Shown: positions 1 through 43,905 of the stretch, piece by piece
Position numbering within the stretch: the first letter of the stretch is position 1
Layout of the letters: each line of letters opens with the position of its first letter
DNA from: an uncultured Cytophagaceae bacterium
GTDB taxonomy: Bacteria > Bacteroidota > Bacteroidia > Cytophagales > Spirosomataceae
Reading direction: 5' to 3'
Assembly (NCBI GenBank): GCA_903907745.1
Contig: CAIVPF010000109.1
Coordinates: 1-43,905, forward strand
Length of the DNA stretch: 43,905 nt
Notes under the pieces: generated by a model
Databases searched by the model: none
Seen by the model: only the letters and a program-made list of their open reading frames with translations
Told to the model about the DNA's origin: nothing
Translations under genes and position numbers: made by a program

Positions 1-655
1 CATTGGCCATAGTTTCTTGGGTAGTAAATGTTTTGGAGGCGATTAAAAAAAGTGTCGTTTCAGGATTTACTTTTTTTAATACCTCTGCGATATGTGTTCC
101 ATCGACATTACTAACAAAATGCAGATTAAGATGTGTTTTGTAGGCTTTTAAAGCTTCAGTCACCATGACTGGGCCTAAATCAGAACCACCAATTCCGATA
201 TTCACGACATCGGTAATGGCCTTTCCTGTATATCCTTTCCAATTCCCAGAAATGATGGCTTCTGAAAATTGTTTCATTTGTTGTTTTACTGCTTGAATAT
301 CTGGGATGATATCCTTTCCATGAACGTTGATCACTTTAGATGATTTGGCGCGGAGGGCAGTATGTAATACCGCTCTATTTTCCGTTTGATTGATCGGATC
401 GCCAGAGAATTGAGCTTGAATGGCTTCTTTTAAACCGCATTCTTTGGCTAAATTGACTAAATGTTGAAAGCTAGATTCGTCGATTATATTTTTTGAGAAG
501 TCAAAATAAATATCTTGAAATAATAAACTGTAGGTATTAGCTCGATTTTTATCAGCTGTAAATAAGTCCTTTAAATGGATGTGTCGGAGGCGGTTAAAAT
601 CAGAGGATAATGCTTGATAGGCGGACGTTTCCGTAAAGTTTTTGGTTAATAACAT
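1..655 (-). CDS. pgi: Glucose-6-phosphate isomerase, N-terminal part (cut by window edge)
   Basis: The first 218 codons are present and the gene runs off the left edge. The enzyme interconverts glucose-6-phosphate and fructose-6-phosphate in glycolysis/gluconeogenesis in the cytoplasm. My reading of the minus strand gives a protein starting [16 protein letters not shown], with the family landmarks [11 protein letters not shown] near residue 30, [10 protein letters not shown] near 93, the sugar-phosphate loop GIGGSDLGP near 153, and the PGI signature region [13 protein letters not shown] just before the edge. ATG at 655 is the natural start, with a TAnnTTTG promoter box 20 bases upstream. A terminator separates it from the peroxiredoxin gene upstream, so it is probably its own unit. 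Confidence 0.95.
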
Positions 656-675
656 GCGATGTTTTTTGATTTTTA

Positions 676-683
676 CAAAAATA
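676..683 (-). promoter_or_regulatory. Bacteroidota -7 promoter box for pgi
   Basis: The minus strand reads TATTTTTG, an exact match to the TAnnTTTG consensus of the Bacteroidota primary sigma factor. It lies about 20 bases before the pgi ATG, giving a very short leader. No convincing -33 TTTG is seen. Confidence 0.5.
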
Positions 684-702
684 CAAGACTATAGCTAAAT
701 AA

Positions 703-735
703 AAATGGGAAGTCAATTTTTATTGCTTCCCATTT
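703..735 (-). terminator. Intrinsic terminator after the Prx6-type gene
   Basis: Perfect 10-bp inverted repeat AAATGGGAAG / CTTCCCATTT, with a nested CAAT/ATTG stem in the loop, followed on the minus strand by a run of T. It sits 18 bases past the peroxiredoxin stop codon and ends transcription before the pgi promoter. Confidence 0.85.
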
Positions 736-753
736 CAATAGTTTAAACGCTAT

Positions 754-1389
754 TTACAAATTAGGTTGCGGTGTTTTTCTCAAATATGGTTTTACGGCTG
801 TAAATCCTTTTGGAAATTTCGTAACAGCGTCTTCATTGGATACCGCTGGGGTTATGATTACATCTTCTCCGTAGGTCCAATCGGCTGGTGTAGCGACTTG
901 ATAATTAGCCGTTAACTGCAAAGAATCGATCACGCGTAAGATTTCATTAAAATTTCTTCCCGTAGAAGCAGGGTAGGTAAGCGTTAACTTGATTTTTTTA
1001 TCTGGTCCAATAATGAACACCGAACGCACGGTTGCTTTTTCCGAGGCGTTGGGATGAATCATATCATATAGTATAGCTACCGTCTTTTCAGGATCCGCGA
1101 TAATAGGGAAATTCATTTCAACATGATTTACTTCTTCGATGTCCGGTACCCATTTATTGTGGGAATCCAAAGAATCCACTGAAATAGCGATGGCTTTAAC
1201 TCCTCTTTTTTCAAATTCTCCGTGTAATAAAGCGGTTTTTCCTAATTCAGTTGTACATACTGGGGTAAAATCGGCTGGATGGCTAAAAAATAATACCCAT
1301 GAATTTCCGATCCACTCATGGAAGGAAATAGGTCCTTGTGTCGTATCCGCTTGAAAATCTGGCGCGATATCTCCTAATCGTAATGACAT
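754..1389 (-). CDS. Peroxiredoxin, Prx6 (1-Cys) type
   Basis: A 211-residue thiol peroxidase expected to reduce hydrogen peroxide and organic peroxides in the cytoplasm. The AhpC/TSA-type thioredoxin fold starts at residue 4, the catalytic motif PADFTPVCTTEL places the peroxidatic cysteine at Cys45, and the long C-terminal Prx6 extension is present (WTYGEDVIITPAVSNEDA, FPKGF..VKPYLR). Length is normal for the Prx6 family. No other cysteine is seen in the positions used by 2-Cys enzymes, which supports a 1-Cys mechanism. It is monocistronic: a TAnnTTTG box lies upstream and a terminator downstream. The exact electron donor cannot be read from the sequence. Confidence 0.93.
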   Translation of the reverse strand: MSLRLGDIAPDFQADTTQGPISFHEWIGNSWVLFFSHPADFTPVCTTELGKTALLHGEFEKRGVKAIAISVDSLDSHNKWVPDIEEVNHVEMNFPIIADPEKTVAILYDMIHPNASEKATVRSVFIIGPDKKIKLTLTYPASTGRNFNEILRVIDSLQLTANYQVATPADWTYGEDVIITPAVSNEDAVTKFPKGFTAVKPYLRKTPQPNL

Positions 1390-1420
1390 AATGGTATATT
1401 TAAATGATGAATTATTCTAC

Positions 1421-1428
1421 CAAATTTA
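1421..1428 (-). promoter_or_regulatory. -7 promoter box for the Prx6-type gene
   Basis: The minus strand reads TAAATTTG, an exact TAnnTTTG match, about 32 bases before the ATG. No clear -33 element; the region upstream is the terminator of the tRNA-like gene. Confidence 0.45.
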
Positions 1429-1445
1429 TAGACTATAATTGAAAT

Positions 1446-1476
1446 AAAAAAGCAATTCTAAAATAGAATTGCTTTT
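1446..1476 (-). terminator. Intrinsic terminator of the tRNA-like gene
   Basis: Perfect 9-bp stem GCAATTCTA / TAGAATTGC around a 3-base loop, with a T6 run on the minus strand side. It lies about 45 bases downstream of the 3' end of the tRNA-like gene and closes that transcription unit. The flanking A/T runs could also let it work on the plus strand. Confidence 0.85.
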
Positions 1477-1520
1477 AACATTACACTTCATCAACAAACT
1501 AAAAATTAATTAATTAAAAT

Positions 1521-1665
1521 GCTGTAGGAGAAGGATTCGAACCTCCAAGGTGTAGTTAGCCGCGACACAGAACTAACTTAGTGGTCAACCCATTATGCCG
1601 CGTTTATCCTAGAATCACCACCCCCGAGACAGGAGGGCACGTCTGCCAATTTCATCACCCTACAG
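1521..1665 (-). ncRNA. Unusual tRNA-like RNA: class II body, GUC anticodon, 74-nt variable region
   Basis: Seen on the minus strand: CTGTAGG at the 5' end pairs perfectly with CCTACAG at the 3' end; an extra G on the 5' side and T on the 3' side can form an eighth G-U pair. The D-arm (GAAATTGGCAGAC) resembles tRNA-Leu. The anticodon stem is CCCTC/GGGGG with 7-base loop CTGTCTC, giving anticodon GTC (1628-1630). The T-arm is canonical: GGAGG TTCGAAT CCTTC. Between anticodon and T arms lie 74 nt (1547-1620) instead of the usual 4-5 or about 10-20. The base after the acceptor stem is C and no CCA is encoded. A perfect -33/-7 promoter and a terminator flank it, so it should be transcribed. An automatic tool might call it tRNA-Asp(GTC), but the body is not Asp-like. 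Whether it is charged or used in translation is unknown. Confidence 0.75.
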
Positions 1666-1699
1666 TGAAAAATAACTACCTTTGTAATTATTGCGTGTG

Positions 1700-1731
1700 C
1701 AAATATAAATAGGTATTTTTATATATTCAAA
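1700..1731 (-). promoter_or_regulatory. Complete -33/-7 promoter for the tRNA-like gene
   Basis: The minus strand reads TTTG (1731-1728), 20 bases, then TATATTTG (1707-1700). Both elements match the Bacteroidota consensus exactly. The predicted start near 1693 gives a leader of about 28 nt before the mature 5' end at 1665, as expected for a tRNA precursor. Confidence 0.7.
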
Positions 1732-1800
1732 AATTTTTAACAAAAATCCTTATTTATATAACGAATTTTAAAATATTGACCTAATCTTTGAAATATTTAC

Positions 1801-2265
1801 ATGGAAAAAAAATTTGATTTAGATCCTTTGGATTTGAAAATATTAGAAATTTTAGTTGCAGATGCGAATTTGCCCTACACGGAAATTGGACAGCGACTTG
1901 ATGTGTCTGGGGGTACAGTTCATGTACGGATGAAAAAAATGGAATCCTTGGGAATTGTTCGTGGAGCACAGCTATTAATTGATTATTCGAAAATAGGTTG
2001 GGACATCAGTGCATTTTTGGGTATTTATTTAGACAAGAGTTCACTGTATGAAGATGTGGCAAAACAACTAGAAAAAATCCCAGAAGTTGTCAATATTCAC
2101 TATACGACAGGTATTTATTCGATTTTTGCTAAAATTATATGTCGGGATACCCAACATTTACGTGAAGTCCTTCATGATAAAATTCAACGTGTCACGGGTA
2201 TTCAACGTACCGAAACATTTATATCCCTCGAAGAAAGTTTAATCCGAAATACCCCTTTATTTTAA
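1801..2265 (+). CDS. Lrp/AsnC family transcriptional regulator
   Basis: A 154-residue protein with the two-part Lrp layout: an N-terminal winged helix-turn-helix (residues 5-60; LDLKILEILVADANLPYTEIG, then the recognition region DVSGGTVHVRMKKMES) and a C-terminal RAM/ACT-like ligand and oligomerisation domain (residues 70-150). Lrp/AsnC proteins sense amino acids or related metabolites and form dimers to octamers on DNA. The start ATG lacks a Shine-Dalgarno sequence, as is usual here. It is followed after about 80 bases by sufB, which has its own promoter. Which ligand it senses cannot be told. Confidence 0.9.
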   Translation: MEKKFDLDPLDLKILEILVADANLPYTEIGQRLDVSGGTVHVRMKKMESLGIVRGAQLLIDYSKIGWDISAFLGIYLDKSSLYEDVAKQLEKIPEVVNIHYTTGIYSIFAKIICRDTQHLREVLHDKIQRVTGIQRTETFISLEESLIRNTPLF

Positions 2266-2296
2266 ATTATTAAGATTTGTTCTAAATAAATGGGTG

Positions 2297-2324
2297 TTTG
2301 GATGAAATCAATTTTGTAAATTTG
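2297..2324 (+). promoter_or_regulatory. -33/-7 promoter of sufB
   Basis: TTTG (2297-2300), 16 bases, TAAATTTG (2317-2324), then about 20 bases to the sufB ATG. Both elements match the Bacteroidota consensus; the spacing is at the short end. Confidence 0.55.
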
Positions 2325-2344
2325 CGATCTAATATTGATGCATT

Positions 2345-3793
2345 ATGGCAGAAAAGGTCGACGAGATTTTACAAGAGGTTACTTCATCGGATTACAAATA
2401 TGGTTTTGAGTCTTTTTTTGAGACGGATGAAGCACCTATTGGTTTAGATGAATCCATTATTCATTTTATATCAAAAAAGAAAAATGAACCGGAGTGGATG
2501 TTGGAGTGGCGTTTAGCTGCTTTTAGACATTGGTTAACATTAAAAGAACCCACTTGGGCAAATGTCAATTATACACCTACCGATTATCAGGGTCTAAAAT
2601 ATTATTCAGCCCCTGTTCAAAAAAAGCAATTAAATTCCTTAGATGATATCGATCCTGAACTACGCAGGACGTTTGAAAAATTAGGCATTAGCCTAGATGA
2701 GCAAAAGCGTTTATCGAACGTGGCCGTGGATGCCGTGATTGATTCTGTTTCAGTCGCAACCACTTTTAAAGATACGCTGGCTGAAAAAGGAGTTATTTTT
2801 TGCTCCATATCGGAAGCAGTTCAAGAGCATCCAGAATTAATCAAAAAGTATTTAGGAAGTGTCGTGCCAGTGAAAGATAATTTCTTTGCAGCGCTTAATT
2901 CTGCGGTCTTTTCAGATGGTTCATTTTGTTTTATTCCTAAAGGTGTTCGTTGCCCTATGGAATTATCTACTTATTTCCGAATAAATGCTTCTGGTACAGG
3001 TCAATTTGAGCGAACTTTGATTGTCGCTGAGGATGAGTCCTATGTCAGTTATTTGGAAGGTTGTACAGCGCCCATGCGTGATGAGAATCAATTGCATGCA
3101 GCTGTGGTTGAAATCTTCGTTCATGCGGGAGCAGAAGTTAAATATTCCACCGTACAAAACTGGTATCCTGGAGACAAAGAAGGCAAAGGTGGTATCTACA
3201 ATTTTGTAACTAAACGAGGAATTTGTGATGGACCCCATGCTAAATTATCATGGACCCAAGTAGAAACCGGTTCAGCGGTTACTTGGAAATACCCATCCGT
3301 CGTGCTTAAAGGGGATTATTCCATCGGTGAATTTTATTCTGTGGCGGTGACGAATAATTATCAACAAGCAGATACAGGTACCAAAATGATTCACCTTGGT
3401 AAAGGCACTAAGTCGAGAATTGTATCCAAAGGAATTTCGGCTGGTTTTTCTCAAAACTCTTATCGAGGTTTGGTTCAAATTAATAAACGCGCGGATAAGG
3501 CTAAGAATTTCTCACAATGTGATTCATTGTTGCTAGGAGATACCTGTGGCGCGCATACGTTTCCGTATTTAGAGGTAAAAAATAAAACGGCGTCGGTAGA
3601 ACATGAGGCAACGACCTCTAAAATTGGTGAAGATCAAATCTTTTATTGTAATCAAAGAGGTTTATCAACTGAAACTGCCATCGCATTGATCGTTAATGGA
3701 TATGCCAAAGAAGTTTTAAATCAATTACCAATGGAATTTGCCGTGGAAGCTCAAAAACTTTTAGCCATTTCATTAGAAGGGTCAGTCGGTTAA
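2345..3793 (+). CDS. sufB: Fe-S cluster assembly scaffold SufB
   Basis: A 482-residue SufB, the scaffold subunit of the SufBCD complex on which new iron-sulfur clusters are built in the cytoplasm. Typical features: N-terminal region with [16 protein letters not shown] near residue 48, the SufB/SufD beta-helix core from about residue 200 ([20 protein letters not shown]), [15 protein letters not shown], and the conserved C-terminal region [25 protein letters not shown] and the closing [16 protein letters not shown]. Length is normal. Odd: sufC, sufD and sufS, which usually follow directly, are absent; the next gene is convergent and overlaps its 3' end by 12 bases. The partners must be encoded elsewhere. 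Confidence 0.96.
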
Positions 3794-4660
3794 TTTAATC
3801 CCGCCTGTATGTAGAGCGACAAGGGTTGAACCTGATTCGAAATATTTCTTTTTTAGTAAATCATAGAGTCCATAAAACATCCTTCCGGTGTATATAAGCT
3901 CTATTTTTATTTGATGTTTTTGTTCGAATTCAATACAGAAATCAGTTAAAATCTCATGGTTTTTGGCATATTTATCAAAAATATAGGCTGAATTTAATTC
4001 TATGTTTTCTGGCTTGATGGAATGTTCATGCATATGTTCATGTATTTCATCTAGGTTGTTTAGCGTTAAAATGCCTATGATTTTAGTTGAAATATATTGA
4101 CTTAATCCTAATCCTGTCGTTCCTGTTCCAATAGCAGTTATAAGGTAGTCGGCATGAATGTCATAATTTAATTCATCGGCTAGTGTTTTCATTCCTTTTA
4201 GGCCTACATCAGAATATCCACCTTCAGGAATTAATATGTATTTCTGGTGACTTATTTCTTTGGGAATTTCTTTGTTTTTGTAGCTTGATCTAGAAATAAA
4301 GATTAGATTCATTCCCCATTGGGACATTTGATGTAGATATGGATTACTAGTTATGTTTAATTCTTCGCCTCGAATGATCCCTATGGTATGTAGGCCTACC
4401 ATGTAACCTGTATAGGCTAATGAATAGAGGTGATTGGAATAGGCGCCACCGAAACTAAGTAAGGAATACTCGGGTGTTTCTTGGGCTAAATGAATATATT
4501 CCTTTAATTTGCGCCATTTATTACCTGAAATGATGGGATGAATTAAATCATCTCGTTTAACTAAAATTCGAATATTTTGCTCTGTCCATAAAGGATCAAA
4601 TATTTCTTCGATAGGACTGGGTACTTGTAAGTGTAAATTTTGAAATTTTTCTATGTCCAT
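3782..4660 (-). CDS. PLP-dependent enzyme, ACC deaminase/D-cysteine desulfhydrase family
   Basis: Fold-type II PLP enzyme of 292 residues from the chosen ATG at 4660. The PLP lysine is Lys48 in [18 protein letters not shown] (substrate-contact region) and the phosphate loop [11 protein letters not shown] follow, and the C-terminal [14 protein letters not shown] and VALHTGGI match the family. Members either open 1-aminocyclopropane-1-carboxylate to ammonia and 2-oxobutyrate, or release sulfide from D-cysteine; sequence reading alone does not separate these. An upstream in-frame start at 4729 would add 23 polar residues without family similarity, so I prefer 4660. Its start overlaps the divergent rluD-like start by 8 bases, and its 3' end overlaps sufB by 12. 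Confidence 0.85.
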
Positions 4661-5678
4661 TGATCCAATGTTAGATCCGATTGATTCCGAAGATGACTTA
4701 TTCGAGCATTTCAATTTTGTTGTGGACAAAGGTCAACAATTACTTAGAATAGATAAATATTTATTACTAAAAATTTCGAATGCCAGTCGGTCGAAAATTC
4801 AGGTAGGCATCGAAGCAGGATCCGTTAAGGTTAATAACCTCTTAATTAAATCAAATTATCGGGTTAAGCCTTTTGATCAAATATCTGTCTCATTTTCACA
4901 TCCTCCGCGAGATACCGAAGTTTACCCTGAGAATCTTCCAGTGGACATTTTATTTGAGGATAACGATCTGATTATTGTAAATAAAGAACCAGGGATGGTG
5001 GTTCATCCTGCCCACGGGAATTGGTCTGGGACTTTGGTTAATGGTTTGTTATATCATTGCCAACAACTACCCGGAAATAAGAGTATTCGCCCCGGTCTTG
5101 TCCATCGAATCGATAAAGACACCTCTGGAATTTTGGTCGTGGCTAAAACTGAATTTGCGCTTACGTATTTAGCGAAACAATTTTTCGATCATAGCATAGA
5201 AAGAACCTATTTTGCGATTTGTTGGGGGGTTCCAAAGGTTCCTAAAGGTACTTTGCGAGGAAAAATCACCCGTAATCCGAAGGATCGGAAGGTGATGACC
5301 ATAATTCCGGAAGACGCTGAGGAAGGTAAATTGGCCATTTCACATTATGAATTGGTGGAATCATTTGGTTTTTGTTCCTTATTGAAATTTAATTTAGAGA
5401 CGGGAAGAACCCATCAAATTCGTGCTCACGCGCTTTCTATGGGTCATCCTTTAATTTCAGATTCATCTTATGGAGGAGATAAGATTAGGTTTATGAGTAC
5501 CATGGCTAATTTCAAGACCTTCGTTGAAAATATGTTTAAGCTTTGTCCTCGGCAAGCCTTGCATGCCTATTCTTTGGGGTTTGAACATCCAAGCACTAAA
5601 CAAATGATTCATTTTAACAAGGATTTTCCTAAAGACATGTCAGAATTATTAACAAAATTAAGAGCAATACATGGATAA
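4653..5678 (+). CDS. RluD-family large-subunit rRNA pseudouridine synthase
   Basis: A 341-residue RluA/RluD-type enzyme that converts uridines to pseudouridine in structured RNA, probably 23S rRNA. It has an N-terminal S4 RNA-binding domain (about residues 28-85; RIDKYLLLKISNASRSKIQ) and the catalytic domain from residue 100 (ILFEDNDLIIVNKEPGMVVHP) with the motif HRIDKDTSG, catalytic Asp154, then GRTHQIRAH near 240. ATG at 4653 gives a start overlapping the divergent PLP-enzyme gene; ATG at 4668 is also possible. The 3' end overlaps the acetyltransferase start by 8 bases, so the two are translationally coupled. The exact target uridines cannot be read from the sequence. Confidence 0.92.
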   Translation: MSIDPMLDPIDSEDDLFEHFNFVVDKGQQLLRIDKYLLLKISNASRSKIQVGIEAGSVKVNNLLIKSNYRVKPFDQISVSFSHPPRDTEVYPENLPVDILFEDNDLIIVNKEPGMVVHPAHGNWSGTLVNGLLYHCQQLPGNKSIRPGLVHRIDKDTSGILVVAKTEFALTYLAKQFFDHSIERTYFAICWGVPKVPKGTLRGKITRNPKDRKVMTIIPEDAEEGKLAISHYELVESFGFCSLLKFNLETGRTHQIRAHALSMGHPLISDSSYGGDKIRFMSTMANFKTFVENMFKLCPRQALHAYSLGFEHPSTKQMIHFNKDFPKDMSELLTKLRAIHG

Positions 5679-6123
5679 ATATGTTTTACGTAAAGCTGAG
5701 AAATCAGATATTCCATTGATTTTTTCTTTGGTTAAAGAGCTTGCGATTTTTGAAAAAGCACCCCATGAAGTAACTGCCACGGAGGCAGACTATGTAGAAA
5801 ATGGATTTAAAGGAAATCCGTTATTTGAATGTATTTTAATATTTGAGGGTAATCAGTTGGCAGGATTTGCACTTTGGTATTACCGTTTTTCTACTTGGAA
5901 GGGTAAACGTTTTTATCTAGAAGATCTGTTCATCAAGGATGAATATCGGGGGAAGGGTTATGGCAAGGTGCTGATGGAAGCCTGCATTACAGAGGCTAAA
6001 CGAACAGGGTCAAGTGGAATGATGTGGCAGGTATTGGACTGGAATACACCGGCCATTACATTTTATGAACGTTATGGTGTTCGATTCGATGGGGAATGGA
6101 TAAATGTGAACTTAGATTTATAA
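5671..6123 (+). CDS. GNAT family N-acetyltransferase, SSAT-like
   Basis: A 150-residue single-domain acetyltransferase using acetyl-CoA. The acetyl-CoA pyrophosphate loop is in YLEDLFIKDEYRGKGYGKVL (residues 86-107), and the surrounding pattern (FSTWKGK, LEDL, WQVLDWNTPAITFYERYG) is that of the spermidine/spermine N1-acetyltransferase/thialysine acetyltransferase subgroup. The substrate may therefore be a polyamine or lysine analogue, but this is inference from family pattern. It overlaps the rluD-like gene by 8 bases and is convergent with the GntR gene, overlapping that stop by 6 bases. Confidence 0.85.
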   Translation: MDKYVLRKAEKSDIPLIFSLVKELAIFEKAPHEVTATEADYVENGFKGNPLFECILIFEGNQLAGFALWYYRFSTWKGKRFYLEDLFIKDEYRGKGYGKVLMEACITEAKRTGSSGMMWQVLDWNTPAITFYERYGVRFDGEWINVNLDL

Positions 6124-7125
6124 AGAGTTTCTATCCTCAAAGTAATAATCATTCGAGAAACGTCCTTTTTCTTTGTTTAATATCATTTCTGCGGCGCGTT
6201 TTCCCATTAAGGAAAAGTCGTTTGAGATGACTGATATGCCTTCGGAGATAATTTCCTTGAGAGGTGTATCGTCATAAGATAAGACACCTATATCTTTTCC
6301 GAATTTCCATTGTTTCTTCGTGGCCCAATTGATCATTTTGATCAAATCAAATTCCCTAAAAACAATAAAGGCTTGATTCTTTTTTAAATCATATTCAGCC
6401 TCTAAATCTGGAATTATATCATGTGGCACCTTATTTTCTTCACAAAATTTAGTGAAGCCTTTGATGATGCCCTTCGGGGTATATTGGAAGCTTTTTTGAC
6501 TTAATACCAGGTTTAATGCTTCGTATTTATTGATTTTTTCTAAACATGTATGCAGACCATTGTACATGTTTCTTTCAAAATTTTGGTATAAGATGGAATA
6601 GTCATTTGAAAACTCCTTCACATCGATATCCAGTATTAATAATTTATCCTTAGGGATTTTAGAAATGATTTTAGATACATTAATATTAAAATGGGGCAAA
6701 ATGATGTAATGATTGAATTTGCCTAAATTATTATTAATTAGATTTTCAAATACCTGAATATCATGGTAATGGAAAAATAATGAATGTGTTACCCCTTCGC
6801 CTAAATGATTTAAAATACTATCTAAAAGAGTTTCTTTGTACGGAGTCAGCGCATCCATTAAAATGAATACATGTAAATTACTTCGGGTGTCAGTGCTGGC
6901 TACATAAAACCCTTTTCCATGATGCGAAGTGATCAGACCACGTTCTCTTAATTCATCATAGGCTTTAGTGACGGTCATTCTAGCCATGTTAAATTCATTG
7001 GCCACGACATTAATTGAAGGTAATTGTTTTCCACGTTCAAACTTACCAGAATCAATGGCATCGATTATGCTATCAATTAATTGTTGGTATTTCGGTTTAT
7101 TATTCGATGGATCAAAATGTATCAT
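6118..7125 (-). CDS. GntR-type regulator with LacI-like ligand-binding domain
   Basis: A 335-residue regulator: N-terminal GntR winged helix (residues 8-75; YQQLIDSIIDAIDSGKFERG, LPSINVVANEFNMARMTV, then AYDELRERGLITSHHGKGFYV) joined to a periplasmic-binding-protein-like sensor domain (residues 85-330) with the typical C-terminal pattern DIGVLSYDDTPLKEII and GKRAAEMIL. Bacteroidota regulators of this layout usually sense a sugar or sugar phosphate and repress catabolic or transport genes. It lies 5 bases after the sugar porter gene at the end of a four-gene minus-strand cassette, so it most likely controls those genes. No operator could be assigned with confidence. Confidence 0.9.
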   Translation of the reverse strand: MIHFDPSNNKPKYQQLIDSIIDAIDSGKFERGKQLPSINVVANEFNMARMTVTKAYDELRERGLITSHHGKGFYVASTDTRSNLHVFILMDALTPYKETLLDSILNHLGEGVTHSLFFHYHDIQVFENLINNNLGKFNHYIILPHFNINVSKIISKIPKDKLLILDIDVKEFSNDYSILYQNFERNMYNGLHTCLEKINKYEALNLVLSQKSFQYTPKGIIKGFTKFCEENKVPHDIIPDLEAEYDLKKNQAFIVFREFDLIKMINWATKKQWKFGKDIGVLSYDDTPLKEIISEGISVISNDFSLMGKRAAEMILNKEKGRFSNDYYFEDRNSL

Positions 7126-7130
7126 ATCGA

Positions 7131-8438
7131 TTAATGAATTATCATTTGTTTTTCTATTTCTTCAAGTGAGGTGCCTTTGGTCTCAGGCATCATGAACATC
7201 ACATAGGCCAGTTGGCCTACCATCATTACACCAAAGAAGCCAAAAATAGCGGTACCACCAAACATTTCGGTAAAGATGGGAAAAAAATTGGCAACCAATG
7301 CCGCTAAAACCCAATGGGTTAGTGAACCCCAAGCCATCCCGGAAGCACGTACGGAATTTGGGAAAATTTCTGAAATAAATACCCAAATGACAGATCCTTG
7401 ACCTATAGCGTGTGAGGCTATGAAAACAAAAATGTACACGGGAACCAAGGTGAAATTTTCTTGATAAAATGACACTGTAATTAATCCTAAGGATAAAATA
7501 TAGCCAAATGAGCCAATATACATTAATTTCTTTCTGCCTATACGATCAATAAAATACCAACCAAGCATAGTAAATAACAAATTAGCTAGTCCAATTCCTG
7601 CTGTAGATAACAAGGCACTTTCTTTTCCTAATCCCGTTAATTCATAGATGCGAGGCGCATAGAATATGATGGCATTAATGCCAGACATTTGATTAAAAAA
7701 TGCGAACAAAAAGGATAATACAAGGGGGGTGACAAATTTTTTCGAAAACAATCGCTCGCCTTTAATTTGATTTTTTTGGTTTTCCGTTATTCGTTTAATT
7801 GTCTCTTCAGGGTTCGGGTCAGCTAAGGCCAATACTTTTTTTGCGGCCTCTACATTATTTCTTTTTAGTAATAGGAAGGTCGGTGTTTCGGGTGTAAAAG
7901 AAATTAAAACGGAAAATAATAAACTTGGTATACCGACTACCCCTAACATAATTCTCCAGTCATTTTCAATTCCTTGAATGAAATAATTTGAAATATAGGC
8001 GATTAAGATACCTAATACCACATTGAGTTGAAACGATATAACCAATTTTCCACGATGCTTAGCCGGTGCAATTTCTGATATATAAATGGGCGCCACGACG
8101 GATGAAGCTCCAATGGCTAGGCCGCCTAAAAACCTGAATAACATGAAATATTCGACGTTCGTTGCCAAAGCCGCACCAAGCGAAGATATAAAAAATGATA
8201 TCCCTATCCATAATAGAGTGGGTTTTCTTCCAAAACGGTCGGCAGGAATTCCTCCTAAGGCTGCGCCAAATACAGTGCCATATAGGGCTGTCGCGATAGC
8301 GAGACCTTGTGTCCAACTATCTAGTTTCCATAAAGCTTGAATCGCTAATTCTGCGCCTGAAATAACTGCAACATCGAGACCAAAGAGCATTCCCCCCAAT
8401 CCGACCGTAATTGACCAAAATAATACATGTTTATTCAT
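7131..8438 (-). CDS. Sugar porter family MFS transporter
   Basis: A 435-residue inner-membrane sugar transporter with 12 predicted membrane segments, probably a proton symporter. Family motifs: GMLFGLDVAVISGA in helix 1, GGIPADRFGRKPTLL after helix 2, RFLGGLAIGASSVVAPIYISEIAPAKHRG split across helices 4-5, and PETPTFLLLKRN before the central loop; QMSGINAIIFYAPRIYE in helix 7 is the sugar-binding motif, FIDRIGRKKL follows helix 8 and PETKGTSLEEIE closes the protein. Slightly shorter than many family members but complete. It overlaps the upstream MFS gene by 8 bases and is followed by its probable regulator. The sugar (xylose, glucose, fructose or other) cannot be decided. Confidence 0.9.
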   Translation of the reverse strand: MNKHVLFWSITVGLGGMLFGLDVAVISGAELAIQALWKLDSWTQGLAIATALYGTVFGAALGGIPADRFGRKPTLLWIGISFFISSLGAALATNVEYFMLFRFLGGLAIGASSVVAPIYISEIAPAKHRGKLVISFQLNVVLGILIAYISNYFIQGIENDWRIMLGVVGIPSLLFSVLISFTPETPTFLLLKRNNVEAAKKVLALADPNPEETIKRITENQKNQIKGERLFSKKFVTPLVLSFLFAFFNQMSGINAIIFYAPRIYELTGLGKESALLSTAGIGLANLLFTMLGWYFIDRIGRKKLMYIGSFGYILSLGLITVSFYQENFTLVPVYIFVFIASHAIGQGSVIWVFISEIFPNSVRASGMAWGSLTHWVLAALVANFFPIFTEMFGGTAIFGFFGVMMVGQLAYVMFMMPETKGTSLEEIEKQMIIH

Positions 8439-9591
8439 GATTTTTATGTTTTGAATCCAATGTTAAATAATACTTGGATAAGATGCTAATCGATATACCT
8501 AAAAACACCAATAAGCTTAGTGCTAATTTTAAGCCAAAATATTCAGATAAGAATCCTATTAATACGGGACCTAGTAAAAATCCGACATAGGCAATTGTTG
8601 ATACACTGGCCAAGGCCATGGAAGGACTCATATTTTTGGCATTTCCTGCCTTTGAATAGATGAAGGGTACGATTGTTGAAATTCCTATTCCCGTAATCGC
8701 ACATCCAATGATTATTGTGTAAATATTTGTAAATAAAATGGCGATTGTTATTCCGATAGCTATTCCAAATCCATTAAAAATCAAAATGTTACGCACATCA
8801 AATTTATTTGATAAATAGTCACCGAGTAAACGTCCTAGCACCATGGCGAATGCAAAAGAAGTGAATCCAATCGTAATGGGGAAAGGATTTTCTAAAGCGC
8901 TTTCTTTGACATATAAAGTAACCCAATCTGCCATGGCACCCTCGCATAACATTCCGCAAAATGCGATAAAGGAAAGGACTAATAGGTATCTGCCAATTTT
9001 AAAAAAATGCACTTTGGGCAAACCATCATTTACTTTCTCCTTAAATCCGTCTTTTAATAAGCCTTTCCAAAAGAATGGTATACCGATTAAATTGGTGGCA
9101 CTTATAAGTCCGAAATGAAGATAGAGGCTAATGTCATATTTGATCAAATAGCCACCGATGAAGGCTCCTAACATTAATCCGACGGAAAAGATGGCATGGA
9201 AACTTGACATGACTATTTTTTTCAAGATTCCTTCTAAACTTACTACTTGGGTATTCATGGCAATATTTAAAATATCACCTGCCATGCCAAATGCAAATAA
9301 ACTGACGAATAATTGAAAAGGACTATGGATAAATCCAAATAGTGGTAAGATGAGAATATATAAAATGACAGATAGCAAACAAATATAAGCGGATTCGAAT
9401 TTGGAAATCAACCAACCTGCCAAGGGTAATGACACCATAGATCCAATCGGTAGGCCCATTAAAATACTTCCTAAAGCCGCGTCGGAGAGGGATAAGGTTT
9501 GTTTATAATCTGGTATGCGCGTAGCCCAACTAGCAAAATTCAAACCACATAGAAAAAACAATATACTTATGGAGTACCGATGTTTGTTCAT
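8431..9591 (-). CDS. MFS transporter, YbjJ-like
   Basis: A 386-residue, 12-helix major facilitator. The N-terminal pattern FASWATRIPDYKQTLSLSDA followed by GSILMGLPIGSM is that of the YbjJ-like/FucP-related group of presumed sugar or small-metabolite transporters. The central basic loop (KGLLKDGFKEKVNDGLPKV) separates two six-helix halves. It overlaps the nucleotidase gene upstream by 4 bases and the sugar porter downstream by 8, so the three are surely one operon. It is unrelated in detail to the neighbouring sugar porter, so the operon carries two different carriers. Substrate unknown. Confidence 0.85.
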   Translation of the reverse strand: MNKHRYSISILFFLCGLNFASWATRIPDYKQTLSLSDAALGSILMGLPIGSMVSLPLAGWLISKFESAYICLLSVILYILILPLFGFIHSPFQLFVSLFAFGMAGDILNIAMNTQVVSLEGILKKIVMSSFHAIFSVGLMLGAFIGGYLIKYDISLYLHFGLISATNLIGIPFFWKGLLKDGFKEKVNDGLPKVHFFKIGRYLLVLSFIAFCGMLCEGAMADWVTLYVKESALENPFPITIGFTSFAFAMVLGRLLGDYLSNKFDVRNILIFNGFGIAIGITIAILFTNIYTIIIGCAITGIGISTIVPFIYSKAGNAKNMSPSMALASVSTIAYVGFLLGPVLIGFLSEYFGLKLALSLLVFLGISISILSKYYLTLDSKHKNHE

Positions 9592-10118
9592 TTAGGTAAT
9601 AATAAATCTCCTACATGATCCCAAGAATTAACTCGTTGATAATCATGAATATGCAGGTTGTGCAAAGCCGAAAATAGGAGAGGTGTTCCAGTAAATGTCT
9701 TTAAATTCTTTTCGTGATCATCAATTAGGTAATCCGCTTGAATCATATATTTATGACCACAAAAGACAACATGTGTCCAAGATATGAATGGAAAATGCTG
9801 TTCTAGCCAAATCAGTTTTTCTTTAAGCGATTCCGGATATTCTGTGGCCGCAGAAACGATGAATATTTCGTAATGATTACCGAGTTCTTTAACGATGTCA
9901 ACGGCTTTTTCTTTTACAGGAATATCTAAAAAGAATCCTGGCTCTTTTAGAAATGAATTATTAGCTATATAATCTTGGTAAAAAGCCATTTTTAATGAAT
10001 CATTGGCTACTAAATCTTCCATTGAATAGGATTTATTCAATCGGTGATTGATCTCTGATATAATTTTTATGGATGTATCCGCTAGGACATCATCCATGTC
10101 AATGGCGATTCTTTTCAT
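9588..10118 (-). CDS. 5'(3')-deoxyribonucleotidase, NT5C type (HAD superfamily)
   Basis: A 176-residue HAD phosphatase with the cap-less NT5C/YfbR-like pattern: motif I IAIDMDDVLAD near residue 4 with both catalytic aspartates, motif II IFIVSAATEYP near residue 85, and motif III DYLIDDHEKNL near residue 130. Such enzymes remove phosphate from deoxynucleoside monophosphates; some act on other small phosphates. I chose ATG at 10118. A longer reading from TTG at 10160 would run through the groEL terminator hairpin and is rejected. It is the first gene of the cassette with two MFS carriers and a GntR regulator, and its start codon lies only 7 bases past the groEL terminator T-run. Confidence 0.85.
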   Translation of the reverse strand: MKRIAIDMDDVLADTSIKIISEINHRLNKSYSMEDLVANDSLKMAFYQDYIANNSFLKEPGFFLDIPVKEKAVDIVKELGNHYEIFIVSAATEYPESLKEKLIWLEQHFPFISWTHVVFCGHKYMIQADYLIDDHEKNLKTFTGTPLLFSALHNLHIHDYQRVNSWDHVGDLLLPK

Positions 10119-10125
10119 AAGAACT

Positions 10126-10157
10126 AAAAAAAACTCCCCAATGAGTTGGGGAGTTTT
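10126..10157 (-). terminator. Strong intrinsic terminator after groEL
   Basis: Inverted repeat AACTCCCC / GGGGAGTT (extended by A-T pairs) around an 8-base loop, followed on the minus strand by eight T residues. It lies about 20 bases past the groEL stop codon. Confidence 0.9.
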
Positions 10158-10176
10158 CAATTTGTTAACGTGAATA

Positions 10177-11808
10177 TTACATCATTCCGCCCATTCCACC
10201 ACCACCTGGTGCGTGGCTATGTGCAGGCTCATTAGCAGGCTTATCTGCAATCACACATTCAGTGGTTAATAATAAACCAGCGATGGATGCGGCATTTTCT
10301 AAAGCTAAACGAGTTACTTTTGTTGGATCAATAATACCCGCCGCGATCATATTTTCATATTTATCTTCACGTGCATTATATCCAAAATCATCTTTACCAG
10401 CACGTACAGCATTCACAACAACAGAGGCTTCTCCACCTGCATTCGATACAATGGTACGAAGTGGTGACTCTACTGCTTGACGAATAATGTTAATACCTGT
10501 ATTTTGATCTTCATTTTCGCCTTTTAATTTATCTAAAGAAGCGATTGCGCGGATTAGAGCTACACCACCACCGGCGACGATTCCTTCTTCTACCGCTGCA
10601 CGTGTAGCGTGCAATGCATCATCCACACGGTCTTTCTTCTCTTTCATTTCTATTTCTGTAGCCGCACCGATATACAAAATAGCAACTCCACCTGATAATT
10701 TAGCTAAGCGCTCTTGTAATTTCTCGCGATCGTAATCAGACGTAGTGTTTTCGATTTGAGATTTAATTTGACTCACCCGATTTAAAATATCATCCTTTGA
10801 ACCAGAACCATTCACAATAGTTGTATTGTCTTTATCAATGATCACTTTTTCTGCTTGACCTAAATATTCAATCGTTGCGTTTTCTAATTTAAATCCACGC
10901 TCTTCTGCGATTACAGTACCACCAGTAAGGATAGCGATATCTTCTAACATAGCTTTTCTACGATCACCAAAACCCGGAGCCTTTACAGCTGCAACTTTCA
11001 GCGCACCGCGAATTTTATTAACAACTAACGTTGCTAAAGCTTCTCCATCAACATCTTCCGAAATAATTAATAATGGACGACCTGTTTGAGCAACCGCTTC
11101 TAATACAGGTAATAATTCCTTCATCGAAGAAACCTTCTTTTCTGAGATTAAAATGAATGGCTTTTCTAATTCAACCTCCATTTTATCCGTATTAGTAACA
11201 AAATATGCAGATAAATAGCCACGGTCGAATTGCATACCTTCTACGGTCTTAACTTCCGTTTCTGTTCCACGAGCTTCTTCTACAGTAATAACACCTTCAC
11301 GACCCACTTTATCCATAGCTGAAGAGATCATTTGACCAATTTCAGAATCGTTATTGGCAGAAATCGTAGCTACTTGAGCAATTTCGTTCGAAGTAGTGAT
11401 AGGACGAGATTGTTTTTTCAAATCGTTTACAATAGCCTCAACCGCCTTCTCAATTCCTTTTTTCAAATCCATAGGATTTGCACCAGCCGCTACGTTTTTA
11501 GAACCAATGGTGTAGATGGATTGCGCTAAAACAGTCGCTGTTGTTGTTCCGTCTCCAGCTTGGTCAGCTGTTTTCGAAGCTACTTCTTTAACTAATTGAG
11601 CTCCCATGTTTTCTACAGGATCCTCTAATTCAATTTCTTTTGCCACAGATACACCATCTTTTGTAATGGAAGGTGATCCGAATTTTTTGTCAATAATTAC
11701 GTTACGACCTTTAGGTCCAAGTGTAACTTTAACAGCATTAGCAAGGGTATCAACCCCTCTCTTCATTTTTTCGCGAGCTTCGCTGTCGAAAAATAATTCC
11801 TTAGCCAT
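10177..11808 (-). CDS. groL: Chaperonin GroEL (Hsp60)
   Basis: A full-length 543-residue group I chaperonin subunit that forms the double-ring folding chamber with GroES in the cytoplasm. Recognisable features: [15 protein letters not shown] near residue 30, the ATP-hydrolysis motif [12 protein letters not shown] with catalytic Asp at about residue 87, the apical domain in the middle, the signature region [18 protein letters not shown] near residue 405, and the GGMGGMM tail. It follows groES by 38 bases and ends with a strong terminator, forming the classic groESL operon. Control probably acts through the region upstream of groES, where an unusual palindrome and sigma-54-like site are found. 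Confidence 0.98.
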
Positions 11809-11846
11809 ATCTATACGTCTTTTAAAGTTTTGATAAATTTTTAAAA

Positions 11847-12125
11847 TTATAATACTGCAAAAATGTCAGATTCACGCATGATTAAATAATCCTTTCCCTC
11901 GATCGTAATCTCAGTTCCTGAATATTTACCATACAAGACATCATCACCTACTTTAACAGTGATTGGCTCATCTTTTTTACCATTACCAACTGCTACGACT
12001 ACGCCTTTTTGAGGTTTTTCTTTTGCCGTATCTGGAATGATAATACCAAATGCAGTTTTTTCTTCAGCCTGTGCCGGCTCTACAATGACCCGATCAGCTA
12101 AGGGTTTGATAGTTAATTTTGACAT
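11847..12125 (-). CDS. groS: Co-chaperonin GroES (Hsp10)
   Basis: A 92-residue GroES that caps the GroEL ring. The family pattern [21 protein letters not shown] with the mobile loop ([15 protein letters not shown]), then VVAVGNGKK and the closing [21 protein letters not shown], is complete and normal in length. It is the first gene of the groESL operon; the 119 bases between it and secG carry the regulatory elements listed separately. Confidence 0.97.
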
Positions 12126-12184
12126 GTTTTATAAGTTTTTATTGTTCAATAATTTTTTGCTCTTAAAAGAGACAGGGCATGAAT

Positions 12185-12202
12185 CAACAAGATACATGCC
12201 AA
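12185..12202 (-). promoter_or_regulatory. Possible sigma-54 (-24/-12) promoter of groESL
   Basis: The minus strand reads TTGGCATGTATCTTGTTG. Against the sigma-54 consensus TTGGCACG-N4-TTGCW the -24 half matches except C to T, the spacing is exact, and the -12 half has TTGT instead of TTGC. It lies about 60 bases before the groES start. An overlapping, weaker vegetative reading is TGAATTTG (12207-12200), one base off TAnnTTTG, so the sigma factor is not settled. Confidence 0.35.
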
Positions 12203-12211
12203 ATTCACTAT

Positions 12212-12227
12212 CTGCCAACTTTGTCAG
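12212..12227. promoter_or_regulatory. Palindromic operator/enhancer candidate upstream of groES
   Basis: CTGCCAACTTTGTCAG: half-sites CTGCCA and TGTCAG around four bases, one mismatch from perfect dyad symmetry. It lies just upstream of the groES promoter candidates. A similar arrangement is found at the miaB promoter (16341-16354), with a spacer shorter by one base. Confidence 0.4.
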
Positions 12228-12244
12228 TCAGATTTGAAATAATT

Positions 12245-12571
12245 CTATTTGGTGGCAGGTTTTTGAATAGGTGCCGGTGCACTTGGAACTGTTTTGGTAG
12301 CTGCCTTTTCAACATTGACAGACTGAATGGCATCCCCACCATTCGATGAGATGGTAAAGTTCGTTAATAGAGCTAAAACCAAAATTGCAATGGAGAATCC
12401 CCAAGTCAATTGCTCAACGATATCTCCTGTTTTTTGTACACCAAACATCTGTGTAGCTCCTGAAGAAGAAAACTCACCGCTTATGCCGCCTCCTTTAGGA
12501 TTTTGAACCAATATTAAGATTATTAATAAGGCTGAGAATAAAACGATAAGTGAAATTAATAAAGTAAACAT
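12245..12571 (-). CDS. secG: Preprotein translocase subunit SecG
   Basis: A 108-residue inner-membrane protein of the SecYEG channel. Two membrane segments (about residues 3-22 and 55-75) flank the conserved cytoplasmic loop VQNPKGGGISGEFSSSGATQ, which is diagnostic for SecG. The C-terminal tail is rich in Ala, Pro and Lys, as is common for Bacteroidota SecG. It starts 2 bases after the TPR-like gene stop, so it belongs to the miaB-to-secG gene string. Confidence 0.95.
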   Translation of the reverse strand: MFTLLISLIVLFSALLIILILVQNPKGGGISGEFSSSGATQMFGVQKTGDIVEQLTWGFSIAILVLALLTNFTISSNGGDAIQSVNVEKAATKTVPSAPAPIQKPATK

Positions 12572-12573
12572 GA

Positions 12574-13098
12574 TTAATTATTTATTTTTAAAGACAATTC
12601 TGAAATTCGAGTTGCAAAGTAATGGCTTTTTTCGGGTTTAGACAAACTTAATTTTTCATAAATTTCAATTGCTTGCGTGTATTTACCCTGTTTTTCTAAA
12701 ATTATGGCAAAAGTTTCGGACGTAGGAGCAATCCAAACGCTTTCCGATAAATCTATTTCTTCTTCTGGTTCATCTAAACCTTGTTTTTTAGATCGAGTCA
12801 ACTGCGGAAGGTTCTCTAAAAATTGATCAATTAATTGTACCTGATCTACCTCTTTTGAACTTTTATTTAGTATACTTTCTGAATTTATATCAAATATAGA
12901 TTCATATAACTGATTTCGATTACTGCTTTTAAGCGCCACAACTCGTTGCATTTTCTTGGAATACCTTTCATTCCAATCCAATAAATAGAAAAATGGATAT
13001 TTTTGCCTGTCTTCATCGAAAAAAACAATTTCTTCTGCATTTGAGCGATCAAAGCGATTAAGCAAAAACCATAATTTTTGTGATTTACTAGGATCCAT
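12574..13098 (-). CDS. Conserved hypothetical protein with TPR-like C-terminus
   Basis: A 174-residue soluble protein not recognised as a named family. The N-terminal part (residues 1-110) is charged and resembles nothing I can name; the last 50 residues (SETFAIILEKQGKYTQAIEIYEKLSLSKPEKSHYF split over two helices) match one tetratricopeptide-type repeat. The start ATG at 13098 follows the lptE-like stop by one base; an upstream GTG at 13110 is less likely. Its position between an LptE-like lipoprotein and SecG suggests a role linked to envelope biogenesis or export, but this is only context. Confidence 0.8.
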   Translation of the reverse strand: MDPSKSQKLWFLLNRFDRSNAEEIVFFDEDRQKYPFFYLLDWNERYSKKMQRVVALKSSNRNQLYESIFDINSESILNKSSKEVDQVQLIDQFLENLPQLTRSKKQGLDEPEEEIDLSESVWIAPTSETFAIILEKQGKYTQAIEIYEKLSLSKPEKSHYFATRISELSLKINN

Positions 13099-13099
13099 A

Positions 13100-13588
13100 T
13101 TACCAGTCACCTGCGATTTTATTGAATAAATCTAATATAATTTGATCAGCTAATTTAGGTATTAATGTTTTTTCGACTTGACTCAGCGTTTGATTTTGAG
13201 GGAAATCTTGATAAAAACTAAATTCTTGATCGAAATTTTTTGTTTCATCCAGTCGATTGGTTAATTGTATTTGAATTCGCAATGTTAATCTATTTAAACC
13301 AGCCTTATCATCGGATGTGGGCGCCTGTGGGGTTAAGTCATACCCTGTAATACTTCCTTCAAGCAATAAATCCGGATTTTGATTGATTATTTTCAGGGTA
13401 GTATTACGCTGGAAATATTCCTTAATTTTTTCATTGATGGTCAGCGATAAATTGCTAGGTCCACCCGCAGTTTCCATTCGGATATTATTAATTTGAATAC
13501 TTTTCAAATCCGGTGATAAACTCGCTCCTTTAAAACTGTAACATGACGACATCAATACATTGATGCAGATCAATACACTTATTGCCAT
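13100..13588 (-). CDS. LptE-like outer membrane lipoprotein
   Basis: A 162-residue predicted lipoprotein. From ATG at 13588 it begins with a signal peptide ending in the lipobox VLMSSC, so it should be lipidated at Cys16 and exported. The rest fits the LptE/LPS-assembly lipoprotein family of Bacteroidota: SIQINNIRMETAGGPSNLS, the NEKIKEYFQRNTTLKIIN helix, then DLLLEGSITGYDLTP. LptE plugs the LptD barrel that inserts lipopolysaccharide into the outer membrane. A longer reading from 13672 would bury the signal peptide and overlap the sigma-54 activator, so I reject it. The start follows the activator gene stop by 4 bases. Confidence 0.82.
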   Translation of the reverse strand: MAISVLICINVLMSSCYSFKGASLSPDLKSIQINNIRMETAGGPSNLSLTINEKIKEYFQRNTTLKIINQNPDLLLEGSITGYDLTPQAPTSDDKAGLNRLTLRIQIQLTNRLDETKNFDQEFSFYQDFPQNQTLSQVEKTLIPKLADQIILDLFNKIAGDW

Positions 13589-13592
13589 TATA

Positions 13593-14891
13593 TTATGCCA
13601 AGTCTTCAAGATCGTATTGTTTAATTTTGCGGTACAAGGTCCGTTCAGATATCCCCAAATCCTGTGCAGCATATTTACGTTTATTTTTATTTTTCTTTAA
13701 AGCTCGAATGATTATTTCTTTTTCCTGTTTTTCTAAAGAGAGTGTGACATCCGTTGAAATAGTACTAATTTCTTCAAATTGAGCTTCTTCTAATTCTTCC
13801 TTTTGTGGCTTAGTATCAAATTTGAATTGATTATCATCTTCAATGTAGGAAGGTAGTGCCATGCCTCGACTTCCTTCTTCCTGTATAGGTTTGATATCTT
13901 CAAAAAGAGACATATTATCGTGCAGAACATCGTATATATCCGAATTACCTGATTCAACGACTTTTAAAATTAACTTTTTTAAATCAGTAACGTCTTTTTT
14001 CAGATCAAAAAGGATTTTATATAAAATTTCCCTTTCATTCATTCCTTCTTTGGATTGAAAGAAATCCCCTTTTATGACATGGCTGTTTATTTTGGGTTCA
14101 TTGAAGTCTAGATAATCTTGTAATTTTTTATCGTCGATGATTCTGTCGCCAATTTCTAATACGGAAATTTGTTCTGCTAAATTCTTTAGTTGGCGAATAT
14201 TGCCTGGAAAGCGCTGATTTTGAAGTAATATTTTGGCTTCATTGGTCAACGAAATAGGTTTTATCCGGTGTGTTTCAGAAAAATCAGTCGTAAATTTTCG
14301 AAACAAAAGTTCAATATCATCACCTCGTTCACGTAAAGGGGGTACATAGATTGGGACGGTACTTAAGCGATAAAACAAATCTTCTCGAAATTTTCCTTTT
14401 TCGATGGCCTCTTGAAGGTTCAAATTGGTCGCTGCGACAACACGAGTATTTGTCCTCTGTACTTTCGATGAGCCTACACGTAAAAATTCCCCATTTTCTA
14501 GGACTCTTAATAATCTTGCCTGTGTCCCTAGGGGCATCTCGGCAATTTCGTCTAGAAAAATGGTACCTCCATCTGTTACTTCAAAATAACCTTTTCTGGC
14601 TTCGATGGCACCTGTAAAAGACCCTTTTTCATGACCAAATAATTCAGAATCAATCGTTCCTTCTGGAATGGCTCCGCAATTGACAGCGATGAATTGACCA
14701 TGCTTTCGTTTTGATAGCGAATGTATGATTTTGGAAAAAGATTCTTTTCCTGAGCCACTCTCGCCGGTGATGAGTACGGTCATGTCGGTAGGAGCCACCT
14801 GCTCCGCGATGGAAATAGCACGCAAAAGACCAGGGGAATTTCCAATGATCCCAAAACGTGCTTTAATACTTGCGATGTGGCTATTGTCCAT
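13593..14891 (-). CDS. Sigma-54 interaction-domain transcriptional activator without receiver domain
   Basis: A 432-residue bacterial enhancer-binding protein. The AAA+ domain begins almost at once (residues 14-240): Walker A GESGSGKE at 43-50, the sigma-54 contact loop as GSFTGA at 90-95 (Ala to Ser against the usual GAFTGA), Walker B GGTIFLDEI at about 108-116, and sensor II region FPGNIRQLKNL. A linker of roughly 130 residues with an acidic, helical stretch follows, then a Fis-type helix-turn-helix (residues 395-430; KYAAQDLGISERTLYRKIK). With no receiver or sensor domain, its activity is probably set by partner proteins or by its level, as in PspF-like activators. It overlaps miaB by one base and leads directly into the lptE-like gene. 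Confidence 0.93.
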   Translation of the reverse strand: MDNSHIASIKARFGIIGNSPGLLRAISIAEQVAPTDMTVLITGESGSGKESFSKIIHSLSKRKHGQFIAVNCGAIPEGTIDSELFGHEKGSFTGAIEARKGYFEVTDGGTIFLDEIAEMPLGTQARLLRVLENGEFLRVGSSKVQRTNTRVVAATNLNLQEAIEKGKFREDLFYRLSTVPIYVPPLRERGDDIELLFRKFTTDFSETHRIKPISLTNEAKILLQNQRFPGNIRQLKNLAEQISVLEIGDRIIDDKKLQDYLDFNEPKINSHVIKGDFFQSKEGMNEREILYKILFDLKKDVTDLKKLILKVVESGNSDIYDVLHDNMSLFEDIKPIQEEGSRGMALPSYIEDDNQFKFDTKPQKEELEEAQFEEISTISTDVTLSLEKQEKEIIIRALKKNKNKRKYAAQDLGISERTLYRKIKQYDLEDLA

Positions 14892-16309
14892 TAATCTATT
14901 CGTTCACCTAATAATGTTCCTGTGGTACATTGTGTAATTTTCACTAAGACATAATCCCCTTTTTGTTCGTTCTTTTTAGGGAATACAACGACTTTTCCTG
15001 AATCACATTTCCCATAATGATGTGAATTTGATTTTTTTGAATCTCCTTCGACCAATACTATTTGCTGGGTTCCTACCATCATTTGATTACGGATTCCGGA
15101 ATGAAAGCGTTGTTTCGCAATGATTTCCGCTAATCTCCGTTTCTTGATTTCTTCAGGTATATCGTCAATGTATTTTTTAGCCGCTGGAGTTCCTGGTCTT
15201 TCTGAATAGGAAAACATGTATCCAAAATCGTATTGAACATAATCCATTAAGGATAGTGTTTCGGCATGGTCTTCTTCATTTTCTGTGCAAAATCCAGCAA
15301 TCATATCATGTGAAATACCACATGTATCACCTAAAATAGTCCGAATGGAATTAATTCGATCCATATACCATTCGCGGGTATAGGTGCGTTTCATTAAATC
15401 TAGGATTCGGTTACTACCGCTTTGTGCAGGTAAATGTATGTTTTTACAAATATTATCGTATTTCGCCATCATATACAAAACCTCATCATTGATATCTTTT
15501 GGATGTGATGTTGAAAAACGTACCCGAAGTTTCGGATTTAAAAGGGCTACTTGCTCTAATAAATTGGCAAATGAAATGATTTGATTTTTTTCTGAATCTT
15601 CGTACTTGTATGAATCCACATTTTGACCGAGTAATGTCACTTCTCGGTATCCCTCATTAAATAAGGTCTCACATTCGGATAGAATTGAAGCCATGTCCCG
15701 TGAACGTTCACGTCCCCGTGTATAGGGTACGACACAAAAAGAGCACATATTGTCACAACCCCGCATAATGCTAACGAATGCGGTGACCCCGTTGGAATGT
15801 AAGCGGACTGGTTCGATGTCACCATAGGTTTCATCACGGGATAAAAATACATTGATGGCCTTATCCTCGCTTTCTAGACTTTCAAGCAAATTTGGAAGGT
15901 CTCGATAGGCATCTGGACCAGCAACTAAATCCACAATCTTTTCTTCTTCAATTAATTTCGTTTTTAATCTTTCCGCCATGCAACCCAAAATTCCTATATT
16001 AAGCAATGGGTTTTTCGATTTAAGTGCTTGGAATCCTTTAAGGCGGTGACGAATTTTGGTTTCTGCATTTTCCCGGATGGCACAGGTATTCAATAAAATG
16101 GTGTCGGCTTCTTGGATATTATCCGTAGTACCATAGCCATGGTTCATCAAAATAGACGTGACTACTTCCGAATCTGCAAAATTCATTTGACATCCATAAC
16201 TTTCGATATAGACCTTTCCTTTGGATTTTTCACTTCCCATATTGCCTGAAATGCGCGGCACGTCTAGGCTCTGCATTTCTTCTTTTGAAAGTGTTTTTAA
16301 CTCTTGCAT
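14891..16309 (-). CDS. miaB: tRNA-2-methylthio-N6-dimethylallyladenosine synthase MiaB
   Basis: A 472-residue radical SAM methylthiotransferase that adds the 2-methylthio group to i6A37 of tRNAs. The N-terminal MTTase domain carries the three auxiliary-cluster cysteines ([25 protein letters not shown]); the radical SAM core has the CxxxCxxC motif in [19 protein letters not shown] near residue 186; a C-terminal TRAM RNA-binding domain closes the protein. Length is normal. A TAAATTTG promoter box and a palindrome lie just upstream. It is the first gene of a tightly packed minus-strand string, joined to the sigma-54 activator by a one-base overlap. Confidence 0.97.
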
Positions 16310-16332
16310 AAATTAAATAATGAAATCGATTA

Positions 16333-16340
16333 CAAATTTA
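16333..16340 (-). promoter_or_regulatory. -7 promoter box for the miaB gene string
   Basis: The minus strand reads TAAATTTG, an exact TAnnTTTG match about 23 bases before the miaB ATG. No -33 TTTG is seen at the right distance, which fits a promoter that depends on a bound factor. Confidence 0.5.
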
Positions 16341-16354
16341 TGACATTTTGGCAG
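16341..16354. promoter_or_regulatory. Dyad CTGCCA-N3-TGTCA abutting the miaB -7 box
   Basis: The minus strand reads CTGCCAAAATGTCA, directly against the -7 box on its upstream side, the usual place for an activator or repressor. The half-sites are the same as in the groES palindrome (CTGCCA, TGTCA), but the spacer is three rather than four bases. Confidence 0.35.
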
Positions 16355-16360
16355 ATTAAT

Positions 16361-17014
16361 CTATATGATTTTGCCTGAATTTAAATAGATAATTTGATCG
16401 GATTGTTTTGTTAATTGTTCGTTATGGGTGACCATAATGATTCTTTGTTGCCAATCATTTTTTAATTCAAGAAACAAATCATAGAGATTTTGGGCATTGG
16501 TGTTGTCGAGGTTTCCGGTTGGCTCGTCGGCAAGTAAAATACTAGGTTTATTGATTAAGGCGCGGGCTACAGCGATGCGCTGTTGTTCTCCACCAGATAG
16601 TTGGCTCGGATATTTTTTAGCTAGATGACTGATTCCTAGTTTCGTACAAATGTGGTTGTATAAATCTTTTTGTTCTTCGTTAATTTTTTTTTCTCGGATG
16701 TATAAGGGGAAATAGATGTTTTCTTCACAGGTAAATTCCCCCAATAAATTATGAAACTGAAATACGAATCCTAGTTTTTGATTTCGAAAAATCCCTTTAT
16801 CCTTTTCAGATAATTGGGCATATTCGATGCCATCCAGGGTAATTTGTCCTTTGTCGGCTTGATTTAATAGCCCTATAATTTGTAGCAGCGTGCTTTTTCC
16901 TGATCCAGAAGGGCCCAAAATGGAAACCAACTCGTTTGTTTTTACTTGAAAAGAAATGTCATTTAGAATTAATTGGGACCCGTATGATTTTGAAATGTTT
17001 TTTAATTCTAACAT
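16361..17014 (-). CDS. ABC transporter ATPase, LolD/MacB type
   Basis: A 217-residue ATP-binding subunit. Walker [10 protein letters not shown] at about residues 34-42, Q-loop in [12 protein letters not shown] near 88, signature LSGGEQQR near 139, Walker [13 protein letters not shown] near 160 and the H-loop in IIMVTHNE near 192. The SGGEQQRVAVARAL and DEPTGNLD pattern is that of the LolD/MacB/FtsE class, which power lipoprotein release or mechanotransmission rather than import. No permease gene lies next to it, so the partner is encoded elsewhere. It is divergent from sucC and ends 51 bases before the miaB start. Confidence 0.9.
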
Positions 17015-17110
17015 TTTTTTGTCTTTTTTTTAGAATATTGAATAGAATCGACAACTTTTTAAAAGTTTGGCAAATAAATAGTAATTTCACGAAATAAAAA
17101 TTTTTACTAA

Positions 17111-18301
17111 ATGAATATTCACGAATACCAAGCAAAGGAAATTTTAAAAGGTTACGGAGTAAAGATTCAAGAGGGAATTGTTGTGGATCAAGTCGCAGAT
17201 GCGATATCAGCAGCAGAGGCGTTAAAAGCTCAAACGGGAACAGGTTGGTTTGTGGTTAAAGCACAAATTCATGCGGGTGGAAGAGGAAAAGGAGGCGGAG
17301 TTAAATTAGCGAAGAGTCTTGATGAAGTAAAGGAGCGTGTTTCTCAAATTTTGGGCATGCAATTAATTACGCATCAAACAGGCCCAGAGGGTAAATTGGT
17401 GAATAAGGTTTTAATTAGTGAGGATGTTTATTATCCTGGTGCTTCAGAGCCGAAAGAATATTATCTATCCATTTTATTAGATCGTGCGCGTGCCTGTAAT
17501 GTAATTATGGCTAGTACGGAGGGTGGGATGGATATCGAGGAGGTGGCTGAACATAGTCCTGAAAAAATTGTAAAAGAATGGATTGATCCTCGCGTAGGAT
17601 TGCAAGATTTCCAAGCTCGGAAAGTTGCTTTTTCCTTAGGTTTAAGTGGTCAAGCTTTTAAAGAGATGGTTAAATTTATCCAATCTTTATACAAGGCATA
17701 TGTGGAAACAGATTCATCTATGTTCGAAATCAATCCCGTTTTAAAGACATCGGATGACAAGATTTTGGCGGTGGATGCGAAGGTTAACTTAGATGATAAT
17801 GCCTTGTTCCGTCACAAAGACTTAGCTGTTTTGCGTGATACTTCAGAAGAGGATCCTTTAGAGGTGGAAGCGTCTGAAAATGATTTGAATTATGTGAAGT
17901 TGGATGGCAACGTGGGTTGCATGGTCAATGGAGCCGGTTTAGCGATGGCGACTATGGATATTATCAAATTATCTGGTGGTGAACCCGCTAATTTCCTGGA
18001 TGTGGGGGGTGGAGCTAATGCTAAAACGGTGGAAGCTGGTTTTCGTATCATCTTACAAGATCCAAATGTTAAGGCTATTTTGATTAATATCTTTGGTGGA
18101 ATTGTTCGGTGTGATCGGGTAGCGAATGGGGTAGTTGAGGCCTATAAAAACATTGGTCAAATTAATGTACCTATCATCGTTCGTTTACAAGGAACGAATG
18201 CGGAGGAAGGTGCTGCGATTATCAACAATTCTGGTTTAAAGGTATTTTCAGCTGTTTTATTAAAAGATGCTGCAAAATTAGTTTCAGAAGTTTTAAAATA
18301 A
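17111..18301 (+). CDS. sucC: Succinyl-CoA synthetase (ADP-forming), beta subunit
   Basis: A 396-residue beta subunit that with SucD forms succinate, CoA and ATP from succinyl-CoA in the TCA cycle. The ATP-grasp domain starts at [17 protein letters not shown], with [21 protein letters not shown] near 45 and [25 protein letters not shown] near 200 (metal and nucleotide site); the C-terminal CoA-ligase domain has [27 protein letters not shown] and [14 protein letters not shown]. Length is normal. sucD is not adjacent; the next gene is an FAH-family hydrolase 16 bases on. Confidence 0.97.
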
Positions 18302-18317
18302 GAGGAGATCGGGTTTT

Positions 18318-18926
18318 ATGAAATTTGTTTGCATTGGACGTAATTATGTAGATCATATTAAAGAGCTATCGAATGATAGGCCAAGCGAACCTGTCGTTTT
18401 CATAAAACCTGATACGGCTTTATTAGATCAAAATATTTTTTATTATCCTCGTTTTTCCAAGGACGTACATTATGAATTGGAATTAGTGTTTCGGATTTCT
18501 AAAATCGGAAAGAATATTGAATCCAAATATGCTCATAAGTACATTGATGCCTATGGCTTGGGAATTGATTTTACGGCGAGGGATGTACAAGCTAAGCTAA
18601 AAGAAAAAGGATTGCCTTGGGAAAAAGCGAAGGCTTTTAATGGCTCAGCTTTTTTATCAGGATTAAAGCCTTTTGATCCTATTTTACTAGATAATCCTAT
18701 TTATTTTCATTTAGAAGTAAATGGGCAAAAAGTACAGGATGGTGATTCTTCTTTGATGATTTGGAATGTTTCGGAATTAATTGAAGATGTTTCTACCTAT
18801 TTCACCTTAAAAACAGGTGATATTATTTTTACAGGTACCCCTGCGGGTGTAGGTCCTGTTCAAATAGGAGATAAGCTAGCAGGATTCCTGGGATCCGAAA
18901 AATTATTTGAATTAACAATCGCATGA
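18318..18926 (+). CDS. Fumarylacetoacetate hydrolase family protein
   Basis: A 202-residue single-domain FAH-fold enzyme. It begins MKFVCIGRNYVDHIKEL, and has PVVFIKPDTALL near 25, the metal ligands in HYELELVFRISKIGKNI (Glu pair near 51-53), a conserved GLGIDFTARDVQ near 76, and the closing GDIIFTGTPAGVGP near 172. Small bacterial members of this family include oxaloacetate tautomerase/decarboxylase and acylpyruvate hydrolases; the substrate cannot be chosen from sequence. It overlaps bcp by 4 bases. Its place between sucC and transketolase would suit a role in keeping TCA-cycle oxaloacetate in the keto form, but that is inference. Confidence 0.88.
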   Translation: MKFVCIGRNYVDHIKELSNDRPSEPVVFIKPDTALLDQNIFYYPRFSKDVHYELELVFRISKIGKNIESKYAHKYIDAYGLGIDFTARDVQAKLKEKGLPWEKAKAFNGSAFLSGLKPFDPILLDNPIYFHLEVNGQKVQDGDSSLMIWNVSELIEDVSTYFTLKTGDIIFTGTPAGVGPVQIGDKLAGFLGSEKLFELTIA

Positions 18927-19369
18927 AACCCATTGTAGGCCAAGCAGCACCATTGTTCCAAAAAACGGATTCAGATGGTCAATTAATTGATTTAAATGCT
19001 CTTCGTGGCAAAAAAATAGTGCTGTATTTTTATCCTAAAGATGATACTCCCGGATGTACAGCGCAAGCTTGTAACCTAAATGAAAATTTAGATAAACTTC
19101 AAGCAGATGGTTTTGTTGTCATCGGAGTTAGCATTGACTCAGATGCTGCTCATACTAAATTCAAGAAAAAATATCAGTTGAATTTTTCGCTTTTAGCGGA
19201 TACGGATCATGCCTTGGTTGAGGCTTATGGCGTCTGGGTAGAAAAATCCATGTATGGAAAAACATATATGGGTACGGCTCGGACAACTTTTATTATTAAT
19301 GAGGAGGGAATTATTTCAGATGTCATTGAGAAAGTGGATACAAAAAATCATACCTCACAAATCCACTAG
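18923..19369 (+). CDS. bcp: Thioredoxin-dependent thiol peroxidase, Bcp/PrxQ type
   Basis: A 148-residue peroxiredoxin. The active site DDTPGCTAQACNLNE (residues 40-54) has the peroxidatic and resolving cysteines five positions apart in the same helix, the hallmark of atypical 2-Cys Bcp/PrxQ enzymes. KKIVLYFYPKDDTPGCT, VIGVSIDSDAAHTKFKKKY and the late GTARTTFIINEEG are also typical. It reduces hydroperoxides using thioredoxin. This is the second peroxiredoxin of the window, of a different class from the Prx6-type one. It overlaps the FAH gene by 4 bases and precedes the transketolase genes by 11. Confidence 0.94.
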   Translation: MKPIVGQAAPLFQKTDSDGQLIDLNALRGKKIVLYFYPKDDTPGCTAQACNLNENLDKLQADGFVVIGVSIDSDAAHTKFKKKYQLNFSLLADTDHALVEAYGVWVEKSMYGKTYMGTARTTFIINEEGIISDVIEKVDTKNHTSQIH

Positions 19370-19380
19370 TCACTTTTATT

Positions 19381-20238
19381 ATGCAAACACAAGAATTAGA
19401 AAAAATTGCTTCTCAGGTTCGTCGTGATATATTACGTATGGTTCATGGGTGTCAATCAGGTCATCCAGGTGGTTCCTTAGGTTGTACAGATTTACTCGTC
19501 GAATTGTATTTTAATGCAATGAATTTACAAAGCGATTCTTCAGGTAATGTTGTCTTTCAAATGAACGGGGCAGGAGAAGATGTTTTCTATTTATCCAATG
19601 GACACATTTCGCCTTTAATTTACAGTGTTCTTGCCCGGAGAGGATATTTTCCTATCCATGAATTAGCCTCTTTTAGAAAAATTAATTCTCGTTTACAAGG
19701 ACATCCAACGCCTCATGAACATTTAGAAGGTATTCGTATCGCTTCAGGATCCTTAGGTCAAGGGTTAAGTGTGGCTATCGGAACTGCTCAAGCGAAGAAA
19801 TTATCAAAGGATTCTTCATTCGTATTTTGTTTAATGGGTGATGGAGAACAAAATGAAGGTCAAGTGTGGGAAGCAGCTATGTATGCACCTCATCATCAAG
19901 TGGATAATTTAATTGCTTTTATTGATGTAAATGGCCAGCAAATCGACGGTCCTACTGATAAAGTCATGAATAATCGTGATTTAGGCGAAAAATACAAAGC
20001 TTTCGGATGGGAGATTTTGCATATGAATGGGAATGATGCTCAGGATGTGCAGATTACTGTGGCAAAAGCGAAAGCTTTATGTGGCAAAGGTTCACCAATC
20101 ATGGTCTTGATGCAAACAGAAATGGGAGCAGGTGTAGATTTTATGATGGGAAGTCATAAATGGCATGGAGTCGCTCCGAATGACCAACAATTATCCGATG
20201 CATTAGCTCAATTAACAGAAACCCTAGGAGATTACTAA
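19381..20238 (+). CDS. Transketolase, N-terminal (thiamine diphosphate) subunit
   Basis: A 285-residue N-terminal half of transketolase. LEKIASQVRRDILRMVHGCQ, SGHPGGSLGCTDLLVELYF, LSNGHISPLIYSVLARRGYF, and the thiamine diphosphate motif CLMGDGEQNEGQVWEAAMY (GDG...N) are all present, as is GHPTPHEHLEGIRIASGSLGQG split over the substrate loop. With the next gene it forms the two-subunit transketolase of the pentose phosphate pathway. Split transketolase genes are common in Bacteroidota, Clostridia and archaea, so this is not a frameshift: the second half has its own start codon one base after this stop. Confidence 0.95.
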   Translation: MQTQELEKIASQVRRDILRMVHGCQSGHPGGSLGCTDLLVELYFNAMNLQSDSSGNVVFQMNGAGEDVFYLSNGHISPLIYSVLARRGYFPIHELASFRKINSRLQGHPTPHEHLEGIRIASGSLGQGLSVAIGTAQAKKLSKDSSFVFCLMGDGEQNEGQVWEAAMYAPHHQVDNLIAFIDVNGQQIDGPTDKVMNNRDLGEKYKAFGWEILHMNGNDAQDVQITVAKAKALCGKGSPIMVLMQTEMGAGVDFMMGSHKWHGVAPNDQQLSDALAQLTETLGDY

Positions 20239-20239
20239 C

Positions 20240-21193
20240 ATGGCTCAATATACTTTCGATACAAAAAAAGATACTCGTTCAGGATTTGGAGCCGGAATGG
20301 AATATTTAAGCTTGAACAATCCCAAAGTTGTGGCTTTATGTGCTGATTTAATCGGTTCTTTAAAGTTAGAAGCATTTATCAAAAATAGTCCAGAACGCTT
20401 TTTTCAGACAGGTATCGCCGAAGCAAATATGATAGGGATATCTGCTGGTTTGGCGATTGGGGGATTTATTCCTTTTGCTACTACCTTTGCAAATTTTGGA
20501 ACGGGTAGAGTGTATGATCAAATACGTCAATCCATAGCCTATTCAGGTAAAAATGTTAAAATTGCATGTAGTCATGCTGGTTTAACCTTAGGAGAAGATG
20601 GTGCTACGCATCAAATTCTAGAGGATCTTGGTTTAATGAAAATGCTACCCGGCATGGTTGTTATTAATCCTTGTGATTACAACCAGACTAAAGCGGCTAC
20701 GATTGCTGTAGCTTCTTACGAGGGTCCGGTCTATCTTCGATTTGGACGTCCTGTCGTTCCAGTTTTCACCCCCGAAAATCAAACATTTGAAATAGGTAAA
20801 GCTATTCATTTAATGGAAGGTTCGGACGTAAGTATTTTCGCAACGGGTCATTTGGTCTGGGAAGCTATTTTAGCAGCTGAAATATTAAAGGAAAAAGGTA
20901 TTCATGCCGATGTGATTAATATTCACACAATCAAACCATTAGATACCCAAGCGATATTAAAATCTGTCCTTAAAACGGGTTGTGTTGTTAGTGCTGAGGA
21001 ACATCAATTAAATGGTGGCTTGGGAGATTCCATTGCGCAGTATTTATCCTTACATAAGCCTACACCAATGGAATACGTAGGAGTTATGGATTCTTTCGGA
21101 GAGTCGGGCAAACCAGCTGAGTTAATGGAAAAATATGGCTTGAATGCTGCTTCTATTGTTGAGAAAGCATTAAAAGCTATCGCAAGGAAATAA
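20240..21193 (+). CDS. Transketolase, C-terminal (pyrimidine-binding) subunit
   Basis: A 317-residue partner of the preceding gene. It has the pyrimidine-binding domain (residues 10-170; SGFGAGMEYLSLNNPKVVAL, FFQTGIAEANMIGISAGLAI with the catalytic Glu, then FATTFANFGTGRVYDQIRQS, HAGLTLGEDGATHQ) and the C-terminal transketolase domain (residues 185-310; ATGHLVWEAILAAEIL, INIHTIKPLD, then EEHQLNGGLGDSIAQ). Both halves together give the length of a whole transketolase. It is convergent with the tamL-like gene with a gap of one base. Confidence 0.95.
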   Translation: MAQYTFDTKKDTRSGFGAGMEYLSLNNPKVVALCADLIGSLKLEAFIKNSPERFFQTGIAEANMIGISAGLAIGGFIPFATTFANFGTGRVYDQIRQSIAYSGKNVKIACSHAGLTLGEDGATHQILEDLGLMKMLPGMVVINPCDYNQTKAATIAVASYEGPVYLRFGRPVVPVFTPENQTFEIGKAIHLMEGSDVSIFATGHLVWEAILAAEILKEKGIHADVINIHTIKPLDTQAILKSVLKTGCVVSAEEHQLNGGLGDSIAQYLSLHKPTPMEYVGVMDSFGESGKPAELMEKYGLNAASIVEKALKAIARK

Positions 21194-21194
21194 T

Positions 21195-23486
21195 TTAAAA
21201 CGGATATCCAATTCCGATATTAAATTCAATTGGGTTTTCTCCTGAACTAAATGAAGTTTCGGAGAGGACCCATTTTTTGTTCATAGGGTTTGCTGGATTA
21301 ATTACTTTCGTGGCTAGATCTAAGCGAAGTAAAAAATAATTGAAATCCCAACGAAGGCCAAAACCAGTTCCTACCGCTATTTGATTAATAAATGAATCTA
21401 CCTTGAACCGACCACTTTCATTAGGAGTATCCGTTAGTGACCAAATGTTTCCTGCATCTATAAAAAATGCACCATTCATATCGCCCAAAAATTTAAACAT
21501 GTTGAAACGGTATTCAATTGAACTTTCTAATAAAACACTACCTGGTTGCTCGATTAATGTCGATCCTGCTTGATATGCTCCAGGCCCCAATCTTCTAGGT
21601 TTCCAAGCGCGTAAACTACTAGGACCTCCTATGAAAAAATTCTTTTCATAAGGTAATTGAAAATCATTTTCTGCCCCATACGCATAGGCAATGCCACCAA
21701 TAAACTTATAAGCAATTTGGGACTTTCTTTTAAGACCTATAAAGTGATATTTTCGATAATCGAAATTGAACCGTAGATACCGATAAAACTGCATATTTTG
21801 ATTATTGCCAAGTAGGTTTTCAACAAATTTTATTTTATTATCTGGTAATAGATTTAAACTCGTTCCTCCTGATTCAATTGCCATGGTTAAGGCTTTACCT
21901 TCTACTAAGCCATTGGAAGGTAAAAATGTCCGATGGATATATGCAAAATTAACACTTGACACAAAACTAGGGTTAAAGCTTCGATATAGGTTATTGCCTT
22001 TGATGCGTAGATCTTCTAAGTAATTTTGAAATAACTGGGATGTACTTGTATTTGGATAATTGGTATTTAATACGTTCAAATCCACTAGGGACATTTGGAA
22101 AAATGTAAATGCAGATTTACGCCATATATACTTTTGAAAAACTTTAAAATTTGTTCGATTGTATTCAGGTCGGTCGATGTAATCATATCCAAGGCCTATT
22201 TGTGTTTTAGCTCCATAATAATCGCCTAATTTAGATTTTAGGGGCTTAGGAAGAAATAAGGTTGGAAAATTAGCGGTTGCCCCTAAATTGATTTCTAAAT
22301 TTTTTCTGGTTACATCGGTATTAATAAAACCTGCTTGTGCTTCAAAGCCTAGTCGACCTGAAAATTCTAAAAAGTCTAGGTCAGAAAATACACGTCTAAT
22401 TTTTAGAGAATTCGTAATAAATGGTCCCGGAATGCCACGAAAAGAGCTACCGCCTAATTCCGAACTTAAATTGTATTTATCATTTCTAACTAATTCTATT
22501 TTTGGGAAAATACGCGTGCTTATTGTATCAAATTGTACAGAAACGGATTTAAATTGATCTGTTTCATAAATATTTTGGAGGCTATAATTTAGTTTGTCAA
22601 TTGAATATAAATCATTCTCTTTAATACTAACTAAGTTCTTTAATTGGGTAGAAGAACTAGATATTTTATTGATGCTAGATGCATTTACATCATCGAGGTA
22701 TTCATTTTCTCGAAAATCTACAGGTCCATAACGAAATAGGCGATCATATACGTTATTTTGTTGATTAGCCTTAAAATCAGGAATGGTGTAAACTAAGCTG
22801 ATTTTTTGAAGACTTGTGTCCTTTAAATCATTGATTTTAACCCCAATGGCTTCTGGGGAAAAGTAGAAGTATCCTTTATTTTTCAAATAATTCGCTAAAC
22901 CTTCTTTTTCTTTTTTGATTATATCTAATTCAAGCGTTTTAAATGGGCGAATTAGGCTTTCCTTTTGTAAATACTTCTGAATTTCTTCAGCCAAAATAGG
23001 ATTATTAATGGATACAGAATCTTGTTTGGTAAATTCACTTACTGGACCTTCTTGAACGAAATAATTTATATTATAAGCGTTTTTTAATGTTTTTAGGGTA
23101 TCAATTGAGTAGCTTATTTTATTCTTAATATACCCTTTCGATCGATAAAACTTTTTTAAAGCCTGTACATTTAATTCGATTTCATTTTCTATAAATAGGC
23201 TTGGTGTTTTTTTGAAAAAACGAATAAAGGACTGCTTTTTGTGAATGGAATCTTTGAAATTCCTTTTATGTTGAAGATACGAGTTATAACGTAGGGATAT
23301 ATATCTAGTGTTGCTTTCTTTTAAACCCGCTATATTTGTCCGAATATCTTCGGTTATTATATTTTTATTACCGAAAATTCTTATCTGGTTGATACTTGGC
23401 TTTTGAATCACATAAGTTGAATAGTCTCCACATGAAAATAGGAGGAAAGCCAAACTAGAAAGAATAATTATGGATCTTAATTTCAA
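21195..23486 (-). CDS. BamA/Omp85-superfamily outer membrane lipoprotein, TamL-like
   Basis: A 763-residue outer-membrane protein. The signal peptide MKLRSIIILSSLAFLLFSCG ends in a lipobox, so the mature protein is N-terminally lipidated, as reported for TamL of Bacteroidota and unlike proteobacterial TamA. POTRA-type repeats fill roughly residues 30-330 (INQIRIFGNKNIITEDIRTN is the first), and the C-terminal half is a 16-stranded D15 barrel with NFFIGGPSSLRAWKPRRLGP (the VRGF/Y-type loop 6 motif region) near 660, ending in the outer-membrane type aromatic GIGYPF. It probably inserts or assembles outer-membrane proteins. The start is TTG at 23486, only 3 bases from the divergent methyltransferase ATG. 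Confidence 0.88.
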   Translation of the reverse strand: MKLRSIIILSSLAFLLFSCGDYSTYVIQKPSINQIRIFGNKNIITEDIRTNIAGLKESNTRYISLRYNSYLQHKRNFKDSIHKKQSFIRFFKKTPSLFIENEIELNVQALKKFYRSKGYIKNKISYSIDTLKTLKNAYNINYFVQEGPVSEFTKQDSVSINNPILAEEIQKYLQKESLIRPFKTLELDIIKKEKEGLANYLKNKGYFYFSPEAIGVKINDLKDTSLQKISLVYTIPDFKANQQNNVYDRLFRYGPVDFRENEYLDDVNASSINKISSSSTQLKNLVSIKENDLYSIDKLNYSLQNIYETDQFKSVSVQFDTISTRIFPKIELVRNDKYNLSSELGGSSFRGIPGPFITNSLKIRRVFSDLDFLEFSGRLGFEAQAGFINTDVTRKNLEINLGATANFPTLFLPKPLKSKLGDYYGAKTQIGLGYDYIDRPEYNRTNFKVFQKYIWRKSAFTFFQMSLVDLNVLNTNYPNTSTSQLFQNYLEDLRIKGNNLYRSFNPSFVSSVNFAYIHRTFLPSNGLVEGKALTMAIESGGTSLNLLPDNKIKFVENLLGNNQNMQFYRYLRFNFDYRKYHFIGLKRKSQIAYKFIGGIAYAYGAENDFQLPYEKNFFIGGPSSLRAWKPRRLGPGAYQAGSTLIEQPGSVLLESSIEYRFNMFKFLGDMNGAFFIDAGNIWSLTDTPNESGRFKVDSFINQIAVGTGFGLRWDFNYFLLRLDLATKVINPANPMNKKWVLSETSFSSGENPIEFNIGIGYPF

Positions 23487-23489
23487 AGG

Positions 23490-24227
23490 ATGTTAACGAA
23501 TAAACAAATAAAGTTAATTAATTCCCTACATTCTAAAAAAGGACGTAAGGAGTCAGATTTATTTTTGGTGGAAGGTGAAAAAGGAATTCAAGAATTATTC
23601 TCCTCTCATTATGTTATAAAATTACTTGTTTTAAATGAAACACAAACAAATTTTCTTGATCAAATAAAGGATGTAGAAATAGTCTTTGTTTCAGAAGAGG
23701 AGCTAATTAAATTATCTAGCCTGACTACAAACACCTTTGGTTTTGCGGTCGTTCAGGCAGTTTTTTATGAATTACCTATTTTTCGTTTTGATGACCAAAT
23801 GACTTTGGTTTTAGATGGTGTCCGGGATCCAGGTAATTTAGGGACAATTATCCGAATATGTGATTGGTATGGTGTAAAGCAAGTAATCTTGTCATCTGAT
23901 TCTACGGAATTCTATAATCCAAAGGTTATATCCGCTAGTATGGGTTCTTTTTCTCGTATCAAGTTTTTGTATACTGAGCTAGCTGAGTTTTTGAAAAAAC
24001 AGGCCCATTTACCAGTGATTGCCGCAAAACTAGATGGCGTATCTATCTATTCCTATACATTTCCTTCTGCAGGCTTTTTAGTGATGGGCAATGAATCCGT
24101 TGGAATCCGCGCAAATCTTTTGCCTTATTTCACGGATTCGATTAGTATTCCTCGAATTGGAATGGCTGAATCTTTAAATGTGGCTATTTCAACAGGAATT
24201 ATCTTAGACAATTTCAGAAGAAATTAA
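23490..24227 (+). CDS. SpoU/TrmH-family RNA 2'-O-methyltransferase
   Basis: A 245-residue SPOUT methyltransferase that likely modifies ribose in 23S rRNA or tRNA. An N-terminal substrate-binding domain (residues 1-85; LINSLHSKKGRKESDLFLVEGEKG) precedes the knotted domain: motif 1 DGVRDPGNLGTIIRICDWYG near 110, motif 2 LVMGNESVGI near 198, motif 3 ISIPRIGMAESLNVAIST near 220. The pattern fits the RlmB/TsnR/AviRb group; the target nucleotide cannot be told. It is head-to-head with the tamL-like gene and its 3' end overlaps the yhhQ gene by 4 bases. Confidence 0.9.
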   Translation: MLTNKQIKLINSLHSKKGRKESDLFLVEGEKGIQELFSSHYVIKLLVLNETQTNFLDQIKDVEIVFVSEEELIKLSSLTTNTFGFAVVQAVFYELPIFRFDDQMTLVLDGVRDPGNLGTIIRICDWYGVKQVILSSDSTEFYNPKVISASMGSFSRIKFLYTELAEFLKKQAHLPVIAAKLDGVSIYSYTFPSAGFLVMGNESVGIRANLLPYFTDSISIPRIGMAESLNVAISTGIILDNFRRN

Positions 24228-24952
24228 TTTTCTTTTCGCAAATACTGTTCGATTATATAATGTGCTAGATAGAGTAGGGGGGTAAATAAAATAGCGACGA
24301 CAAATTTATACAAGTAATTATTTAGCGATACATTCATCCACTGACCAATGGTCCAATTGCCAAATAAATAAAAGGCTATGCCGATTACTAAAAAACTGTC
24401 GATGAGTTGACTTACTAACGTAGATCCAGTAGCCCTTAACCAAATATTTTTATTCCCCGTCCTCCCTTTGATTTTTTCAAAAACGCTTGCGTCAATGATT
24501 TGACTTACCAAAAAGGCGGATAAGGAACCAATGATAATGCCAAGTCCTTGTCTGAATATTAAACTAAAAGCGGTATTGATATTTAGGTCTTTATTAACAG
24601 CTAACCAAAAATCAGCAGGTACGAGAATCGTTGCCAAATAAATGATAAAGAATGCAAAGGCAATAAAAATGGCTGTTGTATAAGAAATGAATTTCACCCC
24701 TTTTTTTCCAAAATAATCGTTGATAATATCCGACGTAATAAACACCAGAGGCCAATTTAAGGCCCCGGCCGTTTGATTTAAATCCCATTTTTCTCCCCAC
24801 CAGGTTAATAAGCCGAGAGGTTGGAATCCGAATGACTTTTCAATACTCACAATTTTTACACCGATGATTTCTGCGACAATGGCATTGGTTAGAAATAATC
24901 CAAAAAGGAAAATGAATAACTTTTGTTTGCGAGAAAATTGATCAAATGTCAT
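24224..24952 (-). CDS. Queuosine precursor transporter, YhhQ/VUT family
   Basis: A 242-residue inner-membrane protein with about six membrane segments. NAIVAEIIGVKIV near residue 25, WPLVFITSDIINDYFGKKG near 67, and the C-terminal WLRATGSTLVSQLIDSFLVI are the conserved positions of the YhhQ/vitamin uptake-like family, which imports the queuosine precursors preQ0/preQ1 for tRNA modification. Substrate assignment rests on family knowledge. It overlaps the aminotransferase gene by 4 bases, so both form an operon. Confidence 0.88.
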   Translation of the reverse strand: MTFDQFSRKQKLFIFLFGLFLTNAIVAEIIGVKIVSIEKSFGFQPLGLLTWWGEKWDLNQTAGALNWPLVFITSDIINDYFGKKGVKFISYTTAIFIAFAFFIIYLATILVPADFWLAVNKDLNINTAFSLIFRQGLGIIIGSLSAFLVSQIIDASVFEKIKGRTGNKNIWLRATGSTLVSQLIDSFLVIGIAFYLFGNWTIGQWMNVSLNNYLYKFVVAILFTPLLYLAHYIIEQYLRKEN

Positions 24953-26160
24953 TTTCGATAATTATTAAAATGAGTGGCTATTTTATCTAATGCAAGGTTT
25001 AACTGCTCAACATGTGGTAAAAAGACAATGCGAAAATGATCCTTTGGTTCAAAATTAAAACCTCTTCCACCTACTACTAAAATCTTTTGTTCTTCTAACA
25101 AAGACATGACAAAATGGTTTTCGTCTTCAAAGTTGAATTGGGATAAATCAATTTTAGGAAAAAGGTATAATGCGCCTTTAGGTTTCACGCAAGAGACGCC
25201 AGGAATCGAAATTAATTTTTCGTAAGCGAGTTCCATTTGTCGATGAAGGCGGCCCATTGGCTTAACTAAATCGTCTATGGATTGGTAACCACCTAGAGCC
25301 GTTTGAATTCCGAATTGTGTAATCACATTCGCGCACAAACGGGTACTGAATAAAAAATTCAGACCTTCAATGTAGGATTTAGCCTTGTGTTTAGCCCCAG
25401 TTAAAATCATCCAACCCCCACGAAATCCTGCCGCACGGTAATTTTTCGATAGGCCTCCCATCGTTACGATTAAAATGTCATCACATAATCCGGCTGCTGA
25501 ATGATGTTTGGCGTCATTAAAAATGATTTTATCATAAATTTCATCTGAGAATAGAATTAATTTATGTTTTTCTGCTAATGCGACAATACCATCTACTATT
25601 TGTTTAGAATAGACCGCTCCGGTCGGGTTATTAGGATTAATTAAAACGATCCCCTTCGTTTTATCGGTAATTTTGGCTTCCATATCGGCCAAGTCAGGAT
25701 TCCATTCGTTTGTCTCATCGCAAGAATAATGAACGGCATTTCCTCCGGCAAGACCTACAACCGTTGTCCAAAGCGGATAGTCGGGGGAGGGAATTAAAAT
25801 TTCATCGTCGGCATTTAAAAGAGCCATCATAACTAATGAAATTAACTCACTAACGCCGTTACCTATATAAATATCTTCAATCAAGATATTTTTAACCCCT
25901 TGATTTTGATAATATTGCATCACCGCTTTTCTTGCAGCGAAAAGACCTCTCGAATCCACATAACCTTGCGCATTCCGAATATTTACAATAATATCGTGTA
26001 TAATTTCATCAGGCGTTTCGAAACCAAAAGAGGCTGGGTTGCCAATGTTTAGGGAGGTTATTTTATAACCTTGATTTTGGAGCGCTAAAGCTTTTTCGTA
26101 AACCGGTCCTCTGATTTCGTATTTTAAATGATCTAAACGCTTACTTTTGTGAATCTCCAT
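24949..26160 (-). CDS. PLP-dependent aminotransferase, AlaT-like
   Basis: A 403-residue fold-type I class I/II aminotransferase. Substrate and PLP sites are recognisable: LNIGNPASFGFETPD near 38, YVDSRGLFAARKAVMQYY near 90, GNGVSELISLVMMALL near 120, PNNPTGAVYSK near 177, the aspartate of LFSDEIYDKI near 205, and the PLP lysine in GGLSKNYRAAGFRGGW near 238; the late arginine is in HFRIVFLPH. The pattern is closest to AlaA/AlaT alanine aminotransferases, transferring amino groups between alanine and 2-oxoglutarate, but other substrates are possible. It is upstream of, and overlaps, yhhQ, and is divergent from the next two envelope genes. Confidence 0.9.
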   Translation of the reverse strand: MEIHKSKRLDHLKYEIRGPVYEKALALQNQGYKITSLNIGNPASFGFETPDEIIHDIIVNIRNAQGYVDSRGLFAARKAVMQYYQNQGVKNILIEDIYIGNGVSELISLVMMALLNADDEILIPSPDYPLWTTVVGLAGGNAVHYSCDETNEWNPDLADMEAKITDKTKGIVLINPNNPTGAVYSKQIVDGIVALAEKHKLILFSDEIYDKIIFNDAKHHSAAGLCDDILIVTMGGLSKNYRAAGFRGGWMILTGAKHKAKSYIEGLNFLFSTRLCANVITQFGIQTALGGYQSIDDLVKPMGRLHRQMELAYEKLISIPGVSCVKPKGALYLFPKIDLSQFNFEDENHFVMSLLEEQKILVVGGRGFNFEPKDHFRIVFLPHVEQLNLALDKIATHFNNYRK

Positions 26161-26183
26161 GAAAATATTGCAAGTAAAAATGT

Positions 26184-26203
26184 AAAAGTACTAATTTACT
26201 TTT
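26184..26203. repeat. Inverted repeat in the divergent promoter region
   Basis: AAAAGTA-CTAATT-TACTTTT, perfect 7-bp arms, in the 63-base gap between the aminotransferase and the Bat-like gene start. It could be an operator for either gene; the very high A+T content makes chance a real possibility. Confidence 0.3.
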
Positions 26204-26223
26204 AATTGTTAAAAGCTGATTTA

Positions 26224-26889
26224 ATGAATTACCTAAGCTATTTCGTATTCTTTAATTTAATATTGCTGCTGATTTACAGCTTGATAGCGTATCGCTTTCA
26301 ATCATTTAGCCGGGTTCGATTTCGGATTTCAGGCTTTATTATGGTTAAATTCATCCTTCGTTTTTGTGCAATTAACTTATTTCTTTATCTAGTAATTCAA
26401 TTTTATGTTCAATCCACTGATTTAGAATTTCGCCCAAATCACTCAACATTTAATGCAGCTTGGGTTTATTCAGATTTGAATAAAACTCAATTTGATGAAT
26501 CCAATTTTATTAATTTTTCAAATTCAGTTTCGAACCAATTTGGCACATATACCTTATATGCCTATGACAAGGAACATCATAAAGCAGGTTTATTAATTCC
26601 CCCCACTTCGTATAACTCCTTTATTAATTATATTAAAAACAAGGATTTCAAGCATTTGGCTTTATTTAGGACAAATTTTGAAAGCGAAGTTAATTCCCTA
26701 CGAGGGAAGAAAGAAGGACTTTATGTGAATTATTCAAAAGATTCTTGGATTGAACATCGGGGAGGAGTAGGCCTTTCCCAACAAGAATATTTAGGTTTTA
26801 GCTCAAATTTGGATCTTTATTTGTTAATTTTGTTAGCCCTACTATTACTCAGTGAAGCATTATTATCATTTCAAATAATAAAATATTAG
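26224..26889 (+). CDS. Membrane protein of unknown function with a Bat-like layout
   Basis: A 221-residue protein from ATG at 26224 (a TTG at 26206 is less likely). Not recognised as a named family. Two N-terminal membrane segments (about residues 4-25 and 40-62) are followed by a soluble part of about 125 residues, predicted periplasmic or cytoplasmic, and one C-terminal segment (about 196-214). This is the membrane arrangement of Bacteroidota BatA/BatB proteins, whose soluble part is a von Willebrand A domain. Here AAWVYSDLNKTQFDESN stands where the metal-binding DxSxS would be expected, but that motif is missing. The relationship is a guess from layout only. The next gene starts 2 bases on. 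Confidence 0.7.
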   Translation: MNYLSYFVFFNLILLLIYSLIAYRFQSFSRVRFRISGFIMVKFILRFCAINLFLYLVIQFYVQSTDLEFRPNHSTFNAAWVYSDLNKTQFDESNFINFSNSVSNQFGTYTLYAYDKEHHKAGLLIPPTSYNSFINYIKNKDFKHLALFRTNFESEVNSLRGKKEGLYVNYSKDSWIEHRGGVGLSQQEYLGFSSNLDLYLLILLALLLLSEALLSFQIIKY

Positions 26890-26891
26890 GT

Positions 26892-27425
26892 TTGTTTTCA
26901 ACGCTTTTATATAGCCTTTTTCTCTTTTACCAACTAATTTTTTTGGGTGGTAGCGTACAATATAATTCAAAAGTTCATGAAATTAATGAATTAGTAAAAC
27001 TAGGTTTATACAAAGAATCTTATTGGAAAGTTCAGCGAATTCAGCAAGAACATATTTTCAATAATCCTCAAATAACGGATATTGCCTATGTTTTGTCGTT
27101 AAAGTTACCCGTTGGTAAAATTCCAATGAGTAATATGGATGGCCAATTGACCAAATCGGAAAAAGGTATTTTGTTAGGACGGAAATTTGATTTTTTACAT
27201 GCAAAAGCATATTTTAAGGCTGGAATTCTGGAGGACTCTTCGAATGATTCTTTAATTAAACTATTTGAAATATACGCGCATTTAAACCAAGGTCATCCGA
27301 GATTTCCGACTAGTTCACACAAGCATTTAGCTGAATCAAAGCACTTAAAAGCAAAAATGGATCCAAAGGACGCCATTTTAGTTTTAGATTTGATGAAGAA
27401 AAAAGAAAAATTATTAAATTATTAA
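26892..27425 (+). CDS. Exported protein of unknown function, probably helical repeat
   Basis: A 177-residue protein starting at TTG, 2 bases after the stop of the preceding gene. The first 20 residues (FSTLLYSLFLFYQLIFLGGS) look like a signal peptide or anchor. The rest is mainly helical, with VHEINELVKLGLYKESYWKV and the later FLHAKAYFKAGI resembling tetratricopeptide helices, but no clean repeat is visible. If the preceding gene is Bat-like, this would sit in the place of the TPR protein BatC; that is speculation. purC follows 3 bases later. Confidence 0.7.
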   Translation: MFSTLLYSLFLFYQLIFLGGSVQYNSKVHEINELVKLGLYKESYWKVQRIQQEHIFNNPQITDIAYVLSLKLPVGKIPMSNMDGQLTKSEKGILLGRKFDFLHAKAYFKAGILEDSSNDSLIKLFEIYAHLNQGHPRFPTSSHKHLAESKHLKAKMDPKDAILVLDLMKKKEKLLNY

Positions 27426-27428
27426 AAT

Positions 27429-28370
27429 ATGCAAGTTTCACAGCCAACCTTTCAATTTCCAGATCAGACCTCTTTTTATCGAGGTAAGGTGCGTGATGTG
27501 TATGGCATAGGAGATCAATTATTGATGATTACGTCTGATCGAATTTCAGCATTTGATGTCGTTCTTCCACGTTTAATTCCTTATAAAGGTCAAGTATTGA
27601 ATCAAATAGCCTCTTATTTTTTAGAGGCTACTCAAGATATTGTAGCCAATTGGCTTATTGCCACGCCAGACGCTAATGCATCATATGGGTATAAATGTGC
27701 GCCTATTCCGATTGAAATGGTTATTCGTGGTTTTTTGGTCGGGCATTTATGGCGTGAGTACAAATCCGGAAAACGTGTAGTTTGTGGGGTACAATTGCCG
27801 GATGGTTTAATTGAAAATCAACGCTTACCCGAACCTATTATTACGCCTACCACGAAAGCATCTGAAGGACATGATGAAGATATTTCGATAGAGGAGATTC
27901 TTTCTCAAGGAATTGTTTCTGAAGGAATTATGAATCAATTGGTAAATATTACCCATCAGCTTTTTGCTAGAGGTACTGAAATGGCTAAAGAAAAGGGGTT
28001 GATTTTAGTAGATACAAAATACGAATTTGGTATTTTTGAAGGTTCAGTGATGTTAATGGATGAAATTCATACACCTGATTCTTCCAGGTATTTTTATCTA
28101 GCGCCTTATGACGATTTATTATCCAAGGGTTTGCCCCAAAAGCAATTATCAAAAGAATTTGTGCGCGAATGGCTAATCAAAAATAATTTTCAGGGGAAAG
28201 AGGGGCAAGTTATTCCAACGATTACAGATGAATTTGTCGAGGAAATTTCAAATCGCTATATATTGCTTTTTGAGGAAATTACAGGTTTAACATTTGTCAA
28301 AGAACCTCAAGAAAATTTAGAAGAAAGAATTTATTCAAATGTTATATCATATTTAAAACATGTCAACTAG
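27429..28370 (+). CDS. purC: SAICAR synthetase (phosphoribosylaminoimidazole-succinocarboxamide synthase)
   Basis: A 313-residue ATP-dependent enzyme joining aspartate to CAIR in de novo purine synthesis. It begins with the family pattern FYRGKVRDVYGIGDQLLMIT and DRISAFDVVLP, has IPIEMVIRGFLVGHLWREYK near 95, LPEPIITPTTKASEGHDE near 137 and ILVDTKYEFG near 198, with the aspartate-binding LMDEIHTPDSSRYF near 220. At 313 residues it is of the longer form seen in Bacteroidota and yeast rather than the 240-residue E. coli form. The STAS gene starts inside its last codons. Confidence 0.95.
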   Translation: MQVSQPTFQFPDQTSFYRGKVRDVYGIGDQLLMITSDRISAFDVVLPRLIPYKGQVLNQIASYFLEATQDIVANWLIATPDANASYGYKCAPIPIEMVIRGFLVGHLWREYKSGKRVVCGVQLPDGLIENQRLPEPIITPTTKASEGHDEDISIEEILSQGIVSEGIMNQLVNITHQLFARGTEMAKEKGLILVDTKYEFGIFEGSVMLMDEIHTPDSSRYFYLAPYDDLLSKGLPQKQLSKEFVREWLIKNNFQGKEGQVIPTITDEFVEEISNRYILLFEEITGLTFVKEPQENLEERIYSNVISYLKHVN

Positions 28371-28794
28371 TAACAATTATACCCTTGAACAAAATGAGAG
28401 TTATGCACGGATTGATTGGAAATCCACTGAATTAGTGCAATCAAATTATGAAGAGCTTGAATTAGCCATTCGTTTTTTATTCAAAAAAGAATATTCCAAT
28501 ATTATTTTAAATATGGCACAGGTTCAAGAATTTGATGGATATGGTGTTTCCGCCATTCGCAAGGGGACTAAGATATGTACGAATGAATTAGGCTTATTTG
28601 CTGTTGTTACTAAAAACGAAGACATTCAAGATCGATTAGATCAAGCTAAAATTGAAAATTTAACCTTATTAAATACGGTTCAGGAAGCAATTGATGCCAT
28701 TCATTTAAATGATTTAGAAAATGATTTTGAAGATGGAGGTGAGGAAGATGAAGAGTATGGGTCCGAATTTACGGATACTGGGGAAGATTATTGA
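28360..28794 (+). CDS. Stand-alone STAS-domain protein with acidic tail
   Basis: A 144-residue protein overlapping purC by 11 bases. Residues 8-112 form a STAS domain (anti-sigma-factor-antagonist fold): YARIDWKS, then YSNIILNMAQVQEFDGYGVSAIRK where the switch helix lies. In SpoIIAA-type antagonists this helix starts D-S-S-G with a phosphorylated serine; here the sequence is FDGYG, so no serine is available at that place. The last 30 residues are strongly acidic (NDFEDGGEEDEEYG). No kinase or sigma factor gene is nearby. A phospho-independent binding role is possible, but the partner is unknown. Confidence 0.82.
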   Translation: MSTSNNYTLEQNESYARIDWKSTELVQSNYEELELAIRFLFKKEYSNIILNMAQVQEFDGYGVSAIRKGTKICTNELGLFAVVTKNEDIQDRLDQAKIENLTLLNTVQEAIDAIHLNDLENDFEDGGEEDEEYGSEFTDTGEDY

Positions 28795-28810
28795 TATTAA
28801 TTGTATTTTG

Positions 28811-28835
28811 ACAAGATATTTTATTCTTGTTTTTC
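28811..28835 (+). terminator. Probable terminator after the STAS gene
   Basis: ACAAGA / TCTTGT, a 6-bp stem with an 8-base loop, followed by TTTT, 17 bases past the stop codon. A-T rich, so of moderate strength. Confidence 0.5.
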
Positions 28836-28848
28836 GAATATATCTAAA

Positions 28849-28872
28849 CAATATAATATTTTGTTTATATTG
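28849..28872. repeat. Perfect 8-bp inverted repeat upstream of gltB
   Basis: CAATATAA-N8-TTATATTG in the gap before gltB, about 25 bases upstream of a TAAATTTG promoter box. Its position suits an operator for gltB, but it is entirely A-T rich and could be chance. Confidence 0.3.
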
Positions 28873-28896
28873 ATTTTAGCCAAATTAATTTTTGAG

Positions 28897-28904
28897 TAAA
28901 TTTG
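28897..28904 (+). promoter_or_regulatory. -7 promoter box for gltBD
   Basis: TAAATTTG, an exact match to TAnnTTTG, about 95 bases before the gltB ATG. It would give a leader of about 90 nt, longer than for other genes here. No clear -33 TTTG. Confidence 0.4.
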
Positions 28905-28999
28905 AAATAGCTGTCTTTAAAATCTGAAAACAGTAGATTAATATCTATTTTATTTTTAGGATTATATTTAGTTTTTTATTGAAATAATTATATTATCAT

Positions 29000-31900
29000 A
29001 TGAATAACCATACCGAGAAGGGTTTGTACCGTAAAGAATTTGAGCATGATGCGTGTGGAATTGGTTTTGTGGCCAGTTTAAAGGGAATAAAATCTCACCG
29101 TATTGTTGAGGATTCGATAAAAATGTTGATTCGTATGGATCATCGGGGTGCATGTGGTTGTGATCCAAATTCGGGAGATGGAGCGGGGGTTTTGTTGCAA
29201 TTACCTCATGAATTTTTGTTGGAAGAGTCCAGAAAATTAGGCTTTTCTCTCCCTTCATTGGGGAATTATGGGGTTGGAATGGTTTTTTTTCCTTCTCAGG
29301 AAACTTTAATTAAAGAATGTAAAGAAGTTATAGAGCGTAAGGCTAAAAAGTTATCTTTAAAAGTATTGGGTTATCGCGTTGTGCTTGTGGATAATGAAGA
29401 TATCCAAGGGGCTGATTCAGGGAAGGCGGAGCCATCGATTCAACAATTATTTATCGAAAGACCTTCTACCTGTGATTCAGAAATTGATTTTGAACGTAAA
29501 CTATATGTATTTCGTCAATATGTGACGAGACTTTTAAATGAGACCATTCCAGCGTTAGAGAATAAATTTTATTTTGCTTCGCTTTCTTGTCGGACAATTA
29601 TCTACAAGGGGATGTTGACCACCCTGCAAGTACCTGGTTACTTCACTGATTTAGCCCAAGAGAATTTTACCTCTGCGCTTGCGATTGTGCATTCACGTTT
29701 TTCAACGAATACATTTCCGGAATGGAAATTAGCCCAACCTTTCCGCTTCATTGCTCATAATGGTGAAATTAATACGGTGAAAGGTAATTCTTCTTGGATG
29801 CAAGCCCAATCGGCTTTGTTTTCGAGTAAGTATTTTTCTCAGGAAGAATTAGATATGATTCTGCCCGTTTGTAGTTTAGGTCAATCGGATTCGGCTATTT
29901 TAGATAATGCGATTGAATTATTATACTTAAGTGGTCGTTCTCTTCCACATGTCATGATGATGTTAATTCCTGAGGCGTGGGATGGAAATGAAGCAATGGA
30001 GTCATATAAAAAGGATTTCTATGAATATCATGCCGCCATGATGGAGCCTTGGGATGGTCCAGCGAGTATTTCATTTACTGATGGTAAATTGATTGGGGCA
30101 ACCTTAGATCGTAATGGTTTACGTCCTTCTCGTTACTGGGTGACGGATGATGATCATGTGATTATGGCTTCTGAAACAGGTGTTTTGGATTTGGATCCTG
30201 CAAGTATTGTATCCAAGGGGCGTCTTCAACCAGGAAAAATGTTTGTGGTCGATATGGAGCAGGGGAGAATTATTCCGGATGAAGAATTAAAGGAGAAAAT
30301 ATGCCAACAACAACCTTATGGACAATGGTTACGCGAGAATAAAATACGTGTTGAGGATTTGCCTGAGGCAGGAAGCGAATATCGTCAGCCTAAGGCTTTG
30401 GAAATCATTTCACGTCAACAAATATTTGGATTTACCACAGAAGACATTCGGGTGGTATTAACTCAGATGGCTGAAACCGGAAAAGAGGCATTGGGATCTA
30501 TGGGGATAGATACACCTTTGGCTGTTTTATCTGATAAAGCGCAACATTTATCGAGTTATTTCAAACAATTATTCGCTCAAGTTACCAATCCACCAATCGA
30601 CCCTATTCGGGAGCGAATGGTTATGTCATTATTGACGGATATTGGTGGTTTGTCAAATTTATTAGAAGAAGGTCCGAGTCATTGTAAGCAAATAGAGATT
30701 CAACAACCCGTTTTGAGAAATAAGGAAGTTGAAAAAATCCGCTGGATTGATCATGAGAATTTCCAAACCAAATCCATTCATATGACATTTAAGTCAACGG
30801 GTGAAGATGGTGTATTGAAAAAGGCATTAGATCGGATTAGTCAATATGCGGAAGATGCAGTGGATGATGGGTATTCGATTATTTTATTAACTGATCGGGG
30901 AATTGATTCTTCGCATGCGCCTATTCCTTCTTTATTAGCTTTAGGAGCTGTTCATAATCATTTAATTCGGGTTAAAAAACGTGCCAAAGTAGGTATCATT
31001 TTGGAAGCGGGTGATGTTTGGGAAACTCATCATTTTGCTACGTTGATTGGCTATGGGGCTTCAGCTATAAATCCATATATGGCATTTGAGACCTTAAAAT
31101 CGATGAAAGAGAATGCTTGGGTCGATGCAAGTTTAAGTTATGAAAAGTTAGAATATAATTACATCAAAGCTGTAAATGGTGAATTATTAAAGATATTCTC
31201 AAAAATGGGAATATCCACCTTGCAATCGTATCAAGGCGCGCAAATTTTTGAAATTTTAGGATTTAGTAAGGAGGTAGTCGATCGATATTTTACCGGGTCT
31301 ATTTCGCGAATTGAAGGTATTGATTTGGATACAATCGCTAAAGAGGCTTTAATCAAACATGGTTCGGGATATAATTTATTGAAATCAGACCATCCTAAAC
31401 TAGAAGTTGGTGGTATTTACCAATGGAAACAACGAGGCGAGGAGCACTTATTTAATCCGCAAACGATTCATTTGTTGCAACAAGCTACGAAGACAAATGA
31501 TTATTCAGTGTATAAAAAATACACTAAACTTATCGATGACCAGACGAACAAGGCAATAACCTTACGAGGATTATTGAAATTTAAAAGTGGTCAAAGTATT
31601 TCGATTGAAGAAGTTGAGCCGGTGGAAGGGATTTTAAAACGTTTTGCAACGGGTGCCATGTCCTTTGGTTCCATTTCATATGAAGCGCATACGACTTTAG
31701 CGATTGCCATGAACCGAATTGGAGGCAAATCTAATACCGGTGAGGGTGGTGAAGATCCGATTCGTTTTGAAAAAATGGCGAATGGTGATTCGATGAATTC
31801 GGCAATTAAGCAAGTTGCATCAGGTAGGTTTGGGGTAACAGCGCATTATTTAACGAATGCGACTGAATTACAAATTAAAATGGCCCAAGGAGCTAAACCT

Positions 31901-33568
31901 GGGGAAGGTGGGCAATTGCCTGGTCATAAAGTAGATGATTGGATTGGTAAAACGCGTCATTCGACACCGGGGGTAGGTTTGATATCACCTCCGCCGCATC
32001 ATGATATTTATTCGATTGAGGATTTAGCTCAATTAATTTTTGATTTAAAGAATGCGAATCGCGCTGCACGAATTTCAGTAAAACTGGTGTCTGAAGCGGG
32101 CGTCGGTACCATTGCAGCCGGAGTTGCCAAAGCGCATGCTGATCATATCTTAATTGCGGGTTATGATGGTGGGACTGGAGCTTCTCCCTTATCATCGATT
32201 CGTCATGCTGGCTTACCATGGGAATTAGGTTTGGCTGAAACGCATCAAACCTTGGTTAAGAATAAATTACGTGGTCGGGTAACGATACAGACGGACGGTC
32301 AAATTAAGACGGGTCGGGATATTGCCATTGCAGCCCTTTTAGGAGCTGAAGAATTTGGGGTAGCTACTGCGGCATTGGTTACGGCGGGATGTATAATGAT
32401 GCGTAAATGTCATTTAAATACTTGTCCGGTAGGGGTGGCTACTCAAAATCCGGAATTACGGGCCTTATATACGGGAAAGCCTGAACATGTGGTTAATTTA
32501 TTTCACTTTTTAGCGCAAGAATTACGTGAAATAATGGCTGAATTAGGTTTTAGGACGCTGGAAGAAATGGTGGGTCGAGTGGATATATTAGAAATGGCAG
32601 ATGTGTCATCGCATTGGAAATTCAAACATTTAGATTTATCGCCAATTTTAACATTAGCTGATAATCCAGATCATGTGGCTGTGGTTAAGTCTGAGGATCA
32701 AGATCATGGATTAGCGGAACAATTGGATTGGCAACTATTGGAATTATCCAAAGACGCTTTAAATTCAAAAGATAAAGTTTTTGGAGAATTACCCATTATT
32801 AATGTAAACCGCTCGGTGGGTACTATTTTGTCCAATGAAATAACAAAAAAATTCGGCGAAAAAGGATTGCCTGAAGGTAGTATTCGATTTAAATTTACGG
32901 GTACTGCGGGTCAATCTTTTGGTGCATTTACTGTAAAGGGCTTACATTTGGAGATTGAGGGAGATGCGAATGATTATGTTGGAAAAGGGATGTGTGGGTC
33001 TACTATTATTGCTTATCCATCTCGGGAAGCCAATTTTGTTGCTTCTACAAATAGTATAGTAGGAAATGTTTCCTTTTATGGAGCTACATCAGGAGAAGCT
33101 TATTTAGCTGGGATGGCGGGAGAACGATTCTGTGTTCGTAATTCAGGGGCAAAAATTGTGGTGGAAGGTATAGGTGATCACGGATGTGAGTATATGACGG
33201 GCGGATTGGTGATTATACTTGGGGCTACTGGACGTAATTTTGGTGCGGGAATGTCAGGAGGAGTTGCGTATATTTTAGATGAGCGTAATGATTTCGAGGC
33301 TAAGGTTAATCGGGAAATGGTAGAAATTACAGAGTTAAGCCAGGAAGACAAACATATTATTCGTATGTATGTGGAAAAGCATGTGGCGTATACGAACTCT
33401 GTGAAAGGTAAATACGTGCTTGATAATTTAGAGGCTTTGGTTAGTCAGTTCAAAAAGGTATTGCCAGTGGATTATAAAAATGCTTTATCTACCCGAAATT
33501 TATCGATTTCAGATGTTTTGGGGGATAAAAATAAAGTATATAGAGATATTCAAATTGATTTAAAATAA
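29000..33568 (+). CDS. gltB: Glutamate synthase, large (alpha) subunit
   Basis: A full-length 1522-residue GltB that makes glutamate from glutamine and 2-oxoglutarate. A propeptide of about 17 residues precedes the class II glutamine amidotransferase domain, whose nucleophile is the cysteine of HDACGIGFVASLKG. The central domain (about 450-790) is followed by the FMN-binding synthase barrel (about 830-1200; TGAMSFGSISYEAHTTLAIA, GGKSNTGEGGEDP), which carries the 3Fe-4S cysteines in CIMMRKCHLNTCPVG, and by the C-terminal GXGXG beta-helix (TGGLVIILGATGRNFGAGMSGG). The ammonia channel thus links the two active sites in one chain. gltD follows 3 bases later. Confidence 0.98.
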   Translation: MNNHTEKGLYRKEFEHDACGIGFVASLKGIKSHRIVEDSIKMLIRMDHRGACGCDPNSGDGAGVLLQLPHEFLLEESRKLGFSLPSLGNYGVGMVFFPSQETLIKECKEVIERKAKKLSLKVLGYRVVLVDNEDIQGADSGKAEPSIQQLFIERPSTCDSEIDFERKLYVFRQYVTRLLNETIPALENKFYFASLSCRTIIYKGMLTTLQVPGYFTDLAQENFTSALAIVHSRFSTNTFPEWKLAQPFRFIAHNGEINTVKGNSSWMQAQSALFSSKYFSQEELDMILPVCSLGQSDSAILDNAIELLYLSGRSLPHVMMMLIPEAWDGNEAMESYKKDFYEYHAAMMEPWDGPASISFTDGKLIGATLDRNGLRPSRYWVTDDDHVIMASETGVLDLDPASIVSKGRLQPGKMFVVDMEQGRIIPDEELKEKICQQQPYGQWLRENKIRVEDLPEAGSEYRQPKALEIISRQQIFGFTTEDIRVVLTQMAETGKEALGSMGIDTPLAVLSDKAQHLSSYFKQLFAQVTNPPIDPIRERMVMSLLTDIGGLSNLLEEGPSHCKQIEIQQPVLRNKEVEKIRWIDHENFQTKSIHMTFKSTGEDGVLKKALDRISQYAEDAVDDGYSIILLTDRGIDSSHAPIPSLLALGAVHNHLIRVKKRAKVGIILEAGDVWETHHFATLIGYGASAINPYMAFETLKSMKENAWVDASLSYEKLEYNYIKAVNGELLKIFSKMGISTLQSYQGAQIFEILGFSKEVVDRYFTGSISRIEGIDLDTIAKEALIKHGSGYNLLKSDHPKLEVGGIYQWKQRGEEHLFNPQTIHLLQQATKTNDYSVYKKYTKLIDDQTNKAITLRGLLKFKSGQSISIEEVEPVEGILKRFATGAMSFGSISYEAHTTLAIAMNRIGGKSNTGEGGEDPIRFEKMANGDSMNSAIKQVASGRFGVTAHYLTNATELQIKMAQGAKPGEGGQLPGHKVDDWIGKTRHSTPGVGLISPPPHHDIYSIEDLAQLIFDLKNANRAARISVKLVSEAGVGTIAAGVAKAHADHILIAGYDGGTGASPLSSIRHAGLPWELGLAETHQTLVKNKLRGRVTIQTDGQIKTGRDIAIAALLGAEEFGVATAALVTAGCIMMRKCHLNTCPVGVATQNPELRALYTGKPEHVVNLFHFLAQELREIMAELGFRTLEEMVGRVDILEMADVSSHWKFKHLDLSPILTLADNPDHVAVVKSEDQDHGLAEQLDWQLLELSKDALNSKDKVFGELPIINVNRSVGTILSNEITKKFGEKGLPEGSIRFKFTGTAGQSFGAFTVKGLHLEIEGDANDYVGKGMCGSTIIAYPSREANFVASTNSIVGNVSFYGATSGEAYLAGMAGERFCVRNSGAKIVVEGIGDHGCEYMTGGLVIILGATGRNFGAGMSGGVAYILDERNDFEAKVNREMVEITELSQEDKHIIRMYVEKHVAYTNSVKGKYVLDNLEALVSQFKKVLPVDYKNALSTRNLSISDVLGDKNKVYRDIQIDLK

Positions 33569-33571
33569 GTA

Positions 33572-35068
33572 TTGATGGGGAAGCCAACCGGATTTTTGGA
33601 AGTTGATCGTAAAACCTCGCCTAAAAGGGCAGTTGAAGAACGAATTCAGGATTATAAAGAGATTGAGCTCATACCAAGCCAATCTGATTCAGAGGCGCAG
33701 GCTAGCAGATGCATGGATTGTGGAACACCATTTTGTCATAGTGGATGCCCATTAGGTAATATTATTCCTGAATTTAATGATGCGGTGTATGAACAAAATT
33801 GGAAGTATGCCTATGAAATTTTGAGTTCTACGAATAATTTCCCGGAGTTTACGGGTCGTATTTGTCCTGCACCCTGTGAATCATCTTGTGTGGTAGGAAT
33901 TAATAAGCCTCCAGTAGCTATTGAATTGATTGAAAAATCAATTATAGAGAAGGCCTTTAGTGAGGGCTGGGTTATTCCCAAAGTTCCTTCCAAGCGTAGT
34001 GGTAAGTCGGTGGCGATTGTGGGTTCAGGACCAGCAGGTTTGGCGGCTGCAAGTCAGTTAAATAAGGCTGGACATTGGGTTACCGTTTATGAGCGCGCTG
34101 ATCGCCCAGGAGGATTATTACGTTATGGGATACCCGATTTCAAATTAGATAAATCGGTTGTTTCAAGGCGAATTGAAGTCATGGAAAAGGAGGGGATTCA
34201 ATTTGTGACTAATTGTCAAGTTGGTACCGATATTAAAATTTCAAAATTGCATGCTGATTTTGATGCTGTTCTAATTACGACAGGATCTACGACACCCCGA
34301 TTAATTTCGGCAACTGGAAATGATGCATTGGGGATTTTTCCTGCGATGGAATTTTTATCCCAACAAAATAAACGTGTTTCTAATATTCCGGTAGAAGTAA
34401 ACCACAAAGGCGAAAAATATCCATTAGGTGATATTTTGGCTACGGGCAAACATGTTGTTGTCATTGGAGGTGGAGATACAGGTTCGGATTGCGTAGGTAC
34501 GTCAAACAGGCATAAGGCTACATCCATTACTCAAATAGAGGTAATGCCAAAGCCACCTTTAGAACGTGCGACGTCTACACCATGGCCGAATTGGCCTACT
34601 ATGTTACGCACATCTACATCACATGATGAAGGTGTGAATCGTTTATGGTCGATTGCCTTACAGGAATTTGTCAAAGATGAACATGGCAATTTAAAAGCTT
34701 TGGTCATTGGAGATATTACGTATATAGCTAAAGATGGAAAAATGGAGTCTCAAGTAAGTAATATTCGAGAGATACCATGTGATTTAGCGTTGATTGCAGC
34801 TGGATTTTTACATACAGATCATGGAAATATTGTTTCCGAATTAACCGATTTAGGAGTACAAACGGATGAGCGAGGTAATTTGCAAGCAGGTTTAGATTAC
34901 AAATCGGCAAATAGTAAAATATTTATTGCTGGTGATGCGCGTAGAGGTCAATCATTGGTTGTTTGGGCCATATCGGAGGGTAGGGAAGCCGCTAGAAGTA
35001 TAGATTTGGCATTGATGGAAAAAACTACCTTGGAAGGTAAAATGGTTTCTACCTTAGATTTAAATTAA
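33572..35068 (+). CDS. gltD: Glutamate synthase, small (beta) subunit
   Basis: A 498-residue electron-input subunit that passes electrons from NAD(P)H through FAD and 4Fe-4S clusters to GltB. The N-terminal cluster-binding region has CMDCGTPFCHSGCPLGNIIP (about 48-67) and CPAPCESSCV (about 94-103). The FAD site is VAIVGSGPAGLAAASQL near 147, the NAD(P)H site is HVVVIGGGDTGSDCVGT near 295, and the late FAD contact is KIFIAGDARRGQSLVVWAI near 450. Length and order are normal. gltBD forms a two-gene operon just before the tRNA cluster. Confidence 0.97.
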   Translation: MMGKPTGFLEVDRKTSPKRAVEERIQDYKEIELIPSQSDSEAQASRCMDCGTPFCHSGCPLGNIIPEFNDAVYEQNWKYAYEILSSTNNFPEFTGRICPAPCESSCVVGINKPPVAIELIEKSIIEKAFSEGWVIPKVPSKRSGKSVAIVGSGPAGLAAASQLNKAGHWVTVYERADRPGGLLRYGIPDFKLDKSVVSRRIEVMEKEGIQFVTNCQVGTDIKISKLHADFDAVLITTGSTTPRLISATGNDALGIFPAMEFLSQQNKRVSNIPVEVNHKGEKYPLGDILATGKHVVVIGGGDTGSDCVGTSNRHKATSITQIEVMPKPPLERATSTPWPNWPTMLRTSTSHDEGVNRLWSIALQEFVKDEHGNLKALVIGDITYIAKDGKMESQVSNIREIPCDLALIAAGFLHTDHGNIVSELTDLGVQTDERGNLQAGLDYKSANSKIFIAGDARRGQSLVVWAISEGREAARSIDLALMEKTTLEGKMVSTLDLN

Positions 35069-35113
35069 AATAATAAATGTTGCAGTTTATGTGGCATTTC
35101 TAAATATTATTAT

Positions 35114-35121
35114 TATTTTTG
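35114..35121 (+). promoter_or_regulatory. -7 promoter box for the tRNA cluster
   Basis: TATTTTTG, exact TAnnTTTG match 18 bases before the tRNA-Ser 5' end. No clear -33 element. Confidence 0.45.
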
Positions 35122-35138
35122 TCCTCTCTTAAATACTA

Positions 35139-35225
35139 GGAGAGATGCCTGAGAGGCCGAAAGGAACAGTTTGCTAAACTGTCGTACTGGCAACGGTACC
35201 GAGGGTTCGAATCCCTCTCTCTCCG
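35139..35225 (+). tRNA. tRNA-Ser (GCT)
   Basis: 87-nt class II tRNA: acceptor GGAGAGA/TCTCTCC with discriminator G, anticodon loop TTGCTAA (anticodon GCT, reads AGC/AGT), a variable arm of normal class II length, and T-arm GAGGG TTCGAAT CCCTC. CCA is not encoded. First of three tandem tRNA genes. Confidence 0.95.
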
Positions 35226-35236
35226 CAGTGTTTTTT

Positions 35237-35310
35237 CGGGGTGTAGCGTAGCCCGGTATCGCGCTTGGTTTGGGACCAAGAGGTCGTAGGTTCGAATCCT
35301 GCCACCCCGA
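35237..35310 (+). tRNA. tRNA-Pro (TGG)
   Basis: 74-nt tRNA: acceptor CGGGGTG/CACCCCG with discriminator A, anticodon stem CTTGG/CCAAG with loop TTTGGGA (anticodon TGG), T-arm GTAGG TTCGAAT CCTGC. The 5' end C1 and identity elements are typical of Pro. It follows tRNA-Ser by 11 bases. Confidence 0.95.
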
Positions 35311-35314
35311 CACA

Positions 35315-35357
35315 GTCAATTTATTTAGGAGTGTTTAACACAATTAAATAAATTGAC
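35315..35357. repeat. Long inverted repeat between tRNA-Pro and tRNA-Arg
   Basis: Perfect 13-bp arms GTCAATTTATTTA / TAAATAAATTGAC around a 17-base loop that itself contains GTGTT/AACAC, followed by a T-rich run. It may be a terminator for the first two tRNAs or a processing hairpin within a three-tRNA transcript. Confidence 0.6.
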
Positions 35358-35368
35358 TTTTTATTTTT

Positions 35369-35442
<74 letters not shown>

Positions 35443-35522
35443 CTTCTCCTTCCATTTTATTTTTTAATATTTACTGCTAATTTTAGTATCTTAGTGAGTA
35501 ATTTTTATTTAAGGTTAGTCTT

Positions 35523-36806
35523 TTGCAAACAGATTCCATAACTCATGCAAGAAATTCAGTCGGCATTGCCATTTTATGGATCATGCCTTCTTTCGTATAT
35601 TTCTTAAAAGAATTATTAGGCTTTAGTGGTACTCCTTTATTTAGTGGTTTATTTAATATGCTGGGTTTATTGCTCATGTTAAATCGTAATTCATTACGAA
35701 TTGCTTATAAAACCAATCCCGTTTTAGGTTTTTTCGGGCTTTCATTTTTTGTTTTAACTGTTTTATATTTTTTCATATTTAATAGTAATCCACCAAGCTT
35801 TTATATCGAAATGATAAATTTAGCTGTTGTAGCAGCTTATTTTATTTTGTTATTAAGAGTTGGCAATGAGACCCAAGATTATCTGATTTGGATTATTTTT
35901 CTAGCTACTTTTTTGATAAATATTTTATTGATTTATTCTATTACGACAAATCCTGATTTTGCTATGGGTGCGCGGGCCACGGTTCAATTTAAACGGCAAG
36001 GGAATTCGGATTACAGTGGTAATCCTTATGTATATAGTAGAAATGGTCTTTTTGGCTTTGTTGTTTCATTATTAATGATTCAAATGAAACCTGTTTTGGT
36101 CCAAATTTATTCGTTTTTCACTAGGTTATTTTTACATATCAACCTATGGTTAAGTTTAATTGTCATTATTATTACTCAAACGAGGGCCACTTTCCTTGCC
36201 TTAGCCATTATCATGGTATTGGCATTTGTATTTGTATTTAAAATAAATCGTGAGTTTTTCAGGAGGAGTAAAGCGGCCTATTTCTTTTATGGTTCGATTT
36301 TACTTATGTTAAATTACATCGATAATCGATTCCATGTAATTGATATTATATCGGGTTATTACACTAACTATGCCTCATTAATTGAACGCGCGGTTTTAAC
36401 GGGGACTAAATTAGGTAAGGTGTCCGAACAAGATGCCTCAGCGATGGGACGGGTTCGAAGTATTGAATATTTCTTTTTAGAATGGAAAGAAAATTCCTAC
36501 AATTTTATTTTTGGCTATGGATATCGATTTCGGTATATGGATATCCCAATCTTGGAATCTTTTTTAAATTTTGGGCTATTGGGATTGTCTTTATTTATTG
36601 GTCTTAATTGCGCTTTGATCTATTATTCTATCAAATCACTTAGATCAGGTCATATTTTTCAAATATTCTTAGGCTTAGTTTATTTTCATACGTTTGTATC
36701 AATTTTTACATCTGGTAGACCTACGGATCTGCCATATTGGATAAGTTATTTTATCTTTATTCGTTTTCTAAGTGTCATTGGCCAGGAAGACCCGCAAAAA
36801 TTATGA
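35523..36806 (+). CDS. Multi-pass membrane protein, Wzy/O-antigen ligase-like
   Basis: A 427-residue protein with about ten to eleven membrane segments and a large non-membrane loop (about residues 265-325), the overall build of O-antigen polymerase/ligase proteins. The loop contains IERAVLTGTKLGKVSEQDAS and GRVRSIEYFFLEWKENSYNF, then FIFGYGYRF, resembling the conserved R...W..NP.FGxG region before the last helices of this family. It would join repeat units or ligate glycans at the periplasmic face. The start is TTG at 35523; no in-frame ATG is near. It is the first gene of an AT-rich polysaccharide locus and overlaps the next gene by 4 bases. Confidence 0.75.
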   Translation: MQTDSITHARNSVGIAILWIMPSFVYFLKELLGFSGTPLFSGLFNMLGLLLMLNRNSLRIAYKTNPVLGFFGLSFFVLTVLYFFIFNSNPPSFYIEMINLAVVAAYFILLLRVGNETQDYLIWIIFLATFLINILLIYSITTNPDFAMGARATVQFKRQGNSDYSGNPYVYSRNGLFGFVVSLLMIQMKPVLVQIYSFFTRLFLHINLWLSLIVIIITQTRATFLALAIIMVLAFVFVFKINREFFRRSKAAYFFYGSILLMLNYIDNRFHVIDIISGYYTNYASLIERAVLTGTKLGKVSEQDASAMGRVRSIEYFFLEWKENSYNFIFGYGYRFRYMDIPILESFLNFGLLGLSLFIGLNCALIYYSIKSLRSGHIFQIFLGLVYFHTFVSIFTSGRPTDLPYWISYFIFIRFLSVIGQEDPQKL

Positions 36807-37897
36807 ATCGCATATTAGTATTTCATAATCAACTTTGGAGTCAATATAAATCTTGTATTTTTGAAGGTTTGCATAAACAAGTAGAAAATAGTGAATTGCT
36901 TGTTATTCAAACTTCTATTAGTGAAGAAATTCGAAAAGATTTGGTCAATTTTGATGTTCATTCATATCCTTATCAATATCCTTTTCATTTACTGAATAAT
37001 AAGACATTAGAATCTTCGAATTCATTTTCGACAGCACTATCGTGGATCTATTGGATATTTAAATTTAAGCCAACAGCAATTAATCTTACCGGTTATTCCG
37101 AATTAGGCACATTACCTGTTTTATTAATTAGCAGATTATTCGGTATAAAGACGTATATGACTAATGAAAGTGTTTTAGGTTTTCAACATCAACCTACAAC
37201 CTGCTTAAATCGTATCAAGAAGGTTTATAAAACATTTTTATTCTCTATGACAACGGGTTTTTTTTCATACGGGATAAATTCTAATACTTTTTTATTTTTT
37301 CATGGAGTTCCCAAACAAAAGATTAAATTATTTCTAAATGCATTCGATAAATCTAAGTTTTTAAGTGCAGGCAATAAGGAGGTAGAACCCATGGAAAAGT
37401 ATATACTATTTGTTGGTCGATTATCCCCTGAAAAAAACCTTGATGCTTTGATTACTTTGGCTAAATATATCAAATCACAACAATTAAATTATCATTTAAT
37501 TGTTGTGGGAGATGGGCCCTTAAAATCATCATTTATTAAACAAATTTCTGATTTACCTATTCAGTACAAAGGATCAGTAGCTTGGGAACAATTAGCTGAA
37601 TTATATCGACATGCCGCAGCTTTATATTTGCCTTCCATCATAGAACCATGGGGAATGGTAGCTAATGAAGCCCAAGAATTAGGAATACCTGTTATTTGTT
37701 CTGAAGCTTGTGGTTGTGCTCATGATTTAATTATATCAACCTATTCAGGATTGGTTTGTGATGAAAATAATTGTGAAGAAATTTTCGAATATTTAAATAA
37801 AGGTTTTTCTAGTGACTTCATCCGTAAAAATGCGCGTATTTTTTCGGTAGAAAAACTTGTAGACCAAATGCAAATTGCTCTTGAATCACATGGATAA
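36803..37897 (+). CDS. Glycosyltransferase family 4 protein (first of three)
   Basis: A 364-residue GT-B glycosyltransferase from ATG at 36803, which overlaps the previous stop in the ATGA manner; a longer reading from 36737 is unlikely. The C-terminal nucleotide-sugar domain has ILFVGRLSPEKNLDALI near 205, LIVVGDGPLKSSF near 235, and the donor site in YLPSIIEPWGMVANEAQELG (E-x7-E) near 290. It transfers a sugar to a growing lipid-linked glycan at the inner face of the membrane. The sugar and linkage cannot be told. Confidence 0.88.
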   Translation: MNRILVFHNQLWSQYKSCIFEGLHKQVENSELLVIQTSISEEIRKDLVNFDVHSYPYQYPFHLLNNKTLESSNSFSTALSWIYWIFKFKPTAINLTGYSELGTLPVLLISRLFGIKTYMTNESVLGFQHQPTTCLNRIKKVYKTFLFSMTTGFFSYGINSNTFLFFHGVPKQKIKLFLNAFDKSKFLSAGNKEVEPMEKYILFVGRLSPEKNLDALITLAKYIKSQQLNYHLIVVGDGPLKSSFIKQISDLPIQYKGSVAWEQLAELYRHAAALYLPSIIEPWGMVANEAQELGIPVICSEACGCAHDLIISTYSGLVCDENNCEEIFEYLNKGFSSDFIRKNARIFSVEKLVDQMQIALESHG

Positions 37898-39038
37898 ACA
37901 AAAAACCATATTGCATTTGTGTAGCTATACTTGGGAAGTGGGTGGGCCCTCTAGTGTTATTTTAAATCAAGCGAAATTCCAACAAGCATATGCCATTAAA
38001 AATGTGGTAATAAGTACAATAAATCCCCGAATGCAGGCCTATCCACAACATGGCCTAGTTCGGGTATTCTATTTCCCTAAAAGTCCAATTTCTTCAATTT
38101 TACCTGACTTTTCGTGGAAGTTGTTATTTTGGTATTTCAAAAATTACAAATCATTTGATGTAGTTCAAATACATGGTTTATGGAATTTTGGTTCTATACT
38201 GCCTTTTCTATTTCCTAAAAAAAATAAAATAGTAGTTACCATACATGGATTCTTAGATCCTTATGTTTTAAAGGAATCAAAGTGGAAAAAAAGAATTTTT
38301 TGGAATATTTTCCATCGCTGGCAATTAAAAAAGGCCGATGTTATTCATGTGATGAGTCAGGATGAAAATACGATTGTTGGCCAATTATTCCCTTTTCAAA
38401 AAAATATAATTAAATATGTGCCGAATGGATATGATGTCCCCTTAAATAAATTTGAAGTTAAACCCAATTTCAAGAAAGAACTGGATGATTTTATCTCTAA
38501 TTCAGATTGCACGTTCTTGTTTTTAGGGAGATTGCACTCCAAGAAGGGTCTAGGCATACTAATTGAAGCTTATAAGTCATTAATCAAAAAGGAGCTTGGA
38601 TCAGTTAAATTGATTATTGCCGGTCCTGATGATGGTTATTTACAAGAATTAATTCAAGAAACGAGTGGATTAAGTTCAGGAACCTATTTGCAATTTCCAG
38701 CTATTACTGGAGATAATAAAGATTACTTGATAAGATCGAGTGATGTTTTTGTACTTCCTTCCTATAGTGAAGGCTTTTCAATTGCTGCATTAGAGGCCAT
38801 TGCTTATGCAAAAGCCTGTATTTTTAGTCATCACATTGGTTTTTCTGATATTTTAATCTCAAATAATGCTGCATTAATTTGTGACACGAACGCAGAATCA
38901 CTGGTAGGTCAAATGGAAAAACTAGTATTAAATGCTAATTTGCGTAGTAATTTAGGAGAAAATGCTCTTAAGGTACATTCGAATAATTTCACTAATGAAA
39001 TAGTAGGGAAACAATTTTTGGATTCCGTATTTAAATAG
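37890..39038 (+). CDS. Glycosyltransferase family 4 protein (second)
   Basis: A 382-residue GT-B enzyme from ATG at 37890, overlapping the previous gene by 8 bases. N-terminal acceptor domain: ILHLCSYTWEVGGPSSVILN with the glycine-rich loop. C-terminal donor domain: FLFLGRLHSKKGLGILIEAY near 210, LIIAGPDDG near 245, and the EX7E donor motif in VLPSYSEGFSIAALEAIAY near 290. The pattern resembles mannosyl/galactosyltransferases of exopolysaccharide loci, but specificity cannot be read. The next gene starts 2 bases on. Confidence 0.88.
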   Translation: MDKQKTILHLCSYTWEVGGPSSVILNQAKFQQAYAIKNVVISTINPRMQAYPQHGLVRVFYFPKSPISSILPDFSWKLLFWYFKNYKSFDVVQIHGLWNFGSILPFLFPKKNKIVVTIHGFLDPYVLKESKWKKRIFWNIFHRWQLKKADVIHVMSQDENTIVGQLFPFQKNIIKYVPNGYDVPLNKFEVKPNFKKELDDFISNSDCTFLFLGRLHSKKGLGILIEAYKSLIKKELGSVKLIIAGPDDGYLQELIQETSGLSSGTYLQFPAITGDNKDYLIRSSDVFVLPSYSEGFSIAALEAIAYAKACIFSHHIGFSDILISNNAALICDTNAESLVGQMEKLVLNANLRSNLGENALKVHSNNFTNEIVGKQFLDSVFK

Positions 39039-39040
39039 AA

Positions 39041-39928
39041 ATGATAGATTCAAGCAACATTGGTATTTTAATAATTGCTTATAATGAAGAAATTCATCTA
39101 AATCGGTGCATCGAAAATGCAAAAAAATTAAGTCCAAATATTTTCGTTGTCGATTCCTTTTCTACTGACAAATCAATCCAAATATTACAGGAGCATGCTA
39201 TTAAATTCTTGCAACATCCTTTCTCTACCCATGCCAAACAAATTAATGTAGGAATTGATCAATTTCCTTATCGAGTCGAATGGTTGGTCCGATTAGATTG
39301 TGATGAGCTTATGTCAGATGAATTAATTTTGGAAATTAAAAACTCAACTAAGAATAAAAATTCTACCTATAATGGTTATTTTATTCAAAGAAAGGTTAAT
39401 TTTTTGCAGGGGATTTTACATTTTGGGATGATAAATCCGATCTGGTTATTACGTGTTTGGAAGAAAGAAGAGGGGAAATGCAATGATTTGTGGATGGATG
39501 AAAAAATCGAACTAAATAGGCCCAATACAACTCATTTAAAAGGAATTTTATACGATCATAATTTACAGGATATTACCTGGTGGACTCAAAAGCACAACCA
39601 TTATGCCGTTCGGGAAGCTTACGAGATTCTACGTCAAAAATATGGTTTAAATAATCCTGAAGAAACAAATACCATTGATAGGAAAATTGTAAAAATCAAA
39701 AAACTTTACAACCATTTACCGATTTTTGTAAGACCTTTTTTGCTTTTTATGTACGCTTATTTTATAAAATTAGGTTTTTTAGATGGTAAGCGTGGTTTGA
39801 TATGGAATTTTTTACAAGTATTTTGGTATCGGTTTTTAGTAGATGTTAAAGTTCTAGAAATAGAAATTCAGCATCAATTTGATGCAGATAAAATTATTAA
39901 CACCTTAAATAATCGTTTTGAAAACTGA
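39041..39928 (+). CDS. Glycosyltransferase family 2 protein, WaaE-like
   Basis: A 295-residue GT-A glycosyltransferase. NIGILIIAYNEEIHLNRCIE at the N-terminus, FVVDSFSTDKSIQIL near 35, and the metal-binding DCDE of RLDCDELMSDE near 88 are typical. RQINVGI-type HAKQINVGIDQ and the late WWTQKHNHYAVREA are shared with the KdtX/WaaE subgroup that adds glucose to LPS core, so a similar role in capsule or LPS assembly is possible. Its stop overlaps the acetyltransferase start by 11 bases. Confidence 0.85.
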   Translation: MIDSSNIGILIIAYNEEIHLNRCIENAKKLSPNIFVVDSFSTDKSIQILQEHAIKFLQHPFSTHAKQINVGIDQFPYRVEWLVRLDCDELMSDELILEIKNSTKNKNSTYNGYFIQRKVNFLQGILHFGMINPIWLLRVWKKEEGKCNDLWMDEKIELNRPNTTHLKGILYDHNLQDITWWTQKHNHYAVREAYEILRQKYGLNNPEETNTIDRKIVKIKKLYNHLPIFVRPFLLFMYAYFIKLGFLDGKRGLIWNFLQVFWYRFLVDVKVLEIEIQHQFDADKIINTLNNRFEN

Positions 39929-40466
39929 TTTTTCAACATTTAAACATGAAGTTTTTTCCGGTATAGATCGGAAAATAAGTTATTTGTTTTGGCTTTTTGT
40001 TTCAAACGTTTTCTTTTTGACAAATATCCCCTATCCTAATACTTGGAAGGTGCTTTTGCTTCGTTTGTTTGGTGCTAAAATCGGCCAAAAGGCGGTAATC
40101 AAGCCATGGGTGAAAATTAAATTTCCATGGAATTTAACACTAGGAGATCATGTTTGGCTTGGCGAAGAAGTTTGGATTGATAATATTTCAATGGTCATGA
40201 TAGATTCCCATGTCTGTATTTCCCAAGGGGCCTTATTAATTACTGGAAATCATGAATACACCAAATCACATTTTCCTTTAATTTCAAAACCCATAATCAT
40301 CGAAGATGGTGTTTGGGTATGTGCGAAGGCAGTAGTAACAGGCGGTGTTACATTAAAAAGTCATTCTGTTCTTTCTTTAGCATGTATTGCAACAAAGGAT
40401 TTAGATTCCTATTATATTTACGGTAACTTCCCACTAGAAAAATTAAAACCAAGAATCATTTCTTAA
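39918..40466 (+). CDS. Sugar O-acetyltransferase, WcaF-like left-handed beta-helix
   Basis: A 182-residue acetyltransferase, start TTG at 39918. The N-terminal part (FWLFVSNVFFLTNIPYPNTWKVLLLRLFGAKIG) followed by hexapeptide turns (IGQKAVIKPWVKIKFPWNLTL, LGDHVWLGEEVWI, VCISQGALLITGNHEYT with the catalytic His, and VWVCAKAVVTGGVTLKSHSV) matches the colanic acid WcaF-type group. It acetylates a sugar of the polysaccharide using acetyl-CoA. Length normal. Translationally coupled to the preceding GT2 gene. Confidence 0.88.
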   Translation: MKTDFSTFKHEVFSGIDRKISYLFWLFVSNVFFLTNIPYPNTWKVLLLRLFGAKIGQKAVIKPWVKIKFPWNLTLGDHVWLGEEVWIDNISMVMIDSHVCISQGALLITGNHEYTKSHFPLISKPIIIEDGVWVCAKAVVTGGVTLKSHSVLSLACIATKDLDSYYIYGNFPLEKLKPRIIS

Positions 40467-40467
40467 C

Positions 40468-41655
40468 ATGAATGAAATATCACAATTATTTGCCAATAAG
40501 GAATTTCAAATTTTGGTTTCATTTTTCACTTCATTATTTGTAGCGATAACGGCTATCCCTGTTATCATCAATATTTCCAAATTAAAGGATTTAATGGCCG
40601 AAATAGAGGTTCGCAGCTCTCATGAAGAATTAACGCCAACTTTGGGCGGTGTGGCTATATTTGCTGCTACTTTAATTGCCTATTTTATATGGGATAATCC
40701 GAACGAAGGACATGAAATTCATTTAACGGTTGCAGCCTTAATTATTTTATTTTTTTTAGGCATCAAAGACGATATCTTAATATTAGCGCCAAACAAAAAA
40801 TTATATATCCAAATTGCAGCGTCCTTATTATTAATTTCCTTTGGTGATTTACGCATAGCGAATTTATATGGCTTATTGGGAATTCACGACATTAATTATA
40901 TTTCGAGTATTATTTTTACTACGTTTATATTCATTTCTTTGACGAATGCGATTAATCTAATAGATGGCATTGATGGTTTAGCGGGATCAGTGGGCCTTTT
41001 ATCAAGCCTTATTTTTAGTGTTTTATTTTTCAAATTGGGCCTCTTTGCGATGGCAACATTGTCAATTTCTTTGGCTGGGGCGCTATTTGGTTTTTTGAAA
41101 TTCAACTATTCAGATAAAAATAAAATTTTTATGGGAGATACAGGTTCTTTGATTGTAGGTTTTTTACTTTCATTTTTCTCTGTTAAATATATCGCATTTA
41201 ATAGTGACTTTATTTATAATCCTAATTTGGGTAACGACTCTCCAATTCTAGTCATATTGATTTTAATTATCCCGCTATTTGACACATTACGTGTGTTTAT
41301 ATTACGTCTCATTGAAGGTAATTCACCATTTAAAGGGGATCGCAAGCATATGCATCATATATTAATTGACCTTAAATTAAGTCATGGTCAAGCCACATTT
41401 TCATTGATATTCTGTAATATTATTTTAGTAGCCCTATTTTTTGTGTTTCGATATCATTTAGCAATTAATCTATTATTATTGATTCTCTTCTTGTGTTTCC
41501 TTATTTATTGTTCTGTAGGCTATTTCTTATCGAAAAATATTGATTATCAAAAAATTGATCGAATTCAATATACTAAAATAGACAAATTAAAAAGGTTGCA
41601 GTTGGTCGAAGAAAAGAAGGTTTCTTCTAGATTAAAGGATTTTGAATCAGAATAG
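40468..41655 (+). CDS. Undecaprenyl-phosphate sugar-1-phosphate transferase, WecA/TagO/MraY family
   Basis: A 395-residue membrane enzyme of about eleven segments that starts glycan chains by loading a sugar-1-phosphate, usually GlcNAc-1-P, onto undecaprenyl phosphate. Motifs: TPTLGGVAIF near 52, the catalytic Asp pair in FLGIKDDILILAPNKKL near 97, NAINLIDGIDGLAGSV near 155, FMGDTGSLIVGF near 225 (Mg site), and GDRKHMHHILIDL near 290 (HIHH type substrate motif). It is the likely first step for the sugars added by the neighbouring transferases. The last 29 bases overlap the convergent GT4 gene. Confidence 0.92.
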   Translation: MNEISQLFANKEFQILVSFFTSLFVAITAIPVIINISKLKDLMAEIEVRSSHEELTPTLGGVAIFAATLIAYFIWDNPNEGHEIHLTVAALIILFFLGIKDDILILAPNKKLYIQIAASLLLISFGDLRIANLYGLLGIHDINYISSIIFTTFIFISLTNAINLIDGIDGLAGSVGLLSSLIFSVLFFKLGLFAMATLSISLAGALFGFLKFNYSDKNKIFMGDTGSLIVGFLLSFFSVKYIAFNSDFIYNPNLGNDSPILVILILIIPLFDTLRVFILRLIEGNSPFKGDRKHMHHILIDLKLSHGQATFSLIFCNIILVALFFVFRYHLAINLLLLILFLCFLIYCSVGYFLSKNIDYQKIDRIQYTKIDKLKRLQLVEEKKVSSRLKDFESE

Positions 41656-42706
41656 ATAATTTTTGAAACTCGATCGCATAATCGTATTTTAGTTTATCTA
41701 GGGCATTATAAGACGATAAATTATTCATTACCTCCTTTAGGCCGATTGATATGGCCTCCGGATTTAATTCCTTAACTATTTTCCCATCTTTTTCATGGAC
41801 CAATAGGGTAGAACCACCCGAGTCAGTGGCTACCACAGGCATTCCTAAGGCTTGTGCTTCCATGATGACTAAGCCCATGGACTCTTCTCGGGAAGTTGAA
41901 AGAAAGATATCTCCTTGTTTTAAATAGGTCAAATACTCTTCCAAGTTATTTGTCTCTATAAATGAAACTGATTTTATTTTCTCATTTTTTAATTGAATTA
42001 TTTCACTAAACGCATTGTTATTCTTTTTACCTAACCAAATAAATTCAACAAATGGAGAACGTAAAATGTCCGCAACTTCTATAAATAAATCAGTTCCCTT
42101 GCGATAACAGACAGTTCCGGATCCGATAATTTTAAGTACTTTATTGGATTTAGTTGTCTTATTTTTCCTGTGAGATTTCCATTCGGAAAATTTGATGCTA
42201 GAATTAATGACCGTAATAGGCTTTTGAAAGAAGGGGGCAAATATATCCTTAACTAAGCTCGAACATGCAACCAGATGATCACATTTTTGAAGCATTGTTT
42301 TGAAATCATTTATTTGTAGCGATTCAAAATTGTACAATAATTCATGTACATGCACGATTGTTTGAACATGAAATTGATCTCTATAGCTTAGTAAATGTAT
42401 TTGACTTATTGTATTGAAATACCATAGGTTGGCTTTAAAACTGTCTTGAATCTTTTTTATCTGTTTTCCAATGACATCTGTACCTGTATGAAATAAAAGT
42501 TTATCTAAAACTGAAAATTGTTGATTCAAATAAAAGACGGGTATGTTTTTATCGATTAAATCCACTAATTCCCCTTTACGGTCACAGATAACGATTCCAA
42601 TTTCAATTTTCCCTTGCCGATTTAAATCTTGAATAAATTCATAGATAAGGGTTTCAGAGCCAGTTCGACTAAATGAATTTACAAAAAAGAGAACTTTCGT
42701 TGGCAT
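41627..42706 (-). CDS. Glycosyltransferase family 4 protein (third, opposite strand)
   Basis: A 359-residue GT-B enzyme from ATG at 42706 (TTG one codon upstream is less likely). VLFFVNSFSRTGSETLIYEF is the N-terminal glycine/serine loop; the donor domain has KIIGSGTVCYRKGTDLFIEV near 190 and the EX7E motif in FLSTSREESMGLVIMEAQAL near 280, followed by PVVATDSGGSTLLV. It lies convergent to the rest of the polysaccharide locus and overlaps the WecA-like gene by 29 bases, so it is expressed separately. The acceptor is unknown. Confidence 0.87.
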   Translation of the reverse strand: MPTKVLFFVNSFSRTGSETLIYEFIQDLNRQGKIEIGIVICDRKGELVDLIDKNIPVFYLNQQFSVLDKLLFHTGTDVIGKQIKKIQDSFKANLWYFNTISQIHLLSYRDQFHVQTIVHVHELLYNFESLQINDFKTMLQKCDHLVACSSLVKDIFAPFFQKPITVINSSIKFSEWKSHRKNKTTKSNKVLKIIGSGTVCYRKGTDLFIEVADILRSPFVEFIWLGKKNNNAFSEIIQLKNEKIKSVSFIETNNLEEYLTYLKQGDIFLSTSREESMGLVIMEAQALGMPVVATDSGGSTLLVHEKDGKIVKELNPEAISIGLKEVMNNLSSYNALDKLKYDYAIEFQKLSILIQNPLI

Positions 42707-42764
42707 CAATAAGATGAAATTAGACTGGCTAATAGATAAATAAGGTAAAGAAATTTAAAATTAC

Positions 42765-42772
42765 TAATTTTG
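42765..42772 (+). promoter_or_regulatory. -7 promoter box for pheA
   Basis: TAATTTTG, exact TAnnTTTG match 25 bases before the pheA ATG. No -33 TTTG at the right distance. The 91-base gap is too short for a leader-peptide attenuator, and none is seen. Confidence 0.45.
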
Positions 42773-42797
42773 AGGTAGTAAAGAAAACTTCGTACAC

Positions 42798-43874
42798 ATG
42801 GATTTGAATTCCCTTCGCGGCAAAATAGATACGATTGATGATGCCATTTTAGCATTATTAATTGAACGTATGAATATTGTAGATGAAATTGGAGCCCTGA
42901 AAAGGAATCAAAATACAGTTATATATCATCCGGATCGAGAAAAAGAGATTATTGATCGGCTTGCTTCTGTCCATACTGGTAAATTAACTCGATATGCTAT
43001 AGAAGCTATTTATTTAGAGATATTTGGCGTATCCAGAAATTTAGAATTACCTGAATTGATTTCGTTTTTAGGCCCTGAAGGAAGTTTTACCCATCAGGCT
43101 GCAGAAAGTCGTTTCGGAGCCATTGCTGAATACATATCCTTACCTAATATAAAATCAGTATTTGAATCCGTAGAAACAGGAAGGGCAAAATACGGAGTGG
43201 TACCGATTGAGAATAACCAAGAAGGCATGGTTAAAGAAACGATGGACTATTTAAATTCCACAAATCTGTATATCATTTCAGAAATTATCATTCCGGTTAA
43301 TTTTTGTATCGCCACCAAAGAAAATAACCTGAGTCAAGTTAAAAGAATTTATTCCAAAGATATTGCCTTTAACCAATGCAAGGGTTTTCTAACTGATTAT
43401 TTTGGCCAAAAAGAAGATGATTTTTTCGTTGAAATTGATTCTACGTCTAAAGCAGCCAAGTTAGCGAGTCAAGAAGCCAATGCTGCGGCTTTATGTTCGC
43501 ATATCGCCGCTAAAATATATAATTTGCCTATTTTATTCGATAATATACAGGACAATGAGTCCAATCAAACTCGTTTCTATATCTTATCTAAGAATAAGAA
43601 TCTCAAAAAAACGGCGAAAGATAAAACCACCATTGCCGTTAAATTACGGAATGATGATAAACCAGGTGCCCTTGTTTCGTTACTTAAGAAGTTCGAGCAA
43701 CAAAACATTAATTTATTGAAGATTGAATCAAGGCCCCAGAAAGATACCAATGAATTTAAATTTTGGTTTTTTATTGATATCGAGGGTAATGTATTAGACG
43801 AATCGATTGCTGGCATCTTAGAAGCACAGGAAGAAGAAATTAAATTCTTAGGAAGCTATATGAACCTTTGCTAA
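42798..43874 (+). CDS. pheA: Bifunctional chorismate mutase/prephenate dehydratase (P-protein)
   Basis: A 358-residue enzyme taking chorismate through prephenate to phenylpyruvate in phenylalanine synthesis. Order: AroQ chorismate mutase (residues 1-85; LRGKIDTIDDAILALLIERM, with YHPDREKEII), prephenate dehydratase (about 90-270; ISFLGPEGSFTHQAA, VVPIENNQEGMVKETMDYL, and the catalytic TRF in SNQTRFYIL), and a C-terminal ACT domain (about 278-358) with the ESRP motif in LLKIESRPQ, known to bind phenylalanine for feedback inhibition. All parts are intact. Only 31 bases follow before the window ends. Confidence 0.96.
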   Translation: MDLNSLRGKIDTIDDAILALLIERMNIVDEIGALKRNQNTVIYHPDREKEIIDRLASVHTGKLTRYAIEAIYLEIFGVSRNLELPELISFLGPEGSFTHQAAESRFGAIAEYISLPNIKSVFESVETGRAKYGVVPIENNQEGMVKETMDYLNSTNLYIISEIIIPVNFCIATKENNLSQVKRIYSKDIAFNQCKGFLTDYFGQKEDDFFVEIDSTSKAAKLASQEANAAALCSHIAAKIYNLPILFDNIQDNESNQTRFYILSKNKNLKKTAKDKTTIAVKLRNDDKPGALVSLLKKFEQQNINLLKIESRPQKDTNEFKFWFFIDIEGNVLDESIAGILEAQEEEIKFLGSYMNLC

Positions 43875-43905
43875 ATCGATTTTAATTTGATCTTTCAATT
43901 GATCA

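Follow-up and report, generated by a model that had tools for sequence, protein, structure and literature searches.

Several bacteria, among them Deinococcus, Thermus, Bdellovibrio and S. aureus, synthesize asparagine on a tRNA, through the joint action of AspRS and GatCAB on tRNA-Asn. A report on Bdellovibrio describes a relaxed AspRS that acts on tRNA-Asn in the presence of AsnRS, GlnRS and GatCAB, and includes a survey that counts Bacteroidetes among the genera with AsnRS, GlnRS and GatCAB and without Asn synthetase, suggesting the tRNA-Asn route for them (PMC4206432). According to a second paper, the strong Asp determinants are G73, G34, U35, C36 and C38, U1-A72 confers amidation of Asp-tRNA-Asn, and G1-C72, described as crucial for the identity of bacterial tRNA-Asp, blocks amidation of tRNA-Asp together with U20a (PMC9976931). 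A third paper treats the Asp determinants, G2-C71 among them, reports G10 in tRNA-Asp and has C38 and G73 shared by tRNA-Glu (PMC6523644).

Here we describe a family of tRNA-like RNAs from the Bacteroidota that combines a body resembling tRNA-Leu with a GUC-bearing loop of the Asp type, and whose sequence features suggest that it is probably a non-decoding tRNA dedicated to the synthesis of asparagine. We know of no precedent for a tRNA that no longer decodes and functions instead in making an amino acid. One parallel is the staphylococcal non-proteogenic tRNA-Gly, which is also tRNA-like, stands apart from translation and provides an amino acid for another purpose, although it differs from the RNA described here in amino acid, enzymes, structure and purpose.

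Results

An outsize tRNA-like gene with a seven-pair acceptor stem

The window analyzed here is a stretch of 43,905 nucleotides from an uncultured Cytophagaceae bacterium. The gene under study lies near its start and has the following features, in which the acceptor stem and T arm are placed by the alignment of relatives and the D arm by our own numbering.

1522..1664, minus strand: tRNA-like RNA, 143 nt (T1 = 1664, G73 = 1522; C74 encoded at 1521)
1658..1664, minus strand: acceptor stem, 5' strand, 7 bp, UGUAGGG
1523..1529, minus strand: acceptor stem, 3' strand (A72 = 1523; discriminator G73 = 1522)
1639..1655, minus strand: D arm, Leu-like, with a 3-bp stem, GG taken as 18-19 and no U after C20
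1621..1637, minus strand: anticodon-like arm CCCTC-CTGTCTC-GGGGG (GUC at 1630-1628, U37 = 1627, C38 = 1626)
1549..1619, minus strand: outsize variable arm with a 4-bp base stem, the internal motif AUAAA (1607-1603) / CUAAC (1559-1555) and a distal hairpin of variable length
1530..1546, minus strand: T arm, loop UUCGAAU
1700..1707, minus strand: promoter-like box TATATTTG, which fits the Bacteroidota -7 box TAnnTTTG; TTTG at 1731-1728
1448..1476, minus strand: intrinsic terminator with a 13-pair stem and a U-rich tail (shuffles average 0.1)
1801..2265, plus strand: gene for an Lrp/AsnC-family regulator, divergent from the tRNA-like gene and closest to AsnC (157 bits, under the 227-bit cut-off)

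The original prediction of a tRNA-like cloverleaf with fully paired acceptor arms and an outsize body is borne out by a 143-nt unit on the minus strand (1664 to 1522), and the Leu-type D arm and the CTGTCTC loop with GUC that it had described are both present. Its register, however, was one base off. By pairing C1665 with G1522 it had arrived at a C-G pair 1-72, a discriminator C and an eighth acceptor pair, whereas the relatives place U1-A72 and G73 at these positions and show a conserved unit consisting of a 7-bp acceptor, U8, a 5-bp T stem and G73. Of 201 distinct members, 200 encode C74 after G73, and the base preceding T1 varies (C 109, T 58, A 34), so that the eighth C:G pair is not conserved, and with the conserved 7-bp register the 8/5 geometry of tRNA-Sec falls away. 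A tRNA-Sec with an 8-bp acceptor is ruled out by this register, in which the seven acceptor pairs form in 100% of alignment cells. The long variable arm and G73 are shared with tRNA-Sec and with allo-tRNAs, from which the RNA family differs in its 7-bp acceptor, 5-bp T stem and GUC-type loop.

Neither ARAGORN nor the Rfam models call the window gene as a tRNA, and neither calls a tmRNA in the window, in which only three other tRNAs are called by the two. Rfam gives no gathering-level match for the window gene or for five member loci, and nothing relevant at E<=10 for the window gene; ARAGORN makes no tRNA call in 15 of 16 member loci, the sole call being a short form. The family is outside the Rfam 15 list, and no report of it was seen among the papers listed in a search of the open-licence literature. 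Since Rfam 15 omits the RNA and ARAGORN overlooked its longer version wherever this was tried, it is probably absent from genome annotations as well.

The box TATATTTG and its TTTG were matched to TAnnTTTG / TTTG, which we take to be the promoter consensus of Bacteroidota; such a motif lies within 100 nt upstream in 119 of the 201 members, a count made without a shuffle control. Because 35 nt separate the box from T1, RNase P would have to form the 5' end of the putative transcript. Beyond the 3' end, a trailer TTTTTAGTTTGTTGATGAAGTGTAA (window 1481-1505, minus strand) is common to the same-genus members and to one relative from another family (L032).

Covariation and spread of the RNA family

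Taken alone, the window gene folds only moderately better than its shuffles (z -1.71), and the evidence for the RNA is therefore comparative. In an alignment of 57 distinct sequences, the window's included, 99.0% of the cells over 24 pairs hold standard pairs, against 52-67% with the partners slid. Double-sided changes occur in 16 of the 24 pairs and in 116 cells, where shuffling gives 28.5 such cells; this level was not attained in any of 500 shuffles. The family is real, beyond chance pairing. A degenerate tRNA pseudogene is ruled out by this covariation and by the wide spread of the RNA.

By DNA similarity, 44 of 59 related genomes proved to contain the RNA. When named genomes were scanned with a sequence pattern, at least 119 stretches were obtained, from Hymenobacter, Cyclobacterium, Algoriphagus, Dyadobacter, Spirosoma, Saprospiraceae, Chitinophaga, Flammeovirga, Fulvivirga and others. 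We then searched 395 genomes from across the phylum with a covariance model, counting as members the matches of 85 bits or more. These occur in all four genomes of the window's own family (its own genome included), in 10 of 11 in the rest of the order, in 23 of 83 other genomes of the class and in 3 of 297 other genomes of the phylum; the eleventh genome of the order (G047) has a 76-nt form at 71.8 bits. The other model matches listed reach at most 62 bits, and the 19 of these that were typed are all tRNA-Leu by ARAGORN. Bacterial tRNA-Leu, which thus supplies the best canonical matches of the model, shares the D arm and class II layout; unlike the RNA family, it has its own Leu anticodons and a body of about 84 nt, with neither Asp determinants nor an outsize arm. 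For most genomes absence was judged by a stricter search scoring eight candidates each; a permissive model search of 35 genomes (34 non-carriers, eight of them of the class, and G047) yielded no further member, its best other match being 58 bits. A plasmid search gave no match that would point to spread of the RNA on plasmids.

The 201 distinct members were selected by a filter for a TGT start and an ACAG end. From 225 model matches ten were dropped: five truncated at contig ends, three that are canonical tRNAs, a fragment of 57 nt and a tandem copy in which position 1 is A (L057:191-314). Members measure 108 to 195 nt, the exceptions being one of 199 nt that includes a string of N and one of only 76 nt. 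The variable arm can reach some 120 nt; it starts from a base stem of 4 bp and contains, in 171 of 201 members, an AYAAA ... CYAA motif; its distal stem covaries (4.64 of 6 positions paired against 3.23 in shuffles, 165 members). Complete pairing of the T stem requires a bulge of 1-2 nt in 25 of the 201, a feature that should weaken binding of EF-Tu.

Individual members vary further. L199:2039-2114 is a natural 76-nt member without a variable arm, from a genome that has AsnA, and is called tRNA-Asp(atc) by ARAGORN. Members from Cyclobacteriaceae, L116, L066 and L143 among them, carry a palindrome, CGAGCTCG, in the distal hairpin that could permit RNA dimers, and a contig of Flammeovirga pacifica (L102:3688-4630) has the RNA five times in tandem within roughly 1 kb.

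Aspartate determinants are kept and decoding features relaxed

Single positions were scored in 79 distinct rows obtained by DNA similarity or with the family model; the model was trained on sequences chosen by [GA]TC[TC]C in the loop, yet recovered other bases at 34 and 37. U35, C36 and C38 stand in 79 of 79 rows, G34 in 73 (the other six have A, C or U) and G73 in 78 of 78. U1 and G2 (79/79 each), A72 and C71 (78/78 each) and the pair U3-A70 are likewise invariant in this set; outside it, the tandem copy L057:191-314 has A at position 1, and the viral members L301 and L358 differ at position 3. C34 is found in the RNA of G222 and in that of G443, which lacks AsnA. By our numbering U20a is absent from the D loop, and position 10 is variable.

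At the positions flanking the anticodon the picture is different. Position 33 is free (T63 A7 G6 C3, so that U33 is missing in 16 of 79), and position 37 (T68 C7 G4) is a pyrimidine in 75 of 79, contrary to the purine-37 rule for a decoding elongator. With its determinants kept and positions 33 and 37 relaxed, the RNA has retained what AspRS and GatCAB read and has lost much of what the ribosome needs.

That the RNA is an ordinary or minor tRNA-Asp decoding GAC/GAU is nevertheless suggested by the GUC in a 7-nt loop and by the tRNA-Asp call for the short form L199. We consider this very unlikely, given the relaxed 33 and 37, the T stems that need a bulge and the size of the variable arm. Normal tRNA-Asp genes are moreover present in carrier loci; the five canonical ones in three loci have G1-C72 and, by our numbering, U20a. 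With tRNA-Asp the family shares G73, G2-C71 and a loop that departs from CTGTCAC only at position 37, and it differs in having U1-A72 in place of G1-C72, an outsize variable arm and neither U20a nor A37.

Carriers have GatB and lack classical AsnB

The idea that AspRS and GatCAB act on the RNA, and the tests of it, were set down before the enzyme searches. Family searches covered 73 genomes, 41 of them carriers (G047 included) and 32 chosen non-carriers (21 of the same class and 11 others), with GatB taken to represent GatCAB. GatB was found in 41 of 41 carriers, as against 1 of 21 non-carriers of the class. In a sample of 98 genomes of the window's own class, all 38 carriers have GatB but only 3 of the 60 non-carriers do (G099, G210 and G258), a contrast with a Fisher value of 5e-24 that, like the other Fisher values obtained (2e-14 and 3e-8), ignores kinship. 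G210 and G258 have a weaker GatB match, and the RNA was not detected in either. Within two families the same division is seen: in f23 all 11 carriers have GatB and the non-carriers G075 and G171 have neither RNA nor GatB, and in f22 all seven carriers have GatB and three non-carriers do not.

Full AsnRS is present in 41 of 41 carriers and GlnRS in 34. If only those genomes are counted in which AsnRS and GlnRS both exceed the cut-off, GatB occurs in 34 of 34 carriers and in 1 of 22 non-carriers, G071, where the RNA was not detected; a 64-bit GatB match in G152 was left uncounted, being under the cut-off and inside its GlnRS frame. GlnRS is missing in G099 and in 9 of the 11 other non-carriers, so that their GatCAB can serve glutamine. 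Seven carriers are without GlnRS, so that GatCAB has a further role in them. It might be argued that the RNA provides the same route for glutamine, by charging with Glu and subsequent amidation, since GatCAB also makes Gln-tRNA and tRNA-Glu (anticodon UUC) shares U35, C36, C38 and G73. This is hardly credible, however: G34 and G2-C71 indicate Asp, most carriers have GlnRS, and the 10 GlnRS-less non-carriers tested have GatB with no RNA detected.

By tblastn in 62 genomes (340 bits or more), classical AsnB is present in 0 of 41 carriers (best match 139 bits) and in 16 of 21 non-carriers of the class, although among these 16 the match in G110 is only 41% identical and that in G087 crosses stop codons. 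AsnA is present in 4 of 41 carriers (G222, G329, G047 and G218) and 7 of 32 non-carriers, which gives AsnB or AsnA in 4 of 41 carriers versus 17 of 21 non-carriers of the class. Two of the four carriers with AsnA have an odd RNA, that of G047 without a variable arm and that of G222 with C34. In G075, G171 and G103 neither the RNA nor a classical synthetase was detected. Most carriers also encode AsnB-like proteins of about 600 aa or more, which could make Asn.

We note two further observations. The RNA was not found near gat genes in the four gatB stretches searched, one of which is a 6.6-kb contig. AsnRS paralogs in G222 (C2:595933-596853, a 346-aa frame) and G443 (C1:2542190-2542744, a 195-aa frame) match at the C terminus only, and are perhaps an archaeal-type asparagine synthetase or a fragment.

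Independent contrasts and the type of AspRS

An AspRS tree built from 65 genomes, 41 with the RNA and 24 without it, requires at least seven changes in the presence of the RNA, five of them forced by supported branches. There are five supported independent pairs, of which three to four are concordant for RNA and GatB, none is opposite and one to two show no difference; p is 0.125 at best, and with only five pairs this contrast cannot reach 0.05. The contrast of RNA against AsnB/AsnA is even weaker, the mean over the five pairs being 1.4 opposite, 0.1 concordant and 3.5 without difference.

A single AspRS of the bacterial type exceeds the cut-off in every one of the 41 carriers, and no second AspRS was found in them; in G000 its gene is divided between two contigs. 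The RDHGG histidine, which we take to mark a relaxed AspRS, is absent in all 12 carriers aligned and present in three AsnRS-less genomes, where AspRS must be relaxed because AsnRS is lacking. The AspRS of the 12 carriers resembles that of five GatB-less relatives. Without the histidine, an ordinary AspRS together with a carrier bearing GUC is likely.

These results bear on a rival reading, in which the RNA scaffolds or regulates a complex of AspRS and GatCAB, and Asn is formed on tRNA-Asn because AspRS is relaxed, as it is in Bdellovibrio. The same co-occurrence of RNA and GatB would then be expected, the large structured arm, whose motif is conserved in 171 of the 201 members, would suit such a role, and the Bdellovibrio report offers a precedent for a single relaxed AspRS alongside AsnRS, GlnRS and GatCAB (PMC4206432). 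Yet the carriers' AspRS looks like that of the GatB-less relatives and unlike that of the three AsnRS-less genomes, and a scaffold does not obviously need the Asp determinants and U1-A72 that the RNA has kept; we regard a scaffold as unlikely.

An AsnC-like neighbor and carriage by viruses

Of 153 loci, 83 have a gene of the Lrp/AsnC family upstream of the RNA and divergent from it, at a distance that never exceeds 500 nt (median 138). Of the 83 loci 28 are from the same genus, the other 55 include some Aquirufa contigs, and several of the loci are too short to show the gene. The three neighbor proteins that were typed match the AsnC model best; their scores of 157, 173 and 155 bits are under its cut-off of 227 and roughly double those against the next model. 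In E. coli, asnC lies beside asnA. A SufB-like gene is found near the RNA in 45 loci.

Viruses carry the RNA too. A 636-kb phage record has a member amid tRNA genes, and 81 IMG/VR contigs, some of which may be host contamination, carry the RNA; all 81 match the model, one of them cut to 47 nt. In 39 of the 81 the stretch contains no ARAGORN tRNA, and in one contig the member is within 3 kb of a terminase large subunit gene. No AsnC-like gene was present in the stretches examined of these contigs, and no asparagine-related protein was recognized by eye among recurrent viral neighbors. About ten viral members appear by eye to have an extra hairpin in the D loop (L302, L303, L326, L327, L328, L330, L332, L337, L354 and L359). 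We also note, in some viral contigs, additional tRNA-like matches of 121-148 nt at 41-53 bits (L308:7683-7830, L352:5065-5185 and 5270-5412, L312:4907-5049 and L366:9980-10112); these may be different tRNAs that contain insertions, or they may form a second class of outsize RNA.

If the RNA were charged, it might donate Asp or Asn to some other product, such as a lipid, the cell wall or a peptide, and not yield free asparagine. Non-decoding tRNAs that donate an amino acid exist, as with staphylococcal tRNA-Gly and peptidoglycan, and no enzyme that releases Asn is known. We think such donation quite improbable. The commonest neighbor is a regulator of the AsnC type, no transferase was recognized among the recurrent neighbors, viral contigs bear the RNA without a recognized partner gene, and a lack of classical AsnB, and mostly of AsnA, fits a supply of free Asn.

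Discussion

We propose that the RNA serves as a dedicated carrier for asparagine synthesis. An ordinary AspRS would charge it with Asp, because the determinants U35, C36, C38, G73 and, mostly, G34 are present; GatCAB would amidate this Asp to Asn on the RNA, because U1-A72 is present and the U20a of tRNA-Asp is absent; and Asn would then be released to supply AsnRS. The free position 33, the mostly pyrimidine 37, the outsize variable arm and, in some members, the bulged T stem may together keep an Asn-charged RNA with a GUC anticodon from Asp codons, and the divergent AsnC-like gene probably tunes transcription to asparagine. Some features speak against this proposal: U1-A72 and a variable position 10 replace the G1-C72 and G10 of tRNA-Asp, 6 of 79 rows lack G34 and 4 of 79 have G37, and a variable arm of such size might get in the way of AspRS or GatCAB.

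The unusual charging identity raised in the original prediction gains from the Leu-like body with conserved Asp determinants and U1-A72, although not from the geometry of tRNA-Sec on which it had drawn; a tRNA mimic used for regulation, which it had also suggested, is less supported than a metabolic carrier. In comparison with tRNA-dependent Asn synthesis as described, the enzyme set is alike, the classical synthetases are mostly absent and the carrier has the same U1-A72 and G73. What differs is that the carrier here would be a separate, non-decoding RNA with a GUC anticodon, so that an ordinary discriminating AspRS would do.

On balance, we think that the RNA is a dedicated metabolic cofactor that replaces asparagine synthetase in a large part of the Bacteroidota, and that phages carry it as an auxiliary metabolic gene consisting of RNA only. 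If correct, this would explain how numerous Bacteroidota that use AsnRS and have no classical asparagine synthetase are supplied with Asn, and why they retain GatCAB, and it would make the formation of free asparagine by tRNA-dependent Asn synthesis a directly testable question.
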